Shown piece after piece: positions 1 to 30,837 of a stretch of 30,837 nt of DNA. The stretch is from a virus. The stretch lies in IMG/VR virus record IMGVR_UViG_3300009506_000154, positions 1 to 30,837 of that record; one strand, written 5' to 3'. The position numbers were made by a program, and so were the translations under genes. Position 1 is the stretch's first letter. Each line of letters opens with the position of its first letter. Under the pieces are notes generated by a model. It had not been told where the DNA came from. It saw only the letters and a program-made list of their open reading frames with translations, and did not search any database.

Positions 1-2060
1 CCATAAACAACAACCGGGCTCCCCATCCCGCCAAATTCTGCCCCGGCTCCGGCTGCCATGGGTCTGGCCCCTGGCATGTCAACCTGGCTGGCAAATTGGG
101 GCAATGACTTTGTGGATAATTCGTCCAATGCATCTGCAATGCCCCTCAACCCCATCTCCCATGGAGTCGGGCTGCCCGGGATCATCCAATCCGGCAATTT
201 TAAATTTCTGATCTTTTCTGCCAATGTCTCAATCCAACCAACAACCTTTTCAATGATGCCCTTGACTCCTCCCATGCTGGATGTCCAACCATCAAAAATG
301 GGGATAATTTTATCCTTAACCCATCCCCAAATGGACTCCAATGCTGGCTGCAAAACATTCTGCCAAATGCCCGTCAATGCCTCAATTGCCTTGCCAACAA
401 CCGCATCAAACAAATCTGCCAATGCCTGCCAAATGGGCATCATGTCTTTGCTGATAAAATCCCAAATCCCCTGGATTGCTGGCAACAATGTGTTTGTCCA
501 AAAATCCGTCAATGTCTGGATGGCCTTGGGCAAATTTTCCTGGAGCCAATTCCATAACGTCTCCAACAATGGAAAAACTGTTGTTTGGATCCAACTCCAA
601 AACCGCTCCAACGCTGGCCTTAAAACGTTTTCCCAAAACTGTCTCAATTTTTCGATGGCAATGGGGATATTAACCGCCAACCATTCCCTCAACTGCTCCA
701 ATTTTGGCTTGATTATATTTTCCCATGTCTCGATCAAAAACGTCCTGATCCCCCCCCAATCATTCTCCCATGCTTTTCTCAATAATGTGACAATGGCAAT
801 TAACAAAACAAAAATGGCAACAATTGGGAGGATGGTTGCCAACAAACTGATGATTGCCGGGACAACAACGCTGGCAATGGCAATCCCCAATGCAATTAAA
901 ACATCCTTCCATGAGACTGTATTTGCAATCCATTCAAATATTGGAGCCATAAACTCAACAATGGCATCCTTAACCTCAATGATCCGGTTGTACCAATTGT
1001 AAAATGTTTGGGCAATATTGTATGCCTCCTGGTCGGTTGCCCCAAATGCAGATGCCAAATCATAAACCAACTGATAAATGGAATCAACGATCCCCCGTCC
1101 TTGATTCAAATTTTCAAAAAATCCCATAAACGATGCAACGACTCTGCCAACCGTCTCTGCAATGGGCTGCAACCATCCTGGCAAATCTGCCAAAAAATCG
1201 TTAAGATAATCTCCCTCATCAACAACCATCCCAATATATCTGGCAAATGTCTCAACAACTGGCAAAACAGACTGAGATATAAATTTAAATACCTTGCCCA
1301 AAATCGGCAATGCAACCTTGCCCAATATGGCCAATATATTCTCCCATTGGGCTGCTGCAACCCTTTGGGCATTTGCCAAATCCCCGGATGTCTCAACAAA
1401 ATCCCCCTGCAATGCATCTGTCTGCTCATATAACAATGCCAATGCTGCTGTTGCCCTGGCTTGATCATCCATCTCCCCGGTTGATCCGATCAACCCCATC
1501 TCCAATGCCTTTGCCTGGACTGCTGCGGCTGATAACCTGACTCCAAACTTTTCCAATGGGTCTGCCTCTCCCCTCAATCCCGCCTGGATGGCCCCCAATG
1601 CATCTGCAACATCTGTGTTAAAAATGCTGGCCATGTCTGCTGCCCGTTTTGCCAGGTTAACCGACTCGTCTGCTGCCAATTTCTGATCCAAACCTAAATT
1701 TTGCAACATGGCCCCGGTCTGTGCAGACATCTGGAAAAATTCCGACTTTGCCAACCCGGCTTGGGTTGCCGCCTGGTCTCCCCAATCAATAATGATGTCT
1801 GCTGAGTCCCCAAAAACTTTGTTGACTGCATTCATGGACTCAACAACATCTGATGCCGCCGGGATTGCTTTTCTGGCCAATAAAACCGCTCCCCCTGCTA
1901 GTGCAGCAAACCCGGCTGCTCCAACTCCCAATGCAACCTTGCCAATTGTCTGGATTTTTTGGGTTGTGGACTGTGTGATCTTTTCCACCTTGCCCATCTG
2001 ATCCTGATAATCGGCTGTATTTGCTGTGAGATTAACAACCAATGTTGATAATGTTGCCAT
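1..2060 (-). CDS. Tail tape measure protein (3' end beyond window)
   Basis: Sets tail length and is threaded through the tail tube during siphovirus assembly. I read 686 codons leftward from the ATG at 2058-2060 without a stop, so the C-terminus lies outside the window. The N-terminal part is Ala/Gly-rich and helical. A long hydrophobic stretch (roughly residues 375-425) is typical of the family. After it come Trp-rich helical repeats (patterns like L..FW, W.WI) and near the edge the motif PGSPTPWEMGLRGI, which recurs in tape measure C-terminal regions. It directly follows the tail chaperone genes, the canonical position. A GGGATTG stretch lies upstream of the ATG. The identity is firm from size, composition, motif and position. 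Confidence 0.92.
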   Translation of the reverse strand, partial: MATLSTLVVNLTANTADYQDQMGKVEKITQSTTQKIQTIGKVALGVGAAGFAALAGGAVLLARKAIPAASDVVESMNAVNKVFGDSADIIIDWGDQAATQAGLAKSEFFQMSAQTGAMLQNLGLDQKLAADESVNLAKRAADMASIFNTDVADALGAIQAGLRGEADPLEKFGVRLSAAAVQAKALEMGLIGSTGEMDDQARATAALALLYEQTDALQGDFVETSGDLANAQRVAAAQWENILAILGKVALPILGKVFKFISQSVLPVVETFARYIGMVVDEGDYLNDFLADLPGWLQPIAETVGRVVASFMGFFENLNQGRGIVDSIYQLVYDLASAFGATDQEAYNIAQTFYNWYNRIIEVKDAIVEFMAPIFEWIANTVSWKDVLIALGIAIASVVVPAIISLLATILPIVAIFVLLIAIVTLLRKAWENDWGGIRTFLIETWENIIKPKLEQLREWLAVNIPIAIEKLRQFWENVLRPALERFWSWIQTTVFPLLETLWNWLQENLPKAIQTLTDFWTNTLLPAIQGIWDFISKDMMPIWQALADLFDAVVGKAIEALTGIWQNVLQPALESIWGWVKDKIIPIFDGWTSSMGGVKGIIEKVVGWIETLAEKIRNLKLPDWMIPGSPTPWEMGLRGIADALDELSTKSLPQFASQVDMPGARPMAAGAGAEFGGMGSPVVVY

Positions 2061-2063
2061 ATT

Positions 2064-2767
2064 TTACAATCCCAAATTTGCCTTAAATCTCTGGTAAATC
2101 TCTGATGGAGTCAACTCCTCTTTGGGCTCCTCATATTTTCGCAACAAAAACTCATCCGGCTTGATCCGCCTGCCCTTGGCTTTGTGTATATTGGCTGTCA
2201 ATGATTCCAATTGGGCAAACTGGACATCAACCAAATCATCTCCAAATGGCTCAATGGATGCATATGCCAACCATTCTGCAAACTCATGGGAGGATATATG
2301 CCGCTGGCAATCTAAAACAGATTTATGGCCCAATGCAACTGTCAACCTAAACCAAAACAATCTCTCGGGCCGCTGTGCTAGTTTTTTGCCAACTCCTCCA
2401 CGTCCTCTTTGGTGATCCCGCTCAACCTTTGGGCAACGTCAAAAACCCTGTCCAATGCGGCTGCCGACTTTTCTCCCAACCTGGCAACATCTGCATCTGT
2501 AAATAATTTGTTGCCATCCTCATCAATAACGCTGTGGACAACCAATTTGGCCCTGACATTTTGCCAATTCATTTTTATATTTTTGCCCTTGCCCTGCATA
2601 ATGGAGGACTCAAAAACATCCCTCTCAATCCCTGTCATGCCCCTGACCTTAACCGATCCCCCCCATTCCGGGACTGCAACGATCTCCTCCTGGATGTCTT
2701 GGGAATCAAATATCTGATCCCTGGTCAATAATTTGACGCTCCGGGACTCCTGGCTTTTCGCTGTCAT
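2064..2767 (-). CDS. Tail assembly chaperone GT fusion made by -1 frameshift
   Basis: This is the longer of two chaperones that keep the tape measure soluble while the tail tube polymerises. Translation starts with the G protein at 2767. At the slippery heptamer A AAA AAC (2381-2387) a fraction of ribosomes should slip back one base and avoid the TAG, then read on as LAQRPERLFWFRLTVALG to the stop at 2064, giving 234 residues. The T-like part carries EFAEWLAYASIEPFGDD and a PDEFL segment, the layout of lambda gpT-like C-terminal domains. It has no convincing ribosome binding site of its own, and its open frame runs back through the heptamer, which supports fusion rather than independent start. 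That frameshifting occurs is inferred from sequence. Confidence 0.82.
2378..2767 (-). CDS. Tail assembly chaperone G-like protein
   Basis: The short form of the tail chaperone (129 residues), made in excess and binding tape measure protein before tail assembly. Residues 31-50 read as a beta-rich VPEWGGSVKVRGMTGIERD segment typical of siphovirus chaperones, followed by helices. The gene lies between the tail tube gene (13-bp gap) and the tape measure gene, as expected. Its last codons are GCA AAA AAC TAG, which contain the slippery site for the GT product. The ATG at 2765-2767 follows the tail tube stop with an AAAGGAC-type binding site upstream. Confidence 0.88.
   Translation of the reverse strand: MTAKSQESRSVKLLTRDQIFDSQDIQEEIVAVPEWGGSVKVRGMTGIERDVFESSIMQGKGKNIKMNWQNVRAKLVVHSVIDEDGNKLFTDADVARLGEKSAAALDRVFDVAQRLSGITKEDVEELAKN
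2381..2387 (-). promoter_or_regulatory. Programmed -1 ribosomal frameshift heptamer (A AAA AAC)
   Basis: Read on the minus strand the 3' end of the G frame is GCA AAA AAC TAG. The heptamer A AAA AAC fits X XXY YYZ in the zero frame and sits immediately before the stop. A -1 slip joins the G frame to the open T frame. This is the standard decoding signal in siphovirus tail chaperones. I did not find an obvious strong downstream stem-loop. Confidence 0.82.
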
Positions 2768-2780
2768 TTAATTTGTCCTT

Positions 2781-3188
2781 TTATACAATTGTTGGCTGCC
2801 CGGTTGGCTGGATTGCAACCTCTGCCTGGTATGCATCCTCCTGCTCGCTCATCCGGTTGACTGTCCTTATATGGGCCTCAAATGTAATTGTCTCATCCCC
2901 ATCCGGGTCTGCAACGCTGCATGATACCGGGGCATCTGAGTCAAATGCTGTCAACATGGCTGCATGAGTCGCCTCATCAACATCCCAAATGAGTGTTACT
3001 GTAAACTCATTGAGTCGCCGCTTGCCTGTCGCAACAAACTCTGCATAACCGCCTGCCGAATCATGCCCGGTTGACTCTGCTAATATTTTCTCAAACTCCG
3101 GGAATGGGCAATCCTTGACTTTTGTGACTGCTGTTAAAACCGTCCCAACGTCAATTTTTAGGGTAACTCCAAAACCGCCTTGTGTCAT
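2781..3188 (-). CDS. Major tail tube protein
   Basis: Forms the hexameric rings of the non-contractile tail tube. The 135-residue protein is beta-rich and small, with a conserved-looking N-terminus (GGFGVTLKIDVGTVLTAVTKV) and a strand pattern TVTLIWDVDEATHAAML common in lambda gpV-like and mycobacteriophage tube proteins. It starts at the ATG at 3188 after an AGAGGAGCAATAAG binding site. The C-terminus (EVAIQPTGQPTIV) also fits tube proteins. Position immediately before the tail chaperones is the decisive context. Confidence 0.8.
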   Translation of the reverse strand: MTQGGFGVTLKIDVGTVLTAVTKVKDCPFPEFEKILAESTGHDSAGGYAEFVATGKRRLNEFTVTLIWDVDEATHAAMLTAFDSDAPVSCSVADPDGDETITFEAHIRTVNRMSEQEDAYQAEVAIQPTGQPTIV

Positions 3189-3189
3189 C

Positions 3190-3408
3190 TTATTGCTCCT
3201 CTGTCTCTAAATTTTCATCAACCTGCTCCGGCTCCGGCTCTGGCTCCGGCTCTGGCTGATCAATGACCTCAATCAAACCTTTATGCTTTTTTTCAAAATG
3301 CCTGACTGCTGCGTTTGCCAACTGTGTGTCATAACTGCAATAATTGCAATGATAACGCTCATCAAACATTTTGTCCCAAATAAAATGCTCTTTTAATATT
3401 TCATCCAT
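3190..3408 (-). CDS. Small C2H2-type zinc-finger-like protein with Pro-Glu tail
   Basis: A 72-residue protein that I cannot assign to a named family. Residues 21-42 carry CNYC followed by RHFEKKH, that is Cys-x2-Cys, about 13 residues, His-x4-His, which matches a classical C2H2 finger. A PEPEPEPEPE run and an acidic C-terminus follow. The start at 3408 is chosen because AGGAGG lies seven bases upstream; a longer frame exists but lacks such a site. It sits between the tail completion gene and the tail tube gene and its stop is one base from the tube gene start, so it is co-expressed with virion genes. Zinc binding is inferred. Confidence 0.65.
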   Translation of the reverse strand: MDEILKEHFIWDKMFDERYHCNYCSYDTQLANAAVRHFEKKHKGLIEVIDQPEPEPEPEPEQVDENLETEEQ

Positions 3409-3467
3409 CAAAAACCTCCTGCAAATCAAATTGCATTTTGGACCAAACCGGCTCAATCAAATTTGCA

Positions 3468-3866
3468 TCATTCAATATGGTGAATGACAACATCCAACCG
3501 CCTGGTCTCCCGCTCTGTCCCAAATTGATGATCGTCTCTCAAATCCTTAACAAACGCTCCCTCAATCTGGACTCCTCCAACTCCTCCCATCAATCCCCTA
3601 AACCCATCAAATGCAATCCTGACTTTGTTGATCAAATTAACAACCTGATCAAAATCATCTGCTTGGGCTGTAAACTGGAATCTTGGCCATGCATAACCTG
3701 GAGGGCCATCATGCGCCATCAATCCCGGTCTGCTGATAACCTGATATGCCAACGCTGGCAAATCCGCATCCTGAGGGATAATGTTTGGATAAATCCGGGA
3801 TCCAATGATTGCTGCAATCCCGCTGTCATTCTGGACATGATAAACAACCGCCTCCTCAATGACCAT
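3468..3866 (-). CDS. Tail completion/terminator protein (DUF3168-like)
   Basis: A 132-residue protein resembling the siphovirus tail-completion family that caps the tail tube and joins it to the head. The N-terminal pattern IEEAVVYHVQNDSGIAAIIG then RIYPNIIPQDADLPALAYQV is the family layout: a helix followed by a strand with YPxxxPQ and LPAL. A later segment, VVNLINKVRIAFDGF, also fits. I chose the ATG at 3866 because it lies two bases after the stop of the previous gene; a TTG at 3899 would lengthen the protein but has no better site. The position before the tail tube supports the role. Confidence 0.7.
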   Translation of the reverse strand: MVIEEAVVYHVQNDSGIAAIIGSRIYPNIIPQDADLPALAYQVISRPGLMAHDGPPGYAWPRFQFTAQADDFDQVVNLINKVRIAFDGFRGLMGGVGGVQIEGAFVKDLRDDHQFGTERETRRLDVVIHHIE

Positions 3867-3868
3867 GA

Positions 3869-4186
3869 TCAACTCGCTGGCTCTGGCAACGCTGGCCAAA
3901 CCCTAAAATTAAATTTTGTCCCCCAAAAAACATCCGATCCATTTGTCACCTTGGACTCCCGCTCCCATTCTCCATCCTGGCTCAAAAAACTTGTGTCTGC
4001 CTTATATTCCATTTTGCCATCTGTCCCGTCATTGGTTAAACTGGCTGTTTTTTTGGCTGCTGTCCCATCTGGCAACCTGAAAATCATCTCAATGGTTGCC
4101 GCTCCAATGTCAACAATGTTGCCATCCTGATCCTTGATAACATCCCTGAATGTTGGGCATGATCCAACTCTGATCTCACCTTTCAT
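3869..4186 (-). CDS. Beta-sandwich phage structural protein (BppU N-terminal-like)
   Basis: A 105-residue beta-rich protein. The order GDxx..FRDVIKDQDGNIVDIGAATIEMIFRLPDG, then NDGTDGKMEYKAD, then WERESKVTNGSDVFWGTKFNFRVWP, is the pattern I know from small phage structural domains related to the N-terminal part of baseplate upper proteins. These often accompany receptor-binding or fibre proteins. Its ATG overlaps the stop region of the repeat protein upstream by four bases, with GAGGTTTTGAGGT just ahead, so the two are translationally coupled. The exact role in this virion is not visible. Confidence 0.6.
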   Translation of the reverse strand: MKGEIRVGSCPTFRDVIKDQDGNIVDIGAATIEMIFRLPDGTAAKKTASLTNDGTDGKMEYKADTSFLSQDGEWERESKVTNGSDVFWGTKFNFRVWPALPEPAS

Positions 4187-5997
4187 ACCTCAAAACCTCC
4201 TCGGATTGCTGCATCCTGCTCAACAACCTGGACAATATTGGCATCCCGCTCAACCAATTGGACAATGTTGGCATCCTGCTCAACAACCTGGACAATGTAA
4301 GAGTCCATCTCAATTATAAACTTAATAATCTGCTGAAGAAGATTAACATCTTGCCCTGTGAGGGTAAACGTCCCATGGCTGGCTGCCAAAACATAATGCC
4401 TGGCAAATCCAACATCCTGGCCCGTCAATATAAATGATCCCTGGCTGGCTGCCAGTAATCGAGCAACAAACAACCCGGCTGCCTGCCCAACCAGGCTGAA
4501 TGATCCCGACTCGGCAATTAATGCATACGCTCCAACCTTGGTTAATGTGACATCCTGACCTGCCAGGCTGAATGTACCAAAACCCGCTCCCAACAACCTG
4601 CTGGCGGCAAATCCAACATCCTGCCCCGCCAGGCTGAATGTCCCGGATGCTGCAACCAATTGGACAATTTTTGAGATTCCAACATCCTGCCCGCTGAGGG
4701 TAAACGTCCCCTGCCCGGCTGCAATCAACCTGGATCCCAACAACCCGGTTGCCTGCCCCGCCAATGTAAATGTCCCCGACTCGGCAATTAACTCATACGC
4801 TCCAATTTTGGTTAATGTGACATCCTGCCCCGCCAATGTAAACGTCCCCTGGCTGGCTGTGATCAATCTGCTGGCGGCAAATCCAACATCCTGCCCCGCC
4901 AGGCTGAATGTACCAAAACCCGCTCCCAAATCGTCCCATTGTTTTAATAACCCGGTTGTCTGCCCAACCAGGCTGATCGTCCCATAATCCGCTGCCAACA
5001 ACCTGGTTGCCAATAACCCGGCTGACTCCCCAACCAGGCTGAATGTCCCGGATGCTGCAACCATCCGCTTGATCCTGGATAACCCAACATCCTGCCCTGC
5101 CAGGCTGAATGTCCCAAATGCTGCCGCCAAATCTGCCCATTGCTTTAACAACCCGGTTGCCTGACCCGTCAATGTAAACGTCCCCTGGCTGGCCCCCAAC
5201 AACCTGGTTGCCAACAATCCGGTTGCCTGACCCGCCAGGCTGATCGTCCCCTGGCTGGCTGTCAATAACCTGCTGGCCAATAAATCTGTGATCTGCCCTG
5301 CCAGGCTGAATGTCCCCGACTCCGCAACCAATGGGCTGGCTGCTGCAACTGCTGTGACCCTTGGGACTCGTGTAAATCCATCAACTGGAGTCCCGCCTGT
5401 GCTGTATAAATAAAAATCCCAATAATCCCCATTTGATGCATACGTTGAGTCAATGACCAAACAAAACTCAATCTCTGTATATTGGCCATTTAAACTAATC
5501 GTCCCTGTCCCGGCAGATGTCTGTGCGTCATCATACTCACCATCAACCGCTGTCCCGCTCCATGTCAAATCAAAATCAAAAATTGATATTAATGCCCCAT
5601 CTGCAATGCTGTTGGCATCATTGCTGTATTTGATCCCGTCTGTCCTTGATGTTGTGACTGCTGTTGGAGTCCCCCCGCTGTTTTTTTCTGCATAAATCTG
5701 GAATGCCCATGGATCATTTTTTCCATTGTTTTCTTGGGCAATGATCCTGAGTCTAAATACTGTGTCAACATTGATCGACTGGTTGCTGTTTTGGCTGCCC
5801 ATATATGTTGCTGTCGTCAATGATCCGTCATCATTTCTAAACCAAAAATCCTCCTGTGTTGTGTTGGCTGATGTCCCGCCCTGGATAACCGGGACTCTGT
5901 GCAGCATCCCCCGCCAAAAACCAAACCAATGCCTGCCGACTCGCAACCATCCCCTGTGATAATCAAACAACCCGTCAATCCCGAATAATTTAATCAT
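4183..5997 (-). CDS. Large repeat-rich virion surface/fibre-like protein
   Basis: A 604-residue protein with three parts. Residues 1-225 are non-repetitive and beta-rich (a likely carbohydrate-binding or jelly-roll-like region with WAFQIYAEKNSGG and YWDFYLYSTGG). Residues 228-565 contain 15 tandem units of 22-24 residues, each opening with G[TS][FI][STI]L.G[QE]. Residues 568-597 are three 10-residue units of the form IVQVVEQDAN. No signal peptide is visible. G.F.LTGQ repeats occur in phage surface proteins, so a virion decoration or adhesion role is inferred. It overlaps its neighbours by four and eight bases and lies among head-tail and tail-completion genes, so it is probably virion-associated. 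Confidence 0.72.
   Translation of the reverse strand: MIKLFGIDGLFDYHRGWLRVGRHWFGFWRGMLHRVPVIQGGTSANTTQEDFWFRNDDGSLTTATYMGSQNSNQSINVDTVFRLRIIAQENNGKNDPWAFQIYAEKNSGGTPTAVTTSRTDGIKYSNDANSIADGALISIFDFDLTWSGTAVDGEYDDAQTSAGTGTISLNGQYTEIEFCLVIDSTYASNGDYWDFYLYSTGGTPVDGFTRVPRVTAVAAASPLVAESGTFSLAGQITDLLASRLLTASQGTISLAGQATGLLATRLLGASQGTFTLTGQATGLLKQWADLAAAFGTFSLAGQDVGLSRIKRMVAASGTFSLVGESAGLLATRLLAADYGTISLVGQTTGLLKQWDDLGAGFGTFSLAGQDVGFAASRLITASQGTFTLAGQDVTLTKIGAYELIAESGTFTLAGQATGLLGSRLIAAGQGTFTLSGQDVGISKIVQLVAASGTFSLAGQDVGFAASRLLGAGFGTFSLAGQDVTLTKVGAYALIAESGSFSLVGQAAGLFVARLLAASQGSFILTGQDVGFARHYVLAASHGTFTLTGQDVNLLQQIIKFIIEMDSYIVQVVEQDANIVQLVERDANIVQVVEQDAAIRGGFEV
4207..4296 (-). repeat. Three tandem 30-bp coding repeats
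   Basis: The C-terminus of the repeat protein is encoded by three consecutive 30-bp units giving IVQVVEQDAN, IVQLVERDAN and IVQVVEQDAA. The outer two units are nearly identical in DNA, with the middle one diverged. An imperfect half unit precedes them. Such heptad-like hydrophobic spacing could form a short coiled coil or helical stalk. Confidence 0.8.
4303..5316 (-). repeat. Fifteen ~66-bp coding repeats (G-T-F-S-L-x-G-Q units)
   Basis: Direct repeats inside the 604-residue gene. Units run 22, 22, 23, 22, 22, 23, 22, 24, 22, 22, 22, 24, 22, 22 and 24 residues. Within the array some larger pairs recur, for example the units ending TKIGAYELIAES and TKVGAYALIAES, and those with LLKQW.DL, which suggests duplication of multi-unit blocks. 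The core in DNA (plus strand) is a variant of ccaggctgaatgtccc. Confidence 0.85.
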
Positions 5998-6352
5998 CTG
6001 GTCTCAACTCATCCCGGGCAAATGTTGCTTTGCGCCCAAACATTGGATCATTAACCGCATCTCTCCAAATCTCATCATAATCAAATGATCCAATTGTCAT
6101 GCCTGCCAATGCAATTTTTTTGCCTGGCTTGGTAAACAAATATTCCCACAAACCAAACAAATCAACTCCCCAAAACCTTGGGCCATCTCCCCTGTCATCC
6201 CAAATATAATAATCCGACTTGGCCTGTGTCACCCAAACCAATCTTGGATCATCTTGGGCAATGACTTGGACTCCCCTGGTCGGGGCATCCTCTGGATCCC
6301 CGTCCAGACTGCTAAATGTTGATCTGTCGTTATAATAAATTTTCCAATGCAT
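5990..6352 (-). CDS. Hypothetical virion-associated protein
   Basis: A 120-residue soluble protein I do not recognise. It is acidic and aromatic-rich (YYNDRSTFSSLDGDPEDAP near the N-terminus, YYIWDDRGDGPRFWGVD in the middle). It starts at the ATG at 6352, whose A is shared with the TAA stop of the upstream gene, and ends eight bases inside the repeat protein gene. This tight coupling suggests it is made with the repeat protein and may be its attachment or assembly partner. That link is inference from context only. Confidence 0.6.
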   Translation of the reverse strand: MHWKIYYNDRSTFSSLDGDPEDAPTRGVQVIAQDDPRLVWVTQAKSDYYIWDDRGDGPRFWGVDLFGLWEYLFTKPGKKIALAGMTIGSFDYDEIWRDAVNDPMFGRKATFARDELRPDD

Positions 6353-6792
6353 TAAGACAATTGGAATAAACCATTGGATGGGTCAAAATCGATCAACAAA
6401 TCCTCTCCATCATTCAATGTTATGCTGGAGCCATAATTGTAAACAACAATTAACGGGTTGGTTAAAACTGCTGTCCCGCTGTTGTAAATGTAAACATATT
6501 GGAATGGGCCAACCGCTCCCCCGGATGCTGATAATGTTAAATCCGTTAAGATTAACTTATACGTCCCTCCGGTCTGGCTGCTGCTGCTCAATGTGATGTC
6601 CCTGCTGCTGCAATATGTATAACTGACTTGTGTCACATTGGCCAATAACCCATTGCCATCATTTTGGGGATTGCTGGACTCCCCTGATGGGGCTGTGTTG
6701 GACAATGCAACCGTCAATTGGTGTGTGTCCAAATCATGGGCTCCCTCTGCTAAATGCTCAACAAAATCATTGATCTTGCCAAATGTTGCCAT
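6352..6792 (-). CDS. Small phage structural protein, beta-rich
   Basis: A 146-residue beta-rich protein. The N-terminus MATFGKINDFVEHLAEGAHDL is followed by HQLTVALSNTAPSG. The C-terminus reads YNYGSSITLNDGEDLLIDFD then NGLFQL. I know this layout from small virion proteins that lie between connector genes and fibre genes in many environmental siphophages; no biochemical role is established that I can name. It contains a Ser/Thr-rich stretch near residues 62-80. It follows the HK97 gp10-like gene by three bases. Confidence 0.6.
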   Translation of the reverse strand: MATFGKINDFVEHLAEGAHDLDTHQLTVALSNTAPSGESSNPQNDGNGLLANVTQVSYTYCSSRDITLSSSSQTGGTYKLILTDLTLSASGGAVGPFQYVYIYNSGTAVLTNPLIVVYNYGSSITLNDGEDLLIDFDPSNGLFQLS

Positions 6793-6795
6793 CTC

Positions 6796-7263
6796 TCAAC
6801 TCCTCTCAACATGCCTGTTGATAACTTCCAAAAATTTTTTGCCTGTCGCCTCTTCGGCTTGACTCTTTTTTTCGTCAAATGCTGGTCTCAAAAATGGGCT
6901 GGCTCCCATGCCGCCATGCTCTGCCAAAACCCTTACAATCATTTCTCCGTCTCTGCCTGGTAATGTCAAACCTCCTTTGTTTTTTGGGGTGATCTCATGG
7001 GGTTGGGCTCCGGTCTCAAAAAACCTATAATACCAATGATCGTCATCCGGGCCGATCTCAACCTCTGCAAACTCCCTGGTCTTTTTTGCCAAATCGATCT
7101 CGATGTTTGGCCCTGGAGCCAAATGGTTGGCCTCATCTCTGACAATCTCCGCTCCCGCCTCTGCTGCCGATTCCAAAACCGTTGACATCTGACTCGCCAT
7201 TGCTCTTAACTTTTTATAAAATTCTTTGTCTCCCTTGATCTCCGCTCTAAATCCTTTTGCCAT
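6796..7263 (-). CDS. HK97 gp10-like head-tail connector/tail protein
   Basis: A 155-residue protein of the HK97-gp10 family, which joins the tail to the connector. The helix-rich N-terminus (KEFYKKLRAMASQMSTVLES) leads to EAGAEIVRDEANHLAPG, the family's central motif. A strand segment with WYYRFFETGAQPHEITP follows, then GMGASPFLRPAFDEKK (the common P-A-x-PFLRPAF element near the C-terminus). I chose the ATG at 7263 because GGAG lies eight bases upstream; a longer frame from 7332 would run through a stem-loop and has no good site. Confidence 0.82.
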   Translation of the reverse strand: MAKGFRAEIKGDKEFYKKLRAMASQMSTVLESAAEAGAEIVRDEANHLAPGPNIEIDLAKKTREFAEVEIGPDDDHWYYRFFETGAQPHEITPKNKGGLTLPGRDGEMIVRVLAEHGGMGASPFLRPAFDEKKSQAEEATGKKFLEVINRHVERS

Positions 7264-7290
7264 TTTGCAAACTCCATTGCATTTTTTTGC

Positions 7291-7309
7291 GCCAGGCATC
7301 CCGCCTGGC
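7291..7309 (-). other. Intergenic stem-loop
   Basis: A perfect 7-bp inverted repeat (GCCAGGC / GCCTGGC) with a 5-base loop lies in the 75-bp gap between the head-tail joining gene and the gp10-like gene. On the minus strand it is followed by GCAAAAAAATG, not a T run, so it does not look like an intrinsic terminator in the direction of transcription. It could be a processing site or translation control element. Confidence 0.6.
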
Positions 7310-7338
7310 CAACAAAATCTGCTCTCAATCATGCAACA

Positions 7339-7659
7339 TTAATTGATGATCTCCTGACACATTAATTGCATCTCCCGCTGCCGGGTCTCAACATGGATGA
7401 TCGCCAAAATATCATAAACCGTTGATCCATGCAAAACCCTCATCTCCGGGCTGATCCCGTCCCTTTTCCTGATGGTGATCTTTGTTGTGATCTCCGCTGT
7501 TGCCATTTTGGCATCCAAAAACTCCCTGCCCCTCAATGGCTCAATGGCTGCCCAAACTGTTGCAAACTCTGTCCATGTAATATCCTCCTCCCCAAACGTG
7601 TTTTGGACAACCGTTTTGCTCTGGATGGTGATCCGATTTCTCAATGATCCTGCTTTCAT
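7339..7659 (-). CDS. Head-tail joining protein (SPP1 gp16 / HK97 gp9-like)
   Basis: A 106-residue protein of the phage head-tail joining family, which seals the connector. The N-terminus MKAGSLRNRITIQSKT then FGEEDITWTEFATVWAAIEP and GREFLDAKMATAEITTKITIRKRDGI is the canonical family order (RxRI..Q, W.....WA.I.P..G.E, ...T.KI.IR). The start at 7659 lies one base past the stop of the previous gene and keeps the canonical N-terminus; AAGG is the only Shine-Dalgarno-like sequence near it. It follows the gp6-like connector gene, as in HK97-type maps. Confidence 0.85.
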   Translation of the reverse strand: MKAGSLRNRITIQSKTVVQNTFGEEDITWTEFATVWAAIEPLRGREFLDAKMATAEITTKITIRKRDGISPEMRVLHGSTVYDILAIIHVETRQREMQLMCQEIIN

Positions 7660-7660
7660 C

Positions 7661-8248
7661 TCAAAAAACCTTATTACGATCCAACCATAACAAATCCTTG
7701 ACTCCCATGGGCAACTCATTGACTTGGGATCCAACAATAACTGTCTCCCGATTCTCATAATAATGCCCAACCAATAATTTGATGGCTTGCTTGTAATGAT
7801 CCGGGACATCTGGAGGATCCCCAAACCCAACAACAACCTGCAACTCAACCCCATTGGCAACCCTCAAAACATCCCCTGGCCATGCGGCTGTTGACTTTAA
7901 AATGATCCTGCATGGGCTGGAGTAGGAATCAACAACATAATTGGTTGCCGCAAATGTTGATGCCTGGTCATTCTCATCATAATATTTGATATGTGTGACC
8001 GACTCCAATGGGCTCATATGCCTTGGCAATGCCCAAACATTGGAGCCGGGGAATCCATCCTCAAAAATCTTATATGTCTGGTCAACAAAAAACGATCCCG
8101 CAATTTTCTCACATTGACTCCGGGCTGTTAACATATATGACATGATCAACTCGTCGTCATCGTCAATGTCAACCCTCAAATGGCTTTTGATGTCATCCAA
8201 ACTGACTGGCTCCAATGCCGGGGCTGTCACCAAAACAATTTTGCTCAT
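7661..8248 (-). CDS. Head-tail connector protein (gp6/phiE125 gp8-like)
   Basis: A 195-residue protein of the HK97 gp6-like connector family that docks under the portal. The N-terminus VTAPALEPVSLDDIKSHLRV with DDDELIMSYMLTARSQCEKIAG matches the family (P.L.EAK.HLR.....D..I...I.AA......G). The C-terminal part VPDHYKQAIKLLVGHYYENRE is the conserved last helix. It overlaps the previous gene by four bases (ATGA). Confidence rests on both motifs and position between capsid and head-tail joining protein. Confidence 0.85.
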   Translation of the reverse strand: MSKIVLVTAPALEPVSLDDIKSHLRVDIDDDDELIMSYMLTARSQCEKIAGSFFVDQTYKIFEDGFPGSNVWALPRHMSPLESVTHIKYYDENDQASTFAATNYVVDSYSSPCRIILKSTAAWPGDVLRVANGVELQVVVGFGDPPDVPDHYKQAIKLLVGHYYENRETVIVGSQVNELPMGVKDLLWLDRNKVF

Positions 8249-8496
8249 TTGTTTGTCGTCCTCATAACCTTATTGGTTGCCCGGGACTTTCTGGCTGCCC
8301 GCTTTGGAGCCGGGGCAACTGCCCGCTCCTCCGGCTCAATGGTCGCTGTCTCAATGGCCTGCTCCCTGACCGGGACAACAAACCCAACATCCAACCAATC
8401 CGCTCCATCCGGCAATGGCAACTCATCTCCCTGGTTGACTCTAAACTTCCGATCTCCGACTCTTGACACAAAACCGATCAATGCTTTAACTTGCAT
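8245..8496 (-). CDS. Hypothetical small basic-tailed protein, capsid-downstream
   Basis: An 83-residue protein. Residues 1-40 form a small beta domain (MQVKALIGFVSRV then FRVNQGDELPLPDGADWLDVGFVVPV), a layout common in small proteins encoded just after phage capsids. The C-terminal 25 residues are Ala/Pro/Lys/Arg-rich (APAPKRAARKSRA), so it may touch nucleic acid or be flexible. The ATG at 8496 has GGAGG nine bases upstream. It ends four bases inside the connector gene. Function unknown. Confidence 0.6.
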   Translation of the reverse strand: MQVKALIGFVSRVGDRKFRVNQGDELPLPDGADWLDVGFVVPVREQAIETATIEPEERAVAPAPKRAARKSRATNKVMRTTNK

Positions 8497-9136
8497 ACTT
8501 GTGATCCTCCAATCTAAAATTGATCCATGGGTTAAGACTGTATATCTTGCAACCATAAACCTCAACCAATCTGTCCCTGACCATCCGGGTCTGTGGCTCA
8601 ATTCTACTCAAAAAATCCTTGTAAAAATCCTCCGACTTGGCCAATGGGTCTGGATAACCTGGAAAATTGATCTTGCCATCAATAGTCCCGCAATCATGGC
8701 CAACCAACAAAATGTTTGCCGCTCCCATAAATGCTGCCAAATGCATGGCTGATGTGATAGTTGAGAATGACACAATAATTTTGTCTGTCCCAATAACATC
8801 CAAATCAACCCGCTCTGTCTCATTGTTTGGGTGATCAAAAACAAAATAATCTCTGCCATTTGTTTTGGCTTTGTTTAATGCATATTGCAAGACTCCACAA
8901 TTGTGCTGGCTGGCAATGACAGTTGATCCGGTTGCCAATGCTGCTGGCAAAACTGCCAACTCTTTTATAACCAGGTAGTCCGTTTTAAACCTGCTCCAAA
9001 CCCGGTTGACTCCGATCGTTAATTTGCCATCAAAAAAACCGGGATCAACAAATCCCGCTGATGGGCCGGAAGCGATGATCCAAATGTCTGATCCTGGATG
9101 CCTGTCTCTCAATTGGCTGGCGGCAATTCTGGCCAT
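8486..9136 (-). CDS. DUF115/MptE-like putative glycosylation enzyme
   Basis: A 216-residue protein with a Rossmann-like N-terminus: DIWIIASGPSAGF followed by IGVNRVW, the G-x-GPS..IGVNR pattern of the DUF115/MptE-like group. Members are known from 6-hydroxymethylpterin pyrophosphokinases and from proteins encoded with sugar-transfer genes, for example in flagellin glycosylation. A later GAANILLVGHDCGTIDGKIN segment fits the same fold. It overlaps the glycosyltransferase gene by 28 bases, which argues for a shared pathway. Its reaction here is not established; I infer transfer or activation of a sugar for a virion or host target. Confidence 0.62.
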   Translation of the reverse strand: MARIAASQLRDRHPGSDIWIIASGPSAGFVDPGFFDGKLTIGVNRVWSRFKTDYLVIKELAVLPAALATGSTVIASQHNCGVLQYALNKAKTNGRDYFVFDHPNNETERVDLDVIGTDKIIVSFSTITSAMHLAAFMGAANILLVGHDCGTIDGKINFPGYPDPLAKSEDFYKDFLSRIEPQTRMVRDRLVEVYGCKIYSLNPWINFRLEDHKYAS

Positions 9137-9765
9137 AAAATTTGCCCATCCTCATTTTTGTGTCCACAAACAACGCTCATGTCTGCCCGTCTAACAAAAC
9201 CATGTCTGTGCAAATCATTTGTAAAATGTGTGTCACAATGACAACCATGTTTTGGCCAATCGATCCTGAATTTGATCGCCTCCAATACATGCCTCTTGAT
9301 CAAAACGCAACCAAACCCGGCTCCGCTGCAATCAACGACTCCCGCCTTAACTGCTGCCGCCAATCTGTCTGGCCTGATTGATAAACTCTCACCAACGTTT
9401 TTTGGCTTGCCCGGGTATAACTCAAAAATGTTGACAACATTGGAGACTCTAAACCTATAAACTCCATATGCAACATCAACATCTAATGCAGCAAGTTTTT
9501 TGATGGCATCCTTGGGAGGGATAATATCAGACTCAACAACCATCATTGCATCATACCTCCCTGCCAAAAAAACCTCCTGGCCCCTCTGGTATTGATGGTG
9601 ATGATTTAAGATTCTGCGTTTTAGTTTATCCCTCTGCTCTGGATGGGGATTGTCTTTTTGGAAGAGGATGGCCTTTGGGCCATCCCATTCCAAATTAACA
9701 ACTGCCTCAATGGTCTCTGGCTCCAACCTCAAAACCGGGACAAAAACCAAAACATCATTGATCAT
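9109..9765 (-). CDS. Glycosyltransferase-like protein (GT-A / family 2 type)
   Basis: A 218-residue protein with a GT-A-like nucleotide-sugar layout: N-terminal VLVFVPVLRLEPETIEAV, then RYDAMMVVESDIIPPKDAI, where E78-S-D80 stands in the place of the DXD metal-binding motif, then SGAGFGCVLIKRHVLEAI and a HCDTHFTNDLHRHGF segment that resembles the conserved ED..... RL...G acceptor motif. It starts one base before the capsid gene's stop region and has no signal peptide or membrane segment, so it should act in the cytoplasm. The donor and the target are unknown. Confidence 0.7.
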   Translation of the reverse strand: MINDVLVFVPVLRLEPETIEAVVNLEWDGPKAILFQKDNPHPEQRDKLKRRILNHHHQYQRGQEVFLAGRYDAMMVVESDIIPPKDAIKKLAALDVDVAYGVYRFRVSNVVNIFELYPGKPKNVGESLSIRPDRLAAAVKAGVVDCSGAGFGCVLIKRHVLEAIKFRIDWPKHGCHCDTHFTNDLHRHGFVRRADMSVVCGHKNEDGQILWPELPPAN

Positions 9766-11022
9766 TTATGCTGTTGGATGCTGCCCGTATCCAACCGCTC
9801 CGGCAATCAAGACTCCATAAACCGCTCTAAACGAATATTTCAAATAAACAATCCCGTCTGTGGTATATGGATCCCTCAAAAACCGCAACGCTGGATCCTC
9901 TCGCATGCCAACAAAATACCAATTGCCAAAATACACCGACTTGGCTGATGCTGCAATTGCTGCCGCCTGGTTGCTGTAAAAAACCGGATAACCCAAAATC
10001 TCCCGGGCAAAACTGCCGCCTGGCGTTTGTGCGTAGAGTCGGGCATTGCCTGTGATGCTGGCAATGTCTCCAAATGTTGATGGTCTGGTAACAAATCCAA
10101 TGCTGCCGCCATCGTCCAGATAGTATCCAATTGTGTCACCAAAAACAATGTCCTCCGGCTCCCCGGCTGCAATTGCTGTGGCTGATGCAAACGATTTAAG
10201 ACTCGAGCCATTGGCTGCGACTTCCGTTAACAATAGACTGTTATGGGTGATCCCAATGGCCCTGCCAACTGCGTCTGCAACATGGGCCAATAAATTGGCA
10301 TCCTCATCATCCAACAACTCCTCTGTGAGGGCCAACTTTTTGGTCTTTTTTGCCAATGTAAACGCTTTGTTTGCCATAACCGGGGCAACATCCCGCTCAT
10401 ATGTTTGGGCATAGGAATCATCTTGCTCTGAGGTTGCCGCAAAAACTGATGGGTCAGATGACTCGTAAGGATAATTAACCGTTGTCCCAACTCCCGGGAC
10501 TGGTCTGACTCCCAAACGCTCTGATAACCTGACCTCATTCATCCTCAATGCAATTGTCCCGGCAAACCCGGTTGGGACTGCCGCTCCCCCATCCGCTGCT
10601 GTGGTGATATTCATAATTGAGTCAACTGCTCGCTGCTCCGGCAATCCAAACATCCTGGCTGCCCTGGCTTGCAATGCTGTTGGCAATTTGACCTCTAACG
10701 ATGATCCATTTCGATCATCCTCCGGCTGCATTAAATCCTTGACTCCGCCTGCGTCTCCGGTCTTAATGTAATGGCCCAACGCTCTGATCTCGCTGTCTCC
10801 CAATCCAATTTTGTTGATGTTTGGGGCTGCTGCTGGCACATTGGGAATCGATTCCATTCTCTCGATCCTGGTCTCCAATGCTTTGGCCTGTGCAATAAGA
10901 TCATCATATTGGGTTGCCTCTCCGGGATCCAAATCCCGATCCTCAACCTCTGCGGATTCCACCAATTTTTTGGCTTGATCCAATAACTCTGCCCTTCGGG
11001 CTCTTAACTCTCTGGCATTCAT
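9766..11022 (-). CDS. Major capsid protein, HK97 fold with N-terminal scaffold
   Basis: Builds the icosahedral head. The 418-residue protein has a charged helical N-terminus (residues 1-60, MNARELRARRAELLDQAKKL onward) typical of the scaffold-like delta domain removed by the prohead protease. It then has HK97-fold segments: AAVPTGFAGTIALRMNEVRLSERLGVRPVPG, YPYESSDPSVFA near the E-loop, and the C-terminal beta region ending in GYGQHPTA. The start has AGGAGTTTTATACA upstream. It lies just after the protease gene. The cleavage site, probably near residues 100-130, cannot be fixed by eye. Confidence 0.93.
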   Translation of the reverse strand: MNARELRARRAELLDQAKKLVESAEVEDRDLDPGEATQYDDLIAQAKALETRIERMESIPNVPAAAPNINKIGLGDSEIRALGHYIKTGDAGGVKDLMQPEDDRNGSSLEVKLPTALQARAARMFGLPEQRAVDSIMNITTAADGGAAVPTGFAGTIALRMNEVRLSERLGVRPVPGVGTTVNYPYESSDPSVFAATSEQDDSYAQTYERDVAPVMANKAFTLAKKTKKLALTEELLDDEDANLLAHVADAVGRAIGITHNSLLLTEVAANGSSLKSFASATAIAAGEPEDIVFGDTIGYYLDDGGSIGFVTRPSTFGDIASITGNARLYAQTPGGSFAREILGYPVFYSNQAAAIAASAKSVYFGNWYFVGMREDPALRFLRDPYTTDGIVYLKYSFRAVYGVLIAGAVGYGQHPTA

Positions 11023-11041
11023 TGTATAAAACTCCTGTGGT

Positions 11042-11755
11042 TTAAATAATTTTTAATTGCTCCAACTCAACCAATCGCCGCTTGAGTCCAACCAACGTTT
11101 TGGTCTCCTGACCCTCCGGCTCCTGGTCTCCATCATTGTGGGACTCCTGCCCCGGCAATGATAGGTTGATTAACTCTCTCAATTGACTCAACATCCTGTC
11201 AATCTCATCAACATCCAAACCATTTTTGACTCTGGCAATAAACATATTGCCCAATGATCTGGCTGTGACTTCCGTTTGTGGATATGCTGGATATGTAACG
11301 ACTGACACATCAAACAACCTGACCTCCAACAACTCCCGCTCTGCCGGGTCTGCATCGTGATTCCATGCATCCCGGATTGTATTAAACCCAAAACTTGCCT
11401 GGTTGATGTCTCCCCGCTTAATGGATGTCTGCAAATCATCTGCCCATGCTGCTGCTGGAGGATCAACCCTAAAATGGAGCCCATGATCGTCCTCTGCCAA
11501 CTCCAATGTCTCTGCTTTGTTGCGTCCCAAAACATAATTGGGATCATGGTTAAACAATGCCCTGACATCCGACTCCTGGATGGTCTTTTTAAATGCTCCG
11601 GCTCTGATCTTTTCCCTGAAAAATCCCAAATCTGCCCATTGGTTAAATACTGCCGCATAACCCTCAATGCCGCCCTCCGGGTCGACTCTAAACTCAACTG
11701 GCAAAAATCGCCGCTCAACCCCATCCTGTTTAATAATGTCAATCTTTTCTCTCAT
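11042..11755 (-). CDS. Prohead maturation protease (HK97 gp4-like)
   Basis: A 237-residue serine protease of the HK97 prohead family that removes the capsid scaffold domain. The N-terminal segment GGIEGYAAVFNQWADLG is the family hallmark. The likely catalytic pair is His70 in LFNHDPNYVLGR and Ser121 in QASFGFN. A third element, LFDVSVVTYPAYPQTEVTAR, closes the domain. A charged C-terminal tail follows. The ATG at 11755 has GAGGAGATCAGAG ahead; a longer frame from 11791 is less likely. It is encoded between portal and capsid. Confidence 0.93.
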   Translation of the reverse strand: MREKIDIIKQDGVERRFLPVEFRVDPEGGIEGYAAVFNQWADLGFFREKIRAGAFKKTIQESDVRALFNHDPNYVLGRNKAETLELAEDDHGLHFRVDPPAAAWADDLQTSIKRGDINQASFGFNTIRDAWNHDADPAERELLEVRLFDVSVVTYPAYPQTEVTARSLGNMFIARVKNGLDVDEIDRMLSQLRELINLSLPGQESHNDGDQEPEGQETKTLVGLKRRLVELEQLKII

Positions 11756-11766
11756 CTCTGATCTCC

Positions 11767-13782
11767 TCAAATCTCCGGGACAATCATACAATCACATCCC
11801 CCATGGTATGGAGGATGGCCAATGGCTGTGGAGGATGTCAATGGCTCATCAACTCCATCTGGCAATAATTGATCGCCAGGCTGGAGGAAAAATTGTTTTA
11901 TCCCAATAATCTTACCATTTAACGCTTTGCAATATGGGCATGAGTCCCCAAATGCAACTGATTTTAATTTTTGGATCCCGGCAATGGCAAAAACCGTTTT
12001 GGCAACCGCATTGTTAAACCTGGTCGACTCCTCCTCTGCAATATTGGATGATCGACTCCCCTCCCATGTGTCCAATTCGCTGCCAATGGCATCCTCAATT
12101 GGCTGCTGCTTTTGTTGGGCTGCCTTGATCGCCTGCCTGATCCTGTCCAGACTGATCCCCGTATGCCTGGCGGCAAAACCGCCTGTATATGAGTCAATAA
12201 ACCTCATAACCTCCGGGCCAATCTCATCCTCCGATCCAACCTCGTCCAATGCCTCTGCCGCAACTGCCTCTCCATATGATCCGTTTAATGGCATCAACTG
12301 TTTTTTGACAAAATCCGCATGATCCCGCTCAAACTCCTCCAACCATAATAAAAACTTTGTGGAGTCCATGGCCCTGGCTGATGTCATTTTGTCCATCTGG
12401 CCCCGGATGTCATTAACCTCCCGCCTCAAAACCCTGGCGGCTGTGTCCTTATATAACCCCAAATATGCCGATCTCAACCTCAACCTGGTTGGGGCTGCCC
12501 GGTTGTCCCGGGTCTCTGCAATTCCATTTGCAATTTGACCAGCTGCGGAATCAATCTGCCTTGCATTTTGATCCTGCTGCTGCCCCGCCTGTGGAGCCGG
12601 GATCATGTTTAATGGTACTAAATAAACGTCCCCGCCCTCCACCGGATTCATATTTTCCAACCGCCTGATGTCATTTGCAGACATCCAACCCCATTGCCTG
12701 CCCTGTGCGTATGCGTTATATCTGGCGGCTGTGTCCCCCCTCAATAATGCATCCAACAAAAACTCTGCATAATATCTCTGCCTGTCGCCAGGTAGAATCA
12801 ACGTTTGTTTTATGGACTGCTCCCATCTGCGAGTCCATGGCTGGATGGTGTCAACAACATGCTCAATGGATTGATGCTCTATGTTGCTAAATGTTGCATT
12901 TTCCATATGTCCAATTTTATGGGGCTGCATTCTAAACCACCGGGCAACATCTGCAATCTGAAAATTCCGGGTCTCAATAAATTGGGCATCATTCAATGGC
13001 ATCCCAACCTCATGCAATTTCATTCCCTCCTCTAAAATGGCTGGCTTGTGTGACTTTTCGACTCCCTGATGGACTTCTGCCCATGATGCCCTCAAATTTT
13101 CATGGGCTGTTGGTGATAACTCCCCTGGATGCTCCAAAACAATGCCTGGCCGGGCATCATTTTTATAAAACCGATATGCAAACTCATCTGCCATCAAACC
13201 AGACTCAAAATTTTTCCTGGCAAATCCAACAACTGAATAACCCATTAATCCATCGCTGCCCAATCCCCTCAAATGCCAAACATTGTTGGATGATAACCAA
13301 ATCAACTGCCCATTGGGCAATTGATAACGATATAAAATCCGCTCCCCATCCCGCCTGACATCGATCATCATATTGGGCATCAATGGCCATAACTCAACAA
13401 CCCGTCCCCGGGCATCATAATCAATCTGAATATATGCATTGCCCCATAATGCCAAATGCCCCTGGATTGTCTCCCGGAATTCAAACGCTGTCATCAATGG
13501 GTTGGGACTGTCATGCAACAAATTGTATAAATAATGGCTGGTTGCCCGTCTCCGGCTGTCCCCCTGCTGCTCATATAAGATCAATGGCAACTCTCCCAAC
13601 GTCTCTGCCAAAATCCTGACACAAGCAAAAACCGCTGATAATTTTAACGCTGTGGAAGGTTGCCCAATGGATGTCCCGGCTGCCTCCCGGTTGGCTGCCA
13701 TCGACTCAACAATAACCTCATAACCTGTTGCTCTTTTTTCGACTTCCGATCCTGAGAATAAATCTGCAAAAATCCCGCTCAT
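11767..13782 (-). CDS. Portal protein fused to Mu F-like minor head domain
   Basis: A 671-residue two-domain protein. Residues 1 to about 400 are an HK97-family portal: STALKLSAVFACVRILAETLGELP, then LLHDSPNPLMTAFEFRE, LWGNAYIQIDYD, and the crown/clip region up to GGDVYLVPLNMIPA. This part forms the dodecameric DNA channel. Residues from about 430 to 671 look like the C-terminal region of Mu F / SPP1 gp7-like minor head proteins, ending in C615-P-Y-C-KALNGKI and HPPYHGGCDCM, the family's Cys/His cluster. The two parts are normally separate genes; here one frame covers both with a Gln/Asn-rich linker (QQQDQNARQ). The start overlaps the upstream gene by four bases. Confidence 0.85.
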   Translation of the reverse strand: MSGIFADLFSGSEVEKRATGYEVIVESMAANREAAGTSIGQPSTALKLSAVFACVRILAETLGELPLILYEQQGDSRRRATSHYLYNLLHDSPNPLMTAFEFRETIQGHLALWGNAYIQIDYDARGRVVELWPLMPNMMIDVRRDGERILYRYQLPNGQLIWLSSNNVWHLRGLGSDGLMGYSVVGFARKNFESGLMADEFAYRFYKNDARPGIVLEHPGELSPTAHENLRASWAEVHQGVEKSHKPAILEEGMKLHEVGMPLNDAQFIETRNFQIADVARWFRMQPHKIGHMENATFSNIEHQSIEHVVDTIQPWTRRWEQSIKQTLILPGDRQRYYAEFLLDALLRGDTAARYNAYAQGRQWGWMSANDIRRLENMNPVEGGDVYLVPLNMIPAPQAGQQQDQNARQIDSAAGQIANGIAETRDNRAAPTRLRLRSAYLGLYKDTAARVLRREVNDIRGQMDKMTSARAMDSTKFLLWLEEFERDHADFVKKQLMPLNGSYGEAVAAEALDEVGSEDEIGPEVMRFIDSYTGGFAARHTGISLDRIRQAIKAAQQKQQPIEDAIGSELDTWEGSRSSNIAEEESTRFNNAVAKTVFAIAGIQKLKSVAFGDSCPYCKALNGKIIGIKQFFLQPGDQLLPDGVDEPLTSSTAIGHPPYHGGCDCMIVPEI

Positions 13783-13952
13783 TTATTTGATCCTTTTCGC
13801 CATGCTCCCAAAACCCCCATGATCCATAACATCAAACCAATGCCAATTGGGATCAATGGCAATCTGATTAAATATAACCCATAACCAACCAAAATCAACC
13901 CTATAAAAATTAAAATGTCATTGATGTCAATTTTTCCAAATAATTTGCTCAT
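13779..13952 (-). CDS. Small two-span membrane protein
   Basis: A 57-residue protein between the large terminase and the portal. Two hydrophobic helices (about residues 12-29 and 31-50) are separated by Arg-Leu-Pro, with a basic C-terminal end (AWRKGSNK). The ATG is at 13952 with AAAGGG upstream, and the stop overlaps the portal start (AAATGAGC). Small membrane proteins occur at this spot in several HK97-type phages, but I know of no firm function. Confidence 0.65.
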   Translation of the reverse strand: MSKLFGKIDINDILIFIGLILVGYGLYLIRLPLIPIGIGLMLWIMGVLGAWRKGSNK

Positions 13953-13970
13953 GTTAACCCTTTGTTTGGT

Positions 13971-15536
13971 TTAATCCAACGTCTGGATGCCCCTGGTCTC
14001 ATAAACCGATCCCGCTGCAACATGCCTGACTGCCCGATCCAATGCCATCAAACCTGCAACGATCCCGTCAATTTTCTCCCGGCTCTTTTTTTTGTTTGGT
14101 TTAACATTCCCTGCGGGATCCTGGTCAACAACCAGGTTGTCTGCCATCCATCTCAAAACCGGGTTGCCGCCATGGGCCAATTGTTTGCCCAAAACCAACC
14201 TCAACAAATCTGTCATTGGAGGGCTCATTGACTTATAACCCTGGCCAAACCCAACAATCTCAAAACCCAATCCCTCCAATTGGCTGCTGATCTGGAATGC
14301 TCCCCATCTGTCAAATGCAATCTCCCGGATGTTAAACCGCTCCCCCAATAACTCAATGTCTCTCAAAATAAACTGATAATCAATAACATTGCCCTCTGTT
14401 ACTGTGATCAACCCGTCCCTGGCCCATGCATCATATGGGACTCGATCTTTTCTGACCCGCTGCATCATGTTTTCCTCGGGGATCCAAAAAAATGGCAACC
14501 AGGCATGCCGCTCATCCTCTCCCTGCTCCGCTGGAAAATCCAAAACCATGGCTGCAATGTCCCCTGTGCTGGCCAAATCCAATCCTGCATAACATTCTGA
14601 TCCCTCCAACAATTTGGCATCAACTGCCATCTGGCATGCATCCCATGCCTCCAAATCCAACCATCTGGACTCCTGTGCTGTCCATTGGTTTAAATGCAAC
14701 CGTCTGAATGTGTTTTGATATGCCGGGACATGCCTTGCCCTGGATGCCTCCTGCCTGAGGTAGTCCAATTTCACGCTGACTCCCAACCCCGGGTTGGCTT
14801 TGGCCCAAACCGCCTCATCCAACCAATCGTCATCCTTCTCTGCTGCTGCAATATATGCAAAAAACGACGGGTCATCAACGATCCCTTTTAATATTTGCTC
14901 TGCATACTCATGGTACTCCCAACAAATTGATGTTTTGTCAAATCCGGCTGTTGTGATCAAAACAACCAATGGCTGCTGCCTGGCTCCGGTTGCTGTTACC
15001 AAAACATCAACCAACTCCCGGTTGGGCTGCACATGCAATTCATCAACAACAACCCCATGGGCATTTAAACCATGCTTTGTGAATGCGTCTGCCGATAAAA
15101 CCCGATAGGTTGATCGGGTTGATGGGACAACAATTGATCTTTTATATGGATCCGCCAATTTGGACAATGGCCCGGATGCCTCAACCATCTGTTTGGCCAA
15201 ATCAAAAACAATTGCCGCCTGGTCTTTGTCTGCTGCTGCTGAGTAAACCTCCGCTCCCTGCTCCCCATCTGCAAACTCCAAATATAGTGCAATCCCGGCT
15301 GCCAATGTTGACTTGCCATTTTTCCTTGGAATCTCAATGTATGCTGTCCTAAATTTTCGAGTCCCATCTGCCCTCCTCCAACCAAACAATGGGCCAATGA
15401 TGTCATCCCGCTGCCAATCCTGCAAAACAAATGGTTGCCCTGCCCATTCACCTTTAACATGGGTCAATATTTTCTCAAAAAAATTAATGGCTGCCCTTGC
15501 ATATTTTTGATCAAAATAAAACTCATCTGCCGCCAT
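13971..15536 (-). CDS. Large terminase subunit (TerL)
   Basis: The DNA-packaging motor and nuclease, 521 residues. Walker A is IPRKNGKST at residues 69-77 (after EWAGQPFVLQDWQ, the adenine-binding region). Walker B is GVVVDELH at 161-168. The coupling motif is ITTAGFD at 194-200. The C-terminal RNase H-like nuclease starts with YAGLDLAST, whose Asp320 is the likely first metal ligand, continues with IREIAFDRWGAF and ends in KIDGIVAGLMALDRA, giving the other acidic residues. It starts at the ATG at 15536, overlapping the TGA of the small subunit; a TTG three bases upstream is less likely. It looks intact and full length. Confidence 0.96.
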   Translation of the reverse strand: MAADEFYFDQKYARAAINFFEKILTHVKGEWAGQPFVLQDWQRDDIIGPLFGWRRADGTRKFRTAYIEIPRKNGKSTLAAGIALYLEFADGEQGAEVYSAAADKDQAAIVFDLAKQMVEASGPLSKLADPYKRSIVVPSTRSTYRVLSADAFTKHGLNAHGVVVDELHVQPNRELVDVLVTATGARQQPLVVLITTAGFDKTSICWEYHEYAEQILKGIVDDPSFFAYIAAAEKDDDWLDEAVWAKANPGLGVSVKLDYLRQEASRARHVPAYQNTFRRLHLNQWTAQESRWLDLEAWDACQMAVDAKLLEGSECYAGLDLASTGDIAAMVLDFPAEQGEDERHAWLPFFWIPEENMMQRVRKDRVPYDAWARDGLITVTEGNVIDYQFILRDIELLGERFNIREIAFDRWGAFQISSQLEGLGFEIVGFGQGYKSMSPPMTDLLRLVLGKQLAHGGNPVLRWMADNLVVDQDPAGNVKPNKKKSREKIDGIVAGLMALDRAVRHVAAGSVYETRGIQTLD

Positions 15537-16003
15537 CAATCACCAATGCCATCAAACAAGATTTCTGATAATGTAGGCTCATCGTCCAAAACATCCGCAA
15601 CGATCCGGCTCCGGCTGGATGGTGTCAAACCAAACTCAACCAATAACTGCTTGTATGCTGTGCTGTTTTCCCTGAATGCCTGCATGGCCGGATTCTTTTT
15701 TGTTTTTCCATCCTCTGTGATGGTCAACCCGTTGATCTCAACATCCTCCATTGCCATCCTGGCAAATGCATAATGCAAACATAGCATCTCAAACGCTGGC
15801 AAATCAACCTCTGTGAGGATCCCCAACTCAATTAACTTTGGAGCCAATGCATGCCATAATTTCTGGCCATGTTTTGGCAAAACCCCATGGGGCATCCTTG
15901 GACTTGCTCTGCCAGGCTTTGGCTCATTTTGGTTAAATGGTCGTTTGCCCGGGTTGCCTGCTAGTTTTTTAATAATTGTTGGCTTTGGCTTTGCTCCTGC
16001 CAT
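15536..16003 (-). CDS. Small terminase subunit (P27-like)
   Basis: Recognises the packaging site and loads DNA onto TerL. The 155-residue product begins MAGAKPKPTIIKKLAGNPGK, the typical basic P27-family start, followed by PNQNEPKPG-like Pro-rich residues, then a helical domain with LPKHGQKLWHALAPKLIELG and DLPAFEMLCLHYAFARMA. The C-terminal part has a family-like LLVEFGLTPSSRSRI. The ATG at 16003 has TGGAGC in front; the longer frame upstream overlaps the HNH gene and is not needed. The pair HNH-TerS-TerL is typical of cos-type packaging. Confidence 0.92.
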   Translation of the reverse strand: MAGAKPKPTIIKKLAGNPGKRPFNQNEPKPGRASPRMPHGVLPKHGQKLWHALAPKLIELGILTEVDLPAFEMLCLHYAFARMAMEDVEINGLTITEDGKTKKNPAMQAFRENSTAYKQLLVEFGLTPSSRSRIVADVLDDEPTLSEILFDGIGD

Positions 16004-16034
16004 TTTTTTGCTCCATTCTGCGGCTGTGCGTGAA

Positions 16035-16457
16035 TCATTGCCCGCCCGGTCTCGCTCTTTGGGTCTGTGGAAAATGACTCCCCCCCTGGTCTGCTCCCCA
16101 TCTCCCATCCTCGGCTGCTGTCTTTCGACTGTGACATGGCTTGCATAAACTTTGGAGATTGTCAAATGCATTGCTCCCCCCCTGCCTCAATGGGACAATG
16201 TGATCAACCTCCCTGGCTGCAACTGTCACCCCCGTTTTTCTGTGGACTCCAAATGGGTCATTGCAAACTGGATGCCGGGCCAATTGCATCCTCCTAATTT
16301 TTCTCCACCTCGAATTATATCCCCGCTCTGCCGCTGTCCCCCGCTCCTCATCAAACCTCCTCTGCTGCTCCCGCTCATGCTCCGGGCAATATATCCCCCC
16401 CCGAATTATTGCCGGGCATCCTGGTTGGCTGCATGGTCTCCCTGCTTTTTGTGGCAT
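16035..16457 (-). CDS. HNH endonuclease next to terminase
   Basis: A 140-residue HNH nuclease. Two pairs of Cys frame the domain: an N-terminal C9...C14...C24..H zinc knuckle-like part, then C65 and C105-x2-C108. The core is EVDHIVPLRQGGSNAFDNLQ then CKPCHSRKT, giving D85-H86, N100 and H109 as the HNH residues. In cos phages such an HNH protein cooperates with the terminase for specific DNA cutting, and its position immediately before the small terminase fits this role better than a free homing nuclease. The ATG at 16457 lies inside the preceding gene. Confidence 0.88.
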   Translation of the reverse strand: MPQKAGRPCSQPGCPAIIRGGIYCPEHEREQQRRFDEERGTAAERGYNSRWRKIRRMQLARHPVCNDPFGVHRKTGVTVAAREVDHIVPLRQGGSNAFDNLQSLCKPCHSRKTAAEDGRWGADQGGSHFPQTQRARPGGQ

Positions 16458-16576
16458 GCAATAATCCTGTCCCTCAATATTCTGACTCTGTGTAAACTAA
16501 TAACCGCCTCCAATGGTTGATGCCTTGGATGGGGAAAATGGTTTAACAATTCCCTCAACTCATCCTGGTCATCCAT
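16406..16576 (-). CDS. Hypothetical small charged protein
   Basis: A 56-residue soluble protein (MDDQDELRELLNHFPHPRHQ at the start, then a helix LEAVISLHRVRILRDRIIACH). The start at 16576 lies two bases after the lysin stop, with an AGAGC-like site; an earlier ATG inside the lysin frame is possible. Its end overlaps the HNH gene by 52 bases, more than usual here, so the true extent is uncertain. It might be a small regulator of packaging, but nothing in it proves this. Confidence 0.45.
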   Translation of the reverse strand: MDDQDELRELLNHFPHPRHQPLEAVISLHRVRILRDRIIACHKKQGDHAANQDARQ

Positions 16577-16577
16577 G

Positions 16578-17489
16578 TCATTGCTCTGGCGGCAATGTTG
16601 CTGTGACATCCCAATTGGACTCCTTTGCTCCATGATCCATTTGGGCAAACCAATCATCCCTGATCGGGACTGGCGGCTGCTCTGGAGTAAATAGAGTCCC
16701 AATATATGCCAATATACTGGCAAACTCTGGTTTAAACAAAAAATCCTGCCGCCAAAACTGGATGCCCTTTAACCGATCCCCCAATCTCTCTGCCAGGTAG
16801 TCGACTCCATCAATCATGTCCTCTAACTTTGGAGTCCAACCCGACTCGCTAAATGCTGGCAATGTTGGCATCCATGGCATGTCAACCCGTCCCAATGGCT
16901 CCAATATTTTCTCATACTCATCAACCATCCTTTTAAAATCCGCTGCCCAATCCAAACTAAAAATTGGGTATGCTTGGGCTCCGATCCCCTGGATGATATA
17001 TTTGCCATTTGGATCCTTATAACTCAACCATTTTGCCCATTTGATCTCCGGATGCAAATCTGGCCGCCTGTATGATTGCAACCAATAATTAACCCTGGCT
17101 GCTCCCAACCCCCGCAAAAATGGCCCTGTGTTGTTGGGATAATCCTTTGCATATGATCCCTCAACATCCAACCAAACATCTGTTGGATTCCATCTGTTGA
17201 TTGACTCATTAATGGCATCTGCCGATCCCTGTGGATTAACCAAATATGGAAAATCCCATAATTGGACTTTTAACCCATTGGCTTTGGCCAACTGCTCCAA
17301 ATCATCATTTGACTTGCCCTTATATGGAGGGACTCCAAACATGGCCCAACTGGATGGGCCATAAACATAATTACTATTTGATCCCTTGATGGCAAACTCT
17401 GCTCTGGCTGTTTTAACCTGGTCAACCCGCTGCTGCAAACTAACCAAAACATTTGTCCATGGTTTCCATGTTGCAATAAATGTCCTCAT
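16578..17489 (-). CDS. Putative endolysin, GH25-like glycoside hydrolase
   Basis: A 303-residue soluble protein with a TIM-barrel hydrolase feel. It opens with MRTFIATWKPWTNVL. The segment NPTDVWLDVEGSYAKDY puts D108 and E110 after a hydrophobic strand, as in the D.E pair of GH25 muramidases. Later barrel-like strands are RVNYWLQSYR, GIGAQAYPIF and KGIQFWRQDF. No signal peptide or cell-wall binding repeats are obvious. It directly follows two small membrane proteins with overlapping ends (ATGA), as in a holin-lysin cassette. Family assignment is by pattern only; a host-surface enzyme or virion enzyme are alternatives. Confidence 0.5.
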   Translation of the reverse strand: MRTFIATWKPWTNVLVSLQQRVDQVKTARAEFAIKGSNSNYVYGPSSWAMFGVPPYKGKSNDDLEQLAKANGLKVQLWDFPYLVNPQGSADAINESINRWNPTDVWLDVEGSYAKDYPNNTGPFLRGLGAARVNYWLQSYRRPDLHPEIKWAKWLSYKDPNGKYIIQGIGAQAYPIFSLDWAADFKRMVDEYEKILEPLGRVDMPWMPTLPAFSESGWTPKLEDMIDGVDYLAERLGDRLKGIQFWRQDFLFKPEFASILAYIGTLFTPEQPPVPIRDDWFAQMDHGAKESNWDVTATLPPEQ

Positions 17490-17851
17490 GGCAATGGGAC
17501 TCCTGTCAATTCTTTTATGATAATCCCAATCCATGTCCACAAATTTAAATGGGCAATGACTGAGATAACAAACAAAACCAAAAAAATCAAAATTGTGGCT
17601 GTGGCTTTGCTGTGTTTTTTGGCAATTAATATCAGACTGTTTTTTTCCAAAACATCCATTTTTTTGTTAACAACATCCAATTGCTCCCGGCAATATTTGG
17701 CATCTCTCCTCCCCTTGCCTAAATCTGCCAATGCAAACAAAACCATGCGTCTGAATTCTTTGGCCGTTAAATCCCCATTTTTCTCCAATGCCTCAATGAT
17801 CTTATCGTAAATGTCAACCCCCGGCTGCTCTGCTGGGTTAATGGCAACCAT
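17486..17851 (-). CDS. Membrane protein with C-terminal anchor, holin-cassette candidate
   Basis: A 121-residue protein. Residues 12-75 are mainly helical and charged (KIIEALEKNGDLTAKEFRRM; REQLDVVNKKMDVLEKN could coil). Residues about 85-101 form a strongly hydrophobic segment (TILIFLVLFVISVIA), followed by LWTWIGIIIKEL. It sits between the other small membrane protein and the lysin, overlapping the lysin gene by four bases. That order suggests a holin partner, antiholin or spanin-like helper. No family is certain. Confidence 0.55.
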   Translation of the reverse strand: MVAINPAEQPGVDIYDKIIEALEKNGDLTAKEFRRMVLFALADLGKGRRDAKYCREQLDVVNKKMDVLEKNSLILIAKKHSKATATILIFLVLFVISVIAHLNLWTWIGIIIKELTGVPLP

Positions 17852-17854
17852 GGC

Positions 17855-18154
17855 CTATTTGCCGTTAACGGCTTTGGCTGTGGCTGTCTTAATGACCTCA
17901 TATGATCCAATGCTGGCCCCTGCAACCATCAAACCAAACAAAACATCAAAAAACCATCCGGCAAAATCAACCGGGACTCCAAAAACCGCAACCTGGAGCC
18001 CGATCCCCAATGCCAATCCTGATGCAATGGCAATCCCCAATTGGACTGCTCCCTTTGCACCAAATTGGGCTGCCGCTCTGACAATTGACATATTGATCGG
18101 CAATAATCCAACCAATAACCCGGTTGATGTTTTTAACCATTCTGAAAAATCCAT
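17855..18154 (-). CDS. Holin-like small membrane protein
   Basis: A 99-residue protein with two clear hydrophobic segments (about residues 36-58 and 65-86) and a weaker one near 12-24, rich in Gly and Ala (GIAIASGLALGIGLQVAVFG; WFFDVLFGLMVAGASIG). The C-terminus is short and basic (TATAKAVNGK). The ATG has AAAGGAGAG upstream. It is the first gene after a long hairpin and precedes a second membrane protein and the lysin candidate, so a pore-forming holin is the best guess. Confidence 0.55.
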   Translation of the reverse strand: MDFSEWLKTSTGLLVGLLPINMSIVRAAAQFGAKGAVQLGIAIASGLALGIGLQVAVFGVPVDFAGWFFDVLFGLMVAGASIGSYEVIKTATAKAVNGK

Positions 18155-18186
18155 TTTTGACTCTCCTTTAATTTAATGGGACAAAT

Positions 18187-18222
18187 CCCATGGTTGCATG
18201 GAATAGGGCATGCAACCATGGG
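18187..18222 (-). other. Long perfect intergenic stem-loop
   Basis: A perfect 14-bp inverted repeat (CCCATGGTTGCATG / CATGCAACCATGGG) with an 8-base loop lies in the 105-bp gap (18155-18259) between the early genes and the lysis cassette. Neither side has a T run, so it is not a standard intrinsic terminator. It stands where early and late regions meet, so a role in termination with a factor, RNA processing, or protein binding is possible. The rest of the gap shows no convincing promoter. Confidence 0.75.
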
Positions 18223-18259
18223 GGAGGATAGATGATCTCCGGCTCAATTGTAATGCAAA

Positions 18260-18493
18260 TCAATCCATTGGAAGATTAATTTTAATATTTCTGCGTATAT
18301 AAAATATCCCAACCCTGGCAATCAACTCCAAACCTGACAACTCCCCAAACCCAATATGGTTATATGATTTTTGTTTTATTCGCTCCTCCAACCTGGCTGC
18401 CATTGTTTTGATCCGCTGCCTGTCCTCATCGTCCAATGCCGCCAATGCATTGTCTAAATCCTGCCGATTCAATTTTTCGCAATTATGGCTCAT
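18260..18493 (-). CDS. Hypothetical 77-residue protein
   Basis: A small soluble protein (MSHNCEKLNRQDLDNALAAL at the start, then DDEDRQRIKTMAARLEERIK) that is probably helical in the first half and ends KINLPMD. I do not recognise a family. The ATG overlaps the stop of the MT-A70 methyltransferase by four bases, with GGAGCAGAC ahead, so they are co-translated. It is the last gene before the hairpin gap. Confidence 0.6.
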   Translation of the reverse strand: MSHNCEKLNRQDLDNALAALDDEDRQRIKTMAARLEERIKQKSYNHIGFGELSGLELIARVGIFYIRRNIKINLPMD

Positions 18494-19050
18494 GTCTGCT
18501 CCAAATCAACATCTCTGGCAACCTCATTGCCCCAAACCGCCCAACCAGGTTGCCTCCTCCGGGCAAACAACTCCAAATATTTTTTGCCCGGGTATAATGC
18601 CTCAATTTTTCTGTATTGCTCAAATGGCTTTTGGCTGTGTTGTCTTATTGGTGAATAGATCAATGCCTGGATGCTCCGATCCTCGACTGTCATCTTGCCC
18701 CTGGTTGCCAACAAACATGGCTCTGTGTTGGCTCTTGTGTAATATCCCAATCCTGTGAAAAATCCAAATCCTGATTTTTTGGCTTTAACCCAAACCCATG
18801 CAATTGTTTTATATTCAAATCCCCATGCCTCAATGACCTCCCGAGTCTCATATAAAATTGGCCATGTGATCCAAATAAACAATGCAGCATTTTTGCCAAC
18901 CAGGCTGCCAATATCCAATGCAGCAATCTCATCAATGCTCATAACCGGATAATGTTTTTCTGCCGATCTCGACTCTTTGGACTCAACTCCCCATGTCTTA
19001 TAATGCCATGGGGGATCCGCCAAAATGACATCAAATTTGTTGTCTGTCAT
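18490..19050 (-). CDS. MT-A70 family DNA adenine-N6 methyltransferase
   Basis: A 186-residue methyltransferase. The start MTDNKFDVILADPPWHYKTW holds the catalytic D-P-P-W motif at residues 12-15, which is diagnostic of MT-A70 enzymes. A KHYPVMSIDEIAAL segment, then FIWITWPILYETREVIEAWG and TIAWVWVKAKKSG, are the family's next blocks. SQKPFEQYRKIEALYP and YLELFARRRQPGW near residues 145-170 form the SAM-binding end. Phage members often protect phage DNA from restriction. The start is chosen at the ATG at 19050, keeping the standard N-terminus; its ribosome site is weak and it overlaps the previous gene by 20 bases. Confidence 0.92.
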   Translation of the reverse strand: MTDNKFDVILADPPWHYKTWGVESKESRSAEKHYPVMSIDEIAALDIGSLVGKNAALFIWITWPILYETREVIEAWGFEYKTIAWVWVKAKKSGFGFFTGLGYYTRANTEPCLLATRGKMTVEDRSIQALIYSPIRQHSQKPFEQYRKIEALYPGKKYLELFARRRQPGWAVWGNEVARDVDLEQT

Positions 19051-19267
19051 ACCATTCCCATGCCTGATCCTCTGTGTCAAACTCAATCATCTCATTTGCC
19101 TGGTTGTAAAATGTCTCAACCCCATTGCTCCATTTGCTTTTTTTCAATAACCGCCATTTTGCTCTTTTTTCGTCCCAAAATGCAACGATTCTGCCCCATG
19201 GCATGTCAACATACCTTTCTGCCCACAAAACCCCATTTTGCCCCCAAATCTTTCCATTCCGGCTCAT
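19031..19267 (-). CDS. Hypothetical aromatic-rich small protein
   Basis: A 78-residue protein rich in Trp and Lys (MSRNGKIWGQNGVLWAERYV; FWDEKRAKWRLLKKSKWSNG) with an acidic C-terminal helix (DTEDQAWEWYDRQQI). I know no family. It overlaps the membrane protein upstream by four bases (ATGA) and the MT-A70 gene downstream by 20 bases, so it is a coupled operon member. Confidence 0.6.
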   Translation of the reverse strand: MSRNGKIWGQNGVLWAERYVDMPWGRIVAFWDEKRAKWRLLKKSKWSNGVETFYNQANEMIEFDTEDQAWEWYDRQQI

Positions 19268-19872
19268 TTGTCCTCACCCAATCCAAACAAATCAACAATC
19301 TCTGAGAATGGGACTCGCCAGGTTGCTGGCCTGTTGCCAACTGGAGGGTCTGCCAAATCATTGGCAACCATCTCCCTTATAAATGCCTGCCTGTAATCCC
19401 GCTCAATGCTGTTGCCGCCTGTCCCATGCTGCGGCTTTAAATCTGGATATATTGGCCCGCATTTTTCCAAGTAATCCCCGATCCATGTCCATGGTATGTC
19501 AATGGTTGATGTCCTCAAAACAAAATATAACGATCTGTTTTTAAAATATCCAACGACTTCCAATGGGCCAATATGCTCAAAAATCCGCAACTGATCCCGG
19601 CTCATCAACCTGATCTCCCTGGCTGTGTCCCGATAATATTCCCATGGCCCAAACCATGCCATCCTGGCCCCCTTGACATGGGCATTAAACCGATATGCCA
19701 ACCAATCTGCCCATCCAAAAATGGCAAACAATAAACTGATCCCCCCCAAACCAATTAACATGATCCTGGCGGCTGTGTATTGCTCCGGGATCAAATATCT
19801 CCCAACAACAAAACAAACAAATGCAACCAGGCTGCCAATTATTGGGCCAACCAACCGGGGCTCATTTAACAT
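19264..19872 (-). CDS. Hypothetical two-span membrane protein
   Basis: A 202-residue protein with two N-terminal membrane helices (about residues 8-27 and 36-54) and a roughly 145-residue soluble domain after them. The soluble part contains WFGPWEYYRDTAREIRLMSR and EVVGYFKNRSLYFVLRTSTI, then a helical end. No known motif is visible. It starts with GGAG seven bases ahead, inside the end of the previous gene. It may place an early phage function at the membrane or act at the cell surface, but I cannot tell which. Confidence 0.6.
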   Translation of the reverse strand: MLNEPRLVGPIIGSLVAFVCFVVGRYLIPEQYTAARIMLIGLGGISLLFAIFGWADWLAYRFNAHVKGARMAWFGPWEYYRDTAREIRLMSRDQLRIFEHIGPLEVVGYFKNRSLYFVLRTSTIDIPWTWIGDYLEKCGPIYPDLKPQHGTGGNSIERDYRQAFIREMVANDLADPPVGNRPATWRVPFSEIVDLFGLGEDK

Positions 19873-20152
19873 TTATGGACTCCAAAATCTCTGCATTCCC
19901 ATCAATGATAATGTCCAACTGCCCAACATTAATGGATGTCTCCAAATAATTGTTGTTTTCATCAACAACCGCCCTCATCTGTGTCAAAACCGTCTGGCTG
20001 GCATCCAATGCCCTGGCCATTGCCATCAACATATTATGCATGGCAACAACCCCAACAACAACCTGGTCTCCCTGGATGGGGTAAACGTTTGGGACCTCCC
20101 CCCCCTTGATTCCAAATTTGCCTGTCTCTGCTTTCATCCTAAATTTTGCCAT
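19862..20152 (-). CDS. Hypothetical small protein, paralogous N-terminus with next gene
   Basis: A 96-residue protein. Its opening KFRMKAETGKFGIKGGEVPN resembles the opening of the gene at 20139-20423 (ILKAETGYLKARRPKIKGARVVN), suggesting the two are diverged duplicates. The middle is helical (VVAMHNMLMAMARALDASQTVLTQMRAV), the end acidic. The ATG at 20152 has GAGGAG nine bases upstream. Function unknown. Confidence 0.6.
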   Translation of the reverse strand: MAKFRMKAETGKFGIKGGEVPNVYPIQGDQVVVGVVAMHNMLMAMARALDASQTVLTQMRAVVDENNNYLETSINVGQLDIIIDGNAEILESINVK

Positions 20153-20423
20153 CTGGTTGATCTCCTCTAAACTGATCCAATGCTGCCATGTTGTCTGCAA
20201 TATAGTTTTGCAACTCAAACTCATCCAATCCAATGCCTGCCTCTTTGTTTAATGAGTCCAATCTGACCAAATATGCTGTTGTTGCATCCAACCTCATCAA
20301 CAAACTTTTGGTCATCTCAATCAACTCGCTGGCATTGACAACCCGGGCTCCCTTGATCTTGGGCCGCCTGGCTTTTAAATAACCCGTCTCTGCTTTCAAA
20401 ATATAATCTGGCTTTTTCTCCAT
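20139..20423 (-). CDS. Hypothetical small protein with KAETG opening
   Basis: A 94-residue protein starting MEKKPDYILKAETGYLKARR, followed by a helical segment ELIEMTKSLLMRLDATTAYL and an acidic end. A sequence shared with its downstream neighbour (KAETG, then a basic GIKG/KIKG) points to a local gene duplication. The ATG at 20423 follows AAAGGA at nine bases; an ATG at 20441 is possible but poorly placed. It overlaps the next gene by 14 bases. Confidence 0.6.
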   Translation of the reverse strand: MEKKPDYILKAETGYLKARRPKIKGARVVNASELIEMTKSLLMRLDATTAYLVRLDSLNKEAGIGLDEFELQNYIADNMAALDQFRGDQPDGKI

Positions 20424-20454
20424 CTCATTTGATCCTTTCATCCTGTATAAAAAT

Positions 20455-20470
20455 GTACGGTTTAACGTAC
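20455..20470 (-). other. Short inverted repeat ahead of ATTTTTAT
   Basis: GTACG and CGTAC arms surround a 6-base loop in the 51-bp gap 20424-20474. On the minus strand the stem is followed by ATTTTTAT, so it may be a weak intrinsic terminator. Only five base pairs are certain. Confidence 0.35.
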
Positions 20471-20474
20471 GCTG

Positions 20475-20681
20475 TTAATCGCCATGTCTCCCAAAATAAT
20501 CATTTTCTGACTCCTGGCCATTAACCCTGAGTCCCGCCCGGCTGTCTTTTTTGCCTGTGCAATGATCCCCTGAAAATGGATTTTTGGGACTCTTTGCCAG
20601 GCATTCCGGGCAAACAACCAAAACATAATATTGATCCTTTAATGGATTAAACCTCCTCCCACAATCTTTGCAAATTGCCAT
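20475..20681 (-). CDS. Small zinc-ribbon protein
   Basis: A 68-residue protein with two Cys pairs spaced as a zinc ribbon: ICKDCGRRF at residues 3-11 and VVCPECLAK at about 22-30. The rest is polar and includes SGDHCTGKKDSRAG. Such ribbons bind nucleic acid or proteins; no specific role can be named. It has AAAGGAGCAATGAG before its ATG, which starts just two bases after the large secreted protein gene. Confidence 0.65.
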   Translation of the reverse strand: MAICKDCGRRFNPLKDQYYVLVVCPECLAKSPKNPFSGDHCTGKKDSRAGLRVNGQESENDYFGRHGD

Positions 20682-20682
20682 C

Positions 20683-21318
20683 TCATTGCTCCTTTAATCG
20701 GATGATAAAAACGTCAATGTCCAAACTGCTTTTGACTTTAAACCAATCCGCTCCCTGCTGCCAACAATACGATCCAATGCATGTCCAATCAATCCCCCCT
20801 CCGCTCCACCAATGATATGCATGATCCTCAATCGTGTAAAAATTGACATAATCCAATGAATAACCCGGGGCTGCATGATACTCAAAAACCGGGTTGATCT
20901 CCATGGTCTCAACCTCGGGATCCATATAATCCCATGCATGGGCAATGTCCCAATCCTCCGACTCCGCTCCAACATCAACAACAATGTCTGTCATCCATTT
21001 GTTGAGACTTGGGGTTGCAATAATAAAACAATGCTCCCCGGTTGGGGTTGGGGTTGGGGCTGGCCCAATGCTCAAACAATAACCAGGCATTGCCGGGGCT
21101 GGAGTCGCTGGAGTCGGCAATGGGTAATTTGTCCCTGGAGCCATTGTTGGGGCTGGAGTCGGCAATGGCATCCCAACCGCCTGGTCAAAAACAATGGGCA
21201 AATAAACCTGCTGTTGCTCCGCTCCAAATGTTGGATATGTTGCAATGCAGCAAACCAACATGATCAACAAAACAACAATCAAAAAAATCTGTCTGCAACT
21301 AAATCTAATCTTGATCAT
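20683..21318 (-). CDS. Secreted Pro/Thr-linker protein, Chloroflexota-like export layout
   Basis: A 211-residue exported protein. Residues 1-33 form a signal peptide (basic IKIRFSCRQ, long hydrophobic core, FGA just before EQQQ). VYLPIV at 38-43 and the Pro/Thr linker from about 51 to 93 (TPAPTMAPGTNYPLPTPA) follow, an arrangement common in secreted proteins of Chloroflexota. The C-terminal 110 residues are a globular domain rich in Trp, Tyr and Asp (WDIAHAWDYMDPEVETMEIN; HAYHWWSGGGIDWTCIGSYC). The domain is not one I recognise. The ATG at 21318 has GGAG seven bases ahead. It could act at the host surface after phage expression or remain as a lysogenic cargo product. Confidence 0.7.
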   Translation of the reverse strand: MIKIRFSCRQIFLIVVLLIMLVCCIATYPTFGAEQQQVYLPIVFDQAVGMPLPTPAPTMAPGTNYPLPTPATPAPAMPGYCLSIGPAPTPTPTGEHCFIIATPSLNKWMTDIVVDVGAESEDWDIAHAWDYMDPEVETMEINPVFEYHAAPGYSLDYVNFYTIEDHAYHWWSGGGIDWTCIGSYCWQQGADWFKVKSSLDIDVFIIRLKEQ

Positions 21319-21541
21319 TTTCCAACTCCATTTTGATCTTTGGATATGGGCAATCCTTGTGATGCTTTGGCAATTTGTTTTGACATATTGGGCATTCTCC
21401 AATGCCTGGCCATTTGTAAATCTCAAAATCTAAAATTTTCTGCAACAATCCCAACAATCGTTTAATCCTGGTCTCCGGGTTGCTATTTGCTTTGTCCCGC
21501 ATCCTTAAAATCTCTGCAACAACCTCTCTGCTCTTGCTCAT
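21305..21541 (-). CDS. Small zinc-binding hypothetical protein
   Basis: A 78-residue protein. The N-terminal half is helical and basic (SREVVAEILRMRDKANSN; ETRIKRLLGLLQKILDF), and the C-terminal half carries ECPICQNKLPKHHKDCPY, giving Cys-x2-Cys...His-His...Cys, a likely zinc site. It ends 14 bases inside the secreted protein gene. The start at 21541 overlaps the previous gene's stop; an ATG three codons earlier is also possible. Function unknown. Confidence 0.6.
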   Translation of the reverse strand: MSKSREVVAEILRMRDKANSNPETRIKRLLGLLQKILDFEIYKWPGIGECPICQNKLPKHHKDCPYPKIKMELENDQD

Positions 21542-22008
21542 GTGTCCCAATCCCTGTCCCTCATCTCCCCATAACTTAATTTTTCTAAATAGTCCATTGC
21601 CGACTCAAAATCATCAAAAACAATGTCTGCCGCCTCCAAAACAAATGCATGCCTGTGAGGGTTGTTTTGCTCCATGGCAACAATGGTATGTTTGCCCAAT
21701 AAACTGGCCCATGCCAACTCCATCATGCATCCAATTGATGTGCTGCTCATCCCCATCAAATTGACATAAACAATGTCAACCTGGCTGATCATCCATTTGT
21801 CCCGCTCAAAAATCGCATGGTTGGTTGATACTGGATTGTCATAACCATGGGCCTTAAACTCGATCTCTGTCCTCAAATAACCCTTGGCTGTCATTGGTGA
21901 ATAAACGTCATAATCCCAATCATCCAACTCCCCCCTGGTCTCCTCAAAATATTTAACAACCTCATCAAAACTTGATCCGCTAATCTGATGTGCTAAATAA
22001 ATTTTCAT
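21538..22008 (-). CDS. Nucleoside 2-deoxyribosyltransferase-like enzyme
   Basis: A 156-residue protein with the fold signature of the nucleoside 2-deoxyribosyltransferase family (PF05014): MKIYLAHQISGSS at the start, DYDVYSPM, FERDKWMISQVDIVYVNLMG, then SIGCMMELAWASLLGKHTIV, where E97 is the candidate nucleophile, and HRHAFVLEAADIVFDD. Family members exchange or cleave the base of deoxynucleosides, and phage members may adjust nucleotide pools or make modified nucleotides. The ATG at 22008 has AGGGAGCAAACAG in front. It is followed four bases later by the next coupled gene. The substrate is unknown. Confidence 0.8.
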   Translation of the reverse strand: MKIYLAHQISGSSFDEVVKYFEETRGELDDWDYDVYSPMTAKGYLRTEIEFKAHGYDNPVSTNHAIFERDKWMISQVDIVYVNLMGMSSTSIGCMMELAWASLLGKHTIVAMEQNNPHRHAFVLEAADIVFDDFESAMDYLEKLSYGEMRDRDWDT

Positions 22009-22041
22009 CTGTTTGCTCCCTGTGTGCGTGATAATTTGCCG

Positions 22042-22075
22042 CTCCCAACCCCATCCTGGACATCCGGGTTGGGAG
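22042..22075 (-). other. Intergenic stem-loop before deoxyribosyltransferase gene
   Basis: A perfect 10-bp inverted repeat (CTCCCAACCC / GGGTTGGGAG) with a 14-base loop lies in the 78-bp gap 22009-22086. The minus strand shows no T run after it, so a simple intrinsic terminator is unlikely. It ends before the strong binding site of the deoxyribosyltransferase gene and may control it. Confidence 0.65.
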
Positions 22076-22086
22076 GGGGAGGGGGA

Positions 22087-22359
22087 TCAACGCTTGATCC
22101 TGACCCGGGGATTTTTGGCCCTCTGGATGGAGTCCAAATTTAACCGCTCCTCAAATGTCAATGGTCTGGCTGGCAACTCAACCTCTGCCTGCCGCCATCT
22201 CTCCCTGCCATTTTTCTGCTGCTCAACCAGGCTGCCGCCCTCGATCAAATCAACCTGCTCCATCCGCTCAATCTCAAACTCCCTGGCTGGCCTGAATGCC
22301 AAAACATAAAACAACCAAACAACCGGGGCAACAATCAAAAACGCAACAACAAATCCCAT
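22087..22359 (-). CDS. Membrane-anchored protein with charged tail
   Basis: A 90-residue protein with a single N-terminal membrane helix (about residues 1-22, GFVVAFLIVAPVVWLFYVLA) and a charged, probably helical cytoplasmic tail (REFEIERMEQVDLIEGG; GRERWRQAEVELPARP) that ends in basic residues. The ATG at 22359 has GAGGAGG seven bases ahead. A TTG at 22365 is an alternative. I know no family. Confidence 0.6.
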   Translation of the reverse strand: MGFVVAFLIVAPVVWLFYVLAFRPAREFEIERMEQVDLIEGGSLVEQQKNGRERWRQAEVELPARPLTFEERLNLDSIQRAKNPRVRIKR

Positions 22360-22361
22360 GA

Positions 22362-23033
22362 TCAATCCTCCTCATCAACCTCAAACATCTCAAATTGTAC
22401 TGGCCATTCAATTGGACTCTCTCCGCTCAACCTTTGCCTGGATGTCTCAAACGACTCCTCATCAATCTCAAATCCGATCCATGGTCGACTCATCCGCTCC
22501 GCAACAACCGCTGTTGTCCCCCCGCCCAAAAATGGATCAACAATTAAATCTCCCTCCTCTGTAAAAACTTCCATAAAATAACGGGCCGTTGACTCCCTCT
22601 GCCCCCATTTATGGAAGCGTTTATCACCAAACCGCCTGATCTTGCCATCGTCAAAATATACTCCAATAACGTTTGTTACTGGCATCCCATCCCCCCCCTT
22701 GGGCCTGTATGCCAAAATTGACTTGTAACGACTGATCGTTTTTTTGGGCCATAAAATTGTACTGTTGCCCTGGTTGTATTCAATGTAATCAAAAAAATAC
22801 TCCATGTTTTGTCCCAATAATCCAAAAACCTGATCCTTATAATAGACTCCTGCATATGTCAACAAAAACCCGTCTGGTTTCAAAACCCTGGCTGCCCATT
22901 CTCCCAACCAACCATATAATGGCAAAAAATCCCTTGGATATGGGGGATCCGTAAAAATCAAATCAACCGACTGATCATCAACCAGGCTGCCCAACTCCCG
23001 GGCATCTCCAAAATGGATCCCTAAATCAATCAT
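22362..23033 (-). CDS. DNA methyltransferase, DPPY type (N4-cytosine/N6-adenine)
   Basis: A 223-residue SAM-dependent methyltransferase. DLIFTDPPYPRDF holds the catalytic DPPY at residues 29-32, and VDPFLGGGTT at 165-174 is the SAM-binding motif; this order is that of the beta class. GWLGEWAARVLKPDGFLLTY and RPWIGFEIDEESFETSRQRL are the expected flanking motifs. No target-recognition region is obvious beyond the middle 80 residues. Its ATG overlaps the VRR-NUC gene by eight bases. It could be a solitary protective methylase; the recognition sequence is not visible. Confidence 0.92.
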   Translation of the reverse strand: MIDLGIHFGDARELGSLVDDQSVDLIFTDPPYPRDFLPLYGWLGEWAARVLKPDGFLLTYAGVYYKDQVFGLLGQNMEYFFDYIEYNQGNSTILWPKKTISRYKSILAYRPKGGDGMPVTNVIGVYFDDGKIRRFGDKRFHKWGQRESTARYFMEVFTEEGDLIVDPFLGGGTTAVVAERMSRPWIGFEIDEESFETSRQRLSGESPIEWPVQFEMFEVDEED

Positions 23034-23307
23034 AACGACTCATCACATCCAATGCATGCTCTAAACTAAAAACCAGGCTGCATGGCCCTGTAAAATGAGT
23101 CAAAAAACTAACCTGACCCTCTGTTGGATATTCGCCCTCCGACTTGACTTCCAACAATACGATCCTCCCGGCTTTTGATACTGATAACAAATCTGGAAAA
23201 TCATCCCCAACCTTGCTCATGTCAACTGTCTCATAACCAGATTGTCTCAACCCATCCCGGATGATCCCATGCAATTTGTCAACCTTTGCCGCTCTGCGAC
23301 TCGTCAT
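23026..23307 (-). CDS. VRR-NUC domain nuclease
   Basis: A 93-residue protein matching the VRR-NUC type of PD-(D/E)XK nuclease. DDFPDLLSVSKAGRIVLLEVKSE gives D39, then E53-V-K55 in the E.K position, and EGQVSFLTHF follows with a Gln that is usual after the core. An N-terminal helix (SRRAAKVDKLHGIIRDGL) precedes. Phage members are thought to resolve branched DNA or act in recombination. It begins one base after the stop of the other nuclease candidate and overlaps the methyltransferase gene by eight bases. Confidence 0.85.
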   Translation of the reverse strand: MTSRRAAKVDKLHGIIRDGLRQSGYETVDMSKVGDDFPDLLSVSKAGRIVLLEVKSEGEYPTEGQVSFLTHFTGPCSLVFSLEHALDVMSRYD

Positions 23308-23308
23308 C

Positions 23309-23776
23309 TCAAAACTCCAATCCTGAGTCCAACTCCCGCTGGCTCGCTGTGTGTCCCGGTCTTTTAAACTTGGAATCTCTGTTTAATGGTCTGTTGATCA
23401 AATACCTTGCCCAAATCCTGCCAATATATTGATATTCGGGGAATAAACCGATCATCAAAACAAACCAATCCGGGGCATTGCTCCAATCTTTGTCCTTGAT
23501 TAACAATACTCCATTTTTCCTTGGAGTCCATTTGACATCAATGGTGATCCTCTCATCAACAATGACATCCCAACAACATCTGGTCTCTGGAGCCAATTCG
23601 CCGCCAACCAAATTTTTATATGCAATCTCCGCTGCATAACTATTAACCTGCCAAAACATTGGGCCATGATCGCCATTAAAAAATGGATGCCCTTTTAAAT
23701 CCAATGCCAATGTCCTTGCTGCTTTGGCAATGGCCTGATCCTGCTCCTCTTTTGTTAACTCATAAATCCTGGTCAT
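23309..23776 (-). CDS. PD-(D/E)XK-like nuclease candidate
   Basis: A 155-residue protein with a restriction-fold pattern: E50 in AAEIAYKNL, D70 in CCWDVIVDE, and D80-V-K82 in ITIDVKWT, with strands between. Later FVLMIGLFPEYQYIGRIW looks like the beta strands after the core. The N-terminal half is helical. I have seen this layout (DVKWT followed by FVLV.G..P...I.G.I) in phage and restriction-like proteins. The start at 23776 has CAGAGGAGACCCA ahead. It is next to the VRR-NUC and methylase genes. Activity is inferred from motif spacing, not shown. Confidence 0.62.
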   Translation of the reverse strand: MTRIYELTKEEQDQAIAKAARTLALDLKGHPFFNGDHGPMFWQVNSYAAEIAYKNLVGGELAPETRCCWDVIVDERITIDVKWTPRKNGVLLIKDKDWSNAPDWFVLMIGLFPEYQYIGRIWARYLINRPLNRDSKFKRPGHTASQRELDSGLEF

Positions 23777-24167
23777 TGGGTCTCCTCTGGATAATTTGGG
23801 CTCCGCAACCGGGGCAAAACTTCCAACCCCATTGCAATGGGCCTGTCCCATCAACATCCTCATTTGCCAATCCCGCCTGGCATCCTGATGCCCAATAAAA
23901 ACCCCATGGGTTGGGATCCTGGATTAATGTCCAAATGCAGGCATCCAAAACCGGGACTGGCTGCTCTGTGTCAATCATTTTTGCATCAACAACCAGATTG
24001 CCAAAATTGGGCTGCTGCCAGGCATTGACAACCTCCAACTCCAATTTAAACCCCCAATCATTGCCCTCAATAATCAAATGATCCCCTGGCTTTGGGACAA
24101 ATGGAATGTCCAACCCCTCAATCCTTTTAAACTTTTCCTCATCTCCAAAATTAATTATTGTTTGCAT
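23760..24167 (-). CDS. Hypothetical protein with C-terminal zinc-knuckle-like Cys
   Basis: A 135-residue protein. The middle is beta-rich (FVPKPGDHLIIEGNDWGFKL; ELEVVNAWQQPNF). Near the C-terminus KFCPGCGAQII is a typical zinc ribbon half, with a partner possibly at ASGCQAGL. I do not recognise a family. The ATG at 24167 has GAGGACA in front and overlaps the previous gene by 17 bases. A role in the early region is likely. Confidence 0.6.
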   Translation of the reverse strand: MQTIINFGDEEKFKRIEGLDIPFVPKPGDHLIIEGNDWGFKLELEVVNAWQQPNFGNLVVDAKMIDTEQPVPVLDACIWTLIQDPNPWGFYWASGCQAGLANEDVDGTGPLQWGWKFCPGCGAQIIQRRPNDQDL

Positions 24168-24348
24168 TGTCCTCATCCTCATCAAATACCAATCCCATGC
24201 CTGTGACCCAACTTGCCAATTTGATCAACCAGACTGCAATTTGCAACCTGATCCGCATCTCCCGGGCTCTTATAAATTTGACTCTCATTGTGATATGACT
24301 CATCAACTCAACCTCGTCAATAACGTTAACTTTTCCATCTCTGCTCAT
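24151..24348 (-). CDS. Hypothetical small protein
   Basis: A 65-residue protein. It starts MSRDGKVNVIDEVELMSHIT, has a basic middle (MRVKFIRAREMRIRLQIAVW), a possibly membrane-associated helix (LQIAVWLIKLASWVTGMGLV) and an acidic end (DEDEDNANNN). An ATG three bases earlier exists; the second fits the GGAGG spacing better. It has no known family. Confidence 0.55.
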   Translation of the reverse strand: MSRDGKVNVIDEVELMSHITMRVKFIRAREMRIRLQIAVWLIKLASWVTGMGLVFDEDEDNANNN

Positions 24349-24369
24349 CATAAATCCTCCAAATTGGTT

Positions 24370-24394
24370 GCCCGGCTGGAGGGATCAACCGGGC
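24370..24394 (-). other. Intergenic inverted repeat
   Basis: GCCCGG and CCGGGC (6 bp) lie either side of a 13-base loop in the 65-bp gap 24349-24413, downstream of the secreted Cys-rich protein gene. On the minus strand it is followed by AACCAATTTGGAGG, not a T run. It may be an RNA processing or stop signal, but the evidence is limited to the arms. Confidence 0.45.
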
Positions 24395-24413
24395 ATGATC
24401 TCAACTCAATTAT

Positions 24414-24827
24414 TTACCAACTGCATGACTTGGCCCAAACCAAAACTCCATTCTGGCTGTCCCCGCCCTGCGCGCATGCCCTTGACGCAACCTTGGCTCC
24501 ATTTCGATACCAGGTAAACGATGCACCAACTGATCTGATCCCTGATGTCCAACTGTTGCATGGGGCATTGCAATATGGGCTGACTGTTGTAACGACTGAC
24601 CATCCTGATACTGATGTCTTTGTGACCCATTTGGAGTTTATTCGTACCATGCCGCCTGTAAACTCATATGTGGCTTTAAGACAAACTTTCGGGGCAATGA
24701 CATCCTTTGGGGTGATGCATGCCGACTTTGTGGCTGTCGCTGCTGAGACAACAAAAACCGATCCAATAAACAATGCAACCAAAACCGCTAAAAACAACGT
24801 GATCCTCAAACCGCTCTTTGCATTCAT
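24414..24827 (-). CDS. Secreted Cys-rich protein
   Basis: A 137-residue exported protein. Residues 1-29 form a signal peptide (basic NAKSGLR, long hydrophobic core ending FVVSA, likely cleaved there). The mature part has six Cys (37, 49, 86, 90, 118, 135), enough for three disulfides, and beta-rich residues (KATYEFTGGMVRINSKWV; GVLVWAKSCSW). No family is known to me. The ATG at 24827 has GAGGAGC upstream. It follows a small membrane protein gene. A role at or outside the host cell surface is likely, such as superinfection exclusion or host benefit. Confidence 0.65.
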   Translation of the reverse strand: MNAKSGLRITLFLAVLVALFIGSVFVVSAATATKSACITPKDVIAPKVCLKATYEFTGGMVRINSKWVTKTSVSGWSVVTTVSPYCNAPCNSWTSGIRSVGASFTWYRNGAKVASRACAQGGDSQNGVLVWAKSCSW

Positions 24828-24838
24828 TTTTTTGCTCC

Positions 24839-25012
24839 TCAATCTGATTTATTTTTATTGGTCGACTCCGCTGATCCCTCAATCCTGGAGCCCTTATATC
24901 TGATCCTGTAATATTCGGCAATGGCTGCCATCCTGCAAACAAACCATGATCCAATGCCGGCAATCAAAATATACAATCCCAAACAAATCCAACCAATGTC
25001 CCTGGCATCCAT
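24839..25012 (-). CDS. Small single-span membrane protein
   Basis: A 57-residue protein with one membrane helix (about residues 7-25, GWICLGLYILIAGIGSWFV) and a polar, basic tail (YRIRYKGSRIEGSAESTNK). I place the start at the ATG at 25012, about nine bases after GGGAG; an ATG two codons earlier is possible. Longer frames overlap the helicase loader gene. Function unknown; it is followed by the secreted Cys-rich protein. Confidence 0.6.
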   Translation of the reverse strand: MDARDIGWICLGLYILIAGIGSWFVCRMAAIAEYYRIRYKGSRIEGSAESTNKNKSD

Positions 25013-25055
25013 TTTCATCCTCTCCCTTCTGCAAATCTCATTGCACCGGCAAAAA

Positions 25056-25616
25056 CTATTTGTCATTTAATTTTGCCTCCAACAAATGCTGCCGCCGGGC
25101 ATCAATAAATTGCTTGACATCTGGCAACGTCATCTCATCAATCATGGCATCATTAACCGCCTGCTCATATGCCTTAAAAAAATGGGCTCTGTCTGCCATC
25201 AATGAGTCGGCTGTGGATGGGAATGCTGGCCAACCCAACTGCCTGGCAACCAACTCAACCAATGGATGACTCCATTGATAATGGCTCCGGGTAATAAACC
25301 ATCCGGTCTCCTCCGATCCATCCAATTTGATCTCAATCTCTGGCCCTGTATTGATAACCTCTGCCCATGCCTCATATGGGGTTGGGACTCCGGCTGCCAA
25401 CGTCCTCAACCTGACAACCCCCGATCTCAACTCATGGACTGATGGGAAAAATTGTCCCCTGGTTGCCAAATCTTTGGCGGCTGCCCTTAACTCATTGGGA
25501 TCCAAATCCTCCAATAAAATTGCATATGCTGCAATTGTCTCTTTGGTTAACTTATACCTTGGATAAACTGCCGCCAACATGGTCAAAACCTCAACAACAT
25601 CCTGCCTGGTTGCCAT
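25056..25616 (-). CDS. Putative replicative helicase loader/inhibitor (G39P-like)
   Basis: A 186-residue protein. Its N-terminal 65 residues show the SPP1 G39P-like pattern: VEVLTMLAAVYPRYKLTKET, then AYAILLEDLDPNELRAAAKD and ATRGQFFPSVHELR, where a hydrophobic helix, the YP, a D.....L and the FP.VHELR element follow in the expected order. G39P-type proteins bind DnaB-like helicase and deliver it to the initiator-bound origin. The C-terminal half is longer than in G39P and of unknown role. It follows the initiator gene by one base (TGA, G, ATG) with GGAGG ahead. The phage helicase is not in the window, so a host DnaB may be used. Confidence 0.65.
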   Translation of the reverse strand: MATRQDVVEVLTMLAAVYPRYKLTKETIAAYAILLEDLDPNELRAAAKDLATRGQFFPSVHELRSGVVRLRTLAAGVPTPYEAWAEVINTGPEIEIKLDGSEETGWFITRSHYQWSHPLVELVARQLGWPAFPSTADSLMADRAHFFKAYEQAVNDAMIDEMTLPDVKQFIDARRQHLLEAKLNDK

Positions 25617-25617
25617 C

Positions 25618-26496
25618 TCAAACCTCCTGGATTGCCTCAATATCCTCTTGTGTAAACTCTCTCAATGCAGCAAACCCGGCTGGCTCTGAGTCCTTTGCCT
25701 GGCTTTTTGCCATTGCCTGACAATATGCCATCAAATCCCCATCAACCTTTTGGCTGCTGGCCTGCCAAATCAATGTTGCCAATCTCCCGGCTCCTCCAAC
25801 CTTCCGGGCTGTTTTGCCAATATAACCAAAATCTGGCTGCTCAACTAAATCTGGCATCAATGTTTGGATCATCTCCATCAATGCTGCTGGTTTGTTATTG
25901 GAGTCCTTTAATTTTTCATGCCATCCCGCCAGGTTGTTTGGGGTTGTGTGTCCCGGCTCTGCCGGGACTCCGTTAAGATCATTATCACTATCACTATCAC
26001 TATTACTTTGCCCTGGCTGGTCGACTAGGTAGTTTTCTAGGTAGTTTTCTAGGTAGTTTTTATCCCTAAATCCCCCCGGCTGATCCCAATTTTCTGTTAT
26101 TATTTTATGCTTTGGCCCATGATGCCTGACCCGATCCGTCCAACCTTTTGGGGCTGGATAATCGCTGGACATTGCCCATTGTTTGTTTTGATACTTCCAC
26201 CAATTAACAACCTGAATTATTACCTTATTTTCTAGGTAGTTTTCTAGGTAGTAAACTAAAATCAAACGCTGCTGCTGGAGGGCATTAATGCAACGCTCAA
26301 CCTCATCCAAACTGATGTCATCCATGGGCCAAACTTCCGATCTGACTGCTGCCGGGTTGCCCAACATCCTGCCCTGATCGTCTGCAACTGCAATGATGCC
26401 ATGCCATAAATCCCGGGCAACATAATCCAATGCAACAAAATTCTCTGATCGTCTCATCCGGCTGTCAACCAACCGTCTTTTTGATACTATGGTCAT
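25618..26496 (-). CDS. Replication initiator with internal iterons (phage RepO/DnaD-like)
   Basis: A 292-residue protein. Residues 8-45 (RLVDSRMRRSENFVALDYVA then DLWHGIIAVADDQG) and 60-100 have the layout of phage replication initiator winged-helix domains. The middle is a polar linker that includes YLEN repeats at residues 83-90 and 147-157, coded by the 12-bp iterons, and a Ser-Asp run. The C-terminal segment (PDFGYIGKTARKVGGAGRL; QAMAKSQAKD) is helical and may bind the helicase loader. Such initiators bind iterons in their own gene, as lambda O does. The ATG at 26496 has GGAG seven bases ahead; the TTG three bases upstream is less suited. It is followed by the loader gene. Confidence 0.68.
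   Translation of the reverse strand: MTIVSKRRLVDSRMRRSENFVALDYVARDLWHGIIAVADDQGRMLGNPAAVRSEVWPMDDISLDEVERCINALQQQRLILVYYLENYLENKVIIQVVNWWKYQNKQWAMSSDYPAPKGWTDRVRHHGPKHKIITENWDQPGGFRDKNYLENYLENYLVDQPGQSNSDSDSDNDLNGVPAEPGHTTPNNLAGWHEKLKDSNNKPAALMEMIQTLMPDLVEQPDFGYIGKTARKVGGAGRLATLIWQASSQKVDGDLMAYCQAMAKSQAKDSEPAGFAALREFTQEDIEAIQEV
25983..26006. repeat. Hexanucleotide repeat TATCAC
   Basis: Three perfect TATCAC units (25983-26000) and one variant (TATTAC) lie 18 bases from the first iteron block. They encode a Ser-Asp run in the initiator. A short A+T-rich repeat next to iterons fits a melting element, but it may simply be a linker repeat. Confidence 0.6.
26025..26060. repeat. Iteron block A: three perfect 12-bp repeats CTAGGTAGTTTT
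   Basis: Three head-to-tail copies of CTAGGTAGTTTT (26025-26036, 26037-26048, 26049-26060). They lie inside the replication initiator gene and give the YLEN repeats in the protein. With block B they are the most likely origin of replication. These units contain AG twice each although plus-strand AG is rare in the sampled DNA, which suggests that the sequence is kept for a reason other than codon choice. Confidence 0.8.
26232..26255. repeat. Iteron block B: two 12-bp repeats
   Basis: One perfect CTAGGTAGTTTT (26232-26243) and one copy with a changed end, CTAGGTAGTAAA (26244-26255). They lie 171 bases right of block A in the same gene and orientation. The segment between holds A+T-rich runs (for example at about 26090-26110 and 26215-26231). 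Two separated iteron groups in one initiator gene fit a theta-type phage origin. Confidence 0.75.
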
Positions 26497-26519
26497 CAAT
26501 CTGCTCCAATAAACGTTTG

Positions 26520-26549
26520 GAGGGGGAGGATATAAAAACCCTCCCCCTC
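26520..26549 (-). other. Strong intergenic stem-loop between RDF-like and initiator genes
   Basis: A perfect 10-bp inverted repeat (GAGGGGGAGG / CCTCCCCCTC) with a 10-base loop fills the 73-bp gap 26497-26569. On the minus strand the second arm is followed by CAAACGTTTATTGGAGC, no T run. It sits about 23 bases before the initiator's ribosome site. A factor-assisted terminator, mRNA stabiliser or translation control element are options. Confidence 0.7.
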
Positions 26550-26569
26550 ATGCTTTAACAACAAATGGG

Positions 26570-27628
26570 TTAAGCAGGCTCATCCATCTCCATTTGTTGT
26601 CCCTGCCTGGATTGCAAAATGGCAATTATTGCATCCCGTTTTAACGTCAACTCCTCCAACAAATCCAAATCCTGGCCTGTGTCCCCAATGTTGTTTAACT
26701 TTGCCTGGATTGCTCCCCATGTCTGCCTCAATTCGTTGTCATCAAAATCCTTGTAAAATTTGCCATCTCGAGTCGCAACCGTCTCTGCCAATTCCAGACT
26801 CATGGTTGGATCATTGATCGCAACCTCAAAATCCGGCTCTGTTATATCTGCCTCAATGTAATCCTCCGGCTCCATCAATGGGGTAAAACTCTCCCCATCC
26901 GGCAATGCAAACGCTGTGACCTCTCCCAATTTTGCCCTCACCCATTGGGGATCCGCCTCAATGGATAACAACCATTTTTGCATTCTGACCCGCTGCCCAT
27001 CCTTGCCGGGTATGCTGATCTTTTTGGGTCTCCGTCTCAAAACTAATGGTATGCCTCGAATGACTCCATCATTCAAATGCTTAAATGCCTGCAACTGCTG
27101 GCTCAAATTGTCAATGTCATGGATGCTGGTTGTATGGACTGTCATATAGGCTGCCCGGGCCAACTCCGGGACAATGATTTTTAAACGTCCAACCGGGCTG
27201 CAAAATATTGGCTTGCCCTCATAATCATTGCCAACTGGATCCCCATCCTTATATGGGATAAATGGATCCCCATCCTTGACTCGGATGTCCCCGGTCTTTG
27301 TGTCAACCAGGTAAATAAATTTTTCACCATCTGACCTGGCAACCATTCTCCCGGCTGTATATGCCTCTAACCAGGCATCCCAACAACGCTCAATCTCATC
27401 AAATGGCAAAATAATGTTGATCTCCGCTGGTTCATTGCCATAAACCTGGACAAATTTGGCTGCCGATCCTTGCTCCCGATCATCAAACTCAACCCTAAAA
27501 TATTCCAAATCTTTTGGGACTTGATACTCCGATCCATCCGCTCTGGTCTTTGTGATCTTGATCCCTTTTCTTATCTGCCCGATCTCCGGGAATGAGAGTC
27601 CCCGGTCTGTCAATCCTTTAATTGGCAT
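26570..27628 (-). CDS. Gp3-like recombination directionality factor candidate
   Basis: A 352-residue protein. PEIGQIRKGIKITK near the start and VPKDLEYFRVEFDD fit the opening of the Gp3-like recombination directionality factor family (Pfam PF18897), which redirects serine integrases from integration to excision. FCSPVGRLKIIVPEL, followed by LARAAYMTVHTTSIHDIDNL, is its conserved core, and LVLRRRPKKISIP comes after. The ATG at 27628 has GAGGAGGCTATTG ahead; a longer frame overlaps the broken gene upstream. No serine integrase is present in the window. Some relatives are annotated only as hypothetical, so the role is a family inference. Confidence 0.58.
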   Translation of the reverse strand: MPIKGLTDRGLSFPEIGQIRKGIKITKTRADGSEYQVPKDLEYFRVEFDDREQGSAAKFVQVYGNEPAEINIILPFDEIERCWDAWLEAYTAGRMVARSDGEKFIYLVDTKTGDIRVKDGDPFIPYKDGDPVGNDYEGKPIFCSPVGRLKIIVPELARAAYMTVHTTSIHDIDNLSQQLQAFKHLNDGVIRGIPLVLRRRPKKISIPGKDGQRVRMQKWLLSIEADPQWVRAKLGEVTAFALPDGESFTPLMEPEDYIEADITEPDFEVAINDPTMSLELAETVATRDGKFYKDFDDNELRQTWGAIQAKLNNIGDTGQDLDLLEELTLKRDAIIAILQSRQGQQMEMDEPA

Positions 27629-27862
27629 CAATAGCCTCCTCAAAATAAATGTTGGCAACCAAAATCCCATTGTCAACCAAATCATAATTGACATGATCAA
27701 AATTAAACTGCTGCCCATTAAATCCAACCCCATTGGACTCAAACATCCTGATCATTGCCTCAATCTCTGTTGGTAAACCTCAATCTCTGTTGGTAAAAAT
27801 CTCCCAATTGCCTTGCCCCAATTTGCCGCTGGCAAAAAAATCAAAACTGGCAATGCATCCAT
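27618..27862 (-). pseudogene. Small gene broken by a 20-bp tandem duplication
   Basis: From the ATG at 27862 (after GGGGAGG) the frame reads MDALPVLIFLPAANWGKAIG and then ends early at 27752, giving 36 residues. A perfect 20-bp tandem duplication (27758-27797) lies just before the stop. Removing one copy restores one open frame of 74 residues: the joined part runs from ...LPTEIE into MIRMFESNGVGFNGQQFNFD and ends IYFEEAIDAN at 27618, overlapping the RDF-like gene start. 20 is not a multiple of three, so the duplication shifts the frame. The distal 45-codon frame from 27755 could be re-initiated. No family recognised. An assembly error cannot be excluded. Confidence 0.7.
27758..27797. repeat. 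Perfect 20-bp tandem duplication
   Basis: The sequence cctcaatctctgttggtaaa occurs twice back to back, at 27758-27777 and 27778-27797. Both copies are identical, which suggests a recent slippage event or a sequencing/assembly artefact. It disrupts the reading frame described for 27618-27862. Confidence 0.9.
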
Positions 27863-27863
27863 C

Positions 27864-28061
27864 TCAAACCTCCCCATCAAAATCTAACAAATCAACCTTG
27901 CTTGGAGCCGGGCCAACCCATGTATAACCCAACTCCTCAAAAATCCGCTCCGGCTCAAATCCAAATCGAGCAGCAAACTGGAGTCTTATTGTCTCCAAAT
28001 CTGGATGCCCGCTGTGCAAAATAAAACTGGAGCCCAAATCCCGCTTGATCTCATCTGTCAT
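27864..28061 (-). CDS. Hypothetical 65-residue protein
   Basis: A small acidic protein (MTDEIKRDLGSSFILHSGHP at the start; FGFEPERIFEELGYTWVG in the middle; DLLDFDGEV at the end). The ATG at 28061 has AATAGGAGCAG ahead and its stop precedes the broken gene by one base. No family recognised. Confidence 0.6.
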   Translation of the reverse strand: MTDEIKRDLGSSFILHSGHPDLETIRLQFAARFGFEPERIFEELGYTWVGPAPSKVDLLDFDGEV

Positions 28062-28076
28062 TTTTCTGCTCCTATT

Positions 28077-28376
28077 CTAAAAACCCAACTCCTCCAAAAT
28101 CTGATCAACCGTCTTTTTGGGAGGGCTGCTGATAATCCCCAAACTTTGGAGGAGTCTTTTAACCTCGAGTCCATCAAAATGATCCTGTTGCCTCCTCTCA
28201 TTAACAAAATACTTTGTGACAAACCCCCTGGTCTGATCCCCGCATCTCCGGCAAACAACAATCATGTCCCGGGATCCCGGTTGGGGCAATGCAACCAGGC
28301 TGCCCCAACAATTGCTGCAAACATAATCCCTGATCATAATATCTGCCAGGCTGCCGGGCATCCTCAACTCATCCAT
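28077..28376 (-). CDS. Zinc-ribbon hypothetical protein
   Basis: A 99-residue protein with a clear ribbon: DYVCSNCWGSLV at about residues 15-26 and MIVVCRRCGDQTRG at about 38-51 (Cys-x2-Cys twice). The C-terminal half is helical and charged (FDGLEVKRLLQSLGIIS; KTVDQILEELGF). It overlaps the previous gene by eight bases (ATGGATGA), a typical coupling. It may contact nucleic acid or RNA polymerase; no family named. Confidence 0.62.
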   Translation of the reverse strand: MDELRMPGSLADIMIRDYVCSNCWGSLVALPQPGSRDMIVVCRRCGDQTRGFVTKYFVNERRQQDHFDGLEVKRLLQSLGIISSPPKKTVDQILEELGF

Positions 28377-28656
28377 TTTTGATCTCAACAAATTTTTCCT
28401 GGTATGCCTCATAAATCTCTCGCCAGGTAAAATCATTGATGCTGTTGCCCGGATAAACTGACTCTGCCCATGCCTCAAAATTAATGGCTCCCATTGCATG
28501 GCTCAATTTTGTTTTGACAAAATATGCCTCCTGCCGCCAATATATTGAGTCGGGATCATTAATCTCTGCTGTATGTTTTGCAGCAATAAACAAATCCTTA
28601 TTGGATGGCCCCCGCTGATTCCATCCAATCCGGTTGCTGCCAAACCTATTGGGCAT
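28369..28656 (-). CDS. Hypothetical soluble protein
   Basis: A 95-residue protein: MPNRFGSNRIGWNQRGPSNK, then IYWRQEAYFVKTKLSHAMG and FEAWAESVYPGNSINDFTW, ending with a helix (IYEAYQEKFVEIKNG). The ATG at 28656 has GGAGGGAGC upstream and the longer frame beginning before it overlaps the neighbouring gene without a site. No family recognised. Confidence 0.6.
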   Translation of the reverse strand: MPNRFGSNRIGWNQRGPSNKDLFIAAKHTAEINDPDSIYWRQEAYFVKTKLSHAMGAINFEAWAESVYPGNSINDFTWREIYEAYQEKFVEIKNG

Positions 28657-28840
28657 TTTGCTCCCTCCATTTTTTGTGTATATTGCAATAAAACTGTCCA
28701 ATGGGGCAACCCCCACAAAAATGATGGGCTGCAACAAATTGGTCTGCACATCGATCCCAATATGGGATATTTTTTTCAATGTTGGACTCAATCTTTGTCA
28801 AAACTTTGTCGACTGTTTTTTGCTCGATCGGTCTGGTCAT
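28646..28840 (-). CDS. Small Cys/His-rich hypothetical protein
   Basis: A 64-residue protein. The N-terminal half is a charged helix (PIEQKTVDKVLTKIESNIEK). The second half holds RCADQFVAAHHFCGGCPIGQ and FYCNIHKKW with four Cys and several His, a likely metal site. The ATG at 28840 has GGAGGTATTGAG ahead. It overlaps the next gene by 11 bases. Function unknown. Confidence 0.58.
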   Translation of the reverse strand: MTRPIEQKTVDKVLTKIESNIEKNIPYWDRCADQFVAAHHFCGGCPIGQFYCNIHKKWREQNAQ

Positions 28841-28841
28841 C

Positions 28842-29123
28842 TCAATACCTCCATGTCCCATCATGGCTGGCAATATAATGATCGCCAATGTCAATGGCCA
28901 AATCCCAAACAATATGCCGATCATCGTCCAACCATTCTGGATGCATTAAATCAACCGCTGTCATCTCTGCCAATAGGGTTGTGTTAACCTCCCCTGTCAA
29001 ATTGTCAACGCAATCCTTAACATGATGATTCATATATGCCCGGATTTTTTTGCTGGCTTGCTCAATTTTCTGCCGCCTCTCAAATATCTGCCGGGCAACC
29101 TCTGCAACCATTTTTCTGTCCAT
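28842..29123 (-). CDS. Hypothetical 93-residue protein
   Basis: A mixed helical protein (MDRKMVAEVARQIFERRQKI; NHHVKDCVDNLTGEVNTTLL; DLMHPEWLDDDRHIVWDLAI). The ATG at 29123 shares its A with the TAA of the upstream gene and GGAGGAGT lies ahead; an ATG nine codons earlier is less likely. No family recognised. Confidence 0.6.
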   Translation of the reverse strand: MDRKMVAEVARQIFERRQKIEQASKKIRAYMNHHVKDCVDNLTGEVNTTLLAEMTAVDLMHPEWLDDDRHIVWDLAIDIGDHYIASHDGTWRY

Positions 29124-29491
29124 TAATACTCCTCCGGGTTGTGGAGACATAACCAGGCATCATCCCCGATCTGGCAACGCTGGCATTGGCAATCTGGATC
29201 ATGGCTGCTGATGGGATCCTGCTCAATCATGTCCCGGGGATCCCAAATCCCCATTTGCTCCATGTCCAAACATGCCGGGCAATCCGATCCGGGCTCAATG
29301 CAGAGTCCATGTAATTCACAATGGGCATGCTCCCCCAATACTGTGCAATTATCCTCAAATGGCAACTCAAACTCATCCTCAAACTGATCCGCATTGCTCA
29401 ATCCCGGATGATCGCCAGGCTGCCAATCCATCATTTTGTTGTCCCCTGGCGGCTGATCGCCAGGCTCAAACATCCATTTGTGATCAATCAT
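29123..29491 (-). CDS. Cys- and Asp-rich hypothetical protein
   Basis: A 122-residue acidic protein. The N-terminus holds Pro-Gly-Asp repeats (EPGDQPPGDNKMMDWQPGDH), from a 13-bp DNA repeat (29409-29421 and 29454-29466). The remainder has paired Cys (HCELHGLCIEPGSDCPACLD; PDCQCQRCQIGDDAWLC) that could bind metal. The ATG at 29491 overlaps the preceding stop (ATGA) after GGAGG. Unknown function. Confidence 0.6.
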   Translation of the reverse strand: MIDHKWMFEPGDQPPGDNKMMDWQPGDHPGLSNADQFEDEFELPFEDNCTVLGEHAHCELHGLCIEPGSDCPACLDMEQMGIWDPRDMIEQDPISSHDPDCQCQRCQIGDDAWLCLHNPEEY

Positions 29492-29583
29492 TTTTGACCT
29501 CCATTTTTCAAATCGTCATCGTGATGCATCAATGCCCAACCCAACAAACATGCAACCAAAACAATCCACAATCCTTGCTCCAT
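29488..29583 (-). CDS. 31-residue single-span membrane peptide
   Basis: A small gene with an ATG at 29583 and a strong AGGGAGGAT site before it. It codes for a membrane helix (EQGLWIVLVACLLGWALM) and a polar tail (HHDDDLKNGGQK). It overlaps the next gene by four bases and starts one base after the previous stop. Tight packing and the good site support a real gene. Confidence 0.55.
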   Translation of the reverse strand: MEQGLWIVLVACLLGWALMHHDDDLKNGGQK

Positions 29584-29584
29584 T

Positions 29585-29818
29585 TTAATAATCCTCCCTG
29601 GATGGGCCAATGATGTCTGCCAATGACTCCCCGGTCTCCTCCCCCCATTGGGACATTGGAGCCAATTTTTGCCCCGCTCCATTATACATTTGGTTGCATT
29701 TTGGGCATGATTCCATAAACCAATCAATGACCTCAAAATTTGCTCCGCAATCGCATTTAATAATCCTCAATGCTCTGCCTGGTCTGTCGGGATCCTCATA
29801 AATTTTTAACTCTGCCAT
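29585..29818 (-). CDS. Small zinc-binding protein
   Basis: A 77-residue protein with KCDCGANFEVIDWFMESCPKC near residues 21-41 (two Cys pairs, a zinc-ribbon layout), followed by a polar tail (MSQWGEETGESLADIIGPS). Its start overlaps the tiny gene upstream. Function unknown; it is one of several ribbon proteins in this early run. Confidence 0.6.
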   Translation of the reverse strand: MAELKIYEDPDRPGRALRIIKCDCGANFEVIDWFMESCPKCNQMYNGAGQKLAPMSQWGEETGESLADIIGPSREDY

Positions 29819-29919
29819 CTGTCTGCTCCTATTCTGGATTTAACGCAAAAACAAACCATCAACCGATCATTGATGATCTTGCCATTTGCCTTAAATCTTG
29901 CTGTGTGTTTTGCAACCAT
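29806..29919 (-). CDS. 37-residue basic peptide, first gene after the promoter
   Basis: Reading from an ATG at 29919 after AATAGGAGTCAA, the frame gives a basic 37-residue product (MVAKHTARFKANGKIINDRL, then CFCVKSR) that stops 13 bases inside the next gene. It is the first gene after the promoter. Small size limits certainty, but the ribosome site is one of the best here. Confidence 0.5.
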   Translation of the reverse strand: MVAKHTARFKANGKIINDRLMVCFCVKSRIGADRWQS

Positions 29920-29945
29920 TTGACTCCTATTCAATTAGGTTGCTG

Positions 29946-29964
29946 CCGGGGCATCCTTGCCCGG
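29946..29964 (-). other. Hairpin at predicted 5' end of the transcript
   Basis: CCGGGGCA and TGCCCGG pair with one bulged G and a 4-base loop. It begins about where the predicted transcript from the nearby promoter would start, so the RNA may carry a 5' hairpin that protects it from decay. Confidence 0.4.
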
Positions 29965-29970
29965 AATTCA

Positions 29971-30000
29971 TTTATAACATTTAATTGGGCAGGTTGTCAA
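29971..30000 (-). promoter_or_regulatory. Sigma-70-type promoter reading left
   Basis: On the minus strand a perfect TTGACA (-35, at 29995-30000) is followed after 18 bases by TATAAA (-10, at 29971-29976). The 146-bp non-coding stretch 29920-30065 around it is one of the longest in the window. It would drive the run of small early genes beginning at 29919. Confidence 0.65.
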
Positions 30001-30045
30001 TAACCAATTCTTGCATTTCTGTTTGTCATAAATTGTTATGCTTTC

Positions 30046-30061
30046 GATAACTGTAATTATC
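30046..30061. promoter_or_regulatory. Operator-like 16-bp dyad
   Basis: GATAACTGTAATTATC is an inverted repeat with GATAA/TTATC arms, 46 bases upstream of the -35 box and just after the winged-helix gene. It could be the binding site of that protein or of a phage repressor. Only the symmetry and position support this. Confidence 0.4.
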
Positions 30062-30065
30062 ACAA

Positions 30066-30320
30066 TCATTCATTGGAAGCATCAACCGGGTAATAAACAA
30101 ACTGCCTGCCCCCCATCCCATTGGTCAACAAACAAACCTCCCTGGTAAGAATGCCCTCATCAACCTTTTTTTCTAATATGTCTCTGGCCCTTTTCTCATT
30201 GACATGATATTTTTTCATAATCTCCCGCCTTGTGATCCCGCCTGGTCTCCGCTGCTTTGCCGGGTTGAGATATTGGCCCAACTCCTCCAACAAATCCTCA
30301 TTGGTAAAATAATCATCCAT
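30066..30320 (-). CDS. Winged-helix DNA-binding protein
   Basis: An 84-residue protein. GGITRREIMKKYHVNEKRAR (residues 27-46) reads as a helix-turn-helix, followed by helix KKVDEGILT and a wing-like strand GRQFVYYPV. The size fits a small winged-helix regulator. The gene overlaps the metallophosphoesterase-like gene by eight bases. It is the last gene before the promoter region with its dyad, so a role in controlling that promoter is plausible. Confidence 0.65.
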   Translation of the reverse strand: MDDYFTNEDLLEELGQYLNPAKQRRPGGITRREIMKKYHVNEKRARDILEKKVDEGILTREVCLLTNGMGGRQFVYYPVDASNE

Positions 30321-30837
30321 TTTGTTTGCTCCATGGTTTCATTTTTGGAGGATCATATTTTTTGACATCTGGATCCCATTGCCCATCCTGGCATTTAAAT
30401 ATGATCCCGCCAATGTCTGCCAACTCAATGATCCCGATCCTGATCGCATGCTCTGTTAACAACTGGAATGCTGGCAATGCAAAAACCTTGATCAAATATT
30501 CGTCGCTGCTTGTGGAAAAATGATGATTGTGGCTTTGGAGCCCAATATTTGGGACTCTCAATCGCTGCCCTGCATATAAATCAACCAACTCTGTTGCCCG
30601 TCTGTTTAATGCATTTGCCCTGGTATGCCTCAATCTCCCCAATGGGCCATGATGCCTGATGTCAAATCTGACATCATTAACATCTAACATCAACTCCCAA
30701 AAACTATGTTTGCCCTTTTCCGGCTGCTCCGCTCCAATGTCCATGCCAATGATCTCCTCCATCTCCCCGGATGATCCAACATGGGCTGATGTCCCCCTGA
30801 TAACAAAATTATATTGTGAGACTGCCAACGCTGGCTC
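30313..30837 (-). CDS. Metallophosphoesterase-like protein (5' end beyond window)
   Basis: A partial 174-codon frame open to the right edge; its true start lies outside, and the TTG at 30828 is probably internal. The C-terminal part has FDIRHHGPLG and GLQSHNHHF, two His-containing motifs like the later motifs of calcineurin-type metallophosphoesterases (the H-x-H end). Between them is RANALNRRATELVDLYAGQR. The N-terminal metal-binding motifs would be beyond the window. In phages such enzymes may act as nucleases or phosphatases in DNA metabolism. Confidence 0.5.
   Translation of the reverse strand, partial: EPALAVSQYNFVIRGTSAHVGSSGEMEEIIGMDIGAEQPEKGKHSFWELMLDVNDVRFDIRHHGPLGRLRHTRANALNRRATELVDLYAGQRLRVPNIGLQSHNHHFSTSSDEYLIKVFALPAFQLLTEHAIRIGIIELADIGGIIFKCQDGQWDPDVKKYDPPKMKPWSKQNG

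What the first reader, a model, noticed from the sequence alone, without database searches (positions are those of the whole stretch)
25618..26496. Likely replication origin: two iteron blocks inside the initiator gene
Five copies of a 12-bp unit (CTAGGTAGTTTT, one with a changed end) lie in two groups 171 bases apart inside the initiator gene, together with a TATCAC repeat and A+T-rich DNA. The initiator is followed by a G39P-like loader. This layout parallels lambda O but with a different repeat and protein. The iterons also encode the YLEN repeats in the protein, so one sequence serves as DNA site and linker.
Basis: partly seen in the sequence, partly recalled or inferred. Interest (0 to 1): 0.7.

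Follow-up and report, generated by a model that had tools for sequence, protein, structure and literature searches.

The report
Phage replication origin inside initiator gene
This uncultured phage appears to keep its replication start site inside the gene for the protein that recognises it, and about a hundred related phages do the same with different repeats that, in one large group, change in step with a few amino acids of the protein.

Summary
Five copies of a 12-bp unit lie in two blocks (26025-26060 and 26232-26255) 171 bp apart, inside a winged-helix replication-initiation gene, with an AGTGAT/TATCAC array (25978-26007) and easily melted DNA. A replication origin is the best reading.

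- A relative with a 54% identical protein keeps diverged 12-mers at block A's place, the 6-mer array and the gene order.
- In the window the iterons are written in the gene's rarest codons.
- Of 108 distinct related initiators, 98 have tandem arrays in the gene, the longer ones mostly of 10 or 11 bp, so out of codon phase. Where both array types occur, iterons precede 5-8-bp strand-asymmetric repeats (46 of 46).
- In one large group the residues just after the wing change with the iteron sequence, also after correction for phylogeny (P about 1e-9). A held-out test gave 15 of 19 correct against 6.3 expected. This suggests such initiators read repeats in their own genes.

Intragenic iteron origins are known (lambda O, SPP1 gene 38, pSK41 rep), so the kind is known. 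Block B in the wing hairpin, the two-part layout and the recognition code were not found described in the library searched. No binding or replication has been shown.

The parts
25618..26496 (-). Replication initiator gene (292 aa): N-terminal winged-helix domain, low-confidence linker, helical C-terminal domain
   Evidence: PHROG replication initiation families 2e-11 to 1e-3; AF2 model of the N-domain, mean pLDDT 89; no Pfam family
26232..26255 (-). Iteron block B: two copies, the second with a changed end; encodes about residues 82-89 in the wing hairpin, including a 4-residue insertion absent from the other aligned sequences shown
   Evidence: alignments; wing strands 79-84 and 91-96
26025..26060 (-). 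Iteron block A: three perfect 12-bp copies (CTAGGTAGTTTT; an 8-bp near-dyad CTA-GG-TAG plus a T/A tract); encodes NYLENYLENYL in the linker
   Evidence: same place in relative L068 1939-1971
25978..26007 (-). Short-repeat array: five 6-bp units AGTGAT (ATCACT on the + strand), C-free on the coding strand, 17 bp downstream of block A; proposed unwinding or strand-selection element; encodes SNSDSDSDND
   Evidence: less stable than 99.5% of same-length windows; similar array in L068 at 1983-2009
26203..26262 (.). Least stable 60-bp duplex of the contig, at block B; candidate unwinding region
   Evidence: nearest-neighbour energies
26176..26187 (-). Codons for NKQW just after the wing, in the segment that covaries with iteron sequence in related phages
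25056..25616 (-). G39P-like putative helicase loader, next gene downstream
   Evidence: PF11417 E 0.0016, below cutoff; phrog_2289 helicase loader 6.8e-5; syntenic homologue in G001, E 1.9e-58
26570..27592 (-). Gp3-like gene upstream (recombination-directionality-factor-like; exact start not settled); same order in L068
   Evidence: PF18897 E 4e-31; L068 332-1429

Best explanation
The gene at 25618-26496 encodes a phage replisome organiser, and the middle of the same gene is the phage's replication origin. Inferred mechanism: the winged-helix domain, probably as a dimer, binds the 12-bp near-palindromic iterons, about one helical turn apart, in blocks B and A. The resulting complex wraps or loops the 171 bp between the blocks and opens weak DNA at block B and at the AGTGAT array. 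The asymmetric short repeats give one strand a defined identity for the initiator or the loader, and the downstream G39P-like protein brings a DnaB-type helicase, probably the host's. The DNA repeats come first and the YLEN stretches of the protein follow from them. Shown here by computation: the anatomy, its conservation in one relative, DNA-level origin of the repeats, general occurrence in related phages, and covariation of repeats with the DNA-binding domain in a related group. Inferred: binding, melting, helicase loading, and use as the origin.
For: Repeats and coordinates. Rare codons in exactly the two blocks. Relative L068 with a 54% identical protein keeps 12-bp GAAAAYCACCTA repeats at block A's place and the TGATAG array, with a lone similar site (ACCAGGTGAAAAA) at block B's place, and the same gene order. 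An Anaerolineales genome locus (L071) has fourteen 11-bp units at the same place followed by TAACGG repeats; 11 bp changes reading frame at each copy, which protein-level selection cannot explain. Panel of 108 distinct initiators: arrays in 98, against 31 of 336 equal-length flanking pieces and 28.9 (maximum 35) of 108 genes after synonymous shuffling; where both array types are present the long-period array comes first in 46 of 46. Perfect dyads in 21 of 57 long units against 4.2 expected. Short arrays are strand-asymmetric (absolute GC skew 0.63 against 0.20) and less stable than 87% of windows of their own genes. Post-wing residues covary with iteron class: 8 of 9 independent pairs, 15 of 19 held-out, Pagel-type tests P 1.4e-9 and 1.9e-9. 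Precedents: SPP1 oriL in gene 38 with loader gp39 (PMC6316719), lambda and Stx O (PMC7466680), pSK41 rep (PMC5703833).
Against: No experiment. No skew switch, though all genes lie on one strand. The contig may be a fragment, so other origins cannot be excluded. The covariation was found in relatives whose domains are only about 20-28% identical to the window's, and the code cannot be read directly for the window's NKQW. Ten of 108 panel genes have no array at the threshold, and one Anaerolineae relative (G043) shows none. L068 lacks the tandem pair at block B.
Confidence: 0.83

Rival explanations
1. The iterons are binding sites of the initiator but serve mainly as an internal operator (autoregulation or a roadblock to transcription); the origin lies elsewhere.
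For: Covariation shows recognition, not origin function. The contig may be incomplete and no skew switch marks an origin here.
Against: Linker arrays are often followed by weak, strand-asymmetric repeats, always in that order, as expected of an origin with an unwinding element. Characterised intragenic initiator sites (lambda O, SPP1 gene 38, pSK41 rep) are origins.
Confidence: 0.1
2. The repeats are a by-product of replication slippage in a disordered linker, or are selected as a protein repeat (YLEN, SDSD); they have no DNA role.
For: Block A and the 6-mers encode a linker predicted with low confidence; many disordered linkers expand by slippage (own knowledge).
Against: Block B lies in the folded wing hairpin. 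Units use rare codons. Panel periods of the long arrays are mostly 10 or 11 bp and many units are dyads. Array order is fixed, and units covary with DNA-binding-domain residues across phylogeny. Synonymous shuffling removes most arrays.
Confidence: 0.05
3. It is a lambda O-type origin proper, i.e. the protein is a lambda O homologue with O-type iterons and a lambda P-type loader.
For: Same plan: iterons and weak DNA in the middle of the initiator gene, loader gene next (PMC7466680). A lambda-O-like viral protein (phage Min27) appears among weak structural matches (E 1.7e-3). A weak P-like loader PHROG hit for the next gene.
Against: No Pfam match for the initiator. The structural match to O is far weaker than to replisome organisers (about 1e-8). 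The loader scores better against a helicase-loader PHROG and G39P-type profile than as P-like in the first case, all weakly. Repeat unit length and sequence differ.
Confidence: 0.02

Closest known systems
Bacillus phage SPP1 oriL in gene 38, with gp38 (replisome organiser) and gp39 (G39P loader)
   Same: Direct repeats and an A+T-rich unwinding element inside the initiator gene; loader gene in the same module (PMC6316719)
   Different: No direct sequence comparison with gp38 was made. The window's loader match is below Pfam's cutoff, no helicase gene was recognised in the contig, and the 12-bp near-dyad and 6-bp array are this phage's own sequences
Phage lambda and Stx phage O gene origins
   Same: Iterons and A+T-rich DNA in the middle of the initiator gene; extra iterons in Stx phages add residues to O, just as block B adds residues here (PMC7466680)
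   Different: No profile match to a lambda O family; different repeat; the window has two blocks 171 bp apart, one of them inside the folded DNA-binding domain
RepA_N plasmid initiators (pSK41, pTZ2162) with the origin inside rep
   Same: Winged-helix N-domain; Rep boxes in the middle of rep; the linker that the origin encodes is dispensable for Rep function (PMC5703833); semi-palindromic iterons with a poly-A tract (PMC7145576)
   Different: No sequence match; structural match weak (Foldseek E 0.02-0.2)
RK2 TrfA and other plasmid Rep proteins binding one strand of unwinding-element repeats
   Same: Winged-helix initiators bind iterons as duplex and one strand of repeats in the unwinding element (PMC4081077); a model for the short asymmetric arrays
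   Different: Plasmid system; the unwinding-element repeats there are 13-mers. Strand binding in these phages is inferred only
PHROG 2149 / 16167 / 1408 phage replication initiation proteins (annotated 'replisome organizer')
   Same: All 44 aligned N-domains match these PHROGs; structural matches to viral replisome organisers at about 1e-8
   Different: No description of their in-gene repeats or of a recognition code was found in the library searched

Membership tests
Intragenic iteron replication origins (lambda O, SPP1 oriL, pSK41 type) | Repeated initiator-binding sites inside the initiator's own coding sequence | tested here: inconclusive
   Repeats inside the gene are confirmed; binding is supported by covariation in relatives only, not measured
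Intragenic iteron replication origins (lambda O, SPP1 oriL, pSK41 type) | Easily unwound DNA beside the repeats | tested here: met
   Least stable 60-bp window of the contig at 26203-26262; block A plus AGTGAT region in the top 0.3% of 100-bp windows
Intragenic iteron replication origins (lambda O, SPP1 oriL, pSK41 type) | Fragment replicates with initiator in trans | not testable with these tools
   Needs a host and an experiment
PHROG phage replication initiation protein (2149/16167/1408) | Profile match over the N-terminal domain | tested here: met
   E 3.5e-5, 1.9e-11 and 4.4e-8 for the window; all 44 aligned members match
RepA_N (PF06970) | Pfam profile match of the N-domain | tested here: not met
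   No Pfam match for the window protein; only weak structural similarity
Lambda O family | Sequence or profile match to lambda O | tested here: not met
   No Pfam family matched; weak structural match to an O-like viral protein only
G39P helicase loader (PF11417) | Score above Pfam gathering threshold | tested here: not met
   19.4 bits against 22; position next to the initiator and a PHROG helicase-loader hit make a G39P-like role plausible

The most novel reading that the evidence does not exclude
Phage winged-helix initiators of the PHROG 2149/16167/1408 group share a bipartite intragenic origin: dyad-like iterons about one helical turn apart (10, 11 or 12 bp), then about 10 bp further an array of 5-8-bp strand-asymmetric repeats. 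A short segment after the wing acts as an origin-recognition code that switches together with the iterons (in HQx[IV]ab, a = Q goes with CAC[CG]GTG, and x = R with a = R goes with GCGGC/TTGC-type units). Origins, and which initiators can use them, could then be read from sequence for a large set of uncultured phages.
Probability: 0.65. Interest if true: 0.75.

Novelty: new variant of a known kind. Interest (0 to 1): 0.6.

Why it matters
Few phage origins have been mapped by experiment (own knowledge). If the two-part signature holds, the origin can be located from sequence in a large family of phages and prophages that has no Pfam model, and the post-wing code predicts which initiators can use which origin. 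It also gives a clean case of DNA sites dictating protein sequence: an iteron that lengthens the wing of the domain proposed to bind it, and arrays whose period ignores the codon. The short asymmetric arrays make a specific, testable proposal for strand choice in helicase loading.

Tried and rejected
Protein searches with the initiator or the Gp3-like gene alone gave no relatives in viral contigs or annotated phages; the way in was the terminase, then a search of the matching records. An exact search for the double iteron in viral contigs found nothing. GC-skew switch: none, uninformative. PDB by sequence: nothing credible. The first AF2 model with 4 sequences was poor (pLDDT 59) and was replaced by a 44-sequence model of the N-domain (pLDDT 89). 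Splitting the A+T-rich iterons into two classes (TGATATCA against TTGCAA) did not hold in the held-out test; a coarser three-way grouping would fit all 19 classifiable loci but was formed after seeing them. In a second phage group motif and iteron also tend to agree (IEKK with GTCGnCGAC, INRP with CTCACnGAG, NPH with GCACnGTGC) but follow clades, so I do not count it as independent. A search for second iteron blocks in the panel gave only mild enrichment upstream of the linker array (0.90 per kb against 0.36-0.54), so the two-block layout is not claimed as general.

Full report
What is in the window. The window is a whole IMG/VR virus record of 30,837 bp, with all recognisable genes on the minus strand. 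The gene at 25618-26496 encodes a 292-residue protein whose N-terminal domain matches PHROG replication-initiation families (best 2e-11) and no Pfam family. In the coding direction it contains block B (two units at 26232-26255), block A (three units at 26025-26060) and, 17 bp further, five AGTGAT units (25978-26007). The 12-bp unit is AAAACTACCTAG: an 8-bp near-dyad CTA-CC-TAG with an A tract. The core occurs five times in the contig, always here; 5 of the 8 CTAG tetramers of the contig are in the iterons. The two blocks are the rarest-codon stretches of the gene. The least stable 60-bp DNA of the contig is at block B, and the block A plus AGTGAT region is also among the weakest. The next gene is G39P-like at a sub-threshold score.

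Where block B sits. A 44-sequence AF2 model of the N-domain (mean pLDDT 89) is a winged helix with wing strands at residues 79-84 and 91-96. Block B encodes about residues 82-89, the end of the first wing strand and the loop, and gives the window four residues absent from the other aligned sequences shown. The simplest reading is that an iteron was duplicated inside the DNA-binding domain and lengthened its wing (inference).

Nearest relatives. Through the terminase and a search of the matching records one contig (G001, locus L068) was found with the same three genes in order and a 54% identical initiator. It has 12-bp GAAAAYCACCTA repeats at block A's place, a TGATAG array next to them, and a single ACCAGGTGAAAAA site at block B's place. 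Two Chloroflexota genome loci (L071, L072) carry the same domain. L071 has fourteen 11-bp units in the linker and then TAACGG repeats. Eleven-bp units change frame at every copy, so the DNA and not the protein is what is kept. The host of the window's phage is therefore perhaps a member of the Anaerolineae (inference from L071 and L072).

The wider family. Two scans with distant homologues plus the loci above gave 108 distinct initiator genes. Ninety-eight have a tandem array scoring 40 or more, against 31 of 336 equal-length flanking pieces; synonymous shuffling leaves 28.9 genes with an array on average (maximum 35). The longer arrays have period 10 (35 genes), 11 (18) or 12 (4); the shorter ones 5-8 bp. 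Where both are present the long one is 5' in 46 of 46, with a median gap of 10 bp. Units of the long arrays are dyads far more often than shuffled units (21 against 4.2 of 57). The short arrays are strand-asymmetric and weak. The panel was dereplicated, but its members are related to each other, so these counts are not independent events.

A recognition code. In the largest group (loci L079-L081 and L091-L170) the column most informative about iteron class is position 96, followed by 97, in the segment directly after the wing; both exceed the clade-defining columns. HQRIQ goes with CAC[CG]GTG; HQR[IV]R with TTGCGGC-type units; other residues before [IV]R with A+T-rich units. Eight of nine phylogenetically independent pairs agree. 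The rule was written down before the last scan. On 29 new, non-redundant loci it was right in 15 of 19 classifiable cases against 6.3 expected; Q with CAC[CG]GTG was 9 of 9, and the split of A+T-rich units failed. A correlated-evolution test on 89 tips, with a tree made without the motif, gives LR 47.1 (P 1.4e-9) for Q with CAC[CG]GTG and 46.5 (P 1.9e-9) for RxR with GCGGC-type. The columns and regexes were picked from the training part of these data, and the test pools training and held-out loci, so these P values are optimistic, but they survive correction for about 100 columns. The simplest reading is that each initiator binds the iterons in its own gene. The window's equivalent residues are NKQW and those of L068 VKQW, and their iterons are alike (CTACCTAG and CCACCTAG).

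Mechanism. By analogy with SPP1 (PMC6316719), lambda O (PMC7466680) and pSK41 Rep (PMC5703833), initiators on the iterons form a nucleoprotein complex, adjacent weak DNA opens, and a loader delivers the helicase. Plasmid Rep proteins such as RK2 TrfA show that winged-helix initiators can also bind one strand of repeats in the unwinding element (PMC4081077), and B. subtilis DnaD reads a strand-specific motif (PMC10201434); the short asymmetric arrays may serve such a role. In pSK41 the linker encoded by the origin is dispensable (PMC5703833), which fits YLEN and SDSD being by-products of DNA sites. All of this is inference for the window.

Known or new. Origins inside initiator genes are established. 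The window is a new case in a family for which I found no experimental origin work, with a block inside the wing and a defined short-repeat element. Literature searches in the held library found no account of the two-part layout or of the code; most subscription papers are not covered, so absence there is not proof. Older comparisons of lambdoid origins exist (own knowledge, not checked).

Noticed in passing
L072:4986-5897: The Pelolinea initiator has the same winged-helix domain but a DnaA N-terminal domain (PF11638, E 2.3e-8) as its C-terminal part, suggesting direct recruitment of the host helicase in place of a loader gene.
   Followed up: partly
L071:5431-5588: Fourteen 11-bp CCCAGAGTGAC units followed by TAACGG repeats inside an initiator gene of an Anaerolineales genome.
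   Followed up: yes
L085:2158-2201, L189:2203-2235, L198:2165-2199, L200:2170-2217: Other initiator genes with an 11-bp array inside the winged-helix coding part as well as repeats in the linker, so a second block in the DNA-binding domain may have arisen more than once.
   Followed up: partly
27758-27797: Two perfect 20-bp tandem copies CCTCAATCTCTGTTGGTAAA upstream of the Gp3-like gene, possibly a regulatory site.
   Followed up: no
4183-5997: Long open frame built of GTFSLAGQDVGL-type repeats with 66- and 201-bp DNA periodicity and a 30-bp VVEQDANIVQ-type repeat near its end, likely a structural protein.
   Followed up: no
18490-19086 and 22362-23033: Two DNA methyltransferase genes, MT-A70 type and N6/N4 type.
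   Followed up: no
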